DNA of 64,000 nucleotides from Protonemura montana (taxonomy: Eukaryota; Arthropoda; Insecta; Plecoptera; Nemouridae). Positions 1 through 64,000 of the stretch are shown here, one piece after another (within the stretch, counting starts at the first letter, position 1; every line of letters begins with the position of its first letter). The notes beneath the pieces were generated by a model that worked only from the letters and a program-made list of their open reading frames with translations, made no database searches and had not been told where the DNA came from. The translations under genes and the position numbers were made by a program. The stretch covers positions 1 through 64,000 of the forward strand of contig OX387604.1 in NCBI GenBank assembly GCA_947568835.1, read 5' to 3'.

Positions 1-203
1 ACCTAACCTAACCTAACCTAACCTAACCTAACCTAACCTAACCTAACCTAACCTAACCTAACCTAACCTAACCTAACCTAACCTAACCTAACCTAACCTA
101 ACCTAACCTAACCTAACCTAACCTAACCTAACCTAACCTAACCTAACCTAACCTAACCTAACCTAACCTAACCTAACCTAACCTAACCTAACCTAACCTA
201 ACC
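1..203. repeat. Telomere, (CCTAA)n / (TTAGG)n
   Basis: About 40 perfect head-to-tail copies of CCTAA open the window. Read 5'->3' this is the C-rich strand, so position 1 points to the chromosome tip and the window runs inwards. TTAGG is the usual telomere motif of arthropods (established knowledge). The tract is short for a native telomere and is probably cut by the assembly. Confidence 0.97.
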
Positions 204-219
204 AAACCAAACCAAACCA
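201..219. repeat. Degenerate telomere variant (CCAAA)n
   Basis: Three or four units of CCAAA (TTTGG on the other strand) follow the last CCTAA directly, with the same 5-bp period. This is a typical variant fringe on the inner side of a telomere tract. Confidence 0.8.
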
Positions 220-525
220 TGATACTATACATTTTTAAACGTATTAATACAATATTCTACAAAATACAATAAACAATATTTATACAATTAAACTCAATGT
301 ATGCAATGATATTTTAGTTTGGAACCGTCTATACACAATTTGTACAAAAATGTTTCGGGTGACCTTTCGTCTAAACTCAATGCCTGCAACGGTGACTCAG
401 TGTGCGACAGTCTTACCTCAATGCTTTCAATGGCGACTCAGTGTGCGACCATTTTAACTCAATTTCTACAGTGGTGACTAAGTGTGTGACCGTTTTATCT
501 ACATGTGTTAACAATAAAGCTAACC
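220..525. repeat. AT-rich stretch with a ~41-bp degenerate repeat
   Basis: No gene seen. From about 370 to 500 three degenerate copies of a ~41-bp unit occur (starts near 373, 415 and 456). Each begins with a form of ACTCAATG and contains GTGACTCAGTGTGCGAC. A weaker copy may lie near 290. Confidence 0.55.
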
Positions 526-2330
526 TAGAGCTTAACTTATACAAGCTAACATGGACCTAGCACTAAACTTAAATTTAACTTGCCTCGAACTAGACCTTCA
601 TTAAAACAAAGCCAGCCTTCACCTAGCTCTAAATTAAAACCAAGGTATCTTCAACCTAAACTTAACAAAGCCAGCCTACACCTCGCTCTAAACTAAACAA
701 AGCTATCCTCCACCCCACCCTTTAACTAAAATAAAGCTAGCCCAGAGCTTAACTAATACAAGCTAACCTGGACCTAGCACTAAACTTAAATTAAACTTTC
801 CTCGAACTAGACCTATATTAAAACAAAGCAAGCCTTCACCTATCTCTAAATTAAAACCAAGATATCTTCACCCTTAACTCAACAAAGCTAGCCTACACCT
901 AGCTCTTAACTAAACAAAGCCAGCCTACACCTAGTTTTAAACTAAACAAAGCTAGCCTTCACCCTACCCTTTAACTAAAATAAAGCTAGCCCAGAGCTAA
1001 ACTTATACAAGCTAACCTGGACCTAGCACTAAACTTAAATTAAACTTGCCTCGAACTGGACCTATATTAAAACAAAGCCAGCCTTCACCTAGCTCTAAGC
1101 TTAACAAAGCCAGCCTACACCTAGCTCTAAACTAAACAAAGCTAGCCTACACCCTACCCTTTAACTAAAATAAAGCTAGCCCAGAGCTAAACTAATACGA
1201 GCTAAACTAATAAAAGCTAACATGGACCTAGCACTAAACTTAAAATAAACTTGCCTCAAACTAGACCTATATTAAAACAAAGCAAGCCTTCACCTATCTC
1301 TAAATTAAAACCAAGATATCTTCACCCTTAACTCAACAAAGCTAGCCTACACCTAGCTCTTAACTAAACAAAGCCAGCCTACACCTAGTTTTAAACTAAA
1401 CAAAGCTAGCCTTCACCCTACTCTTTAACTAAAATAAAGCTAGCCCAGAGCTAAACTTATACAAGCTAACCTGGACCTAGCACTAAACTTAAATTAAACT
1501 TGCCTCGAACTAGACCTATATTAAAACAAAGCCAACCTTCACCTAGCTGTAAGCTTAACAAAGCCAGCCTACACCTAGCTCTAAACCAAACAAAGCTAGC
1601 CTACACCCTACCCTTTAACTAAAATAAAGCTAGCCCAGAGCTAAACTAATACGAGCTAAACTAATAAAAGCTAACATGGACCTAGCACTAAACTTAAAAT
1701 AAACTTGCCTCAAACTAGACCTATATTAAAACAAAGCCAGCCTTCACCTAGCTCTAAATTAAAACCAAGATATCTTCACCCTTAACTCAACAAAGCTAGC
1801 CTACACCTAGCTCTTAACTAAACAAAGCCAGCCACACCTAGTTTTAAACTAAACAAAGCTAGCCTTCACCCTACCCTTTAACTAAAATAAAGCTAGCCCA
1901 GAGCTAAACTTATACAAGCTAACCTGGACCTAGCACTAAACTTAAATTAAACTTGCCTCGAACTAGACCTATATTAAAACAAAGCCAGCCTTCACCTAGC
2001 TCTAAGCTAAACAAAGCCAGCCTACACCTAGCTCTAAACTAAACAAAGCTAGCCTACACCCTACCCTTTAACTAAAATAAAGCTAGCCCAGAGCTAAACT
2101 AATACGAGCTAAACTAATAAAAGCTAACATGGACCTAGCACTAAACTTAAAATAAACTTGCCTCAAACTAGACCTATATTAAAACAAAGCCAGCCTTCAC
2201 CTAGCTCTAAATTAAAACCAAGATATCTTCACCCTTAACTAAACAAAGCCAACCTACACCTAGCTCTAAACGAAAACAAAGCTATCCCAACCCTTAACAA
2301 AAACAAAGTTTGCCTAGACCTAGTCAAAAA
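526..2330. repeat. Subtelomeric satellite with ~453-bp higher-order repeat
   Basis: This stretch is made of short related monomers containing AAAGCTAGCC, CACCTAGCTCTAAACT or CCAGAGCTAAACT. They are arranged in a longer unit: the landmark CCAGAGCTAAACTAATACG occurs at about 1181, 1635 and 2088, a period of 453-454 bp. A more diverged copy precedes them. The strand composition (C and A rich, many CTAAAC words) resembles decayed telomere sequence, but that origin is inference. No coding potential seen. Confidence 0.85.
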
Positions 2331-2369
2331 CTAAATTAAAACTAGCCCTTATCGAGCGTACTGTTGGGG

Positions 2370-2975
2370 CACGAATTAAGTTTGCATAAAAGAAGTGCAT
2401 CTACCTTGTCTTCAAGCAGCTGACAGCGACACCAACTGTTGATATCTTCCCCTGACACAGGAGGTGTTAGCTACGCTCCCAGCTGTCTGGTTATCACCAA
2501 CACCCCCCTCCCCCTCTCTCCTTCAGCAGCGTCACGTGGCGGCCATTGTTGACTCCCCTGCATCCTGCGCCCAGCGTCCAGCGGCAGGCAAACACGGCAC
2601 TTGAAACTTTCACGGAGCACTTTGTCCTACACTTTGTCCTGCACTTTGTCATACACTTTGTCCTGCACTTTTTCATACACTTTGTCCTGCACTTTGTCAT
2701 ACACTTTGTACTACACCTTGTCCTACACCTTGTCCTACACTTGCCGGTAACTTTCCGACCACTTTACACTTCACACACTATCGCAGCACTTTCAGCGACT
2801 GCTTTATAAGACACTGCCCTGCAAGGAAAGTTAAAAAGAATGCATTAGCTTATGTTGTAAGTTAGGCGCTTGAAAATACCTCTTATCGTCTCAGATGCAG
2901 GAAAAAGCTGCTGACTCCCTCAGTGTGATCCTACGAGGGGGAGGATGCGGGATGCAGACTTAAAAAAACCAAAAC
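2370..2975. repeat. Cassette block A, copy 1
   Basis: This block recurs at about 15236, 27925 and 40016. It starts with a TCTTCAAGCAGCTGACAGCG segment, then a conserved stretch with GTCACGTGGC, then a 12-bp minisatellite, then a conserved tail ending in GAGGGGGAGGATGCGGGAT. No protein gene is supported; open frames across it are products of the minisatellite. Its role is unknown. Confidence 0.75.
2620..2745. repeat. 12-bp minisatellite CACTTTGTCCTG, degenerate
   Basis: About ten units of CACTTTGTCCTG with variants ending CATA, CTA and TTTCATA. The array is much more homogeneous in the copies at 28190 and 40281. Confidence 0.85.
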
Positions 2976-2979
2976 TAAC

Positions 2980-3505
2980 TCAAGTTACCTGGATAGAACA
3001 TAGAATCCAGCCAGCTAATTGCAAATAAAAGAGCCAGAGCATAAAATCCAGTCAGCTGATCTCAAAGGACCTGAATGGAGTATGGGATCCAGCCAGCTGA
3101 TCTCAAAAAAAACCTGGACAGAGCATATGATCCAGCCAGCTTATCTCAAATAACCTGGATAGAGCATAGGAACCAGCCAGCTGATCTCAAATGACCTGAA
3201 TGGAGCATAGGATCAAATCAGCTTATCTCTACTAGAATGGATGGCATAGGATCCAGCCAGCTGATCTCAAAAAACCTAGATAGAGCATAGGATGCAGCCC
3301 GCTGATCTTAAAAAACCTGGATAGAACACAGGATCCAGCCAGCTGATCTCAATAACCTGGATAGAATATAGGATCCAGCAACCTGATCTCGAGGACCTGG
3401 ATAGAGCAAAGGATCCAGCCAGCTGATCTCAGTATTCTGGATAGAGCATAGGATCCAGCAAGGGGATATCAAATTACCTGGACAGAGCATGAGTTTCAGC
3501 CAGTA
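2980..3505. repeat. 41-bp satellite (block B), copy 1
   Basis: About 12 degenerate units built on AACCTGGATAGAGCATAGG, then ATCCAGCCAGCTGATCTCA. The same satellite recurs at 15815, 29585 and 41676, always after block A. Single-base slips make the spacing irregular here. Confidence 0.88.
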
Positions 3506-3528
3506 AAAAACAATGGGATTGTTCAGAT

Positions 3529-6500
3529 GACTTTAAAACTACGATTGTTTAATTAACAAAGAAAACTCACCACGTGGTTCAGTAGTATATCCAGCTCGAT
3601 GAAAGGATGTTGTCTCCAAGATCTACCAGCTCGTTGACAGGATGTTGTCTCCAAGATCTCCCAGCATTGATTGACTGCTGTCTCTCAACATTAAAGTCCA
3701 CCCGGCAATGAAACAACGTCATTAGTCACACAGTCAGGTGCCTCGGAATGGATCACAGCCAGGACAAGGGAGGCATCAAACTGACCGTGGAAAATTGGTG
3801 CCCGAATGGGAAATCGAACCCTGATCTCCACACGTGGTTATATTCACCTAAATAGTTTTACATATTTGAGAGAGTAGCTGTGTTCATGATACTCCAATAC
3901 TCGCCCAATGCAAGCAACAAGGAAGAGAGAATTTATTGAATTGTTGAATAAATAACTTGATATTAGAGTTGATTGTACACAGCAGTAGACAAGTTAACCA
4001 CGAGGTATTTGACCCTGCTAGGGTAGACTAACCTGGTAATAAAATTAAATGACAACGCCCGCGAGTTGCAGATAGTGAACGCAATTCTAGTCGTTAGAGC
4101 GAAGATGATGATACCAGCCGGAATATTGTTTTAAAATTACCTAACATTTAATTAAACAAGGAGTAGCAGAATGAAATCACAGAACATTCCTCAGAGATAA
4201 TATGAACTACTAACTAGAACAAGATATTTGCTGTAAACCATACCAATCAGGAGATGACAAGTTACATACAATAGCACGCACGTGATGGTCAATGCATGAC
4301 GCTATCATGGACTAGACACACTAAAATAACGTTCTTTGTTGGTCTGGATTGATAGTTGATGATCAACAGGTAAATTAAGTCAGATTTATTAAATATGTCA
4401 GAGGAATGTCGGTACAGCCTTTACATGGCAAGGGCTGAAAACGATGCATGGTTACAAGTGCGTTTTACACTGAATTACTACACATGTCCTCGTGGTCATA
4501 CTAATTTATTTGCGAATAAAATGTATCCACTGTGCTCGGCTGGTAATAATATCGAGTTAAATAGCGCCATGCAACGAAACCATGCTTTGAAAAAAACTCA
4601 GTGCACGAGTAGAAGTAAAGCTTTAAAGAAGATGTTAGTCAGTGAAATTGGCTTACCGTGGTTATCGGCTGTAGGGGCGACCCTTCCCGTCGAAGCGCCC
4701 GGCACGAACTGGGTCCCGAACGTTCTCGAACGGAGTAGATGCGCTACACTAGCGCAGCGGCGAGTGTTTCTCGTACTATCAAAGTTGTAAAGAGCGCCAA
4801 GAGTGCGCTCGCGGCCCTGAAAACAAACCATGGAACCTTCTCAAACACAGCAAAAATGAGGCATGAATGACTTTGAATCTACGATTGCTTAATTGACAAA
4901 GAAAACTCACCACTTGGTTCAGTAGTAGATCCAGCTCGATGAAAGGATGTTGTCTCCAAGATCTCCCAGCTTTGATTGACTGCTGTCTCTCAACATTGAA
5001 GTCCACCCGGCAATGAAACAACGTCATTAGTCACACAGTCAGGTGCCTCAGAATGGACTACAGCCAGGACAAGGGAGGCATCAAACTGACCGTGGAAAAT
5101 TGGTGCCCGAATGGGAAATCGAACCCTGATCTCCACACGTGGTTATAATTACCTAAATAGTTTTACATATTTGAGAGAGTAGCTGTGTTCATGATACTCC
5201 AATACTCGCCCAATGCAAGCAACGAGGAAGAGAGAATTTATTGAATTGTTGAATAAAAAACTTGATATTAGAGTTGATTGTACACTGCAATTGTCAAGTG
5301 AAACCACGAGGTATTTGACCCTGCTAGGGTAGACTAACCTGGTAATAAAATTAATTGTCAACGCCCGCGAGTTGCAGATAGTGAACGCAATTCTAGTCGT
5401 TAGAGCGAAGATGATGATACCAGCCGGAATATTGTTTTAAAATTACCTAACATTTAATTAAACAAGGAGTAGCAGAATGAAATCACAGAACATTCCTCAG
5501 AGATAATATGAACTACTAACTAGAACAAGATATTTTCTGTAAACCATACCAATCAGGAGATGACAAGCTTCATATAATAGCACGCACGTGATGGTCAATG
5601 CATGACGCTATCATGGACTAGACACACTAAAATAACGTTCTTTGTTGGTCTGGATTGATAGTTGATGATCAACAGGTGAATTAAGTCAGATTTATTAAAT
5701 ATGTCAGAGGAATGTCGGTACAGCCTTAACATGGCAAGGGCTGAAAACGATGCATGGTTACAAGTGCGTTTTACACTGAATTACTACACATGTCCTCGTG
5801 GTCATACTAATTTATTTGCGAATAAAATGTATCCACTGTGCTCGGCTGGTAATAATATCGAGTTAAATAGCGCCATGCAACGAAACCATGCTTTGAAAAA
5901 AACTCAGTGCACGAGTAGAAGTAAAGCTTTAAAGAAGATGTTAGTTAGTAAAATTGGCTTACCGTGGTTATCGGCTGTACGGGCGACCCTCCCCGTCGAA
6001 GCGCCCGGCACGAACTGGGTCCCGAACGTTCTCGAACGGAGTAGATGCGCTACACTAGCGCAGCGGCGAGTGTTTCTCGTACTATCAAAGTTGTAAAGAG
6101 CGCCCAGAGTGCGCTCGCGGCCCTGAAAACAAACCATGGAACCTTCTCAAACACAGCAAAAATGAGGCATGAATGACTTTGAATCTACGATTGCTTAATT
6201 GACAAAGAAAACTCACCACTTGGTTCAGTAGTAGATCCAGCTCGATGAAAGGATGTTGTCTCCAAGAACTCCCAGCTTTGATTGACTGCTGTCTCTCAAC
6301 ATTGAAGTCCACCCGGCAATGAAACAACCTCATTAGTCACACAGTCAGGTGCCTCAGAATGGACCACAGCCAAGACAAGGGAGGCATCAAACTGACCGTG
6401 AAAAATTGGTGCCCGAATGGGAAATCGAACCCTGATCTCCACACGTGGTTATAATTACCTAAATAGTTTTGTATATTTGAGAGAGTAGCTGTGTTCATGA

Positions 6501-8960
6501 TACTCCAATACTCGCCCAATGCAAGCAACGAGGAAGAGAGAATTTATTGAATTGTTGAATAAAAAACTTGATATTAGAGTTGATTGTACACTGCAATTGT
6601 CAAGTGAACCACGAGGTATTTGACCCTGCTAGGGTAGACTAACCTGGTAATAAAATTAATTGTCAACGCCCGCGAGTTGCAGATAGTGAACGCAATTCTA
6701 GTCGTTAGAGCGAAGATGATGATACCAGCCGGAATATTGTTTTAAAATTACCTAACATTTAATTAAACAAGGAGTAGCAGAATGAAATCACAGAACATTC
6801 CTCAGAGATAATATGAACTACTAACTAGAACAAGATATTTGCTGTAAACCATACCAATCAGGAGATGACAAGCTTCATACAATAGCACGCACGTGTTGGT
6901 CAATGCATGACGCTATCATGGACTAGACACACTAAAATAACGTTCTTTGTTGGTCTGGATTGATAGTTGATGATCAACAGGTGAATTAAGTCAGATTTAT
7001 TAAATATGTCAGAGGAATGTCGGTACAGCCTTAACATGGCAAGGGCTGAAAACGATGCATGGTTACAAGTGCGTTTTACACTGAATTACTACACATGTCC
7101 TCGAGGTCATACTAATTTATTTGCGAATAAAATGTATCCACTGGGCTCGGCTGGTAATAATATCGAGTTAAATAGCGCCATGCAACGAAACCATGCTTTG
7201 AAAAAGACTCAGTGCACGAGTAGAAGTAAAGCTTTAAAGAAGATGTTAGTTAGTGAAATTGGCTTACCGTGGTTATCGGCTGTACGGGCGACCCTCCCCG
7301 TCGAAGCGCCCGGCACGAACTGGGTCCCGAACGTTCTCGAACGGAGTAGATGCGCTACACTAGCGCAGCGGCGAGTGTTTCTCGTACTATCAAAGTTGTA
7401 AAGAGCGCCAAGAGTGCGCTCGCGGCCCTGAAAACAAACCATGGAACCTTCTCAAACACAGCAAAAATGAGGCATTAATGACTTTGAATCTACGATTGTT
7501 TTATTGACAAAGAAAACTCACCACTTGGTTCAGTAGTAGATCCAGCTCGATGAAAGGATGTTGTCTCCAAGATCTCCCAGCTCGATGACAGGATGTTGTC
7601 TCCAAGATCTCCCAGCTATGATTGACTGCTGTCTCTCAACATTGAAGTCCACCCGGCAATGAAACAACGTCATTAGTCACACAGTCAGGTGCCTCAGAAT
7701 GGACTACAGCCAGGACAAGGGAGGCATCAAACTGACTGTGGAAAATTGGTGCCCGAATGGGAAATCGAACCCTGATCTCCACACGGGGTTATAATCACCT
7801 AAATCGTTTTACATATTTGAGAGAGTAGCTGTGTTCATGATACTCCAATACTCGCCCAATGCAAGCGACGAGGAAGAGAGAATTTATTGAATTGTTGAAT
7901 AAATAACTTGATATTAGAGTTGATTGTACGCTGCAGTTGTCAAGTGAACCACGATGTATTTGACCCTGCTAGGGTAGACTAACCTGGTAATAAAATTAAA
8001 TGTCAACGCCCGCAATTTGCAGATAGTGAACTAAATTCTAGCCGTTAGAGCGAACATGATGATACCAGCCGGAATATTGTTTTACACAAACGATTGATTT
8101 TATTAGTTGAGGCATTGCTAGCAGAAATGTTCACTCAATCGATGAATCGAAACCCGCTGTTCCACTGACCATTCATTCACTAACAATTGGATCTAAGCTT
8201 CCATATCCATTTGAATAAACAAGGAGTAGCAGAATGAAATCAAGGAACATTTTTTCATAGATAATATGAACTATAAACTAGAACAAGATCTTTGCTGTAA
8301 ATCAAACCAATCAAGAGATGACAAGCTTCATACAAGATCTTACACATGTTGGTCAATGCATGATGCTATCATGAACTAGACACACTAAAATAACGTTCTT
8401 TGTTAGTATCAACAGGTGAATTAATTCTGATTTATTAAAATGTCTGGCAAATGATTCTCCTTCGAATGAGAGCAGACGTGTGATAGTATTGCTACTTAAT
8501 ACACGACACGGGTCTGGTGGTCAGAGGCATGTCGGTACATACTTTACATGGCAAGCACTGAACACGAGCAACGATACAAGTACTGAATTACTACACATGT
8601 CCTCGTGGTCATACTTATTTATTCGCGAATAAAATGTTTTCCCTGGGCTCGGCTGGTAATAATATCGAGTTAAATAGCGCCATGCAATGAAACCATGCTT
8701 TGAATAAAACTCCGTGCACGAGTGGAATTAAAACTTTAAAGAATATGTTAGTTAGCGAAATTGGCTTACCGTGGTTATCGGCTGTACGGGAGACCCTTCT
8801 TGTTCCAGCCCACGGCACCAACTGTCGTTCAAGCACGGTGTAGAAACGCTACAGAAGCGCAGTGGCGAGTGTTTCTCGTACTGTCATAATTGTAAAGAGC
8901 GCCAAGAGAGTGCGCTCGCGGCCCTGAAAACAAGCCATGGAACCTTCTCAAAATAAGGCG
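3529..8960. repeat. ~1.3-kb tandem repeat (block C), four units
   Basis: The units begin with ACTACGATTG or CTACGATTG near 3529, 4869, 6175 and 7480, giving periods of about 1340, 1306 and 1305 bp. The fourth unit (7480-8960) is clearly diverged and is the version found alone at 16188, 31332 and 43423. Each unit holds a TGGTGCCCGAATGGG site, a TGACCCTGCTAGGGTAGACT segment and a 131-codon open frame in units 1-3. That frame differs between units mostly by amino-acid-changing substitutions and is broken in unit 4, so I do not call it a gene. It could be a relic of an LTR or TRIM-like element (inference). Confidence 0.85.
3796..3822 (+). other. tRNA-Lys-like primer-binding-site motif in block C
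   Basis: TGGTGCCCGAATGGG followed by a segment complementary to a tRNA T loop (TTCGATT on the other strand). It resembles the reverse complement of a tRNA-Lys 3' end including the CCA tail, as used for priming by some LTR retroelements. The same site recurs near 5100, 6405, 7748, 16519, 31755 and 43846. No LTR pair or gag/pol is visible around it, so retroelement origin is only a suggestion. Confidence 0.35.
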
Positions 8961-9189
8961 GCAATAATAAGGCACGAAAAAAACAGAGAATTTAACCCAT
9001 TTCACAGTTTCTGCATGAATATATAATTATTATAACCACGACAAACACGATTATTCAATCGTTCAAACACATTGGAGTCTCTTCTGAAAGTTCCTCATTA
9101 TATCCAAAAACACTCGACGTTGTTATGAATGGGAATAATCAAGCGACGTCTTCAATTCTCGTAAGCTTACCTACCTGAGTGAGGTGGAT
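8961..9189. other. Intergenic spacer, no gene seen
   Basis: AT-rich spacer between block C and the reversed 5S-like repeats. It is conserved at 17716-17944 and 32881-33109. No coding or RNA signal recognised. Confidence 0.5.
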
Positions 9190-9480
9190 GCAATTCGACA
9201 TGCCTAGAGGTTGAAGGGATAAGAATAAAACCACACTGCGCAGGGTCAGGTCATGGTCACCCATCCAATACCTGACCCAGTGCAGTGTTGCTAACTTCCA
9301 TCCCCCCCAACCTCTCTCCCGATCCGAACTGGTCATGTGTTTGATGGTCACCCATCCAATACCTGGCCCAGCGCAGTGTTGCTTAACTTTCATCCCTCCA
9401 ACCTCTTTCCCGAACAGAACAAGTCATGTGTACGATGGTCACCCATCCAATACCTGAACTAGCGCAGTGTTGCTTAACTC
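9190..9480 (-). repeat. 5S-rRNA-like repeat, three reversed units
   Basis: Three units of the ~90-bp family in minus orientation; on the plus strand they read GGTCACCCATCCAATACCTG then GTGTTGCTTAACTTTCATCC. The minus strand carries the 5S-like A-box/intermediate-element/C-box segment described for the 12010-15235 array. Confidence 0.85.
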
Positions 9481-9489
9481 ACTGATCAT

Positions 9490-9572
9490 CAGATCAACAC
9501 GATCTGAACCCACGCCCTCCGAGGAGGACTGCGACCTGAACGCAGCGCCTTAAACCGCTCGGCCATCCTGAC
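9490..9572 (-). pseudogene. tRNA-Leu(CAG)-derived relic
   Basis: The minus strand begins GTCAGGATGGCCGAGCGGT and shows a tRNA-Leu-like D arm, an anticodon stem CTGCG/CGCAG around the loop TTCAGGT (anticodon CAG), a long variable arm and the first half of the T arm. After GGGTTCAGATC the T loop is altered and the 3' T stem and acceptor strand are missing. It runs into a 5S-like repeat instead. The B box is damaged, so this is a relic or the head of a composite repeat. Further copies lie at 33491 and 45582, and a rearranged one at 18240. Confidence 0.8.
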
Positions 9573-9767
9573 TTAATGGTGATGTGATATATAATTTTGT
9601 ACAATCACTGTCCAGATATGTATAAATAGAAATGAGGGCCTAATTTAGAACCAGCAGCATAGCGAATGTGCTTTCAAAAAAGGGCAAATAAAAAAAATAT
9701 ATGATTTTATAGGAAATAAAAACTAGCCTCGTTGATGTATGCAATATTGCAAGAGAAAATAAAATTC

Positions 9768-9772
9768 AAAAA
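9768..9772 (-). terminator. Pol III T-run terminator for tRNA-Gly
   Basis: On the minus strand TTTTT begins two bases after the tRNA-Gly 3' end. This is the standard RNA polymerase III stop signal. Confidence 0.65.
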
Positions 9773-9774
9773 GA

Positions 9775-9845
9775 TGCATCGGCTGGGAATCGAACCCGGG
9801 CCGCCCGCGTGGCAGGCGAGCATTCTACCACTGAACCACCGCTGC
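9775..9845 (-). tRNA. tRNA-Gly(GCC)
   Basis: A 71-nt cloverleaf on the minus strand with the A box TGGTTCAGTGG, the anticodon loop CTGCCAC (GCC) and an intact B box GGTTCGATTCC. A T-run terminator lies just downstream. There are two stem flaws: G4 faces A69 in the acceptor stem and one C-A pair sits in the T stem. It may therefore be a weak or decaying gene. It is carried within the cassette and repeated at 33776 and 45867, with a more damaged copy at 18547. Confidence 0.8.
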
Positions 9846-10315
9846 AGATATAAGCTATGCAGGCAGTAACTCATCTTGCCAGTTGGGATTATTTCCTCTG
9901 ACTGATAAGGACATTGACCAATCTAATCTAAATAATAATTAAAGTACTATTTTTGCAGTGTTTTTTTGGTTTTCTGGCATTTCCACTAGGGAGCTTAAAC
10001 CAGCAAGCGTATGATGGACAGGAAGCTAGACTGGAAAGTTTATTGATTGAAGTTCATTGATTTTTGTTGATCCACAAATAACAGAGTTTGATTTGGTTTG
10101 ATCGCGGCTCAGTTCTTACAGATTCACTATACGATAATATTCTAGCATAACATGTTTCCAGGGTTCAAACCAGCGCCTACTCACAACACGCATCGCGTTG
10201 TTTGCTTTGTTATTGCTTGAATAAATCTGAAACCCTTTCAAATCACTACATGCCTTGACTTGCAAAGCTCTTTACTAGCGTCAAGTACTTGCTTCTACCA
10301 TAAAGAAAGACTTAG
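9846..10315. other. Spacer, no gene seen
   Basis: Low-complexity AT-rich DNA repeated at 18618-19090. Part of it (about 10100-10185) recurs at 27825-27895, so it is an old dispersed fragment. No coding potential seen. Confidence 0.45.
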
Positions 10316-10612
10316 GTTAGGTTTAAAGGTATCTGGTTAAAAGGTATCTGGTATAAAGGTACCTGGTATAAAGGTATCTGGTATAAAGGTATCTGGTATA
10401 AAGGTATCTGGTATAAAGGTATCTGGTATAAAGGTATCTGGTATAAAGGTATCTGGTATCAAGGTATCTGGTATAAAGGTATCTGGTATAAAGGTATCTG
10501 GTATAAAGGTATCTGGTATAAAGGTATCTGGTATAAAGGTATCTGGTATAAAGGTATCTGGTATAAAGGTATCTGGTATAAAGGTATCTGGTATAAAGGT
10601 ATCTGGTATATC
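10316..10612. repeat. 15-bp minisatellite (GGTATCTGGTATAAA)n
   Basis: About 19 units with a few GGTACCTGG variants. Because 15 is a multiple of 3, all frames stay open across it. The long minus-strand reading (IPDTF repeats) is therefore a by-product. The sister array at 19091 has about 16 units. Confidence 0.93.
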
Positions 10613-12009
10613 GGCACTGGGGTTTAACAGAAAGCTTAGAGCATGACGGATGGTGGCGGCGCTAGTTGTAGCAAACCGCTGTACGTGCCGCGGAGTTGGA
10701 AAAATCCGTAGTGCATGTGACTTTCGTAAACGCGCTAGTAGGTTAGAGAAAAGAATACGGGTTAGGTAGAGCTTTACAGTCTGTGTTAATGTTTCTGCCA
10801 ACTTTTTGGACCTTCTTTGGAACCACACCATGATCGCAGCAGTCGTTTGGGGTGCCAGCAACTAGCGATTGCGGGATTTTAGTGGCACTGCCTAGGAACT
10901 ACATGAATACCTTACCGACTCGGCTCAGGCTGTCAGAAAATGCGGTATTTGTGAGCCTGTCGGCGGGATCGCGATTGCCAGGTAGCGAAAAGGGTGTGTC
11001 ATTTTTAGAAACGGGTAGCAACCATTCTGTTCACCAGTTCCACAAAACCACATGCGTGAGACGATACCAAATGTTTACATGGACTCTGTGAATTGAAACA
11101 AGGAAATCCATTTCATCCTTGTCGATGGTTACTTTTAATCTTAAGAGAAATTAACCATCAGGCTCATTTAGGTTCTTTACATGTATGCTATAAAAGTGGA
11201 ATTTAATCTTTGACTGCGGTATTTTCTTTCTGCAACTAAATGTTTAAAAAAAAAATCGAAATCTGAAAAATGTTGGTAGGTTTCTGGATAACGTTTTATT
11301 TTTAAGTTTTATGCTTTAAAATATACAATCAACAGAAATAATGGCGGTAATTAACTTTGTAAGTAAAAATGACGATCGACAGCCCGGTTAGTGGAAAAGA
11401 ATATACCTAATGACATTCTAGGCCCAGATTTAGCGATTTGACATAATTTCTCACCCAACAATTTCAATGTGACACGGTCTTGTTCGTGAATGCATGGTAT
11501 GAGAGACTTACAGCAAATTCAAGCGGCACAAAGTGTTTTTATAAAAAATATCCGCAGAGAACTATGTCTGTATTGGACTGCTAGATGGTATTACAATTTA
11601 GTTCAGTAGTAATCATTTTTTCTCCCCCCCCCCCCCCCCACACTTTAGCAGCTGACTATATTTGCCGCATTTTTACATGGCAAATCGTGTAGGAGTGATA
11701 GATGTTGCAGAGTTTACCTTGTCATACTCGTGAAAACTTACGCGATTTTTGTGGGTTCGTGAATGGCCGAAACTGACTTTGATCATGTCTACGCAGCAAT
11801 GTTTAAGTAAGCATATAAAAAACAGGGGTTATTTTTCAAGAAAAAGGAAGAGACACTATCAGACAGAAAATAAAAGAAAAGTGAAGATTTATCAAGCCTC
11901 AAGGTAAGCATTCCACTTTGTTTTCATTCACAATTACCTTCAATATGCACCATTCGCAATACACACCCGGCCAATGCTAAAAGGGTACTACATTACTACA
12001 TTTTCGACA
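10613..12009. other. Cassette block E flank, no gene seen
   Basis: Mostly unique-looking sequence repeated at 19338-20740 with high similarity. It contains a C homopolymer near 11625-11639 and a segment near 11340-11405 that recurs at 62636-62704. Short open frames on both strands match nothing I recognise. Confidence 0.45.
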
Positions 12010-15000
12010 TTCCTAGAGGTCGAAGGGATAAGAATAACACCACACTGCGCTGGGTCACCGTATTGCAAGGGTGACTATCATACACATGACCAATTCTTCG
12101 GGAGAGAGGTTGGAGGGATGAAAGTTAAGCAACACTGAGCTGGGTCAGGTATTGGATAGGTGACCATCATACACATGTCCAATTACGTTCGGCAGAGGTT
12201 GAAAGGCTGCAAGTTAAGCAACACTACGCTGGGTCAGGTATTGGATGGGTAACCGTCAGACCAGTTCTGTGCGGGAGAGGTTGGCAGAATGAAAGTTAGT
12301 CAACCCTGCGCTAGGTCATGTTTTAAATGGATAACCATCATACACATGACCATTTCTTTTAGGGAGAGAGGTTAGTTGGAGGGATGAAAGTCAAGAAACA
12401 CTGCGCTGGGTCAGGTATAGGATGGGTGACCTTCATACACATGTCCAGTCTTATTTGGGAGAGGTTGGAGGAATGAAAGTTAAGCAACACTGCGCTGGGT
12501 CAGGTGTTGGATGGGTAACCGCCAGACCAGTTCTATACGGGAGAGAGGTTGGAGGGATGAAAGTTAAGCAACACTACGCTGGGTCAGGTATTGGATAAGT
12601 GACCATCAAACAAATGACCAGTTTTATTTGGGAGAAAGGTTGGAGGGATGAAAGTAAAGCAACACTACGCTGGGTCAGGTATTGGATGGGTGACTATCAA
12701 ACAAATGACCAGTTTTATTTGGGAGGGAGGTTGGAGGGATGAAAGTAAAGCAACACTGTTCTGGGTCAGGTATTGGATAGAAAACCATTATACACATGAC
12801 CAGTTCTGTTCGGGAGAGAGGTTGAAGGGTGAAAGTTAAGCAGCACTGCGCTGGGTCAGGTATTGGATGGGTGACTATCAAACACATGACCAGTTTTGTT
12901 TGGGAGAGAGGTTGGAGGGATGCAAGTTAAGCAACACTACGCTGGGTCAAGTATTGGATGGGTAACCGCCAGACCGGTTCTGTACGGGAGAGAGGTTGGA
13001 GGGTTGAAAGTAAAGCAACACTGCGCTGAGTCGGGTATTGGATGGGTGACTATCATACACATAATAGGTTCAATTCGGGAGAGAGGTAGGAGGGATGCAA
13101 ATTAAGCAACACTGCGCTGAGTCGGGAATTGGATGGGTGACCATCACATAAATGACCAGTTCTGTTAGGGAGAGAGGTTGGAGGGATGCAAGTTAAGCAA
13201 CACTACGCTGGGTCAAGTATTGAATGGGTAACCACCAGACCGGTTCTGTACGGGAGAGAATTTGGAGGGTTTAAAGTAAAGCAACACTGCGCTGAGTCAG
13301 GTATTGGATGGGTGACCATCACACATACCATCAGCTCTATTCGGGAGAGACGTTGGAGGGATGCAAATTGAGCAACACTACGCTGGGTCAGGTGTTGGAT
13401 GGGTAACCGCCAGACCAGTTCTATACGGGAGAGAGGTTTGAGGGATGAAAGTTATCAACACTGCGCTGGGTCAGGTATTGGATGGATGACTATCATACAC
13501 ATAAGCAATTCTGTCCGGAGGAGAGGTTGAAGAGATGAAAGTAAAGCAACACTGCGCTGGGCCAGGTATTGGATGGGTACCTGCTAGACCAGTTCTGTAC
13601 GGGAGAGAGGTTGGAGGGATGAGAATAAAGCAACACTGTTCTGGGTCGGGTTTTGAATGAATGACCATCATACACATGACCATTTCTTTTAGGGAGAGAG
13701 GTTAGTTGGAGGGATGAAAGTCAAGGAACATTGCGCATGGTCAGGTATAAGATGGGTGACTATCATATACATGTCCAGTCCTATTTGGGAGAGGTTGGAG
13801 GAACGAAAGTTAAGCAACACTGCGCTGGGTCAGGTATTGGATGGGTGACCATAATTCACATTACCAGTTCTGTTCGTGAGAGAGATTGGAGGGATGAAAG
13901 TTAAGGAACACAGTGCTGGGTCAGGCATAGGATGAGTGACCATCGAACACACGGCCAGTTCTGTTCAGGAGAGAGGTTGGAGGGATGAAAGTATTGCAAC
14001 ACTGCGCTGAGTCAGGTATTAGATGGGTGACCATCATACACATGATCAGTTCTGTTCGGGAAAAAGGTTGGAGGGATGAAAGTCAATAACACTGTTCTCG
14101 GTCAGGTTTTGGATGGATAACCATCATACACATGACCATTTATTTTTGAGAGAGGTAAGTTGGAGGGATGAAAGTCAAGCAACACTTCGTTGGGTCAGTA
14201 TTAGGGTGGCTGACCACCATACACTTGACCCGTTTTATTTGGGAGAGAGGTTGGAGGGTGAAAGTTAAGCAGCACTGCGCTGGTTCAGGTATTGGATGGG
14301 TGAATATCAAATACATGACCAGTTTTGTTTGGGAGAGAGGTTGGAGGGATGCAAGTTAAGCAACACTACGCTGGGTCAGGTATTGGATGGGTAACCGCCA
14401 GACCAGTTCTGTACGGGAGAGAGGTTGGAGGGATGAAAGTAAAGCAACACTGCGCTGGGTCAGGTTTAGGATGGGTGACCATCATACACATGTCCAGTCC
14501 TATTTAGGAGAGGTTGGAGGGATGCAAGTTAGGCAACACTACGCTGGGTCAGGTATTGGATGGGTAACCACCTGACCAGTTCTGTACGGGAGAGAGGTTG
14601 AGGGGTGCAAGTTAAGCAACACTCCGCTGAGTCAGGCATTGGATGGGTACCTGCTAGACCAGTTTTGTACGGGAGTAGGTTGGAGGGATGAAAGTAAAGC
14701 AACACTGCGCTGGATTAGATAATGGATGGGTGACCATCATACACATGAATAGTTATTTTCGGGAGAGAGGTTGGAGGGATGCAAGCTAAGCAACACTGCA
14801 CAGAGTCGGGTATTGAATAGGTACACATCATTCACATGACCAGTTCATTTTGGGAGATAGGTTGGAGGGATGAAAGTAAGGCAACACTGCGCAGGGTCAG
14901 GTATTGGATAGGTAACCGCCAGACCAGTTCTTTACGGGAGAGAGGTTGGAGGGATGAAAGTAAAGCAACACTGCGCTGGATCAGGTGATGGATGGGTGAC

Positions 15001-15235
15001 CATCATACACATGACCATTTCTATTCGGGAGAGAGGTTAAAGGGATGCAAGTTAAGCAACACTCCGCTGAGACTGGTATTGGATGGGTGACCAACATACA
15101 CATGACCAATTCAATTCGGGAGAGAGGTTGGAGGGATGCAAGTTGAGCAACACTACGCTGGGTCAGGTATTGGATGGGTAACCGCCAGACCAGTTCTGAA
15201 CGGGAGAGAGGTTGAAGGGATGAAAGTTAAGCAAC
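12010..15235 (+). repeat. 5S-rRNA-like ~90-bp repeat array, heterogeneous
   Basis: About 35 tandem units, mostly 85-91 bp. The core AAGTTAAGCAACACTGCGCT, then GGGTCAGGTATTGGATGGG, then TGACC closely follows the middle of animal 5S rRNA (about nt 47-90), which holds the A box, intermediate element and start of the C box. Some units continue ACCGCCAGACC, also 5S-like. The rest (TTCTGTTCGGGAGAGAGG) is only weakly 5S-like, and the 5' and 3' ends of 5S that form helix I are missing. This is a 5S-derived satellite or amplified SINE3-like head, not a functional 5S gene array. Units here differ from each other by many substitutions. Confidence 0.88.
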
Positions 15236-15805
15236 ACTGGCGTCGTGTGGGGCATGAAATGAGTGTGTAAAGTATTTGCACGTACCTCGTCTTCAAGCAG
15301 CTGGCAGCGACACCAACTGTTGAAATCTTCCCCTAACACAGGGGGTGTTAGCTACGCTCCCAGCTGTCTGGTTATCACCAACACCCCCCTCTCCCTCGCT
15401 CCTTCAGCAGCGTCACGTGGCTGCCATTGTTGACTCCCCTGCATCCTGCGTCCAGCGTCCTGCGTCCAGCGGCCAGCAATCACAGCACTTGAAACTTTCA
15501 CGGAGCACTTTGTCCTGCACTTAGTCCTGCACTTTGTCCTGCACTTTGTCCTTCATTTTGTCCATCACTTGCCGGTAACTTTCCGACCACTTTACACTTG
15601 TCACACTATCGCAGAACTTTCAGCGACTGCTTTTTAGACACTGCCCTGCAAGGAAAGTTTAAGAAAGCATTAGCTTATGTTGTAAGTTAGGCGCTTGAAA
15701 ATACCTCTTATCGTCTCAGATGCAGGAAAAAGCTGCTGACTCACTCAGTGTGATCTTACGAGGGGGAGGATGCGGGATACAGACTTTAACTAACCAAAAC
15801 TAACT
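15236..15805. repeat. Cassette block A, copy 2
   Basis: Same order as at 2370: TCTTCAAGCAGCTG segment, GTCACGTGGC segment, a short 12-bp minisatellite (about 15505-15570, five or six units) and the conserved tail with GAGGGGGAGGATGCGGGAT. Confidence 0.75.
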
Positions 15806-15809
15806 CAAA

Positions 15810-16165
15810 TAACCTGGATAGAACATGAGATCCAGCCAGCTTATCGCAAATAAAATAGACAGAGCATAGGATACAGGCAGCTGATCTCAAATTACCTGAA
15901 TGGAGCATAAGATCAAATCAGCTTATCTCTAATAATATGCATGGCATAGGATACAGTCAGCTGATCTCAATAAAACCTGGATGGAGCATAGGGTCCATCC
16001 AGCTGAGCACTAATATCCTGGAAAGAGCATTGGATCTAGTCAGCTGATCTAAAATAATCTAGATAGAGCATAGGGTCGAGCCAGCTGATCTCAATAACCT
16101 AAATAGAGCATAGGATCCAGCCAGCTGATCTCAAATGACCTGGACAGAGCATGAGTTTCAGCCAG
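15810..16165. repeat. 41-bp satellite (block B), copy 2
   Basis: About eight degenerate 41-bp units (ACCTGGATAGAGCATAGG, ATCCAGCCAGCTGATCTC). Confidence 0.85.
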
Positions 16166-16184
16166 TAAAACAAATGGGATTGTT

Positions 16185-17715
16185 CAGATGATTTTAAATA
16201 TACGATTGTTAAATTGACAAAGAAAACTCACCACGTGGTTCAGTAGTAGATCCAGCTCGATGACAGGATGTTGTCTCCCAGATCTCCCAGCTCGATGACA
16301 GGATGTTGTCTCCAAGATCTCCCAGCTTTGATTGACTGCTGTCTCTCAACCTTGAAGTCCTCCCTGCAATGAAACAACGTTATTATTTACACAGTCAGGT
16401 GCCTCAGAGTGGACCACGGCCAGGACAAGGGAGGCATCCAACTGGCCGTGGCAACATAAATTGTCTTGCAATGCCCTCTGTATTTTATCATTAGGAACAC
16501 AAATAATCTCTCATAATTTGGTGCCCGAATGGGGAATCGAACCCTGATCTCCACACATGGTTATAATCTTCTAAAGAGTTTCACATATTTGAGAGAGTAG
16601 CTGTGTTCATGATACTGCAATACTAGCCCAATGCAAGCGACGAGGGAGAGAGAATTTATTGAATAAATAATTTGATATTAGAGTTGATTGTACACTGCAG
16701 TTGTCAAGTGAACCACGATGTATTTGACCCTGCTAGGGTAGACTAACCTGGTAATAAAATTAAATGTCAACGCCCGCGAGTTGCAGATAATGAACTAAAT
16801 TCTAGCCGTTAGAGCGAAGATGATGATACCAGCCGGAATATTGTTTTACACAAACGATGGATTTTATTAGATAAGGCATTGCTAGCAGAAATGTTCACTC
16901 AATCGATGAATCGAAACCCGCTGTTCCACTGACCATTCATTCACTAACAATTGGATCTAAGCTTCCATATCCATTTGAATAAACAAGGAGTAGCAGAATG
17001 AAATCACGGAACATTCCTCAGAGATAATATGAACTATAAACTAGAACAAGATCTTTGCTGTAAATCAAACCAATCAAGAGATGACAAGCTTCATACAAGA
17101 TCACACACGTGTTGGTCTATGCATGATGCTATCATGAACTAGACACACTATCTTTGTTAGTATCAACAGATGAATTAATTCTGATTTATTAAAATGTCTG
17201 GCAAATGATTCTCCTTCGAATGAGAGCAGACGTGTGATAGTATTGCTACTTAATACACGACACGGGTCTGGTGGTCAGAGGCATGTCGGTACATACTTTA
17301 CATGGCAAGCACTGAACACGAGCAACGATACAAGTACTGAATTACTACACATGTCCTCGTGGTCATACTTATTTATTCGCGAATAAAATGTTTTCCCTGG
17401 GCTCGGCTGGTAATAATATCGAGTTAAATAGCGCCATGCAATGAAACCATGCTTTGAATAAAACTCCGTGCACGAGTGGAATTAAAACTTTAAAGAATAT
17501 GTTAGTTAGCGAAATTGGCTTACCGTGGTTATCGGCTGTACGGGAGACCCTTCTTGTTCCAGCCCACGGCACCAACTGTCGTTCAAGCACGGTGTAGAAA
17601 CGCTACAGAAGCGCAGTGGCGAGTGTTTCTCGTACTGTCATAGTTGTAAAGAGCGCCAAGAGAGTGCGCTCGCGGCCCTGAAAACAAGCCATGGAACCTT
17701 CTCAAAATAAGGCGG
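16185..17715. repeat. ~1.3-kb repeat (block C), single diverged unit
   Basis: One copy of the diverged type, closest to unit 4 at 7480-8960. It includes the TGGTGCCCGAATGGGG site at about 16519. From about 16840 to the 5S-like array it parallels 8090-12000 with an offset of about 8754 bp. Confidence 0.8.
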
Positions 17716-17944
17716 CAATAATAAGGCACGAAAAAAAACAAAGAATTTAACCCATTTCACAGTTTCTGCATGAATATATAATTATTATAACCACGACAAA
17801 CACGATTATTCAATCGTTCAAACACATTGGAGTCTCTTCTGAAAGTTTCTCATTACATCCAAAAACACTCGACGTTGTTATGAATGGGAATAATCAAGCG
17901 ACGTCTTCAATTCTCGTAAGCTTACCTACCTGAGTGAGGTGGAT

Positions 17945-18237
17945 GCAATTCGACATGCCTAGAGGTTGAAGGGATAAGAATAAAACCACACTGCGCAGGG
18001 TCAGGTCATGGTCACCCATCCAATACCTGACCCAGTGCAGTGTTGCTAACTTCCATCCCCCCCAACCTCTCTCCCGATCCGAACTGGTCATGTGTTTGAT
18101 GGTCACCCATCCAATACCTGGCCCAGCGCAGTGTTGCTTAACTTTCATCCCTCCAACCTCTTTCCCGAACAGAACAAGTCATGTGTACGATGGTCACCCA
18201 TCCAATACCTGAACTAGCGCAGTGTTGCTTAACTCAC
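17945..18237 (-). repeat. 5S-rRNA-like repeat, three reversed units
   Basis: Equivalent to 9190-9480, minus orientation, with the same GGTCACCCATCCAATACCTG signature. Confidence 0.85.
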
Positions 18238-18239
18238 TG

Positions 18240-18345
18240 ATCATCAGATCAACACGATCTGAACCCACGCCCTCCGAGGAGGACTGCGACCGGATGGCCG
18301 AGCGGTCTAAGGCGCTGCGCCTTAGACCGCTCGGCCATCCTGACT
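18240..18345 (-). pseudogene. Rearranged tRNA-Leu relic with palindrome
   Basis: Same tRNA-Leu-derived block as at 9490, but the anticodon arm is replaced by an inverted copy of the 5' end. Positions 18292-18340 form a perfect inverted repeat with two 23-nt arms and a 3-nt centre (CTG). The arms correspond to the tRNA-Leu D-arm region beginning GGATGGCCGAGCGG. Confidence 0.85.
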
Positions 18346-18546
18346 TAATGGTGAAGTGATATATAATTTTGTACAATCACTGTCCAGATATGTATAAATA
18401 GAAATGAGGGCCTAATTTAGAACCAGCAGCATAGCGAATGTGCTTTCAAAAAAGGGCAAATAAAAAAAATATATGATTTTATAGGTAATAAAAACTAGCC
18501 TCGTTGATGTATGCAATATTGCAAGAGAAAATAAAATTCAAAAAGA

Positions 18547-18617
18547 TACATCGGCTGGGAATCGAACCCGGGCCGCCCGCGTGGCAGCCGAGCATTCTAC
18601 CACTGAGCCACCGCTGC
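18547..18617 (-). pseudogene. tRNA-Gly(GCC)-like, damaged copy
   Basis: Same 71-nt unit as at 9775 with extra changes: the acceptor strand (TACATCGG on the plus strand), a G-to-C change in the anticodon stem and one D-arm change. The T-run terminator (18540-18544) is kept. The broken anticodon stem suggests a pseudogene. Confidence 0.65.
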
Positions 18618-19090
18618 AGATATAAGCTATGCAGGCAGTAACTCATCTTGCCAGTTGGGATTATTTCCTCTGACTGATAAGGACGTTGACCAATCTAATC
18701 TAAATAATAATTAAAGTACTATTTTTGCAGTGTTTTTTGGTTTTCTGGCATTTCCACTAGGGAGCTTAAACCAGCAAGCGTATGATGGACAGGAAGCTAG
18801 ACTGGAAAGTTTATTGATTGAAGTTCATTGATTATTGTTGATCCACAAATAACAGAGTTTGATTTGGTTTGATCGCGGCTCAGTTCTTCCAGATTCACTA
18901 TACGATAATATTCTAGCATAACATGTTTCCAGGGTTCAAACCAGCGCCTACTCACAACACGCATCGCGTTGTTTGCTTTGTTATTGCTTGAATAAATCTG
19001 AAACCCTTTCAAATCACTGCATGCCTGGACTTGCAAAGCTCTTTACTAGCGTCAAGTACTTGCTTCTACCATAAAGAAAGACTTAGGTTA
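18618..19090. other. Spacer, no gene seen
   Basis: Copy of 9846-10315. No coding or RNA signal recognised. Confidence 0.4.
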
Positions 19091-19337
19091 GGTTTAAAGG
19101 TATCTGGTTAAAAGGTATCTGGTATAAAGGTACCTGGTATAAAGGTACCTGATATAAAGGTACCTGGTATAAAGGTATCTGGTATAAAGGTATCTGGTAT
19201 AAAGGTACCTGGTATAAAGGTATCTGGTATAAAGGTATCTGGTATAAAGGTATCTGGTATAAAGGTATCTGGAATAAAGGTATCTGGTATAAAGGTATCT
19301 GGTATAAAGGTATCTGGTATAAAGGTATCTGGTATAT
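19091..19337. repeat. 15-bp minisatellite (GGTATCTGGTATAAA)n, copy 2
   Basis: About 16 units, with more GGTACCTGG variants than the 10316 array and three fewer units. The flanks are nearly identical, so the arrays changed length after duplication. Confidence 0.92.
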
Positions 19338-20740
19338 CGGCACTGGGGTTTAACAGAAAGCTTAGAGCATGACGGATGGTGGCGGCGCTAGTTGTAGCAA
19401 ACCGCTGTACGTGCCGCGGAGTTGGAAAAATCCGTAGTGCATGTGACTTTCGTAAACGCGCTAGTAGCTTAGAGAAAAGAATACGGGTTAGGTAGAGCTT
19501 TACAGTCTGTGTTAAAGTTTCTGCCAACTTATTGGACCTTCTTTGGAACCACACCATGATCGCAGCAGTCGTTTGGGGTGCCAGCAGCTAGCGATTGCGG
19601 GATTTTAGTGGCACTGCCTAGGAACTACATGAATACCTTACCGACTCGGCTCAGGCTGTCAGAAAATGCGGTGTTTGTGAGCCTGTCGGCGGGATCGCGA
19701 TTGCCAGGTAGCGAAAAGGGTGTGTTATTTTTAGAAGCGGGTAGCAACCAATCTGTTCACCAGTTCCACAAAACCATATGCGTGAGACGATACCAAATGT
19801 TTACATGGACTCTGTGAATTGAAACAAGGAAATCCATTTCATCCTTGTCGATGGTTACTTTTAATCTTAAGAGAAATTAACTATCAGGCTCATTTAGGTT
19901 CTTTACATGTATGCTATAAAAGTGGAATTTAATCTTTGAATGCGGGATTTTCTTTCTGCAACTAATTGTTTTAAAAAAAAAGCGAAATCTGAAAAATGTT
20001 GGTAGGTTCCTGGATAACGTTTTTTTTTTAAGTTTTATGCTTTAAAATATACAATCAACAGAAATAATGGCGGTAATTAACTTTGTAAGTAAAAATGACG
20101 ATCGACAGCCCGGTTAGTGGAAAAGAATATACCTAATGACATTCTAGGCCCAGATTGAGCGATTTGACATAATTTCGCACCCAACAATTTCAATGTGACA
20201 CGGTCATGTTCGTAAATGCATGGTATGAGAGACTTACAGCGAATTCAAGCGGCACAAAGTGGTTTTATAAAAAATATCCGCAGAGAGCTATGTCTGTATT
20301 GGACTGCTAGATGGTATTACAATTTAGTTCAGTAGTAATCATTTTTTCTCCCCCCCTCCCCCCCACACTTTAGCAGCTGACTATATTTGCCGCATTTTCA
20401 CATGGCAAATCGTGTAGGAGTGATAGATGTTGCAGAGTTTACCTTGTCATACTCGTGAAAACTTACGCGATTTTTGTGGGTTCGTGAATGGCCGAAACTG
20501 ACTTTGATCATGTCTACGCGGCAATGTTTTAGTAAGCATATAAAAAACAGGGGTTATTTTTCAAGAAAAAGGAAGAGACACTATCAGACAGAAAATTGAA
20601 GAAAAATGAAGATTTATCAAGCCTCAAGGTAAGCATTCCACTTTGTTTTCATTCACAATCACCTTCAATATGCACCATTCGCAATACACACCCGGCCAAT
20701 GCTATGAGGGTACTACATTACTACATTTTTGACATTCCTA
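19338..20740. other. Cassette block E flank, copy 2
   Basis: Near-identical to 10613-12009 with scattered substitutions and small indels. It includes a C-rich homopolymer at about 20351-20364. No gene supported. Confidence 0.45.
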
Positions 20741-20744
20741 GAGG

Positions 20745-22018
20745 TCGAAGGGATAAGAATAAAACCACGCTGCGCTGGGTCACCGTATTGCATGGGTGAC
20801 TATCATACACATGACCAATTCTGTTCGGGAGAGAGATTGGAGTGATGAAAGTTAAGTAACACTGCGCTGGGTCAGGTATTGGATGGGTTACCATCATACA
20901 CATGACCAGTTTCGTTCGGGAGAGAGGTTGGAGGGATGAAAGTTAAGCAATACTGCGCTGGGTCAGGTATTGGATGGGTGATCATCATACACATGACCAG
21001 TTCTGTTCGGGAGAGGTTGGAGTGATGAAAGTTAAGCAACACTGCGCTGGGTCAGGTATTGGATGGGTGACCATCATACACATGACCAATTCTGTTCGGG
21101 AGAGAGGTTGGAGGGATGAAAGTTAAGCAACACTGCGCTGGGTCAGGTATTGGATGGGTGACCATCATACACATGACCAATTCTGTTCGGGGGAGAGGTT
21201 GGAGGGATGAAAGTTAAGCAACACTGCACTGGGTCAGGTATTGAATGGGTGATCATCATACACATGACCAGTTCTGTTCGGGAGAGGTTGGAGTGATGAA
21301 AGTTAAGCAACACTGCGCTGGGTCAGGTATTGGATGGGTGACCATCATACACATGACCAATTCTGTTCGGGAGAGAGGTTGGAGGGATGAAAGTTAAGCA
21401 ACACTGCGCTGGGTCAGGTATTGGATAGGTGACCATCATACACATGACCAATTCCGTTCGGGAGAGGTTGGAGTGATGAAAGTTAAGCAACACTGCGCTG
21501 GGTCAGGTATTGGATGGGTGACCATCATACACATGACCAATTCTGTTCGGGGGAGAGGTTGGAGGGATGAAAGTTAAGCAACACTGCACTGGGTCAGGTA
21601 TTGAATGGGTGATCATCATACACATGACCAGTTCTGTTCGGGAGAGGTTGGAGTGATGAAAGTTAAGCAACACTGCGCTGGGTCAGGTATTGGATGGATG
21701 ACCATCATACACATGACCAATTCTGTTCGGGAGAGAGGTTGGAGGGATGAAAGTTAAGCAACACTGCGCTGGGTCAGGTATTGGATAGGTGACCATCATA
21801 CACATGACAAATTCCGTTCGGGAGAGGTTGGAGTGATGAAAGTTAAGCAACACTGCGCTGGGTCAGGTATTGGATGGGTGACCATCATACACATGACCAG
21901 TTCTGTTCGGGAGAGAGGTTGGAGGGATGAAAGTTAAGCAATACTGCGCTGGGTCAGGTATTGGATGGGTGATCATCATACACATGACCAGTTCTGTTCG
22001 GGAGAGACGTTGGAGGGA
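20745..22018 (+). repeat. 5S-rRNA-like array with 360-bp higher-order repeat
   Basis: About 14 units of ~90 bp, far more uniform than the 12-15 kb array. Diagnostic variants repeat every 360 bp: the CTGCACTGGG/TTGAATGGG unit starts at about 21181 and again at 21541, and the TTGGATAGG unit near 21361 and 21721. Four monomers therefore form a higher-order unit. The array ends abruptly at about 22018 in single-copy sequence. Confidence 0.9.
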
Positions 22019-23605
22019 TCGTCTTCTAGATACGCGCATTGGCAAACAAAAGAAGCATACGGTGTGATTGAAGACAAGTCCGAAAAATGTTCAAAAAAAT
22101 TCAATGGAATTTTTTTAGGAGAATTTAACAAGAATTCTCAGATAATCTTAAATCCACACGACTTTTCGAATTTTCAAAAAAGAAAACGAAATTCTAGTCT
22201 TCAAGACGATATTTTTTTGCGTTCTTAACTTCAGAATGCATTACCACAAAGTTTAACAATGCATGTTGTCGATCACCTATTATAATTACATTACTAGCAA
22301 TGAAAAAAGCACTCGCAAGTAATTTTGGAGCGTCCTGGAATTGACATTTTGTATTTTCCAAGTGGAGGTCGCGACACCCGCGTGAAAATTTTGGGTCTTT
22401 TTTTAACGTTTCGTGGACAGCCGCATGCTAGGTGCAGTCCTGTATAGTCCTGTATACTACTACTATACTTATTATATACTACTACTACTATAGTCGCGTA
22501 ATAAAAGATGTCGATGGTCCATGTATGGAAAGCTAAGCAACGCGAAAGTATGACATAAATACAGAGATATTGTTCCATCAGACATAAATTATATTACAAC
22601 TCATGTTTTAGTGTTTAAAACGATGTAATTAGAGTTTGTAATCAAAATAATTGTAATCACATAAAGTGGTCAGAATGTTTACAGTAAAATAAAATTGTCT
22701 CTTATGTCCGAGCACTTTAAGGGATAAAATCATTTTTTAGTCAATGGAGTACTCATAAGCGCCATGTGGACATGATTATTCAACCATCCGTTCCATGAGG
22801 AATAAGGAAAGCGTTTCCAGCTCTGCCTCTGAGTCGGCAAATTGCAAAGGACTGTCTGTTCCTTTACTACCGCGCTTGCCGCCCTACCGCACTTGCAAAT
22901 AGTTGTTGTCCAAAACACAACAAAGCGTTCAGGGTGCCCGTGAAACCTTTTTCTCACCGAAATCTGTCGATGACTAGTTTATTGTACCCGTCCCTTCGCT
23001 TTCATCCCGCCAGATAAAAGCTTGATCGCAGCCGACGGGATGGGAGGCCGTGGGGTCAAAATCTGGTGGGTGTTTGCGACAACACTAGCTAATTGCTTAG
23101 GTTTCGCGGCGGTGGCTGAACCGGGGCCCCGTTTGTGTCGGTGTCGCGAGGCCCGAATGACAGGCGTACAATGTTATTCCGTAAGTCTACAAAAGTGTTC
23201 TTAGAAATTTTCCCAAAATTCTGTTTGGAACCCTGATTTGTGGGTTTAAGCACGAAAATCAAATTTAAAAAATCCAGCCGGCTGGGGCCCCAGGGGCCCC
23301 GGCCGGATGAAGGCCCCAGCGGCATTTGCCGCCTGGCTGCCCTGGCCAGTCCGACACTGGACATGAGTCTTAAAACCATAATGTGTGTGTGTTTGTTTGT
23401 TCGCGCTTCAGCGGCCAAACGCTTGCGTTGCTTTGAACCGAATTTGCAGAGCACATTTTTATGTTCTCAACTTCGACCCCCCATGCGTTTTTCAGAATAA
23501 TCGGTCAAATAGTTATGATAAAATAAGCACAATTTTAGATTTTGAATACACTTTTCGGAGTACATATTATTTTGTTCGCCTCACATGCTTATTTCAGTAA
23601 TTTCT
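22019..23605. other. Low-copy region, no gene recognised
   Basis: AT-rich sequence with short open frames only. Local features are a short TACTACTATA repeat near 22450-22495 and a GC-rich patch near 23265-23345 with GGGGCCCCAGGGGCCCC. Nothing matches a protein family I know. Confidence 0.4.
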
Positions 23606-23609
23606 GTCC

Positions 23610-25615
23610 CGTCTTCTAATTGTCCATATATTTCCTCCCCTATACAGTATAATATGCAGTCCCTTGGATCTCAATGCTCTAAATCTATCATCCTTACTCA
23701 ACCTGTAGCCACATCGATGTGTATAATCGAATTTGTTATTGATTTTTTTTTTATTAGAACACGTGTGAGACTGAAATATTTGCGTTCTCGTCATGTGGAG
23801 AAAGCCCAAATTTCCCGACACGGAAAAAAAATAGTGCAACTGCTCGCAAACATTACCCGTACTTCGTTGGTGCCCATACGAATAATGTCCTTGTTGACAA
23901 GACCCATGTCGTCCTTCGGGGTCTTTTCCGACTTAAACTGAGTCAAAACGAAGCTTTTCTGCTGGCTTCTAAGAGAAAAATCCAAGACGGGATTAAATCT
24001 TATTTGCTGATAGAAAAAAGACAAATAGCTGTCTAAATAAAGGGATGCGCCTGAGGTGCAGAACAGTCTTGGCGCGATTTATGAAAAAAATTCGCTAATT
24101 TCACAATCTTTGAGTGGATTTAGTGTCGTTTGCAAAATAACCTCGTCAGCTTTGCTCCCTGACCGGGGCACGGTTTGGCCCGTTGCGCTCGTGGGAGTAA
24201 GTCATGCATGGTTTGATACGCACTTGAATCCGATATTCAAATCCATCTCGATATAAATCTTCAAAGTCGCCGGGCAAGCACGCACGAGTCACGTTAAGGG
24301 AAATTACAATTTGGGTGTTGATGTCAGATTTGTCAACATGTGTGGAGTCAGGCGTGAGAGTGATCGACTTCTAGAGGACTCCGAGTGGATGGCGAAAGGT
24401 GGATTATTACAACTAAATGGATATTTGCTGTGAATTGAGTTGCGTATTGCGCGAATGAGTGGCATAAAAAAATCCATGTAAGCAAACGTAATCTCACGCA
24501 GTTCTTGATTAACGCCCGGCGTCGCTTAGGGCATCTTGTAACGTTCCCGCTACTTTGTGCGGTTAGTAACCTGTCCCTCCACCAGGGCAGGTAGGTAGGG
24601 ACAGAGACGATCCGAAAGGGCTGCGACCCCAAGGAGAGGCAGTTGACTTCGGTCCTCCGAATGTACCACCGGTCCGCCGGATTAACATCTCTTTGAATAA
24701 ATCATTGTTTTCATCCTATCTCTTGGCTTCGTTCTTTATTGTGATAAGCGAAACCTTACAATCTCAAAGGGCACATCGACACCGTCACTACAATATCAGT
24801 TCCTTGGATCGCAATTTTGGTTACTACCTCAGTCTTGTTTTGTCATTTTCCTGGTCACATAGTGCCTTTTTGTAATAACAACATTCAGAATACCTAGTAT
24901 GTATCATATACATTCGCTGTTTTGTCGGCTTTCGGCACTCGACTCCAAGGCTAGCGGCTTAGAGAGATGTGGAAATTTGAACTAGCTATAAACAGTAACT
25001 GAGAGTGCCGTCCCAAGAATTGTAGTCCAAAGTTTGGGTAGGGATGGTCATAAATGTACTGTAAGAAGAGGTCACTTTTGCTGAGATATAGTAAATTCAG
25101 GATAGGAATCGCCAATGACAGAAACACTGTCTTGCAAAATTCACCCATAAGGGCCAATGATTTCATCCTAATATGTATACGTCCTCTTCGGGTAAGTGAC
25201 ACCCTAGTTACACAAAGTATTTTTGCCGACAATAAACCACAACTATCAACCAATGATTCCACTATTTACTTATAAAAAACAAGAAGAGCTACCCCCCCCC
25301 CCCCCACACACAAAAGAAGATCGTCAAGCGTCCACCCACCTTTTTTTTTTTTTTTAGAAATTAACCACTGCGGGTAATGTTTGCGAGCAGTTGGATTATT
25401 CATTCTTTCATCGTGTCGGGAAATTTGGGCTTTCCCCACATGACGAGAACGCAAATATTTAATTCTCACACGTGTTCTGAGACAGCTAAAAAATAGCGAT
25501 ATCAAACTCAATTTTCAGTGATATTCACATCGAAGTGACCACAGATTGAGAAAGTATGATAGATTTAAGAACCAAAGGACTGCTTACTATACCTTATATG
25601 GGAGGAAATCGAACA
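23610..25615. mobile_element. Degraded long-inverted-repeat element
   Basis: Positions 23610-23868 and 25368-25615 are imperfect inverted copies. The left arm contains TTTCCTCCC, CAGTCCCTTGGATCT, TAAATCTATCAT, TTGCGTTCTCGTCATGTGG and GCTCGCAAACATTACCCG; the right arm holds their reverse complements in reverse order. Identity is roughly 75-80% by eye. A weaker third fragment lies near 24787. The 1.5-kb interior has no intact open frame, and I cannot define a target duplication. A non-autonomous DNA transposon is the likely explanation. Confidence 0.6.
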
Positions 25616-25970
25616 AGATACCTTGCGCTAAATTTGATTGAGAATAACTTTAACTGGGATTATTATTATTATATACACCCGCATTATAAAAGTATAATCT
25701 AATATATTATTTCTTATCACATTTTCTGGAAGTGCACGTCAGGCAAATTTCCAGTGTTATTGGGACTTTCTTTTATCACGGCCAAACTATCGCTGCATAC
25801 CGGAAAACTTGAAGCAGTAGGCACGAAAAAACTACTGATTTTAGGAATTTTCTTCACTGTCTTGTTATTGTCACATTTACTACGCCTTTTTTGCGCCCCG
25901 CGATGGCCCCGTGGTGACTGCCGTAAGCCACCTAAAAGCATTTTTTCCCATGATTGAGAAAAATTAGCTA
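25616..25970. other. Low-copy spacer, no gene seen
   Basis: AT-rich sequence up to the CTA that precedes the next transposon end. A 25-bp run of ATT units lies near 25660. Confidence 0.4.
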
Positions 25971-26340
25971 TAGTCTAGGAATATCGAGCGGCTATCTCTT
26001 CAAATAGAGAAGTTAGGATATTCGGTGTTATATAAAGCTGAAATTTTGATATTATGTGCAGAACACCATGACACAACTATTGTCACAAACCCGGACAAAA
26101 AATTTTCATCGGAAGACATTCAAAAAAATTACCAAAGTCAAAATTTCTTAAAAAATGAAAATTTCTTAAAAGTTGAATAAGTATGTCATTTTTGAATTTA
26201 TAAACGTCTAGTTTCCACAGAAGCCTAGGCATTAATACGTTATATCGATACCGTTTTTAAAAAACATCAAAAAGTTTTTACTAACCTATGATATGAGCCA
26301 AAAAGTAGCTAAAAAAACGCAAAAAAAAATATATACCACT
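25971..26340. mobile_element. Terminal fragment of the TAGTCTAGG long-TIR transposon
   Basis: Starts with TAGTCTAGG right after CTA, exactly like the element ends at 35205, 47296 and 51502. It stays similar for about 370 bp (TTCGGTGTTATATAAAGC, CCGGACAAAAAATTTTCATC) and then diverges near 26340. It shares with the 51502 end the short palindromic segment CTCTTCAAATAGAGAAG, which the 35205/47296 end lacks. Only this one end is visible. Confidence 0.75.
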
Positions 26341-26624
26341 TTTCAATTACCACTGATATCAATTTTAAACCTTGCATTAAATATTAATAACCTAATATTA
26401 TCGTTAAAGACAACAGGGAATGGGTAAAAGATTTCATGTCAAATCCGCTAATACAATCATGTACTAATGCCATTTGACCAGTGTCACATGGCCCGGCAAA
26501 AACAGTGGGTCGTTTAACCCCCTAATCAATCATTAACCATCTTACGTCTACCGATCCCTGTGAGCACTTAGATCCTCCACCCACAACATTGATGTATGTT
26601 GGGTTGCCACGGGCAAGGGGTAGT

Positions 26625-27075
26625 CTGGGAACCCTAGAGGCCCAGTATATGAGCTGAGCAAGAGGCGGAGCTTAAAAGCGAATTTTGTCGGGGACGAGAA
26701 AACGTAGTTGAATGCCGGGGACGAGAAAACAGAGGCGCAGTATATGAACCTTGCAACGTTTGAAAAATAACTGTCAATAAGGGGACGAGAAAACAGAGGC
26801 GCAGTATATGAGCTGAGCAAGAGGCGGAGCTTAAAAGCGAATTTTGTCGGGGACGAGAAAACGTAGTTGAATGCCGGGGACGAGAAAACAGAGGCGCAGT
26901 ATATGAACCTTGCAAAGCTTGAGAAATTAAAGTGAATCAGGGGACGAGAAAACAGAGGCCCAGTTAATGGAGGCGCAAAAAACGATGCAGCGAATCTCGC
27001 TATTTTAGATCAGCTGACCGTAGGGCCGCAGTTTAGTAACGTTGGGGACGAGAATATAGAGGCGCAGTATATGGT
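26625..27075. repeat. GGGGACGAGAAAACAGAGG dispersed/tandem repeat
   Basis: The ~30-bp core GGGGACGAGAAAACAGAGG plus CGCAGTATATG occurs about eight times. Within it a 159-bp unit is repeated in tandem (landmark GAGCTGAGCAAGAGGCGG at 26651 and 26810). It lies immediately left of a 5S-like array. The identical copy is at 38716-39166. Confidence 0.85.
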
Positions 27076-27096
27076 TTCCCGATGGGAACAGTTGCA

Positions 27097-27715
27097 TGTG
27101 GGTTGGAGGGATGAAAGTTAAGCAACACTGTTCTGGGTCAGGTATTGGATGGATAACCATTATACACATAACTAGTTCTGTTCGGGAGAGAGGTTGGAGG
27201 GTGAAAGTTAAGCAGCACTGCGCTGGGTCAGGTATTGGATGGGTGACTTTCAAACACATGACCAGTTTTGTTTGGGAGAGAGGTTGGAGGGATGCAAGAT
27301 AAGCAACACTACGCTGGGTCAGGTATTGGATGGGTAACCGCCAGACCAGTTCTGTACGGGAGAGAGGTTAGAGGGATGAAAGTAAAGCAACACTGCGCTG
27401 AGTCAGGTATTGGTCAGGTATTGGTTGGGTGACCATCATTCACATATTAAGTTCAATTCGGGAGAGAGGTTGGAGGGATGCAAGTTAAGCAACACTGCGC
27501 TGGGTCAGGTATTGGATGGGTGACCATTATACACATGACCAGTTCTGTTCGGGAGAGAGGTTGGAGGGATGAAAGTTAAGCCACACTGCGCTGAGTCAGG
27601 TATTGGATGGGTGACCATCATACACATGACCAGTTCTGTTTGGGAGAGAGGTTGGATGGATGAATGTTAAGCAACACTGGCTAGGGTAGGTATTGAAAGG
27701 GTGACCACAGAACTG
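27097..27715 (+). repeat. 5S-rRNA-like repeat array, about seven units
   Basis: Plus-strand units with AAGTTAAGCAACACTG and GGTCAGGTATTGGATGGG. It is heterogeneous like the 12-15 kb array. One unit contains a short internal duplication of GTCAGGTATTGG near 27410. The copy is at 39188-39806. Confidence 0.87.
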
Positions 27716-27924
27716 TTTGGCGAGTTGTATACACTGGTCCTTGGGAAATCATCGAGGTTAAAGAGGAGTGAAGTTAAAAAATTATGTTTTAGTTGAACAT
27801 TGGTTGCATTTAACATTGGCTCAGTTCTTTCAGATTCACTACGATCATATTCTAGCATTATATGTTTCCATGGTGCAAACCAGCGCCTACTCTCAACGAA
27901 CTTGACGGCTAAACTGCATGCAGC

Positions 27925-28735
27925 GGAGTTGTGTCGGGCATGAAATGAGTGTATAAAGGATTTGCACGTACCTCGTCTTCAAGCAGCTGACAGCGACACC
28001 AACTGTTGATATCTTCCCCTAACACAGGGGGTGTTAGCTACGCTCCCAGCTGTCTGGTTATCACCAACACCCCCCTCCCCTTCTCTCCTTCAGCAGCGTC
28101 ACGTGGCGGCCATTGTTGACTCCCCTGCATCCTGCGTCCAGCGTCCTGCATCCAGCGTCCAGCAATCACGGCACTTGAAACTTTCACGGAGCACTTTGTC
28201 CTGCACTTAGTCCTGCACTTTGTCCTGCACTTTGTCCTGCACTTTGTCCTGCACTTTGTCCTGCACTTTGTCCTGCACTTTGTCCTGCACTTTGTCCTGC
28301 ACTTTGTCCTGCACTTTGTCCTGCACTTTGTCCTGCACTTTGTCCTGCACTTTGTCCTGCACTTTGTCCTGCACTTTGTCCTGCACTTTGTCCTGCACTT
28401 TGTCCTGCACTTTGTCCTGCACTTTGTCCTGCACTTTGTCCTGCACTTTGTCCTGCACTTTGTCCTGCACTTTGTCCTGCACTTTGTCCTGCACTTTGTC
28501 CTGCACTTTGTCCGACGCTTTCCACATTATCGCGGCACTTCTGGCGTGATTTTTGTCCGACGCTTTCCCCGAGTCCCTGCAAGAAAAAACAAACAATATT
28601 AGCTGATGTTGTAAATTAGGCGCTTGAAAATACCTCTAATCGTCTCAGATGCAGAGAAATGCTGCCGACTCACTCAGTGTGGTCCTGCAAGGGGGAGGAT
28701 GCGGGATACAGACTTTAAGTAACCCAAAATCTGCT
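27925..28735. repeat. Cassette block A, copy 3
   Basis: Conserved TCTTCAAGCAGCTG and GTCACGTGGC segments, then the long 12-bp array, then the conserved tail. Identical copy at 40016-40826. Confidence 0.78.
28190..28515. repeat. 12-bp minisatellite CTGCACTTTGTC, ~27 units
   Basis: About 27 almost perfect units. All three forward and reverse frames are open across it because the unit length is divisible by three. The resulting repeat peptides (SAGQ, DKVQ, LSCT) are not evidence of a gene. The identical array is at 40281-40606. Confidence 0.96.
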
Positions 28736-29580
28736 TACAAACAAAACCTATTATCTCCACAAACAAAATAAGTACATAGATTCTGAAGTCCCTTCCTAGC
28801 TTTGTAGCTAGAATAAAAATATAAATGATAATTGAGTACGATAGCGTCTATATAGCGGTGCGTCATGTCGAGCTGGCGTCGTGGCGTCGTGGCGGCTCAC
28901 AACTCAGGGGCAGTGTCCTTCAATACGCAGTCTGATGATCGGCGACTCACGTCCACTTGGTCTTGCGATGTTTGACTGTTACGTCTCCCTTCTTGCGTCC
29001 GCTCGGTTCACCGGCCTCGAGCAGTTTCTCCTGACACGTCTTGTCGCGTTCCCGACCTCGGGCTGACTCCCTGCTCCTTCGTTGGTCTTCCTCGCGCGTT
29101 CCTCAAGCTCCCCCTCCGGATAACACAACTCGTGACTCAGTCGACCAATCATTGGCTCGCATTTAGTTTGTGACCATATTTGGAGATGTTCGTCCACAGG
29201 GATCCCCCAGGTCGCTACTAGCCACCGTACTCAAATATTCCTCTACTTTACATTTAATATGCATTGCAAATAATTGGGAGAGTCAGTTTGGAACAGATAG
29301 TAGGACCAGGACCGCACTGCGAGCGTCAGCACATTCCGCTGATAAATAGTCATTCAGTATCGCCACCTGGAGCTTAACCATGGGGCAATTTGCAAACAGA
29401 GGCAAGAACGCTGGCGCCCCAAGGGAGACTTATCAGAGATATTTCACAGACGCACGTGGCTAGAAGCCTGTGACCCAATATGTGCATTTCACAATGTAAA
29501 CAAATGACACATCCATGCAAATGTTGGTACCAATAAAATCTGATAGCAGCAATTCATGGATCATGTTCATCAAGTGTCAA
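28736..29580. other. Spacer, no gene recognised
   Basis: Relatively GC-rich between 28870 and 29110, with a short CGTCGTGG repeat near 28870-28895. Open frames of 60-70 codons exist on both strands but match nothing I recognise. The copy is at 40827-41671. Confidence 0.4.
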
Positions 29581-29584
29581 ATGA

Positions 29585-31315
29585 TACAACCAGCTGATCT
29601 CAAATAACCTGGATAGAGCATAGGATCCAGCCAGCTGATCTCAAATAACCTGGATAGAGCATAGGATCCAGCCATCTGATCTCAAATAACCTGAATCGAG
29701 CATAGGTTCCAGCCAGCTGATCTCAAATAACCTGGATAGAGCATAGGATCCAGCCAGCTGATCTCAAATAACCTAGATAAAGCTTAGGATCCAGCCATCT
29801 GATCTCAAATAACCTGAATCGAGCATAGGTTCCAGCCAGCTGATCTTAAATAACCTGGATAGAGCATAGGATCCAGCCAGCTGACAAAAATAACCTGGAT
29901 AGAGCTTAGGATACAGCCAGCTAATCTCAAATAACCCGGATAGAGCATATGATCCAGCCAGCTGATCTCAAATAACCTAATAGATCATAAGATCCAGCCA
30001 GCTGATCTCAAATAACCTGGATAGAGCATAGGATCCAGCCAGTTGATCTTAAATAACCTGAAGAGAGCATAGTGTCCAGCTAGCTGATCTCATATAACCC
30101 GGATAGAGCATAGAATCCAGCCGGTTGATTTCAAATAATTCGGATAGAGCATAGGATTCAGCCAGCTGATCACAAATAACCTGGATAGAGCATAAGATCC
30201 AGCCAGCTGATCTCAAATAACCTGGATATAACATAGGATCCAGCCAGCTGATCTCAAATAACCTGGATAGAGCATAGGATCTAGCCAGCTGATCTCAAAT
30301 AACCTGGATAGAACATAGGATCCAGCCAGCTGATCTCAAATAACATGGATAGAACATAGGATCCAGCCAGCTGATCTCAAATAATGTGGATAGAGCATAG
30401 GATCCAGCCAGCTGATCTCAAATAACCCGGATATAACATAGGATCCAGTCAGCTGATCTCAAATAACCTGGATAGAGAATAGGATCCAGCCAGCTGATCT
30501 CAAATAACATGGATAGATCATAGGTTCCAGGCAGCTGATCTCAAATAACCTGGATAGAGCATAGGATCCAGCAAGCTGATCTCAAATAACCTGGATAGAA
30601 CATTGGATCCAGCCAGCTGATCTCAAATAACCTGGATAGAGCATAGGATTCAGCCAGCTGATCACAAATAACCTGGATAGAGCATAAGATCCAGCCAGCT
30701 GATCTCAAATAACCTGGATATAACATAGGATCCAGCCAGCTGATCTTAAATAACCTGGATAGAGCATAGGATCCAGCCAGCTGATCTCAAATAACCTGGA
30801 TAGAACATAGGATCCAGCCAGCTGATCTCAAATAACATGGATAGAACATAGGATCCAGCCAGCTGATCTCAAATAATGTGGATAGAGCATAGGATCCAGC
30901 CAGCTGATCTCAAATAACCCGGATATAACATAGGATCCAGTCAGCTGATCTCAAATAACCTGGATAGAGAATAGGATCCAGCCAGCTTATCTCAAATAAC
31001 ATGGATAGATCATAGGATCCAGTCAGCTGATCTCAAATAACCTGGATAGAGCATAGGATCCAGCAAGCTGATCTCAAATAACCTGGATAGAACATTGGAT
31101 CCAGCCAGCTGATCTCAAATAACTTGGATAGAACATAGGATCCAGCCAGCTGATCTCAAATAAACTGGATATAACATAGGATCCAGCCAGCTGATCTCAA
31201 ATAACATGGATAGAGCATAGGATCCAGCCAGCTGATCTCAAATAACATGGATAGAACATAGGATCCAGCCAGCTGATCTCAAATAACCTGGATAGAACAT
31301 AGGATCCAGCCAGTA
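29585..31315. repeat. 41-bp satellite (block B), ~42 units, with 492-bp higher-order repeat
   Basis: Regular 41-bp units of AACCTGGATAGAGCATAGG and ATCCAGCCAGCTGATCTCA. Variants such as the CAAGCTG unit followed by the ACATTGG unit (30549 and 31041) recur after exactly 492 bp. Twelve monomers therefore form a higher-order unit, present about twice. The identical copy is at 41676-43406. Confidence 0.93.
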
Positions 31316-31329
31316 AAAAATATGGGATT

Positions 31330-32880
31330 GTTGAGATGACTTTAAATCTACGGTTGTATATTTGACAAAGAACCACGATGGTGAGAAACTTACCACGTGG
31401 TTTAGTAGTAGATCCAGCTCGATGACAGGATGTTGTCTCCAAGATCTCCCAGCTTGATGACAGGATGTTGTCTCCAAGATCTCCCAGTTTTGATTGACAG
31501 GATGTTGTCTCCAAGATCTCCCAGTTTTGATTGACTGCTGTCTCTCAACATTGAAGTCCACCTTGCAATGAAACAACGTCATTAGTCACACAGTCAGGTG
31601 CCCCAGAATGGACCACGGCCAAGACAAGGGAGGGATTCAACTGACCGTGGCAACATAAATTGTCTGCCAATAGATCGACTGCCAGCGCCAGGGCTTAGAG
31701 CTTGCAACGCCCCAAGTATTTTATTATTAGGAACACTATTAATCGCTCATAATTTGGTGCCAGAATGGGAATTGGAACCCTGATCTCCACACGTGGTTAT
31801 AATCTCTAAAGAGTTTTACATATTTGAGAGAGTTGCTGTGTTCATGATACTGCAATACTCGCCCAATGCAAGCAACGAGGAAGAGAGAATTTATTGAAAT
31901 GTTGAATAAATAACTTGATATTAGAGTTGATTGTACACTGCAGTAGACAAGTGAACCACGAGGTATTTGACCCTGCTAGGGTAGACTAACCTGGTAATAA
32001 AATTAAATGACAACGCCCGCGAGTTGCAGATAGTGAACGCAATTCTAGTCGTTAGAGCGAAGATGATGATACCAGCCGGAATATTGTTTTAAAATTACAT
32101 AACATTTGAATAAACGAGGAGTAGCAGAATGAAATCATGGAACATTCCTCATAGATAATATGAACTACTAACTAGAACAAGATATTTGCTGTAAGCCAAA
32201 CCAATCAAGAGATGACAAGCTTCATACAATAGCACGCACGTGTTGGTCAATGCATGATGCTATCATGAACTAGACACACTAAAATAACGTTCTTTGTTAG
32301 TATCAACAGGTGAATTAATTCTGATTTATTAAAATGTCTGGCAAATGATTCTCCTTCGAATGAGAGCAGACGTGTGATAGTATTGCTACTTAATACACGA
32401 CACGGGTCTGGTGGTCAGAGGCATGTCGGTACATACTTAACATGGCAAGCACTGAACACGAGCAACGATACAAGTACTGAATTACTACACATGTCCTCGT
32501 GGTCATACTTATTTATTCGCGAATAAAATGTATCCCCTGTGCTCGGCTGGTAATAATATCGAGTTAAATAGCGCCATGCAATGAAACCATGCTTTGAATT
32601 AAACTCAGTGCACGAGTAGAAGTAAAGCTTTAAAGAAGATGTTGGTTTGTGAAATTAGTCTTACCGTTGGTTACAGCTACGTGAGCGACCCTTCCCTTCC
32701 CGCGCGTAGCAAACTAGTCCCAGTGTTCTCGATCGTTCTAAAACGTTGCTACACTACGTGCTACACTAGCGCAGCGGCGAGTGTTTCTCGTACTGTCAGT
32801 TGTAAAGAGCGCCAAGAGAGTGCGATCGCGGCCCTGAAAACAAGCCATGGAACCTTCTCAAAATAAGGCGGCAATAATAA
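31330..32880. repeat. ~1.3-kb repeat (block C), single unit
   Basis: Diverged block C with a local triplication of a ~35-bp GATGTTGTCTCCAAGATCTC unit at 31430-31535. The PBS-like motif near 31755 is mutated (TGGTGCCAGAATGGG). The copy is at 43421-44971. Confidence 0.8.
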
Positions 32881-33109
32881 GGCATGAAAAAATCATAGAA
32901 TTTAACCCATTCCACAGTTTCTGCATAAATATATAATTATTATAACCACGACAAACACGATTATACAATCGTTTAAACACATTGGGGTCTCTTCTGAAAG
33001 TTCCTCATTACATCCAAAAACACTCGACGTTGTTATGAATGGGAATAATCAAGCGACGTCTTCAATTCTCGTAAGCTTACCTACCTGAGTGAGGTGGATG
33101 CAATTCGAC

Positions 33110-33480
33110 ATGCCTAGAGGTTGAAGGGATAAGAATAAAACCACACTGCGCAGGGTCAGGTCATGGTCACCCATCCAATACCTGACCCAGTGCAGTGTTG
33201 CTAACTTCCATCCCCCCCAACCTCTCTCCCGATCCGAACTGGTCATGTGTTTGATGGTCACCCATCCAATACCTGGCCCAGCGCAGTGTTGCTTAACTTT
33301 CATCCCTCCAACCTCTCTCCCGATCCGAACTGGTCATGTGTTTGATGGTCACCCATCCAATACCTGGCCCAGCGCAGTGTTGCTTAACTTTCATCCCTCC
33401 AACCTCTTTCCCGAACAGAACAAGTCATGTGTACGATGGTCACCCATCCAATACCTGAACTAGCGCAGTGTTGCTTAACT
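33110..33480 (-). repeat. 5S-rRNA-like repeat, four reversed units
   Basis: As at 9190-9480 but with one extra ~90-bp unit, a near-perfect duplicate of its neighbour. The copy is at 45201-45571. Confidence 0.85.
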
Positions 33481-33490
33481 CACTGATCAT

Positions 33491-33573
33491 CAGATCAACA
33501 CGATCTGAACCCACGCCCTCCGAGGAGGACTGCGACCTGAACGCAGCGCCTTAGACCGCTCGGCCATCCTGAC
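33491..33573 (-). pseudogene. tRNA-Leu(CAG)-derived relic
   Basis: Same structure as at 9490: intact 5' half and CAG anticodon arm, T arm lost. It has TTAGACC where the 9490 copy has TTAAACC in the D arm, so this copy is closer to a true tRNA-Leu. Confidence 0.8.
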
Positions 33574-33775
33574 TTAATGGTGATGTGATATATAATTTTG
33601 TACAATCACTGTCCAGATATGTATAAATAGAAATGAGGGCCTAATTTAGAACCAGCAGCATAGCGAATGTGCTTTCAAAAAAGGGCAAATAAAAAAAATA
33701 TATGATTTTATAGGAAATAAAAACTAGCCTCGTTGATGTATGCAATATTGCAAGAGAAAATAAAATTCAAAAAGA

Positions 33776-33846
33776 TGCATCGGCTGGGAATCGAACCCGG
33801 GCCGCCCGCGTGGCAGGCGAGCATTCTACCACTGAACCACCGCTGC
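33776..33846 (-). tRNA. tRNA-Gly(GCC)
   Basis: Identical to the 9775 copy: A box, GCC anticodon, intact B box and a following T-run on the minus strand. It has the same acceptor G4-A69 and T-stem C-A mismatches. Confidence 0.78.
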
Positions 33847-33984
33847 AGATATAAGCTATGCAGGCAGTAACTCATCTTGCCAGTTGGGATTATTTCCTCT
33901 GACTGATAGGGACATTAACCAATCTAATCTAAATAATAATTAAAGTACTATTTTTGCAGTGTTTTTTGGTTTTCTGGCATTTCC

Positions 33985-34100
33985 ACTGGGGAGCTTGGGG
34001 CGTCGTTCTCCCTTGGGGCGTCGTTCTCACTGGGGGCGTCGTTCTCGATTGGGGCTTCGTACTCACTGGGGGCGTCGTGACCCTCGGGGGCGTTCTGCGC
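33985..34100. repeat. G-rich ~21-bp repeat (TGGGGGCGTCGTTCTCAC)
   Basis: Five or six imperfect units, each with a run of four or five G. It replaces the sequence seen after GGGAGCTT in the other cassettes (10000 and 18765), so it is a local expansion or insertion. The copy is at 46076-46191. Confidence 0.75.
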
Positions 34101-34114
34101 GGAAAGCTAGTTCA

Positions 34115-34783
34115 CTCGTACGCGAGGTTAGAGGGATGCAAGTTAAGCAACACTGCGCTGAGTTAGGTATTGGATGAGTGACCATCATACAAATTACCAG
34201 TTCTGTTCGGGAGAGAGGTTGGAGGAATGAAAGTTAAGCAACACAGCGCTGGGTCAGGTATTGGATGGTTGACCATCATACACATGACCAGTTCTGTTCA
34301 GGAGAGAGGTTGGAGGGATGAAAGTTAAGCAACACTGCGCTGGGTCAGGTATTGGATGGGTAACTGCCATACAATTGACCAGTTCTGGACGGGAGAGAGG
34401 TTGGAGGGATGAAAGTTAAGCAACACTGAGCTGGGTCAGGTATTGGATGGGTGACCATCATACACTTGACAAGTTCTGTTCGGGAGAGAGGTTGGAGGGA
34501 TGAAAGTTGAGAAACACTGTGCTGAGTCAGGTATTGGATGGGTGACTATCAAACACAATATGACCAGTTCTGTTCGGGGGACAGGATGAAAGATTTAAGT
34601 TAAGTAACACTGCGCTGGATCAGGTATTGGATGGGTGACTACATACACATGACCAGTTCTGTTCGGGAGAGAGGTTGGAGGGATGAAAGTTAAGGAACAC
34701 TGCGCTGGGTCAGGTATTGGATGGGTGACTACATACACATGACCAGTTCTGTTCGGGAGAGAGGTTGGAGGGACGAAAGTTAA
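34115..34783 (+). repeat. 5S-rRNA-like array, about seven units, interrupted by a transposon
   Basis: Plus-strand 5S-like units. The last one stops inside its GAAAGTTAAGCAAC core: GTTAA at 34779-34783 is followed by the next element's GGCCCG terminus. The copy is at 46206-46874. Confidence 0.87.
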
Positions 34784-35204
34784 GGCCCGTCATTCCCGCG
34801 GGTTAAATCGTTAAAAATAGATCTCAAACGGATAAATAGTGTTTGTAGTATGTTTATGACAAGAAAAAATAAGTGCCGGAAAATTGGTGAGTTTTCCGGA
34901 AAAGTTAAAAATGAAATCCTTTGAACAGACCAGCACCACAAAAAACACGAGTTAAAGAGTCCGCGATTTTTTTCCGTGTTGCCTTAACTTGGTCTTTTTA
35001 GACCAACATTTTTGGTAGTCACAGCTATTAAATTGATTGAGATATAAATTTTCAACAACTCTTTATTTAATATTAAAAAGTGTCTGGTTTTAAACCGATC
35101 GCCAGTTGCACAAAAAATGATCCATTGAAGTAATAAAAGAACGTGATAAAACCTGAAGCATGCAGATTTCAAATATGTGTGTTTCATCGCGATCGGACAA
35201 ACTA
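34784..35204. mobile_element. End of TTAA-flanked element, copy 1
   Basis: Starts GGCCCGTCATTCCCGCGGG directly after TTAA and is about 80-85% similar to 54111-54540. It stops at GACAAACTA, where the long-TIR transposon begins. No coding capacity seen. Confidence 0.75.
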
Positions 35205-35949
35205 TAGTCTAGGAATATCGACGGCAAAAACGGGCGTGTCCGTATTCGGTGTTATATAAAGCTGAAATTTTGATATTATGTGCATAACACCATGACGCAA
35301 CTATTGTCACAAACCCGGACAAAAAATTTTCATCGGAAGACATTCAAAAAAATTATCAAAGTCAAAATTTCTTAAAATGAAAATTACTTAAAAGTTTAAT
35401 AAGTATGTCATTTTTTAATTTATAAACGTCTAGTTTCCGCAGAAGCCTAGGCATTAATACGTTATATCGATGCCGTTTTTAAAAAACATCAAAAAGTTTT
35501 TACTAACCTATGATATGAGCCAAAAATTAGCTAAAAAAACGGAACAAAAAATATATACCACTTTTCACTTAATGCCACGGGACTAAATATTGGCCAAATG
35601 TTATAAAACGAGTTTGTAAAGATAGCTCAATTCATTGTCTACAAGACTGCAGATCTAATTTTGAACACGTCAAGTTAACAACTGAGATTTTTGCTTTGCC
35701 CTACGAGAGGTAACTCTTGGCGCGCTGCCAAGCGCCGATAAGCCGTGCGGCTGGCTAGCAAATAGCATGCTATTGCTTGGAACGCTCTTGATACATCCAT
35801 GCGTGCGTACATCATTGAAGCGTTTCTTCGTCGGCATTGTCGATCATGTCACTATAGGCATTGTAGCATTCCCTATCACACCTGCATACGTCGATGCATC
35901 CAATTCCATTGCATCCAATTGCATCCAACTGGTGTACTATACACATGTA

Positions 35950-36594
35950 CAGTCGCAATCTACAATACGGGGTAATTTTATGGGGTGACTCGCGGTACGC
36001 CGGTAGACCATTTAAGCTCCAAAAACGAGCAATCCGCACGCTGGCAGGAGCAAGCTGGGATCCCTGTGCAACAGTGTACTATAAGGACTCGTGTCGACCA
36101 TTTTTTAAACAATTTAACGTTCTACCTCTGCCTTGCCTGTACATCTTCTACTGTATAATGTTCGTCGTACAAAATGATTGCAGATCACAAGCAAGTCAGA
36201 AGAGTAGAAGTACCCGGCACACAAATGTATTAACCTTGCCGAGGTATAGACTAAAAAAGGTGACTTATAAACGCCCTGCCTGAACGCATTAAAGTAATAC
36301 AGGATCGGTCCTTCAGGACGAGACTCAGAGAGTTTTTAATGGACAACTGCTTCTACAGCGTAAAGGAATTCTATAATTTCTAGACTTGTTATTTTAGATG
36401 TATTGTAGATGTACTTACTTATTTATTAGTATTTATTATTATTATTATTTTTTTCTTTTGTTATTTCTTCTATTTGTAAATGTTTATCTTTGTAAATCTT
36501 TGCAAATGTAACACACCATGAACATCATGACTGTCTATATATCCCTAGGGACAAAAACCGACAATAAATTATTATTATTATTATTATTATTATT
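35950..36594 (+). pseudogene. LINE (CR1/Jockey-like) pol C-terminus and 3' end
   Basis: A reading frame with YGVILWG, LQKRAIRTLAG and a DSCRPFF segment matches the region after the RT domain in CR1/Jockey-type non-LTR retrotransposons. After a +1 frameshift near 36260 it continues with LPERIK and a FYSVKEFYNF end and stops at about 36382. The 3' UTR ends in CAATAAATTATTATT plus an ATT microsatellite (to 36594), a typical LINE tail. The fragment is 5'-truncated and lies within the long-TIR transposon. Confidence 0.85.
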
Positions 36595-36599
36595 GCTAT

Positions 36600-38240
36600 T
36601 GCACGTGCAAGTGGGGTTTATGCTGCAGGATTTCTTGGACTTGACTGAAATTTTGCAACATTTCCATGGCTGTTTGACCCTGGAAATATACAGGTAAGAC
36701 GAACTTTCTGCCCAGGCTCTGACACCAGCCACTGTCTTCGGGACCTATCACCACAAATAATAAAAATAATAATAAGAAGAAGAGAAATAGAGACGACATT
36801 TAAATTCTAGTTCAAAAACGTCTTGAATTGCTTTGAATATTACTTTGGCAAACTTAAGCCACATTTTTGGAAATTGCACGTGCGAGTTTACCTAAGTGCT
36901 ACATTGCCATGCAGCTCGTCGAAGGTGCTGATGAAATGCCCCTTCGCTCGGGAGTATATTGGCAATTGAGATAGGTCGCGACACTGCTATCTTAAAACGC
37001 AGCGCATTTAGCGAGTAATGATACTGTCGGAATTTCTTGTTTGTATCGTACAATTTAACCACCAAACTTCGAGCGGTGCTCACCTTTCCCAAAATGTCTG
37101 AAAAATTGGCCAAAAGTGACAACTCGTCTCGGGTCATTTTATTCAGTTGACGCCAGATCCTTTATTTACCGATTCCGAAAAACGTTTAAAACAGTGTCAC
37201 AGCCGGACAGTGCATGGGGCTGCAGGTAAAGCGATGCTTATTGGGAGCCCAATTTTCAATGCAATTTCGTGTACAGGAATGAACCGATGTGCATCGGTGC
37301 TTTTCCCGACTGATCCCGTTTTTGCTGATATAACAGCTCAATAGAAAGAAAATCTGAGCACATGATGCCTGGGAGGTTTCCTGTGCAATAGTGGAATGAG
37401 ATGGTTTGGTCCTTGCTGTTGCTAATTAATTTATTGTGTATTAAATACTTGTAGGTGACACGAACTTGCCACTTAAGTGTCTACACCCTCAGCAATGAGG
37501 TATTCCCTGTATTTTTCGCAAACGTTGGGAATTGGTATAATTTTCCATCTCCTCATTTTATCCGAAATAAACGCTTGTGTGTTGACAGCAGCGCGATCGT
37601 ATTGTGAGACGGTTTGGACATTTTTACATGCCTCTATGCTGTTAGCACTCAGATATTTCGACAAACAATCTGCATGGTAGCTGGCGTTTACCTCAAAGAG
37701 GGAACCGAATGTCATTCGATTTAAAATTACCCCGTCATTTCTCTCTTTGGTTGCTTTCAATACATTTTCCCTAAGAGACTCCGGATTCATGTCAACGAGA
37801 GAAACTTTACGTCCTGTCTTGTTTGGTATATGCTCCAGTCAAACTCTGGCATTGTTGAACGCGATACCCGTTTGTTTGGGGGTGGTGTTTCACCTCTGTT
37901 TAAGTTAGGGGACCCGAGCCCACGTTTTTTGCCATGTCAATATTTTTTTTGTTGGTGACGCTCTCTGCAACTTTCTTGCCTTGATGTTTGTAAGGAAAAA
38001 TTTGATACCCTTTCTTGCTTGCTTGATTTATTTTTCTTGCAATATCATTGTCTTTTGCTTATTAGACCCTTTTCTGTTATATTAGGAACATTCTCGCTGG
38101 TTAGGAACGCTAACTGAAAAAAATTTCCAATACCTGTGGTGGAAATTATTTTTCTAGATTCTGTTCTGCAAGTGGAGGGTTCGCAGCTATCTCCTGTTTT
38201 CTCTGCTAAGTGAAAATAGTGAATAAAATTAACTGTCATG
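36600..38240 (-). pseudogene. Decayed transposon gene of the HALTGCDT family
   Basis: Minus-strand pieces in order: an N-terminal part (38239-38045), a part with the YHADCLSKYL signature (37900-37473), the motif HALSGCD (37216-37196) followed after a frameshift by FGIGK (37179-37165), then ILPSEGAFHQH with RRAAWQ (36960-36895). Related motifs (HA-TGCDT-S--FG-GK and LPPT----H--RA-YQ) are common in uncharacterised transposon-borne proteins of arthropods and cnidarians, from memory of the family. Stops and frameshifts break it. Biochemical role unknown. Confidence 0.7.
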
Positions 38241-38715
38241 ATAACATGGATCTAGTATGAGGAAGCATGCATTACTACATACCCATACGTATTGCTAGTT
38301 ATTCCGTTTTGTAGGCGATCTTTTCACTTGCACAAATAAACAAAATCATTGCTGAGTAACTAGAGAATTAGTGAGTTAACAAGTGAGTTTACGCGCATGT
38401 TATTTATCTTCATGCCATTTGCATTCTTAATATTTGGGAGAATTTTCAGAAATTATCAATAATGTTCGTCATCCTGCTTTGAAAGTGAGTAGGAAACTAA
38501 CTGGCAAGCCAGCAAACTAACCCTGCAAGCCAAATCCGCTAATACAATCATGTACTAATGCCATTTGACCAGTGTCACATGGCCCGGCAAAAACAGTGGG
38601 TCGTTTAACCCCCTAATCAATCATTAACCATCTTACGTCTACCGATCCCTGTGAGCACTTAGATCCTCCACCCACAACATTGATGTATGTTGGGTTGCCA
38701 CGGGCAAGGGGTAGT

Positions 38716-39166
38716 CTGGGAACCCTAGAGGCCCAGTATATGAGCTGAGCAAGAGGCGGAGCTTAAAAGCGAATTTTGTCGGGGACGAGAAAACGTAGTT
38801 GAATGCCGGGGACGAGAAAACAGAGGCGCAGTATATGAACCTTGCAACGTTTGAAAAATAACTGTCAATAAGGGGACGAGAAAACAGAGGCGCAGTATAT
38901 GAGCTGAGCAAGAGGCGGAGCTTAAAAGCGAATTTTGTCGGGGACGAGAAAACGTAGTTGAATGCCGGGGACGAGAAAACAGAGGCGCAGTATATGAACC
39001 TTGCAAAGCTTGAGAAATTAAAGTGAATCAGGGGACGAGAAAACAGAGGCCCAGTTAATGGAGGCGCAAAAAACGATGCAGCGAATCTCGCTATTTTAGA
39101 TCAGCTGACCGTAGGGCCGCAGTTTAGTAACGTTGGGGACGAGAATATAGAGGCGCAGTATATGGT
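38716..39166. repeat. GGGGACGAGAAAACAGAGG repeat, copy 2
   Basis: Exact counterpart of 26625-27075. Confidence 0.85.
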
Positions 39167-39187
39167 TTCCCGATGGGAACAGTTGCA

Positions 39188-39806
39188 TGTGGGTTGGAGG
39201 GATGAAAGTTAAGCAACACTGTTCTGGGTCAGGTATTGGATGGATAACCATTATACACATAACTAGTTCTGTTCGGGAGAGAGGTTGGAGGGTGAAAGTT
39301 AAGCAGCACTGCGCTGGGTCAGGTATTGGATGGGTGACTTTCAAACACATGACCAGTTTTGTTTGGGAGAGAGGTTGGAGGGATGCAAGATAAGCAACAC
39401 TACGCTGGGTCAGGTATTGGATGGGTAACCGCCAGACCAGTTCTGTACGGGAGAGAGGTTAGAGGGATGAAAGTAAAGCAACACTGCGCTGAGTCAGGTA
39501 TTGGTCAGGTATTGGTTGGGTGACCATCATTCACATATTAAGTTCAATTCGGGAGAGAGGTTGGAGGGATGCAAGTTAAGCAACACTGCGCTGGGTCAGG
39601 TATTGGATGGGTGACCATTATACACATGACCAGTTCTGTTCGGGAGAGAGGTTGGAGGGATGAAAGTTAAGCCACACTGCGCTGAGTCAGGTATTGGATG
39701 GGTGACCATCATACACATGACCAGTTCTGTTTGGGAGAGAGGTTGGATGGATGAATGTTAAGCAACACTGGCTAGGGTAGGTATTGAAAGGGTGACCACA
39801 GAACTG
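39188..39806 (+). repeat. 5S-rRNA-like array, copy 2 of the duplication
   Basis: Counterpart of 27097-27715, same unit count and same internal variants. Confidence 0.87.
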
Positions 39807-40015
39807 TTTGGCGAGTTGTATACACTGGTCCTTGGGAAATCATCGAGGTTAAAGAGGAGTGAAGTTAAAAAATTATGTTTTAGTTGAACATTGGTTGCAT
39901 TTAACATTGGCTCAGTTCTTTCAGATTCACTACGATCATATTCTAGCATTATATGTTTCCATGGTGCAAACCAGCGCCTACTCTCAACGAACTTGACGGC
40001 TAAACTGCATGCAGC

Positions 40016-40826
40016 GGAGTTGTGTCGGGCATGAAATGAGTGTATAAAGGATTTGCACGTACCTCGTCTTCAAGCAGCTGACAGCGACACCAACTGTTGA
40101 TATCTTCCCCTAACACAGGGGGTGTTAGCTACGCTCCCAGCTGTCTGGTTATCACCAACACCCCCCTCCCCTTCTCTCCTTCAGCAGCGTCACGTGGCGG
40201 CCATTGTTGACTCCCCTGCATCCTGCGTCCAGCGTCCTGCATCCAGCGTCCAGCAATCACGGCACTTGAAACTTTCACGGAGCACTTTGTCCTGCACTTA
40301 GTCCTGCACTTTGTCCTGCACTTTGTCCTGCACTTTGTCCTGCACTTTGTCCTGCACTTTGTCCTGCACTTTGTCCTGCACTTTGTCCTGCACTTTGTCC
40401 TGCACTTTGTCCTGCACTTTGTCCTGCACTTTGTCCTGCACTTTGTCCTGCACTTTGTCCTGCACTTTGTCCTGCACTTTGTCCTGCACTTTGTCCTGCA
40501 CTTTGTCCTGCACTTTGTCCTGCACTTTGTCCTGCACTTTGTCCTGCACTTTGTCCTGCACTTTGTCCTGCACTTTGTCCTGCACTTTGTCCTGCACTTT
40601 GTCCGACGCTTTCCACATTATCGCGGCACTTCTGGCGTGATTTTTGTCCGACGCTTTCCCCGAGTCCCTGCAAGAAAAAACAAACAATATTAGCTGATGT
40701 TGTAAATTAGGCGCTTGAAAATACCTCTAATCGTCTCAGATGCAGAGAAATGCTGCCGACTCACTCAGTGTGGTCCTGCAAGGGGGAGGATGCGGGATAC
40801 AGACTTTAAGTAACCCAAAATCTGCT
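40016..40826. repeat. Cassette block A, copy 4
   Basis: Counterpart of 27925-28735, including the ~27-unit 12-bp minisatellite at 40281-40606. Confidence 0.8.
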
Positions 40827-41671
40827 TACAAACAAAACCTATTATCTCCACAAACAAAATAAGTACATAGATTCTGAAGTCCCTTCCTAGCTTTGTAGCT
40901 AGAATAAAAATATAAATGATAATTGAGTACGATAGCGTCTATATAGCGGTGCGTCATGTCGAGCTGGCGTCGTGGCGTCGTGGCGGCTCACAACTCAGGG
41001 GCAGTGTCCTTCAATACGCAGTCTGATGATCGGCGACTCACGTCCACTTGGTCTTGCGATGTTTGACTGTTACGTCTCCCTTCTTGCGTCCGCTCGGTTC
41101 ACCGGCCTCGAGCAGTTTCTCCTGACACGTCTTGTCGCGTTCCCGACCTCGGGCTGACTCCCTGCTCCTTCGTTGGTCTTCCTCGCGCGTTCCTCAAGCT
41201 CCCCCTCCGGATAACACAACTCGTGACTCAGTCGACCAATCATTGGCTCGCATTTAGTTTGTGACCATATTTGGAGATGTTCGTCCACAGGGATCCCCCA
41301 GGTCGCTACTAGCCACCGTACTCAAATATTCCTCTACTTTACATTTAATATGCATTGCAAATAATTGGGAGAGTCAGTTTGGAACAGATAGTAGGACCAG
41401 GACCGCACTGCGAGCGTCAGCACATTCCGCTGATAAATAGTCATTCAGTATCGCCACCTGGAGCTTAACCATGGGGCAATTTGCAAACAGAGGCAAGAAC
41501 GCTGGCGCCCCAAGGGAGACTTATCAGAGATATTTCACAGACGCACGTGGCTAGAAGCCTGTGACCCAATATGTGCATTTCACAATGTAAACAAATGACA
41601 CATCCATGCAAATGTTGGTACCAATAAAATCTGATAGCAGCAATTCATGGATCATGTTCATCAAGTGTCAA
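40827..41671. other. Spacer, no gene recognised
   Basis: Counterpart of 28736-29580. Confidence 0.4.
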
Positions 41672-41675
41672 ATGA

Positions 41676-43406
41676 TACAACCAGCTGATCTCAAATAACC
41701 TGGATAGAGCATAGGATCCAGCCAGCTGATCTCAAATAACCTGGATAGAGCATAGGATCCAGCCATCTGATCTCAAATAACCTGAATCGAGCATAGGTTC
41801 CAGCCAGCTGATCTCAAATAACCTGGATAGAGCATAGGATCCAGCCAGCTGATCTCAAATAACCTAGATAAAGCTTAGGATCCAGCCATCTGATCTCAAA
41901 TAACCTGAATCGAGCATAGGTTCCAGCCAGCTGATCTTAAATAACCTGGATAGAGCATAGGATCCAGCCAGCTGACAAAAATAACCTGGATAGAGCTTAG
42001 GATACAGCCAGCTAATCTCAAATAACCCGGATAGAGCATATGATCCAGCCAGCTGATCTCAAATAACCTAATAGATCATAAGATCCAGCCAGCTGATCTC
42101 AAATAACCTGGATAGAGCATAGGATCCAGCCAGTTGATCTTAAATAACCTGAAGAGAGCATAGTGTCCAGCTAGCTGATCTCATATAACCCGGATAGAGC
42201 ATAGAATCCAGCCGGTTGATTTCAAATAATTCGGATAGAGCATAGGATTCAGCCAGCTGATCACAAATAACCTGGATAGAGCATAAGATCCAGCCAGCTG
42301 ATCTCAAATAACCTGGATATAACATAGGATCCAGCCAGCTGATCTCAAATAACCTGGATAGAGCATAGGATCTAGCCAGCTGATCTCAAATAACCTGGAT
42401 AGAACATAGGATCCAGCCAGCTGATCTCAAATAACATGGATAGAACATAGGATCCAGCCAGCTGATCTCAAATAATGTGGATAGAGCATAGGATCCAGCC
42501 AGCTGATCTCAAATAACCCGGATATAACATAGGATCCAGTCAGCTGATCTCAAATAACCTGGATAGAGAATAGGATCCAGCCAGCTGATCTCAAATAACA
42601 TGGATAGATCATAGGTTCCAGGCAGCTGATCTCAAATAACCTGGATAGAGCATAGGATCCAGCAAGCTGATCTCAAATAACCTGGATAGAACATTGGATC
42701 CAGCCAGCTGATCTCAAATAACCTGGATAGAGCATAGGATTCAGCCAGCTGATCACAAATAACCTGGATAGAGCATAAGATCCAGCCAGCTGATCTCAAA
42801 TAACCTGGATATAACATAGGATCCAGCCAGCTGATCTTAAATAACCTGGATAGAGCATAGGATCCAGCCAGCTGATCTCAAATAACCTGGATAGAACATA
42901 GGATCCAGCCAGCTGATCTCAAATAACATGGATAGAACATAGGATCCAGCCAGCTGATCTCAAATAATGTGGATAGAGCATAGGATCCAGCCAGCTGATC
43001 TCAAATAACCCGGATATAACATAGGATCCAGTCAGCTGATCTCAAATAACCTGGATAGAGAATAGGATCCAGCCAGCTTATCTCAAATAACATGGATAGA
43101 TCATAGGATCCAGTCAGCTGATCTCAAATAACCTGGATAGAGCATAGGATCCAGCAAGCTGATCTCAAATAACCTGGATAGAACATTGGATCCAGCCAGC
43201 TGATCTCAAATAACTTGGATAGAACATAGGATCCAGCCAGCTGATCTCAAATAAACTGGATATAACATAGGATCCAGCCAGCTGATCTCAAATAACATGG
43301 ATAGAGCATAGGATCCAGCCAGCTGATCTCAAATAACATGGATAGAACATAGGATCCAGCCAGCTGATCTCAAATAACCTGGATAGAACATAGGATCCAG
43401 CCAGTA
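41676..43406. repeat. 41-bp satellite (block B), copy 4
   Basis: Counterpart of 29585-31315, with the same 492-bp higher-order repeat. Confidence 0.93.
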
Positions 43407-43420
43407 AAAAATATGGGATT

Positions 43421-44971
43421 GTTGAGATGACTTTAAATCTACGGTTGTATATTTGACAAAGAACCACGATGGTGAGAAACTTACCACGTGGTTTAGTAGT
43501 AGATCCAGCTCGATGACAGGATGTTGTCTCCAAGATCTCCCAGCTTGATGACAGGATGTTGTCTCCAAGATCTCCCAGTTTTGATTGACAGGATGTTGTC
43601 TCCAAGATCTCCCAGTTTTGATTGACTGCTGTCTCTCAACATTGAAGTCCACCTTGCAATGAAACAACGTCATTAGTCACACAGTCAGGTGCCCCAGAAT
43701 GGACCACGGCCAAGACAAGGGAGGGATTCAACTGACCGTGGCAACATAAATTGTCTGCCAATAGATCGACTGCCAGCGCCAGGGCTTAGAGCTTGCAACG
43801 CCCCAAGTATTTTATTATTAGGAACACTATTAATCGCTCATAATTTGGTGCCAGAATGGGAATTGGAACCCTGATCTCCACACGTGGTTATAATCTCTAA
43901 AGAGTTTTACATATTTGAGAGAGTTGCTGTGTTCATGATACTGCAATACTCGCCCAATGCAAGCAACGAGGAAGAGAGAATTTATTGAAATGTTGAATAA
44001 ATAACTTGATATTAGAGTTGATTGTACACTGCAGTAGACAAGTGAACCACGAGGTATTTGACCCTGCTAGGGTAGACTAACCTGGTAATAAAATTAAATG
44101 ACAACGCCCGCGAGTTGCAGATAGTGAACGCAATTCTAGTCGTTAGAGCGAAGATGATGATACCAGCCGGAATATTGTTTTAAAATTACATAACATTTGA
44201 ATAAACGAGGAGTAGCAGAATGAAATCATGGAACATTCCTCATAGATAATATGAACTACTAACTAGAACAAGATATTTGCTGTAAGCCAAACCAATCAAG
44301 AGATGACAAGCTTCATACAATAGCACGCACGTGTTGGTCAATGCATGATGCTATCATGAACTAGACACACTAAAATAACGTTCTTTGTTAGTATCAACAG
44401 GTGAATTAATTCTGATTTATTAAAATGTCTGGCAAATGATTCTCCTTCGAATGAGAGCAGACGTGTGATAGTATTGCTACTTAATACACGACACGGGTCT
44501 GGTGGTCAGAGGCATGTCGGTACATACTTAACATGGCAAGCACTGAACACGAGCAACGATACAAGTACTGAATTACTACACATGTCCTCGTGGTCATACT
44601 TATTTATTCGCGAATAAAATGTATCCCCTGTGCTCGGCTGGTAATAATATCGAGTTAAATAGCGCCATGCAATGAAACCATGCTTTGAATTAAACTCAGT
44701 GCACGAGTAGAAGTAAAGCTTTAAAGAAGATGTTGGTTTGTGAAATTAGTCTTACCGTTGGTTACAGCTACGTGAGCGACCCTTCCCTTCCCGCGCGTAG
44801 CAAACTAGTCCCAGTGTTCTCGATCGTTCTAAAACGTTGCTACACTACGTGCTACACTAGCGCAGCGGCGAGTGTTTCTCGTACTGTCAGTTGTAAAGAG
44901 CGCCAAGAGAGTGCGATCGCGGCCCTGAAAACAAGCCATGGAACCTTCTCAAAATAAGGCGGCAATAATAA
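43421..44971. repeat. ~1.3-kb repeat (block C), copy in duplication 2
   Basis: Counterpart of 31330-32880. Confidence 0.8.
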
Positions 44972-45200
44972 GGCATGAAAAAATCATAGAATTTAACCCA
45001 TTCCACAGTTTCTGCATAAATATATAATTATTATAACCACGACAAACACGATTATACAATCGTTTAAACACATTGGGGTCTCTTCTGAAAGTTCCTCATT
45101 ACATCCAAAAACACTCGACGTTGTTATGAATGGGAATAATCAAGCGACGTCTTCAATTCTCGTAAGCTTACCTACCTGAGTGAGGTGGATGCAATTCGAC

Positions 45201-45571
45201 ATGCCTAGAGGTTGAAGGGATAAGAATAAAACCACACTGCGCAGGGTCAGGTCATGGTCACCCATCCAATACCTGACCCAGTGCAGTGTTGCTAACTTCC
45301 ATCCCCCCCAACCTCTCTCCCGATCCGAACTGGTCATGTGTTTGATGGTCACCCATCCAATACCTGGCCCAGCGCAGTGTTGCTTAACTTTCATCCCTCC
45401 AACCTCTCTCCCGATCCGAACTGGTCATGTGTTTGATGGTCACCCATCCAATACCTGGCCCAGCGCAGTGTTGCTTAACTTTCATCCCTCCAACCTCTTT
45501 CCCGAACAGAACAAGTCATGTGTACGATGGTCACCCATCCAATACCTGAACTAGCGCAGTGTTGCTTAACT
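45201..45571 (-). repeat. 5S-rRNA-like repeat, four reversed units
   Basis: Counterpart of 33110-33480. Confidence 0.85.
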
Positions 45572-45581
45572 CACTGATCAT

Positions 45582-45664
45582 CAGATCAACACGATCTGAA
45601 CCCACGCCCTCCGAGGAGGACTGCGACCTGAACGCAGCGCCTTAGACCGCTCGGCCATCCTGAC
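45582..45664 (-). pseudogene. tRNA-Leu(CAG)-derived relic
   Basis: Counterpart of 33491-33573. Confidence 0.8.
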
Positions 45665-45866
45665 TTAATGGTGATGTGATATATAATTTTGTACAATCAC
45701 TGTCCAGATATGTATAAATAGAAATGAGGGCCTAATTTAGAACCAGCAGCATAGCGAATGTGCTTTCAAAAAAGGGCAAATAAAAAAAATATATGATTTT
45801 ATAGGAAATAAAAACTAGCCTCGTTGATGTATGCAATATTGCAAGAGAAAATAAAATTCAAAAAGA

Positions 45867-45937
45867 TGCATCGGCTGGGAATCGAACCCGGGCCGCCCGC
45901 GTGGCAGGCGAGCATTCTACCACTGAACCACCGCTGC
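45867..45937 (-). tRNA. tRNA-Gly(GCC)
   Basis: Counterpart of 33776-33846, with identical cloverleaf and T-run terminator. Confidence 0.78.
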
Positions 45938-46075
45938 AGATATAAGCTATGCAGGCAGTAACTCATCTTGCCAGTTGGGATTATTTCCTCTGACTGATAG
46001 GGACATTAACCAATCTAATCTAAATAATAATTAAAGTACTATTTTTGCAGTGTTTTTTGGTTTTCTGGCATTTCC

Positions 46076-46191
46076 ACTGGGGAGCTTGGGGCGTCGTTCT
46101 CCCTTGGGGCGTCGTTCTCACTGGGGGCGTCGTTCTCGATTGGGGCTTCGTACTCACTGGGGGCGTCGTGACCCTCGGGGGCGTTCTGCGC
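46076..46191. repeat. G-rich ~21-bp repeat, copy 2
   Basis: Counterpart of 33985-34100. Confidence 0.75.
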
Positions 46192-46205
46192 GGAAAGCTA
46201 GTTCA

Positions 46206-46874
46206 CTCGTACGCGAGGTTAGAGGGATGCAAGTTAAGCAACACTGCGCTGAGTTAGGTATTGGATGAGTGACCATCATACAAATTACCAGTTCTGTTCG
46301 GGAGAGAGGTTGGAGGAATGAAAGTTAAGCAACACAGCGCTGGGTCAGGTATTGGATGGTTGACCATCATACACATGACCAGTTCTGTTCAGGAGAGAGG
46401 TTGGAGGGATGAAAGTTAAGCAACACTGCGCTGGGTCAGGTATTGGATGGGTAACTGCCATACAATTGACCAGTTCTGGACGGGAGAGAGGTTGGAGGGA
46501 TGAAAGTTAAGCAACACTGAGCTGGGTCAGGTATTGGATGGGTGACCATCATACACTTGACAAGTTCTGTTCGGGAGAGAGGTTGGAGGGATGAAAGTTG
46601 AGAAACACTGTGCTGAGTCAGGTATTGGATGGGTGACTATCAAACACAATATGACCAGTTCTGTTCGGGGGACAGGATGAAAGATTTAAGTTAAGTAACA
46701 CTGCGCTGGATCAGGTATTGGATGGGTGACTACATACACATGACCAGTTCTGTTCGGGAGAGAGGTTGGAGGGATGAAAGTTAAGGAACACTGCGCTGGG
46801 TCAGGTATTGGATGGGTGACTACATACACATGACCAGTTCTGTTCGGGAGAGAGGTTGGAGGGACGAAAGTTAA
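46206..46874 (+). repeat. 5S-rRNA-like array interrupted at TTAA
   Basis: Counterpart of 34115-34783. The final unit is broken at TTAA (46871-46874). Confidence 0.87.
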
Positions 46875-47295
46875 GGCCCGTCATTCCCGCGGGTTAAATC
46901 GTTAAAAATAGATCTCAAACGGATAAATAGTGTTTGTAGTATGTTTATGACAAGAAAAAATAAGTGCCGGAAAATTGGTGAGTTTTCCGGAAAAGTTAAA
47001 AATGAAATCCTTTGAACAGACCAGCACCACAAAAAACACGAGTTAAAGAGTCCGCGATTTTTTTCCGTGTTGCCTTAACTTGGTCTTTTTAGACCAACAT
47101 TTTTGGTAGTCACAGCTATTAAATTGATTGAGATATAAATTTTCAACAACTCTTTATTTAATATTAAAAAGTGTCTGGTTTTAAACCGATCGCCAGTTGC
47201 ACAAAAAATGATCCATTGAAGTAATAAAAGAACGTGATAAAACCTGAAGCATGCAGATTTCAAATATGTGTGTTTCATCGCGATCGGACAAACTA

Positions 47296-47861
47296 TAGTC
47301 TAGGAATATCGACGGCAAAAACGGGCGTGTCCGTATTCGGTGTTATATAAAGCTGAAATTTTGATATTATGTGCATAACACCATGACGCAACTATTGTCA
47401 CAAACCCGGACAAAAAATTTTCATCGGAAGACATTCAAAAAAATTATCAAAGTCAAAATTTCTTAAAATGAAAATTACTTAAAAGTTTAATAAGTATGTC
47501 ATTTTTTAATTTATAAACGTCTAGTTTCCGCAGAAGCCTAGGCATTAATACGTTATATCGATGCCGTTTTTAAAAAACATCAAAAAGTTTTTACTAACCT
47601 ATGATATGAGCCAAAAATTAGCTAAAAAAACGGAACAAAAAATATATACCACTTTTCACTTAATGCCACGGGACTAAATATTGGCCAAATGTTATAAAAC
47701 GAGTTTGTAAAGATAGCTCAATTCATTGTCTACAAGACTGCAGATCTAATTTTGAACACGTCAAGTTAACAACTGAGATTTTTGCTTTGCCCTACGAGAG
47801 GTAACTCTTGGCGCGCTGCCAAGCGCCGATAAGCCGTGCGGCTGGCTAGCAAATAGCATGC
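47296..47861 (+). repeat. Left terminal inverted repeat
   Basis: Inverted match to 50924-51502. The largest difference is a ~30-bp segment near the tip (CGGCAAAAACGGGCG here, a CTCTTC...GAAGAG-type palindrome in the right arm). Confidence 0.9.
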
Positions 47862-48040
47862 TATTGCTTGGAACGCTCTTGATACATCCATGCGTGCGTA
47901 CATCATTGAAGCGTTTCTTCGTCGGCATTGTCGATCATGTCACTATAGGCATTGTAGCATTCCCTATCACACCTGCATACGTCGATGCATCCAATTCCAT
48001 TGCATCCAATTGCATCCAACTGGTGTACTATACACATGTA

Positions 48041-48685
48041 CAGTCGCAATCTACAATACGGGGTAATTTTATGGGGTGACTCGCGGTACGCCGGTAGACC
48101 ATTTAAGCTCCAAAAACGAGCAATCCGCACGCTGGCAGGAGCAAGCTGGGATCCCTGTGCAACAGTGTACTATAAGGACTCGTGTCGACCATTTTTTAAA
48201 CAATTTAACGTTCTACCTCTGCCTTGCCTGTACATCTTCTACTGTATAATGTTCGTCGTACAAAATGATTGCAGATCACAAGCAAGTCAGAAGAGTAGAA
48301 GTACCCGGCACACAAATGTATTAACCTTGCCGAGGTATAGACTAAAAAAGGTGACTTATAAACGCCCTGCCTGAACGCATTAAAGTAATACAGGATCGGT
48401 CCTTCAGGACGAGACTCAGAGAGTTTTTAATGGACAACTGCTTCTACAGCGTAAAGGAATTCTATAATTTCTAGACTTGTTATTTTAGATGTATTGTAGA
48501 TGTACTTACTTATTTATTAGTATTTATTATTATTATTATTTTTTTCTTTTGTTATTTCTTCTATTTGTAAATGTTTATCTTTGTAAATCTTTGCAAATGT
48601 AACACACCATGAACATCATGACTGTCTATATATCCCTAGGGACAAAAACCGACAATAAATTATTATTATTATTATTATTATTATT
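48041..48685 (+). pseudogene. LINE pol C-terminus and 3' end, copy 2
   Basis: Counterpart of 35950-36594, with the same frameshift and ATT tail. Confidence 0.85.
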
Positions 48686-48690
48686 GCTAT

Positions 48691-50331
48691 TGCACGTGCA
48701 AGTGGGGTTTATGCTGCAGGATTTCTTGGACTTGACTGAAATTTTGCAACATTTCCATGGCTGTTTGACCCTGGAAATATACAGGTAAGACGAACTTTCT
48801 GCCCAGGCTCTGACACCAGCCACTGTCTTCGGGACCTATCACCACAAATAATAAAAATAATAATAAGAAGAAGAGAAATAGAGACGACATTTAAATTCTA
48901 GTTCAAAAACGTCTTGAATTGCTTTGAATATTACTTTGGCAAACTTAAGCCACATTTTTGGAAATTGCACGTGCGAGTTTACCTAAGTGCTACATTGCCA
49001 TGCAGCTCGTCGAAGGTGCTGATGAAATGCCCCTTCGCTCGGGAGTATATTGGCAATTGAGATAGGTCGCGACACTGCTATCTTAAAACGCAGCGCATTT
49101 AGCGAGTAATGATACTGTCGGAATTTCTTGTTTGTATCGTACAATTTAACCACCAAACTTCGAGCGGTGCTCACCTTTCCCAAAATGTCTGAAAAATTGG
49201 CCAAAAGTGACAACTCGTCTCGGGTCATTTTATTCAGTTGACGCCAGATCCTTTATTTACCGATTCCGAAAAACGTTTAAAACAGTGTCACAGCCGGACA
49301 GTGCATGGGGCTGCAGGTAAAGCGATGCTTATTGGGAGCCCAATTTTCAATGCAATTTCGTGTACAGGAATGAACCGATGTGCATCGGTGCTTTTCCCGA
49401 CTGATCCCGTTTTTGCTGATATAACAGCTCAATAGAAAGAAAATCTGAGCACATGATGCCTGGGAGGTTTCCTGTGCAATAGTGGAATGAGATGGTTTGG
49501 TCCTTGCTGTTGCTAATTAATTTATTGTGTATTAAATACTTGTAGGTGACACGAACTTGCCACTTAAGTGTCTACACCCTCAGCAATGAGGTATTCCCTG
49601 TATTTTTCGCAAACGTTGGGAATTGGTATAATTTTCCATCTCCTCATTTTATCCGAAATAAACGCTTGTGTGTTGACAGCAGCGCGATCGTATTGTGAGA
49701 CGGTTTGGACATTTTTACATGCCTCTATGCTGTTAGCACTCAGATATTTCGACAAACAATCTGCATGGTAGCTGGCGTTTACCTCAAAGAGGGAACCGAA
49801 TGTCATTCGATTTAAAATTACCCCGTCATTTCTCTCTTTGGTTGCTTTCAATACATTTTCCCTAAGAGACTCCGGATTCATGTCAACGAGAGAAACTTTA
49901 CGTCCTGTCTTGTTTGGTATATGCTCCAGTCAAACTCTGGCATTGTTGAACGCGATACCCGTTTGTTTGGGGGTGGTGTTTCACCTCTGTTTAAGTTAGG
50001 GGACCCGAGCCCACGTTTTTTGCCATGTCAATATTTTTTTTGTTGGTGACGCTCTCTGCAACTTTCTTGCCTTGATGTTTGTAAGGAAAAATTTGATACC
50101 CTTTCTTGCTTGCTTGATTTATTTTTCTTGCAATATCATTGTCTTTTGCTTATTAGACCCTTTTCTGTTATATTAGGAACATTCTCGCTGGTTAGGAACG
50201 CTAACTGAAAAAAATTTCCAATACCTGTGGTGGAAATTATTTTTCTAGATTCTGTTCTGCAAGTGGAGGGTTCGCAGCTATCTCCTGTTTTCTCTGCTAA
50301 GTGAAAATAGTGAATAAAATTAACTGTCATG
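48691..50331 (-). pseudogene. Decayed HALTGCDT-family gene, copy 2
   Basis: Counterpart of 36600-38240: HALSGCD at 49307-49287 and the YHADCL part within 49881-49564. It lies between the two TIRs, so it is the likely former transposon-encoded protein. It runs opposite to the LINE fragment, whose insertion near 48690 probably removed the C-terminal part. Confidence 0.7.
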
Positions 50332-50621
50332 ATAACATGGATCTAGTATGAGGAAGCATGCATTACTACATACCCATACGTATTGCTAGTTATTCCGTTT
50401 TGTAGGCGATCTTTTCACTTGCACAAATAAACAAAATCATTGCTGAGTAACTAGAGAATTAGTGAGTTAACAAGTGAGTTTACGCGCATGTTATTTATCT
50501 TCATGCCATTTGCATTCTTAATATTTGGGAGAATTTTCAGAAATTATCAATAATGTTCGTCATCCTGCTTTGAAAGTGAGTAGGAAACTAACTGGCAAGC
50601 CAGCAAACTAACCCTGCAAGC

Positions 50622-50923
50622 CATCGAAACCCATGTCAAGTGGATATACCTCGACAAATCTGTTCGCAGTCTTCTTGAAAATCATTATCTCGGATTCTGT
50701 AGATCCTCAAACCTCTGCACGTGGTTAAAACAGAGCAAGGTATGGTTGATATTTTCGAATATATAACTTTTTTTTATGTAAAAATCAAGAAACAGACCAA
50801 ATTTACAGACAAAAAACAAAAAGCCTCCAATTTTAGGTAAATAATATGAAATCAAGTGCGGACCTAACGTAGTATCAATGAGCCTGCGCACTCAACGCTA
50901 GTATGCCATTCAAAGCACACTAC
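50622..50923. other. Transposon interior, no gene seen
   Basis: AT-rich sequence between the duplication junction and the right TIR, present once in the window. Confidence 0.4.
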
Positions 50924-51502
50924 GCATGCTATTTACCAGCCAGCCGCACGGCTTATCGGCGCTTGGCAGCGCGCCAAGAGTTACCTCTCGTAGGGCAAAG
51001 CAAAAATCTCAGTTGTTAACTTGACGTGTTCAATAAGTTAGATCTGCGATCTTGTAGACAATGAATTGAGCTCTCTTTACAAACTCGTTTTATAACATTT
51101 GGCCAATATTTGGTCCCGTGGCATTAAGTGAAAAGTGGTATATATTTTTTTTGCGTTTTTTTAGCTATTTTTTGGCTCATATCAAAGGTTAGTAAAAACT
51201 TTTTGATGTTTTTTAAAAACCGTATCGATATAACGTATTAATGCCTAGGCTTCTGCGGAAAATAGACGTTTCTATCTCCAAAAATGACTTACTTATTAAA
51301 CTTTTAAGAAATTTTCATTTTTTAAGAAATTTTGACTTTGGTAATTTTTTTGAATGTCTTCCGATGAAAATTTTTTGTCCGGGTTTATGAAATTAGTTGC
51401 GTCATGGTGTTAGGCACATAATATCAAAATTTCAGCTTTATATAACACCGAATATCCTAACTTCTCTATTTGAAGAGATAGCCGCTCGATATTCCTAGAC
51501 TA
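50924..51502 (-). repeat. Right terminal inverted repeat
   Basis: Inverted match to 47296-47861, with the tip at 51502. It is the only right-hand end in the window because duplication copy 1 ends before it. Confidence 0.9.
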
Positions 51503-51505
51503 CTA

Positions 51506-51850
51506 TGTAGATGCAAGTCTGCACAAGGTAAGCACTTGCGAGTTCCGAGGCACAACTTTACGAGCAGTGAAAATACATATTGCGTACATTCAGGCTGATG
51601 CCAGTGCCCGCTAGCTGGCTAGCTAGCTAGAGCGACCTTGCACTCTTTCATGAGGCAAGAGAGTCTGCACTGGTCTTAGCGCTGTAATCCTCGACTGGCA
51701 TTTTTTAAATTCCCTAATGAATGAGCTGAGATTTATAAACAGCGCGCGATTTCAGAATTTGTAGCAAGAATTATTTGCCTACCAAACTTCAATTCCACAT
51801 TATTATTTTGCTATCATTTTGCCAAGGAGCGGGAACAGTTGGACATGCAT
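51506..51850. mobile_element. Inner part of the TTAA-flanked element
   Basis: About 80% similar to 54534-54880: CACAAGGTAAG, CAGGCTGATGC, CTTTCATGAGGCAAGAGAGTC, GAATGAGCTGAGATTTATAA. In the 54-kb copy this sequence leads straight into exon 1 of the transposase gene. Here similarity fades after GGAGCGGGAACAGTT. Confidence 0.75.
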
Positions 51851-52929
51851 TTCATTCGGGTTCTCCAATAGTAGCGATTGACATTTACTTAGTGCATGCG
51901 CCTTGCCATAAACAACGGATTCAAAGATATAATTGTGCATTTTATCAACGCTGAACTTGTTCCAGTTCCCTTCTTCCGTTACTTCCTATAGCCCTCGAAG
52001 GGACAATAACGGCTGAAAATCTTATATGATGCGAATTTATCTCTATTATGAGTTGTGCTCCACACTCTGTGTACCTAATATACGCAAATTTTAGCGCGTA
52101 CATTTCTTTCGCATGAATAAAAGTTCTTGCGATTGCGTTGAGTGGTCAATAGAGAGATTGGATTTTACTGTATTGTAATGTGCGTAAGATTCTGGACATT
52201 TTCACCAGCGGCATCTCACGAGGTTTTTTTATTCCTCGGTCAAAATTGACTCTGAAGTTCGTTAAAAAAATCGATCATCAGTTATGAGTCGATGCAGTTA
52301 CGATAGTAATTACCAAAGATTTGAAATCAAAAAATCAATTGATTTTAAATGTATAATTTTTGTCTCCAAGAATTTTGTCGAGTATTTTATTGCCTAGCTT
52401 CAATCGCAGAGCAATGAAAACATGAGTCCTGCGATATGAAGGCTTAGCGAATAGCGATGACTCATTTGCAAGAATACGAGAAATCATTATTTTACAGCGC
52501 GCGAACGCACTTGGCGTTCCACATTTCTTGTGCTGGAAAATCGATTGAAATTGATTTGAAATCTGCATATTATCACGAACTCAATGATATCAAGAAAATA
52601 ATGAAACTCCCGATTTAGTAGGTTTTTTGTTGTTGTTGCATTGGTTGGGGAATTACTTGATAAATAATAATTCTTGGAGTGCGATAAGCCTGGTAGTGTT
52701 TACAACATGATATAATTTGCTCCCTGGCTAGACTGAATTCTAGCAGTGGAATGAGAGGTAAGGTGCACGTGGGCAGAAAAGTTCGACCTTTTCAATACTT
52801 CGCGACTGGATAAAACAAGGAGCATGCAAAATGAATATCCTATCGCTTCGAGATTAGTATGGCAACAGCCTGGAGTAGACCCTCGTCCTACACAAGGCAA
52901 CAGCGGAATGGGGATTGGCATGATACCCG
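51851..52929. other. Low-copy region, no gene recognised
   Basis: AT-rich with short open frames only. It is probably the right part of the TTAA-flanked element or old neutral sequence. Confidence 0.4.
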
Positions 52930-52975
52930 TTAAGTAACACAGCGCCGGGTCAGGTGTTGGATGGATCACCATCAT
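52930..52975 (+). repeat. Solitary 5S-rRNA-like unit
   Basis: GTTAAGTAACACAGCGCCGG, then GTCAGGTGTTGGATGG and ATCACCATCATAC: half a 5S-like unit. The LINE sequence begins directly after CATCATAC, so the LINE inserted into a 5S-like repeat. Confidence 0.85.
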
Positions 52976-52976
52976 A

Positions 52977-54106
52977 CGGTGGCCGGAGAAGCAACCCCAA
53001 ATGGATGACGCAGGAAGTAAAAGAAATGTCAACACGCGTGAAAAATGTGTATCAAAAAGTAGAAAACTTGAGATTCAACGAGACCGCATTCCAAGAATAT
53101 AAATTAATGAAAAAGAAGTACGTGCAGTTTTTGAAAAAGGGGAAAAGAAACACCTACGCCCATGAACTAACTACAGCGACAAACAAATCTAAAATAGCTT
53201 GGAGCTTAATAAAAAAGAACCAGAATAAAGAAATAGGTGATCGGCAGGAAGAAATCAACATTGTAGTGGATGGTATAACTGTTACGTCACAAATTGATGT
53301 TGCAAACACCTTCAACGAGTATTTTACCGCAGCCGTTGATAAGTTAATCGAGGGAAGGAGGAAGGAGGAAGGGTCGGTAACTTCTCACATAAAAAGAAGA
53401 ACAAGTGGATATAAAAAGGTAATTTTCCTTGCACCACTACTACCAAAGGAGTTCTATGAAATTATTGCGAAAGTGTCCAAAAAGAACTCCACTGGCCTAG
53501 ATGATGTCCCATGTAATATACTTAAAAATACTGGCACATTTATTATGGAGCCGTTGGTACATGTCATTAATGAATCTTTAGCTCAAGGACGTTTCCCCAA
53601 TGCACTAAAACTTAGTAAACTGATCCCGCTCTACAAGAAAGGGAATAAAATGGAAATTGGGAATTATAGACCAATAGCAATACTCTCAGTGTTCTCCAAA
53701 ATATTTGAGATAACATTCAGCACTAGAGTATTGTCCTTTCTAAATAAATTTGATCTGTTGAATGACTCACAACACGGCTTCCTTAAAAGTAAATCTACTC
53801 AAACCGCAATGACAACACTGTTTACTGACATCATCGAAGCACTAGACAGGAAGGAAAAAACGTTTGGGCTGTTTTATGACTATAGTATGGCCTTCAATTC
53901 CGTAAATCACGAAATACTACTTAATGTGATTGACACATTAGGTATAACAGGAATTGCAAACAACTGGGTGCGTGACTTTTTAAAATACAGGAAACAATAC
54001 GTCGTCATTAGGGGGGGATACGGCCCAGTCATTTCTGAGGAAAAAACTGTAAATGTTGGGGTGACTCAAGGGAGTTCACTGGCCCCGTTACTATTTATAC
54101 TGTTTG
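52977..54106 (+). pseudogene. LINE (CR1/Jockey-like) reverse transcriptase, truncated at both ends
   Basis: An uninterrupted frame of about 375 codons. It shows the linker before the RT domain (rich in Lys, with TTATNKSKIAWSLIKK), then LIPLYKKG, NYRPIAILS, the QHGFLKSKST region, motif A FYDYSMAFNSVNH, and motif B VTQGSSLAPLLF. Motif A keeps the first catalytic Asp but has N in place of the second Asp of the usual KAFD. The frame ends at TTAA (54107-54110), before motif C (the F/YADD box), where the next element starts. The endonuclease domain is missing at the 5' side. An inactive insertion, although free of stops. Confidence 0.92.
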
Positions 54107-54110
54107 TTAA

Positions 54111-54885
54111 GGCCCATCATTCCCGCGGGTAAAATCGTTAAAAATGGGTCTCAAACGGGTATATAGTGTTTGTATTATGTTAATGACAAGGAAAATTAAG
54201 TGCCGGAAAATTGGTGAGTTTTCCGGGCAAATTAAAAATCAAATCCTTTGTACAAGGCAGCACCGCAAAAATATGAGTTAAAGAGTCCGCGATTTTTTTC
54301 CGTAGTGCCTGAACTTGCTTTTCTAAGACAAACAATTTTGGTAGTCACAGCTAAAAAATTGATTGAGATATCAATTTTCAAAAACTCTTTTATTAATCTC
54401 AAAAAGTTCCTGGTTTTAAACAGATCATCAGTTGCACAAAAAGTGATCCATTGAACTAATGAAAAGAATGTCTTAAAGCCTTAAGTATGCAGATTTCAAA
54501 TATGTGTGTTTCATCGCGATCGGTCAAACGATGTAGGTTCTGTGTTGTACAAGGTAAGTGCTTGCGAGGCACTACTTTTTGGGCTCGTCGAACCTGGAAA
54601 CATTGCATATTGCATACATACAGGCTGATGCTAGTGCCCGCTAGCATCCGATGCCAGCTACTTCGAGCGCGACCTTGCACGCTTTCATGAGGCAAGAGAG
54701 TCTGCTAGTGGTCTTATCGCTGTAATCCTCGACTGGAATTTTTTAAATTCCCTATGAATGAGCTGAGATTTATAAACATAGCACGCGATTTCAGAATGTG
54801 TAACAAGTATGATATGCATACCAGACTTCAATTCCTCATTATTATTTTGCCATTATTTTGCGAAGGAGCGGGAGCAGTTAAACGT
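54111..54885 (+). mobile_element. 5' end of TTAA-flanked element upstream of the transposase gene
   Basis: Begins GGCCCATCATTCCCGCGGG after TTAA (54107-54110), and the TTAA falls inside the LINE RT frame. Positions 54111-54533 match 34784-35204, and 54534-54880 match 51506-51850. The join between the two parts is intact here. Exon 1 of the transposase/YqaJ gene starts about 160 bp further on. No matching inverted terminus (CCCGCGGG near GGGCC) is visible downstream of the gene within the window. Confidence 0.7.
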
Positions 54886-55044
54886 GTATGTGTTCAGTAT
54901 GTGCCAACTATTCGTTCATTGAACACTGTATCTTTGGTTGTACCTACTGTTGTCGGTTTCTCGTGAGTTGCGAAAGTGTTCGAGTAAGTTTGCAGCTGCA
55001 GGTAGTTGCAATTTGTGTCCAGTGCAAAGTGAAAAAAGTGATAA

Positions 55045-58000
55045 ATGTTTCCTAAGCGACCTCGTGCAAGGCTAAGCAGACCGCGGAAGCGTACGAAACG
55101 CGCCAGAACTCGCACTCGAATTTCAAGAGAGAAGGCCCTAAAAGTAAAACTCGCAAGAGAACGCGAAGCAAGTTCTTCGAGGGACCGAGAGTCAAACTCA
55201 GATCCAAGGGAGGGTTCATCATTGCCTCTGTAAGTACATACTAAGTATTCTATTGTATACTTAGTATACACACTAAGTGCTATTGAAAATGAACAGTGGA
55301 CAATAGCTATGAAAAAATAAGCACTTAATTGCTTCCGATGTTAGTGCACTAAAATTAATTGATCACAAAAGAGCAATTTCAAATTTAAACAACAAATTTC
55401 AGGAGTATTGGAAGTGGAACTCCTCGCTTGTCACCCGGCCCGATCTTTGATGTTGGAACTGATTCTCCGGACAGCATCACATTGCCAAGGTATGTAATTT
55501 TTATCATGTATCAAAGACAAGAGGCAATGCACGAATGCGCACTTATGCGAAAATAAATGAACTGTACTTTATGCTTCAGAAATTCTTGTACCTTGCGAAT
55601 AGGGTGAGAATCAAATTTTTATTTTGTAATAGGTGCTATCCTTGATTATGAAGGGGGACCAATTCATGTTATGAATACTTAGTCTATTGGAGTCATGAAG
55701 GGAAACTGCGTCACGATATCCGATACACCTGGTAGCTAAATTCAGTAATCCTTGATTTGATATGGACAGAAAAGATGTGTGCAGGAATAGTAATATATTA
55801 ACAAAGTTTTAAAAAGTCGCGCTGTTTCTACACTGTTTACAAAATAATAATTGATTAGAAATAAAAAAGCTTTTTTTAATCATTATTCATATCTAACTGC
55901 TTGGTGTTGGAGACTAGGTATGCAGGTAAAAGGTACGCTCTCTTGAAGTCAATGGCTACAGGCCAATTCACCAAACATTTCACACTGACGTGACCCCCTC
56001 TTGATTGACACCTATTTATGAAGATCTGCAGGCCGGCACTTAGTCAGCAGAACCCGCGATGTAGTACCAACAGTCAACTTTTCAAAGGGGTGGTGTGATC
56101 GCAGCATTCTTATACCCATCTGGACTTTCGGCCAACCTCAAGCTAGGAGCAAAGTTACGGGTACAAAAGTCAAATCGTCAGAAGTGACAAATCTCTAAAC
56201 ATTTCTTATAATTCAGGTACGCCGCGACGTCGCTGTCAAGTACCAGCAGTCAATTATCTGGTATCCATGAATTTGCCACTTCTCCTGACCCAACGATGTG
56301 AGTATAGTGAATTTTCTTTCTTCGACTGGTTTCCGAGATTTGTTACACATAATTGTATTTAATTGATTTAAAAACATGTTACATAACTGTATTCTATAAG
56401 TATCCCAAAATTGAAATTTTGCTCTTCTTCTTGAGTGATTGATTTGTGGTGTTAAACTAAGCGCTTAGCGACCACCGGCTTAACGTCCCTTCCGAAGGAT
56501 GGTACAACGCGAACAACAGGATTCCTCCACAAATCCATACTGTCGAGAGGTTGATAAGCAAGGCGAGTGAAGTTGCTGTACTAACTTTCATCCCTCCAAC
56601 CTCTCTCCCGAACAGAACTGGTCATGTGTATGATGGTCACCCATCCAATACCTGACCCAGCGCAGTGTTGCTTAACTTTCATCCCTCCAACCTCTCTCCC
56701 GAACAGAACTGGTTATGTGTATGATGGCCACCCATCCAATACCTGACCCAGCGCAGTGTTGCTTAACTTTGGTGATATTTTGAGAACCGGTCCACTTTTT
56801 TCCAATGTAGTGGTAATCCACAACCCACGGAAAGCGACTCGCCATCGTGCGACTTGGCAGAGCACTTCCCCGACGAGGAACTGCCAGAGTTGGAATGGGA
56901 GACCCAGCCTGCACGGGAAATAGTCTCCGGCCGGCGATTGGTCAACCTGTCCCATTTGCTGAGGCAAATGAAGTCGTTGGCAGGCCACGGGCTGAAGTGT
57001 ACGGCAGGTGGCTTCCAGCTTGTTGGTGAACGCCGCGATGGTATGATGTCCGCGCTCAATTACGAGTGTTTTTCTTGCGGTCAGAAAAAACCCGTAACCA
57101 CGGACACGAATTCGGATGACATCAATAACTCGTTGGTGTGGGGTGCCGTTTCAATTGGGATCGGTCACCATCAAACCCAAGAGATGTTGGCGGTGCTTGA
57201 GGTGCCAGTAATGACCAAAAAATTGTGGGATAAGCACGAGCAAAATGTCGAAGAGGTAAGTGATTTAACTTTTTCAAAATTGCATTCACTTTCCTGATTT
57301 CCTTGAAAAACTTTTTTTAACAATTAACTATTATAGTTAAGTTTTATAAACTATTTTTATGTTCACTCCCCATACAGACTTGGAAGCAACAGCTCCAAAA
57401 AGACATGCTGGCAAACGGCGCCCAGGAAAAGGCGATTGCTATTGAGAAAGGGCACGTGGAGGACGGCGTCCCTTATATCACGGTAATCGTGGATGGCGGG
57501 TGGGCCAAACGTTCCTACGGACACGCGTACAACGCTTCCTCCGGAGTGGTAAGTGATTGGTTATGTGACATGGTGATGGTCATTCCTCCAGAATATTGTG
57601 CAATCGAAGCTTTAAAATCACTCGTGTAATCGCAGTTGTCATAATCATTTAGGAATTGTATACATATTTCCTACGGGTTGGAATTTAAATAATTTATATT
57701 GCTCGCGGGGTGTGTGAAGAGTTGGTATCATTTCAGCTTTGTCCTTGCATTTTTAAGATCCATTGTTTAGCAGCTCTATGACTTCACCTGTCTAGATTCA
57801 TCGAGGTACCTAGTTCTGTCGAATACGGCATTTTCTTTGAAATCGGTAAAAGATAAACGAGAGGCACGACAAAATTCGTTGTAGGAAAATAGGTTTGATC
57901 CAAAAGGCTCTCTGTGTCAATATACTAGGAGAAAACATGTTAATTTGCTCCAAATTTGAGTGAGGAAACTGTCACTTTACTTTCCTATTGTATATGCACA

Positions 58001-59891
58001 AATCCCTTTTCAGAATCACTCGCCCAAATGATGGAAACTCACGAAAAACAGATAAATAATTATTTGATTTGTCCTCAGGCTTGTATAATAGGCGCAGAAA
58101 CAAATGGCTTGTTATATATGGGAGTATGTAACAAGTACTGTTACCCGTGTGCACGAGCAGCCAAAGTAAAGTCTAAACCAAAAGCACACAAATGCTACAG
58201 GAATTATTCCGGGACGTCCACTGGCATGGAGCAGACTATAGTGGTCGAGGGCTTCAAGACCAGTGAGTCTATGCACGGGGTGCGTTATAAATTTTTGATT
58301 GGTGACGGCGATTCGAGCGTTTACGCTCGAATCCAGAGATCGGTGCCCTACGGCCGTAAAGTAGTGAAATTGGAGTGCGCCAACCATATGGTTCGGTGCT
58401 ACACCAGCAAACTGTACAAAATCAAGGCGGACACCACTATCCCTATATCTGCGCGCAAGGTTTTCACTCGAGAAATTTCTCGCCTCACTAAGGCTGCGAG
58501 AGGCGCTATCACCAGCGCCGGGTCTGAACCGGAGAACGTGGAGCAGCTGCGAAAGGACCTCAGGAATGGTCCTCACCACGTCTTTGGGGACCACTCCAAG
58601 TGCCACATCGCTGCTAAAAGCCCTAGAACCACTAGTCACGAAGGCTGACCGCCTGACCCAAAACGTGACGACGAACCAAGCCGAGCGCTTCATGGGCCTC
58701 GTGGCGTGCGCCACTGGAGGGAAACGCGTGGATCACTCGCGGCGCGGTGGCTACGAGCGGCGATGCACCCTGGCCGGCATCCGCCACATAAAGGGCCCGG
58801 GCTACTTCGCCTCCCCTGTCAAGAAACTCCTCGGCCACAGTCCTGGCGATGTGAGTAAAAAGGTGTTCGCAGCCAGGGCGCGAAATCTCGCTGCACATCA
58901 CAGACGCCAGAAAGCCCGTCGCAGCTTGAGGTACGTGCCAAGGAAGATGGCAGCGTCGTCTTCGGCTGGCCCCGACGCTGACTATGGACCATCTGCCGCC
59001 GAGCCCGACATCAGCGACGACGCCATGGAGAGGGCGAAGAGCGAGATTCTCGATCGGCTCGCTGCGGTGGCCTGCTCAGACGAGAAACGTCACCAGCTGG
59101 AGCGCGGCACCGTCGGACAGGCGGGAAACCCTGCGTGGAGGGATGCCCGACGAGACCTTCTCACGGCGTCAATGTTCGGTGTAATCTGTCACCGACATCC
59201 ATACACACCTTGCCACAATAATGTTATTTCCATCACTAATCCAAAACCAGTGAGGAGTGCGCACGTGGCATACGGAAACATCCACGAGCCAAAGGCCATT
59301 TCCTTTTACGAGGAGGCCTTTGGTGTGAAGGTGTTTCCGTGCGGGCTCTTCGTGGACGAGGAGCACCCCTACCTGGGCGCCAGTCCTGACGGGCTGGACG
59401 GCGACGATACATTGATCGAAGTAAAGACCATTCCATCCATCAACGATCTCTGTATCGAAGGCCGCCCAGTCCTGACCATCAAGGAGGCTGCTAAGAACCG
59501 CAACCTTCGTGTCAAGGTGGACGATGAAGACAACCTGGTCCTGAAGGAAACACACCACTATTTCTTCCAAATTCAGGGCCAGCTTAATATCACAAAGCGG
59601 GAGCATTGCGACCTCGTGGTTTACACAGACCACGATCGACATGTCATCCCGCTGCGTCGAAATCAAAAGTTCTGGGAGGAGAAGATGGTGCCGAATCTGA
59701 GGCAATTCTACTTGGAGTGTGTTCTCCCTGAACTCGCCGATCCGCGGGAAGTAAGGAACTTGCGGGTCAGAGACTCCGCGTTCATCCTTGCTGCCCAAGC
59801 GGAAAGAGCTGCCACAGCAAAGACCAGCAAGGCTACTAAGAGGACGTTGTCCCTCGCGTCCGAAGGGGAACAAAAGAGAAAGAGACCATAA
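55045..59891 (+). CDS. Mutator/Kolobok-like transposase fused to YqaJ nuclease (6 exons, one frameshift)
   Basis: Predicted exons: 55045-55229, 55403-55489, 56217-56297, 56811-57255, 57378-57548 and 58079-59891. Each intron is GT-AG and every junction keeps the frame (phase 2 three times, then phase 0 twice), which strongly supports one gene. The N-terminus is Arg/Lys rich (possible nuclear signal). Residues ~120-430 match the Mutator-like transposase family: GRRLVNL, a CFSC zinc-type pair, IVDGGW (Asp ~305), a Cys-rich KYCYPC/HKC patch, GDGDSS (Asp ~399-401) and ECANH (CxxH). A candidate last acidic residue is the E in TTNQAERF. The C-terminus is a YqaJ exonuclease. Exon 6 changes frame between about 58590 and 58645: one frame stops at 58648 and the other continues. 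About 40-50 residues usual for the family seem missing there, so a small deletion or sequence error is likely. Whether it is a live transposon gene, a relic or domesticated is open. Confidence 0.85.
56580..56770 (-). repeat. 5S-rRNA-like units inside intron 3
   Basis: Two reversed units plus an edge (GGTCACCCATCCAATACCTG, then CAGTGTTGCTTAAC), ending about 40 bp before the exon 4 acceptor at 56810. This is the only 5S-like cluster in the window that lies within a gene. Confidence 0.85.
57549..58078 (+). other. Intron 5 of the transposase/YqaJ gene
   Basis: Donor GTGGTAAGTG at 57546-57555 and acceptor GTCCTCAG ending at 58078. The interior is AT-rich with stops in all frames. Joining its edges gives the family's expected SSGV-ACIIGA transition. 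Confidence 0.8.
59120..59755 (+). other. YqaJ-type exonuclease domain of the fusion protein
   Basis: Domain limits within exon 6. Motifs in order: DLLTASMFG (helix at the domain start), YGNIHEPKA with the usual Glu (about 59272-59298), GASPDG with the metal-binding Asp (about 59376-59393), IEVK, the ExK catalytic pair (59415-59426), and FFQIQGQ (about 59563). All residues expected for an active lambda-exonuclease/YqaJ fold are present. The tail after 59755 is Lys/Arg rich. Confidence 0.9.
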
Positions 59892-60335
59892 GAAGCTGTC
59901 GGAATAAGCTGGACAATGAACTGGAGTTGACCTACGATGGGATGCGTGTGATAAAAAAAAGCGCGCCGAAACTACTACCTCTTTGGTGGTGTGGGAATGT
60001 AGTTGTCAGCGATCAGCTACGCCAGTCGTTTTAGAACTCAAAACAGCAGTATTTTCAAGTAAGCTTTCTGCATTTCTTATAAATAGCTTTAGTATTTTCA
60101 TTCTTTGAAGAATGAAATATATAAATATATAAATTATTATATACGTATAAATTCATTGTCTTTATAAATTGGCATCATATCGCCTAACTGATATTGTGTA
60201 ACTGGGGCTTGCTAGCACACTCAGCAGGCAACCCGCAATCCAAGAGCGGCCAAGTAGGTACATCTGGACCGAGGGCCGTTCAATTCTGGATGTATCTAAA
60301 TAACACCGTGACGAATAGCGCCATATTTTATGAAA
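59892..60335. other. 3' flank of the transposase gene, no gene seen
   Basis: Probable 3' UTR and flank. It contains a short ATATAAATAT repeat near 60115-60150. No clear polyadenylation site could be chosen and no inverted terminus was found. Confidence 0.4.
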
Positions 60336-60339
60336 CTTG

Positions 60340-60545
60340 TACGCCAATACATAGTTGGGGAAGATCGTTTTGAAATCGATCTTTTACAAAGATCAAGATC
60401 GTCGTCAAAAAACAATCGCGATCGAAGATCGCGATCGTTTTTATTTAAGATAAAATTCAAATTCGTCTCAATAAAAGATCAAGTTCATATAAAAGATCGT
60501 TTTCGAAAAAAAATCGTGTGATCTCCGAAAAAAAAACGTGTTTTT
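60340..60545. repeat. GATCG-rich simple sequence
   Basis: Many clustered GATCG and AAAGATC words, including GATCGCGATCG palindromes. It looks like an expanded degenerate short repeat; no coding sense. Confidence 0.7.
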
Positions 60546-60659
60546 TAGCAGCCATAGGTGCTGGTAAATGCAATATTAATATAGAAAAAGTAGGAACATA
60601 ATGCGACGAGGACTATGACTTAAAGTCAAGAATACAAGAAGAAAATTAACAGTCTGTTA

Positions 60660-62565
60660 ATGTTAAACGACCCCAACGGGTCGTGCTAGCTAGACCTCCT
60701 AGAATAGTGTCCGTGAATGCAGCCAACGGACCGTGCTGGCCAGACCTCCTAGAATAGTGTCCGTGAATGCAGCCAACGGACCGTGCTAGCTAGACCTCCT
60801 AGAAACATGTCCGTGAATGCAGCCAACGGACCGTGCTGGCCAGACCTCCTAGAAACATGTCCGTGAATGCAGACAACAGACCGTGCTAGCCAGACCTCCT
60901 AGAATAGTGTCCGTGAATGCAGCCAACGGACCGTGCTGGTCAGGCCTGCTAGAATAGTGTCCGTGAATGCAGCCAACAGACCGTGCTGGCCAGACCTCCT
61001 AGAAACATGTCCGTGAATGCAGCCAACGGATCGTGCTAGCCAGACCTCCTAGAATAGTGTCCGTGAATGCAGCCAACGGACCGTGCTAGCCAGACCTCCT
61101 AGAATAGTGTCCGTGAATGCAGCCAACAGACCGTGCTGGCCAGGCCTCCTAGAATAGTGTCCGTGAATGCAGCCAACAGACCGTGCTAGCCAGACCTCCT
61201 AGAATAGTGTCCGTGAATGCAGCCAACAGACCGCGCTGGCCAGACCTCCTAGAATAGTGTCCGTGAATGCAGCCAACAGACCGTGCTAGCCAGACCTCCT
61301 AGAAACATGTCCGTGAATGCAGCCAACGGACCGTGCTGGCCAGACCTCCTATAATAGTGTCCGTGAATGCAGCCAACAGACCGTGCTGGTCAGGCCTACT
61401 AGAATAGTGTCCGTGAATGCAGCCAACGGACCGTGCTAGCTAGACCTCCTAGAAACATGTCCGTGAATGCAGCCAACGGACCGTGCTGGCCAGACCTCCT
61501 AGAAACATGTCCGTGAATGCAGCCAACAGACCGTGCTGGCCAGACCTCCTAGAATAGTGTCCGTGAATGCAGCCAACAGACCGTGCTAGCCAGACCTCCT
61601 AGAAACATGTCCGTGAATGCAGCCAACGGACAGTGCTGGCCAGACCTCCTAGAAACATGTCCGTGAATGCAGCCAACAGACCGTGCTAGCCAGACCTCCT
61701 AGAAACATGTCCGTGAATGCAGCCAACGGACCGTGCTAGCCAGACCTCCTAAAAACATGTCCGTGAATGCAGCCAACAGACCGTGCTAGCCAGACCTCCT
61801 AAAAACATGTCCGTGAATGCAGCCAACGGACCGTGCTAGCCAGACCTCCTAAAAACATGTCCGTGAATGCAGCCAACAGACCGTGCTAGCCAGACCTCCT
61901 AGAAACATGTCCGTGAATGCAGCCAACGGACCGTGCTGGCCAGACCTCCTAGAAACATGTCCGTGAATGCAGCCAACAGACCGTGCTAGCCAGACCTCCT
62001 AGAAACATCCGTGAATGCAGCCAACGGACCGTGCTAGCTAGACCTCCTAGAAGCATGTCCGTGAATGCAGCCAACGGACCGTGCTAGCCAGACCTCCTAG
62101 AAACATGTCCGTGGATGCAGCCTACGGGCCGTGCTAGCCAGACCTCCTAGAAACATGTCCGTGAATGCAGCCAACGGACCGTGCTAGCCAGACCTCCTAG
62201 AAACATGTCCGTGAATGCAGCCAACAGACCGTGCTAGCCAGACCTCCTAGAAACATGTCCGTGAATGCAGCCAACGGACCGTGCTGGCCAGACCTCCTAG
62301 AAACATGTCCGTGAATGCAGACAACAGACCGTGCTAGCCAAACCTCCTAGAAACATGTCCGTGAATGCAGCCAACGGGCCGTGCTAGCCAGACCTCCTAG
62401 AAACATGTCCGTGGATGCAGCCAACGGGCCGTGCTAGCCAGACCTCCTAGAAACATGTCCGTGGATGCAGCCTACGGGCCGTGCTAGCCAGACTTCCTAG
62501 AAACATGTCCGTGAATGCAGCCAACGGGCCGTGCTAGCCAGACCTCCTAGAAACATCGCCGTGAA
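60660..62565. repeat. 50-bp satellite array, ~38 units
   Basis: The unit is CCGTGAATGCAGCCAACGGA, then CCGTGCTAGCCAGACCTCCT, then AGAATAGTGT or AGAAACATGT. The first type dominates the left part and the second the right part. Between about 61570 and 62000 CAACAGA and CAACGGA units alternate, giving a 100-bp dimer. The array ends at about 62565 in a degraded unit. It is unrelated to the other satellites here. Confidence 0.95.
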
Positions 62566-62985
62566 GAACGCTATAAGGCTGTGCTGGCAGACGTTGACTA
62601 CTGCTGACATGTGAACAAGACAAGATTGCGCTTGATGGCGGTAATTCAATTTGGAAGTAAAAATGACGACCGACAGCCTGGTTAGTGGAAAAAAATATAC
62701 CTATGCTGGCTAGCCAAGTTATTTAATAATTCTTCGAATCGAGCTTCCGACATTTTGAGTAATTGCATTTCGGTTTGCTCAATGCCAACAATAATTCAAG
62801 CACCGTCAGGTATATGTCGCCAGTCTTGATATTTCAAATCTTGCAGATAGAATCTGAATGTTGCCAACAGCAGTAAAATGATGCTTTTGTTGTGGCAAAA
62901 ACCACCCGGCGGCAGCTCGTCTGGTATCAAGGTCTGGGATGGTCGCGGCCCATGGTATAAGGTACCATGGGGACGGGCGATACCA
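62566..62985. other. Spacer with a shared repeat fragment
   Basis: Positions 62636-62704 (GGCGGTAATTCAATTTGG through GTGGAAAAAAATATACC) match 11340-11405 and 20068-20130, so a dispersed fragment is present. Further right, TGCTTTTGTTGTGGCAAAAA near 62882 could encode a CFCCGK zinc-knuckle start of a gag gene, but the frame is broken. Confidence 0.45.
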
Positions 62986-63027
62986 GCCAAAGAGTTCCCC
63001 GCAGAGTGATCAGGCGCAAGGTGGTGA

Positions 63028-63669
63028 TACACCACAGGATTTTTAAACGTGCTCCATATTCGGTCACCCGATGTGGCTTCGGCACGTGTTTTTAGCAATT
63101 GGCGAGTGCAAAGCGTCTCCACCACGCGGGTTCGAGGCGAAATTGTGACAGATAAATATCGGACACCAGTCACATTTCTCGTAGATTCCGGGAGTGAAGT
63201 ATCTCTTATAAGCCAATCAGTTCTAGAGGGTGACATTAAGTATAGGCCGGAAACTTGCACAATTACCTCGGTGACAGGGTAAATGCTGTCAATCTTGGGC
63301 ACAGCCTCCTTGAACGTCGTATTAGGGAAATACGAGTACTTGTATTCGGGTTTCGCAGTGTGCAACGAAGCAATGAAGTTGCTATGTGACGGTATTCTTG
63401 GGAGAGATTTTATGAAATATTTTAAAATGGTATTGGACTTTAATGAAGACATGTTAATCCACAATGATAACTTTGTAAAACTCGGCCATACTTTCCATGG
63501 GGCGTTTGTGTCGTCTGCAGACTGTCGTCCAAATCAACATGAAGTAAATTTTCACAACGTAAGGAACACCATTGTTGGTTCGGCGTCTAGTAGTCAAGAG
63601 GCACGGGAGAAAACGTTGACGGGAAATCAAAGAATTGGATCATTTTCTAAATTAGAAGCCATTTCCTAG
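63028..63669 (+). pseudogene. LTR-retrotransposon (Gypsy-like) aspartic protease fragment
   Basis: One frame carries the protease active site FLVDSGSEVSLIS and, about 60 residues on, DGILGRDFMKYF, the usual second hallmark of retrotransposon proteases. A TAA stop at 63280-63282 splits it without a frameshift. Upstream it is closed by TGA at 63025, and it ends at 63669 with no recognisable reverse transcriptase before the window edge. No LTR was identified. It is a nonfunctional fragment, or the start of an element that continues outside the window. Confidence 0.85.
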
Positions 63670-64000
63670 ACCACACCGAAAACATTTACTTCCGATGACA
63701 TCGTATTGAGCGAGTTGAAAGCAGAGCGATTCGGAACATGGCTTTCATTGTACACGAGAAACTTTAAGGTAGAAAGTATTTTACTGCCAATTACAAAAGC
63801 CCAACAAAGAAAAGCAGCAATCGCTGGCCGGGTATCGGTACTCTAGTAATGTCTATGGCATTTATTAGCAGTTATTTTTCTATCGGTGCCAAGATTGCTT
63901 TACAAATAACGACTTATGAACTCCATGGCTAATTTGTTTGCAAATCTGCTTATCTGTCAGATCCATCATTAATGGAAGTTTAACACCAGGCATTTGTAGT
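63670..64000. other. Possible continuation of the retrotransposon, no clear frame
   Basis: Short open stretches only; nothing recognised. It may be decayed pol sequence after the protease. Confidence 0.35.

Follow-up and report, generated by a model that had tools for sequence, protein, structure and literature searches.

The locus at positions 55045-59891 raises the question of whether a transposase and an exonuclease are encoded here as a single protein, and of the kind of element to which such a protein would belong. It lies within the window, the whole 64,000-nucleotide stretch of Protonemura montana DNA that was analysed, and all features described here are on the forward strand. Rfam analysis of the window at the gathering score returned four tRNA matches and no 5S. 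The locus is very probably a defunct cut-and-paste DNA transposon of the KolobokE type, the comparison with KolobokE being made by its published description. In undamaged relatives of this copy, one protein would combine a DDE transposase with a C-terminal YqaJ domain resembling lambda exonuclease. The transposase part is predicted to carry a CCHC finger, a CxxH motif and, ahead of the catalytic Glu, a second zinc finger. It would excise the element and insert it at TTAA.

The earlier note described the locus as six exons with consistent phases. All introns of this model have GT/AG borders, and exons 1-5 together with the first part of exon 6 form one open phase, but exon 6 is not open throughout. 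Exon 1 (55045-55229) encodes a basic N-terminus and has a GT donor that joins in phase. Exons 2 (55403-55489) and 3 (56217-56297) are predicted from AG/GT borders and phase only. Exon 4 (56811-57255) matches positions 1-117 of the PF20700 profile, and exon 5 (57378-57548) matches positions 117-176 and contains the first catalytic Asp (57492-57494) within the motif IVDGGW. Exon 6 is joined in the model as 58079-59891. Its upstream frame (58079-58648) includes a CCHC finger (58139-58195), the motif GDGDSS (58301-58318) and a CxxH motif (58376-58387), all three positions read by eye, and ends at a frameshift followed by the stop TGA at 58646-58648. This is codon 513 of the joined model and the first of 11 stops in total; the model has a length of 2782 nt, which is not a multiple of 3. 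The motif TTNQAERF with the catalytic Glu (58683-58685), a linker and the YqaJ domain are found in the other frame (58611-59891), within a 507-aa ORF (58368-59891) that is still open and whose stop codon has its final base at 59891. A TBLASTN search with the N-terminal 150 residues of the joined model gave no match at E 1 to L046, L040 or L017.

The motifs named earlier (IVDGGW, GDGDSS, ECANH, TTNQAERF, GNIHEP, SPDG, EVK and QIQGQ) were all found in place. The Pfam search proposed as a check matched PF20700 on three exon pieces (E 7.4e-20, 1.1e-13 and 5e-48) and PF09588 (YqaJ) on the 3' part (E 1e-15), far above chance. The hallmark residues are intact when the motifs are taken singly, but they are not contained within one protein of the window copy. 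With its two domains in different frames, the window copy would also suit two adjacent genes, or an element similar to ISL2EU, in which YqaJ is a second ORF according to the accessible text of PMC4482050.

The frame break coincides, however, with a deletion point at 58609/58610. The sister copy L030 (contig C13) aligns with the window on both sides of this point and has 103 extra bases between. This 103-bp stretch encodes further zinc-finger residues in L030 and L010, and in L010 one frame takes in the stretch, the catalytic Glu and the YqaJ part. L030 is itself frame-damaged, and the upstream part is absent from L010. The alignments indicate that a deletion of approximately 103 bp shifted the frame and took away some of the zinc finger that precedes the catalytic Glu. 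The transposase frame stops before the catalytic Glu and the YqaJ part because these bases are missing. The window copy is a broken transposon copy, and none of the remaining matches in its family (family A) spans the whole 507-aa query.

The transposase-YqaJ fusion that the note had claimed is nonetheless genuine at the family level: the window copy is frameshifted, but in families B and C PF09588 lies C-terminal to PF20700 within a single ORF. Family B has four copies (two on contig C2 and one each on C3 and C1) that are 99.6-100% identical where alignable. Three of the four contain the same 634-aa ORF, which matches PF20700 positions 175-357 and YqaJ, and the fourth, L047, lacks approximately 1.5 kb internally, retains a 382-aa remnant and has no 5' end that matches. 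Family C (L017) contains a 650-aa ORF with PF20700 and YqaJ, and the B and C ORFs are 41% identical (253 of 617 aligned positions). Each of these single frames covers the latter half of the transposase together with the lambda-exonuclease-like YqaJ domain. An upstream exon, which in family B is a 263-aa frame, encodes the beginning of the transposase, including the first Asp, and the intron is at the same place in the window copy of family A and in B. A 931-aa open frame considered for the C3 copy was rejected, as ORF listing and translation give 263 and 634 aa; this layout is the same as in the C2 copies. ISL2EU, of the PHIS superfamily, is also a DNA transposon with a YqaJ exonuclease, but in the portions of PMC4482050 and PMC9179366 available it has a separate YqaJ ORF, a transposase of another superfamily and an AT target. 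With both domains read in one frame in B and C and with TTAA as the target, a pair of neighbouring genes, or an element resembling ISL2EU with a separate YqaJ ORF, is highly unlikely at this locus.

The ends of the element were found through comparison of copies; self-comparison of window positions 50000-64000 for terminal inverted repeats gave nothing useful. The 5' junction is at a TTAA target site (54107-54110) inside a reverse-transcriptase ORF (52924-54132), in which the RVT_1 match (E 4.9e-17) ends mid-domain. The 5' terminus of the element, GGCCCATCATTCCCGCGGG (54111-54129), is the same in all five of the relatives L051-L055, which are internally deleted members of family A matching window positions 54107-55220 at 98-99% (L055 to 55175), with 99% identity in L051-L054. 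All five run from TTAA followed by GGCCCATCATTCCCGCGGG to GGCATGATACGCG followed by TTAA, and their outer flanks differ. The assignment of their 3' end to family A is supported by the agreement of L049 and L057 with it; in L049, sequence matching the window to 60347 runs directly into a match to window position 51889 (a part of the same 3' region). The three full-length copies of family B all have TTAA at each end and differ in the sequence beyond it, and L047 has TTAA at its 3' end, its 5' end not being found. Family B elements start with GAGTG and finish with CACTC, and 13 of the first 16 bases agree between the two ends by eye.

The end stretch of the reverse-transcriptase ORF occurs once on each of ten contigs, including that of the window. 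At all nine paralogous loci (L070-L078) the element is absent and different sequence directly adjoins the left flank and TTAA, which shows that the window element inserted at TTAA, in a site that is empty at the paralogous loci. The locus is therefore not long-conserved, which argues against a domesticated host gene derived from the transposon, in which an unusual splice would bypass the frameshift. Such a gene would agree with the downstream 507-aa frame remaining open, but the zinc finger is partly lost and the B and C ORFs cross the frameshift region without an intron, and domestication is extremely improbable.

The 3' untranslated part of the window copy extends over 59892-60347, and homology to the sister copy L049 stops at 60347. 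Downstream of this position, the window contains a high-copy repeat at approximately 60350-60660 and then a 50-bp satellite (60673-62565). Of 111 candidate places, 40 were scored, and none of these is a copy of the 3' region downstream of 60347. Comparison of the copies thus indicates that the 3' terminus is absent from the window copy. At the paralogous locus L070, the same satellite starts approximately 2 kb past the empty site, so that the window appears to have lost the end of the element together with some flank.

Target duplications of MuDR/Mutator transposons are long, at about 8-11 bp, and no duplication of this type was found; the target is instead the 4-bp TTAA, both in the complete copies examined and at the empty sites of the window element. 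This bears on the Mutator-like identity given to the locus earlier, by which a MuDR/MULE Mutator transposon would have acquired a YqaJ nuclease. The name of PF20700 in Pfam, "Mutator-like transposase", agrees with this identity, as does the C/DxxH motif, which the accessible text of PMC9587614 gives as common to MuDR, Kolobok, hAT, P and Dada. However, Pfam gave no further MULE match at E 0.1, "Mutator" is here a Pfam label, and the identity was rejected on the TTAA target, which points to Kolobok; a Mutator origin is very unlikely. The Pfam name should be read with caution, since PF20700 also covers Kolobok transposases.

The TTAA target is stated for Kolobok generally in the available part of Kojima & Bao 2022 (PMC9587614), and a Kolobok-type 4-bp TTAA duplication was found in copies of families B and A; the window copy, whose 3' side is missing, shows the TTAA on its 5' side. 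Compared with the 5'-RR/YY-3' termini of Kolobok in the same text, family B (GA..TC) fits, whereas family A (GG..CG) fits at its 5' end but not at its 3' end, where CG directly precedes TTAA in place of the YY-3' terminus. The DDE triad, the C/DxxH motif between the second D and E, and the zinc finger before E are present in B and C by eye, and this Kolobok zinc finger is partly deleted in the window copy. Families A, B and C have a CCHC finger past the first catalytic Asp (NKYC..C..H..C), which the accessible text of PMC9587614 lists for KolobokE, KolobokP, KolobokD and Kolobok5, so that it is not unique to KolobokE. Judged by these sequence characters, families A, B and C fit the description of KolobokE, save for the 3' terminus CG of A. 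Unlike KolobokE as described there, the window copy is frameshifted and without its 3' end; that the two domains of KolobokE form one polypeptide is not explicitly stated in the part of PMC9587614 available. The fusion had been put forward as a candidate for a poorly described system, but KolobokE is already in print (PMC9587614, accessible in part) and ISL2EU also encodes YqaJ (PMC4482050 and PMC9179366, likewise). The window element is largely ordinary, its kind having already been described.

The YqaJ domain of the window copy, identified with PF09588, is located at 59136-59600. It contains the Glu of GxxxE (59286-59288), the Asp of SPDG (59388-59390), ExK (59418-59426) and QxQ (59568-59576), which we take to be the catalytic residues of the nuclease. 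A profile built from five YqaJ sequences and searched against the PDB matched 3syy (E 2.1e-16) and lambda exonuclease 1avq (E 5.2e-11) across the domain with the motifs aligned. These two proteins are stand-alone enzymes, whereas the YqaJ domains of B and C are fused to a transposase. GxxxE, PDG, ExK and QxQ are retained in families A, B and C; family D (L005) has SRDG in place of SPDG, and the B-like L028 has lost PDG and the G of GxxxE. The genome contains 19 YqaJ matches, with PF20700 within approximately 2 kb for only six of the 19 among the matches listed. Ten of the other 13 cover only part of the YqaJ profile, and some of the matches without a nearby PF20700 could belong to other elements. 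The PF20700 loci L038 and L039 are without a YqaJ match. Scanning viral and bacterial/archaeal contigs with the family B ORF gave one and four pattern matches respectively, none of which was confirmed; these collections say little on the relatives of an insect element.

It had been considered that all copies might carry disabling mutations with neutral dN/dS. The window copy is disabled, but the 634-aa ORF is undamaged in three family B copies, and omega is below 1 in four older pairs. For YqaJ only, omega is 0.34 between the window and L011 (119 codons; omega reached 1 or more in 6 of 2000 bootstraps) and 0.26 between the window and L019 (145 codons; 0 of 2000). Over the whole aligned pair, it is 0.46 for B-L028 (1 of 2000) and 0.35 for C-L032 (2 of 2000). 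The younger pairs (L010, L013, L020 and C-C2) have whole-pair omega values of 0.49-0.60, compatible with 1, and their bootstrap limits contain undefined values and were not used. L027, with 50 identical codons, was left out of the omega analysis, and no dN/dS is given for A-B, A-C and B-C because dS between the families is saturated. YqaJ was under purifying selection between the two older window pairs. The omega values of the older pairs indicate that selection maintained the protein, including YqaJ, while the ancestors of these copies were active, and the nuclease probably matters while the elements are active. Family B looks recently active, as its three full-length copies share one 634-aa ORF sequence and have clean junctions at TTAA.

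It is plausible, as the earlier note had suggested, that a transposase with this putative exonuclease processes DNA ends. Lambda exonuclease works 5'-3'. The tethered nuclease may resect the 5' ends of the donor-site break, and resection would steer repair towards re-copying the element from the sister chromatid; this role is proposed tentatively, and is favoured because a lambda-type enzyme would act from 5' ends. Trimming of the cut ends ahead of joining or fill-in is a rather doubtful role for the nuclease. KolobokD likewise combines a Kolobok transposase with an exonuclease, but its nuclease is DEDDh (RNase_T) as opposed to YqaJ, and the accessible text of PMC9587614 proposes 3'-end degradation of DNA intermediates for it. 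A KolobokD-like ORF with a transposase and RNase_T is also present in this genome (L068). The available part of PMC3706591 proposes that cleaved 3' ends are processed in the case of Dada elements carrying a DnaQ-like domain. The function of extra transposon ORFs such as YqaJ is called unknown in the portion of PMC4482050 available, and a clam genome is described in that of PMC7826175 as having expanded YqaJ domains, with such elements able to fuse with transposases. No functional test of the nuclease was found in the accessible literature on YqaJ, Kolobok, ISL2EU and KolobokE, with subscription journals mostly outside this search.

Family B would be a usable starting point for studying what a transposase-fused nuclease does. 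With a 5'-3' exonuclease attached, a transposase might control the repair of its own donor break and so act as a built-in copy-number mechanism, which is a speculative and somewhat unlikely proposal. If true, the YqaJ domain of KolobokE and the DEDDh domain of KolobokD, both found in this genome, would be parallel solutions.

The 5′ part of the KolobokE-type transposon family to which the broken copy in the window belongs (family A; 54130–54889) is multicopy, with at least 41 matches, the window included (40 of 944 candidates scored). The long matches among those listed exhibit 83–99% identity to the window, a range which indicates that the family has been mobilised over a long time. The block at 51860–54110 is common to ten contigs (that of the window and nine others) at 98–99% identity. 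Its copies are mostly located close to contig ends, and the block is subtelomeric. A telomere-like (ACCTA)n array occupies positions 1–218 and reads on the opposite strand as TTAGG, the arthropod-type telomere repeat.

Tandem-repeat arrays within 26636–48685 occur a second time 12,091 bp further along (among them 26636/38727 and 27101/39192), and the tRNA matches identified by Rfam at 33776 and 45867 are separated by this same distance. The offset of the arrays suggests a large tandem duplication. A 50-bp satellite of approximately 38 copies (60673–62565) is also found in L070, a paralogous locus in which the insertion site of the window copy is empty. A 91-bp repeat unit at 56582–56770, arrays of which are present elsewhere in the window, appears 5S rRNA-like by eye; Rfam provided no 5S match to it at the gathering score. 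A short forward-strand ORF (63028–63279) weakly resembles an aspartyl protease (PF13650, E 0.0045, under the cut-off of that model) and is perhaps the remnant of an LTR retrotransposon.

At L017, the locus carrying the transposase-YqaJ fusion ORF of the related family C, a THAP-domain ORF (137–814, reverse strand; E 4.3e-16) lies downstream of the fusion ORF in the identical orientation. At locus L068, a 632-aa ORF (L068:500–2395, corresponding to C16:241799–243694) encodes a Kolobok transposase (PF20700) fused with an RNase_T exonuclease. The same ORF also contains PF25244, the "PML, C-terminal domain" (E 7.9e-12). The protein is KolobokD-like, with one domain in common with PML, and the presence of this domain might hint at where that part of PML originated.
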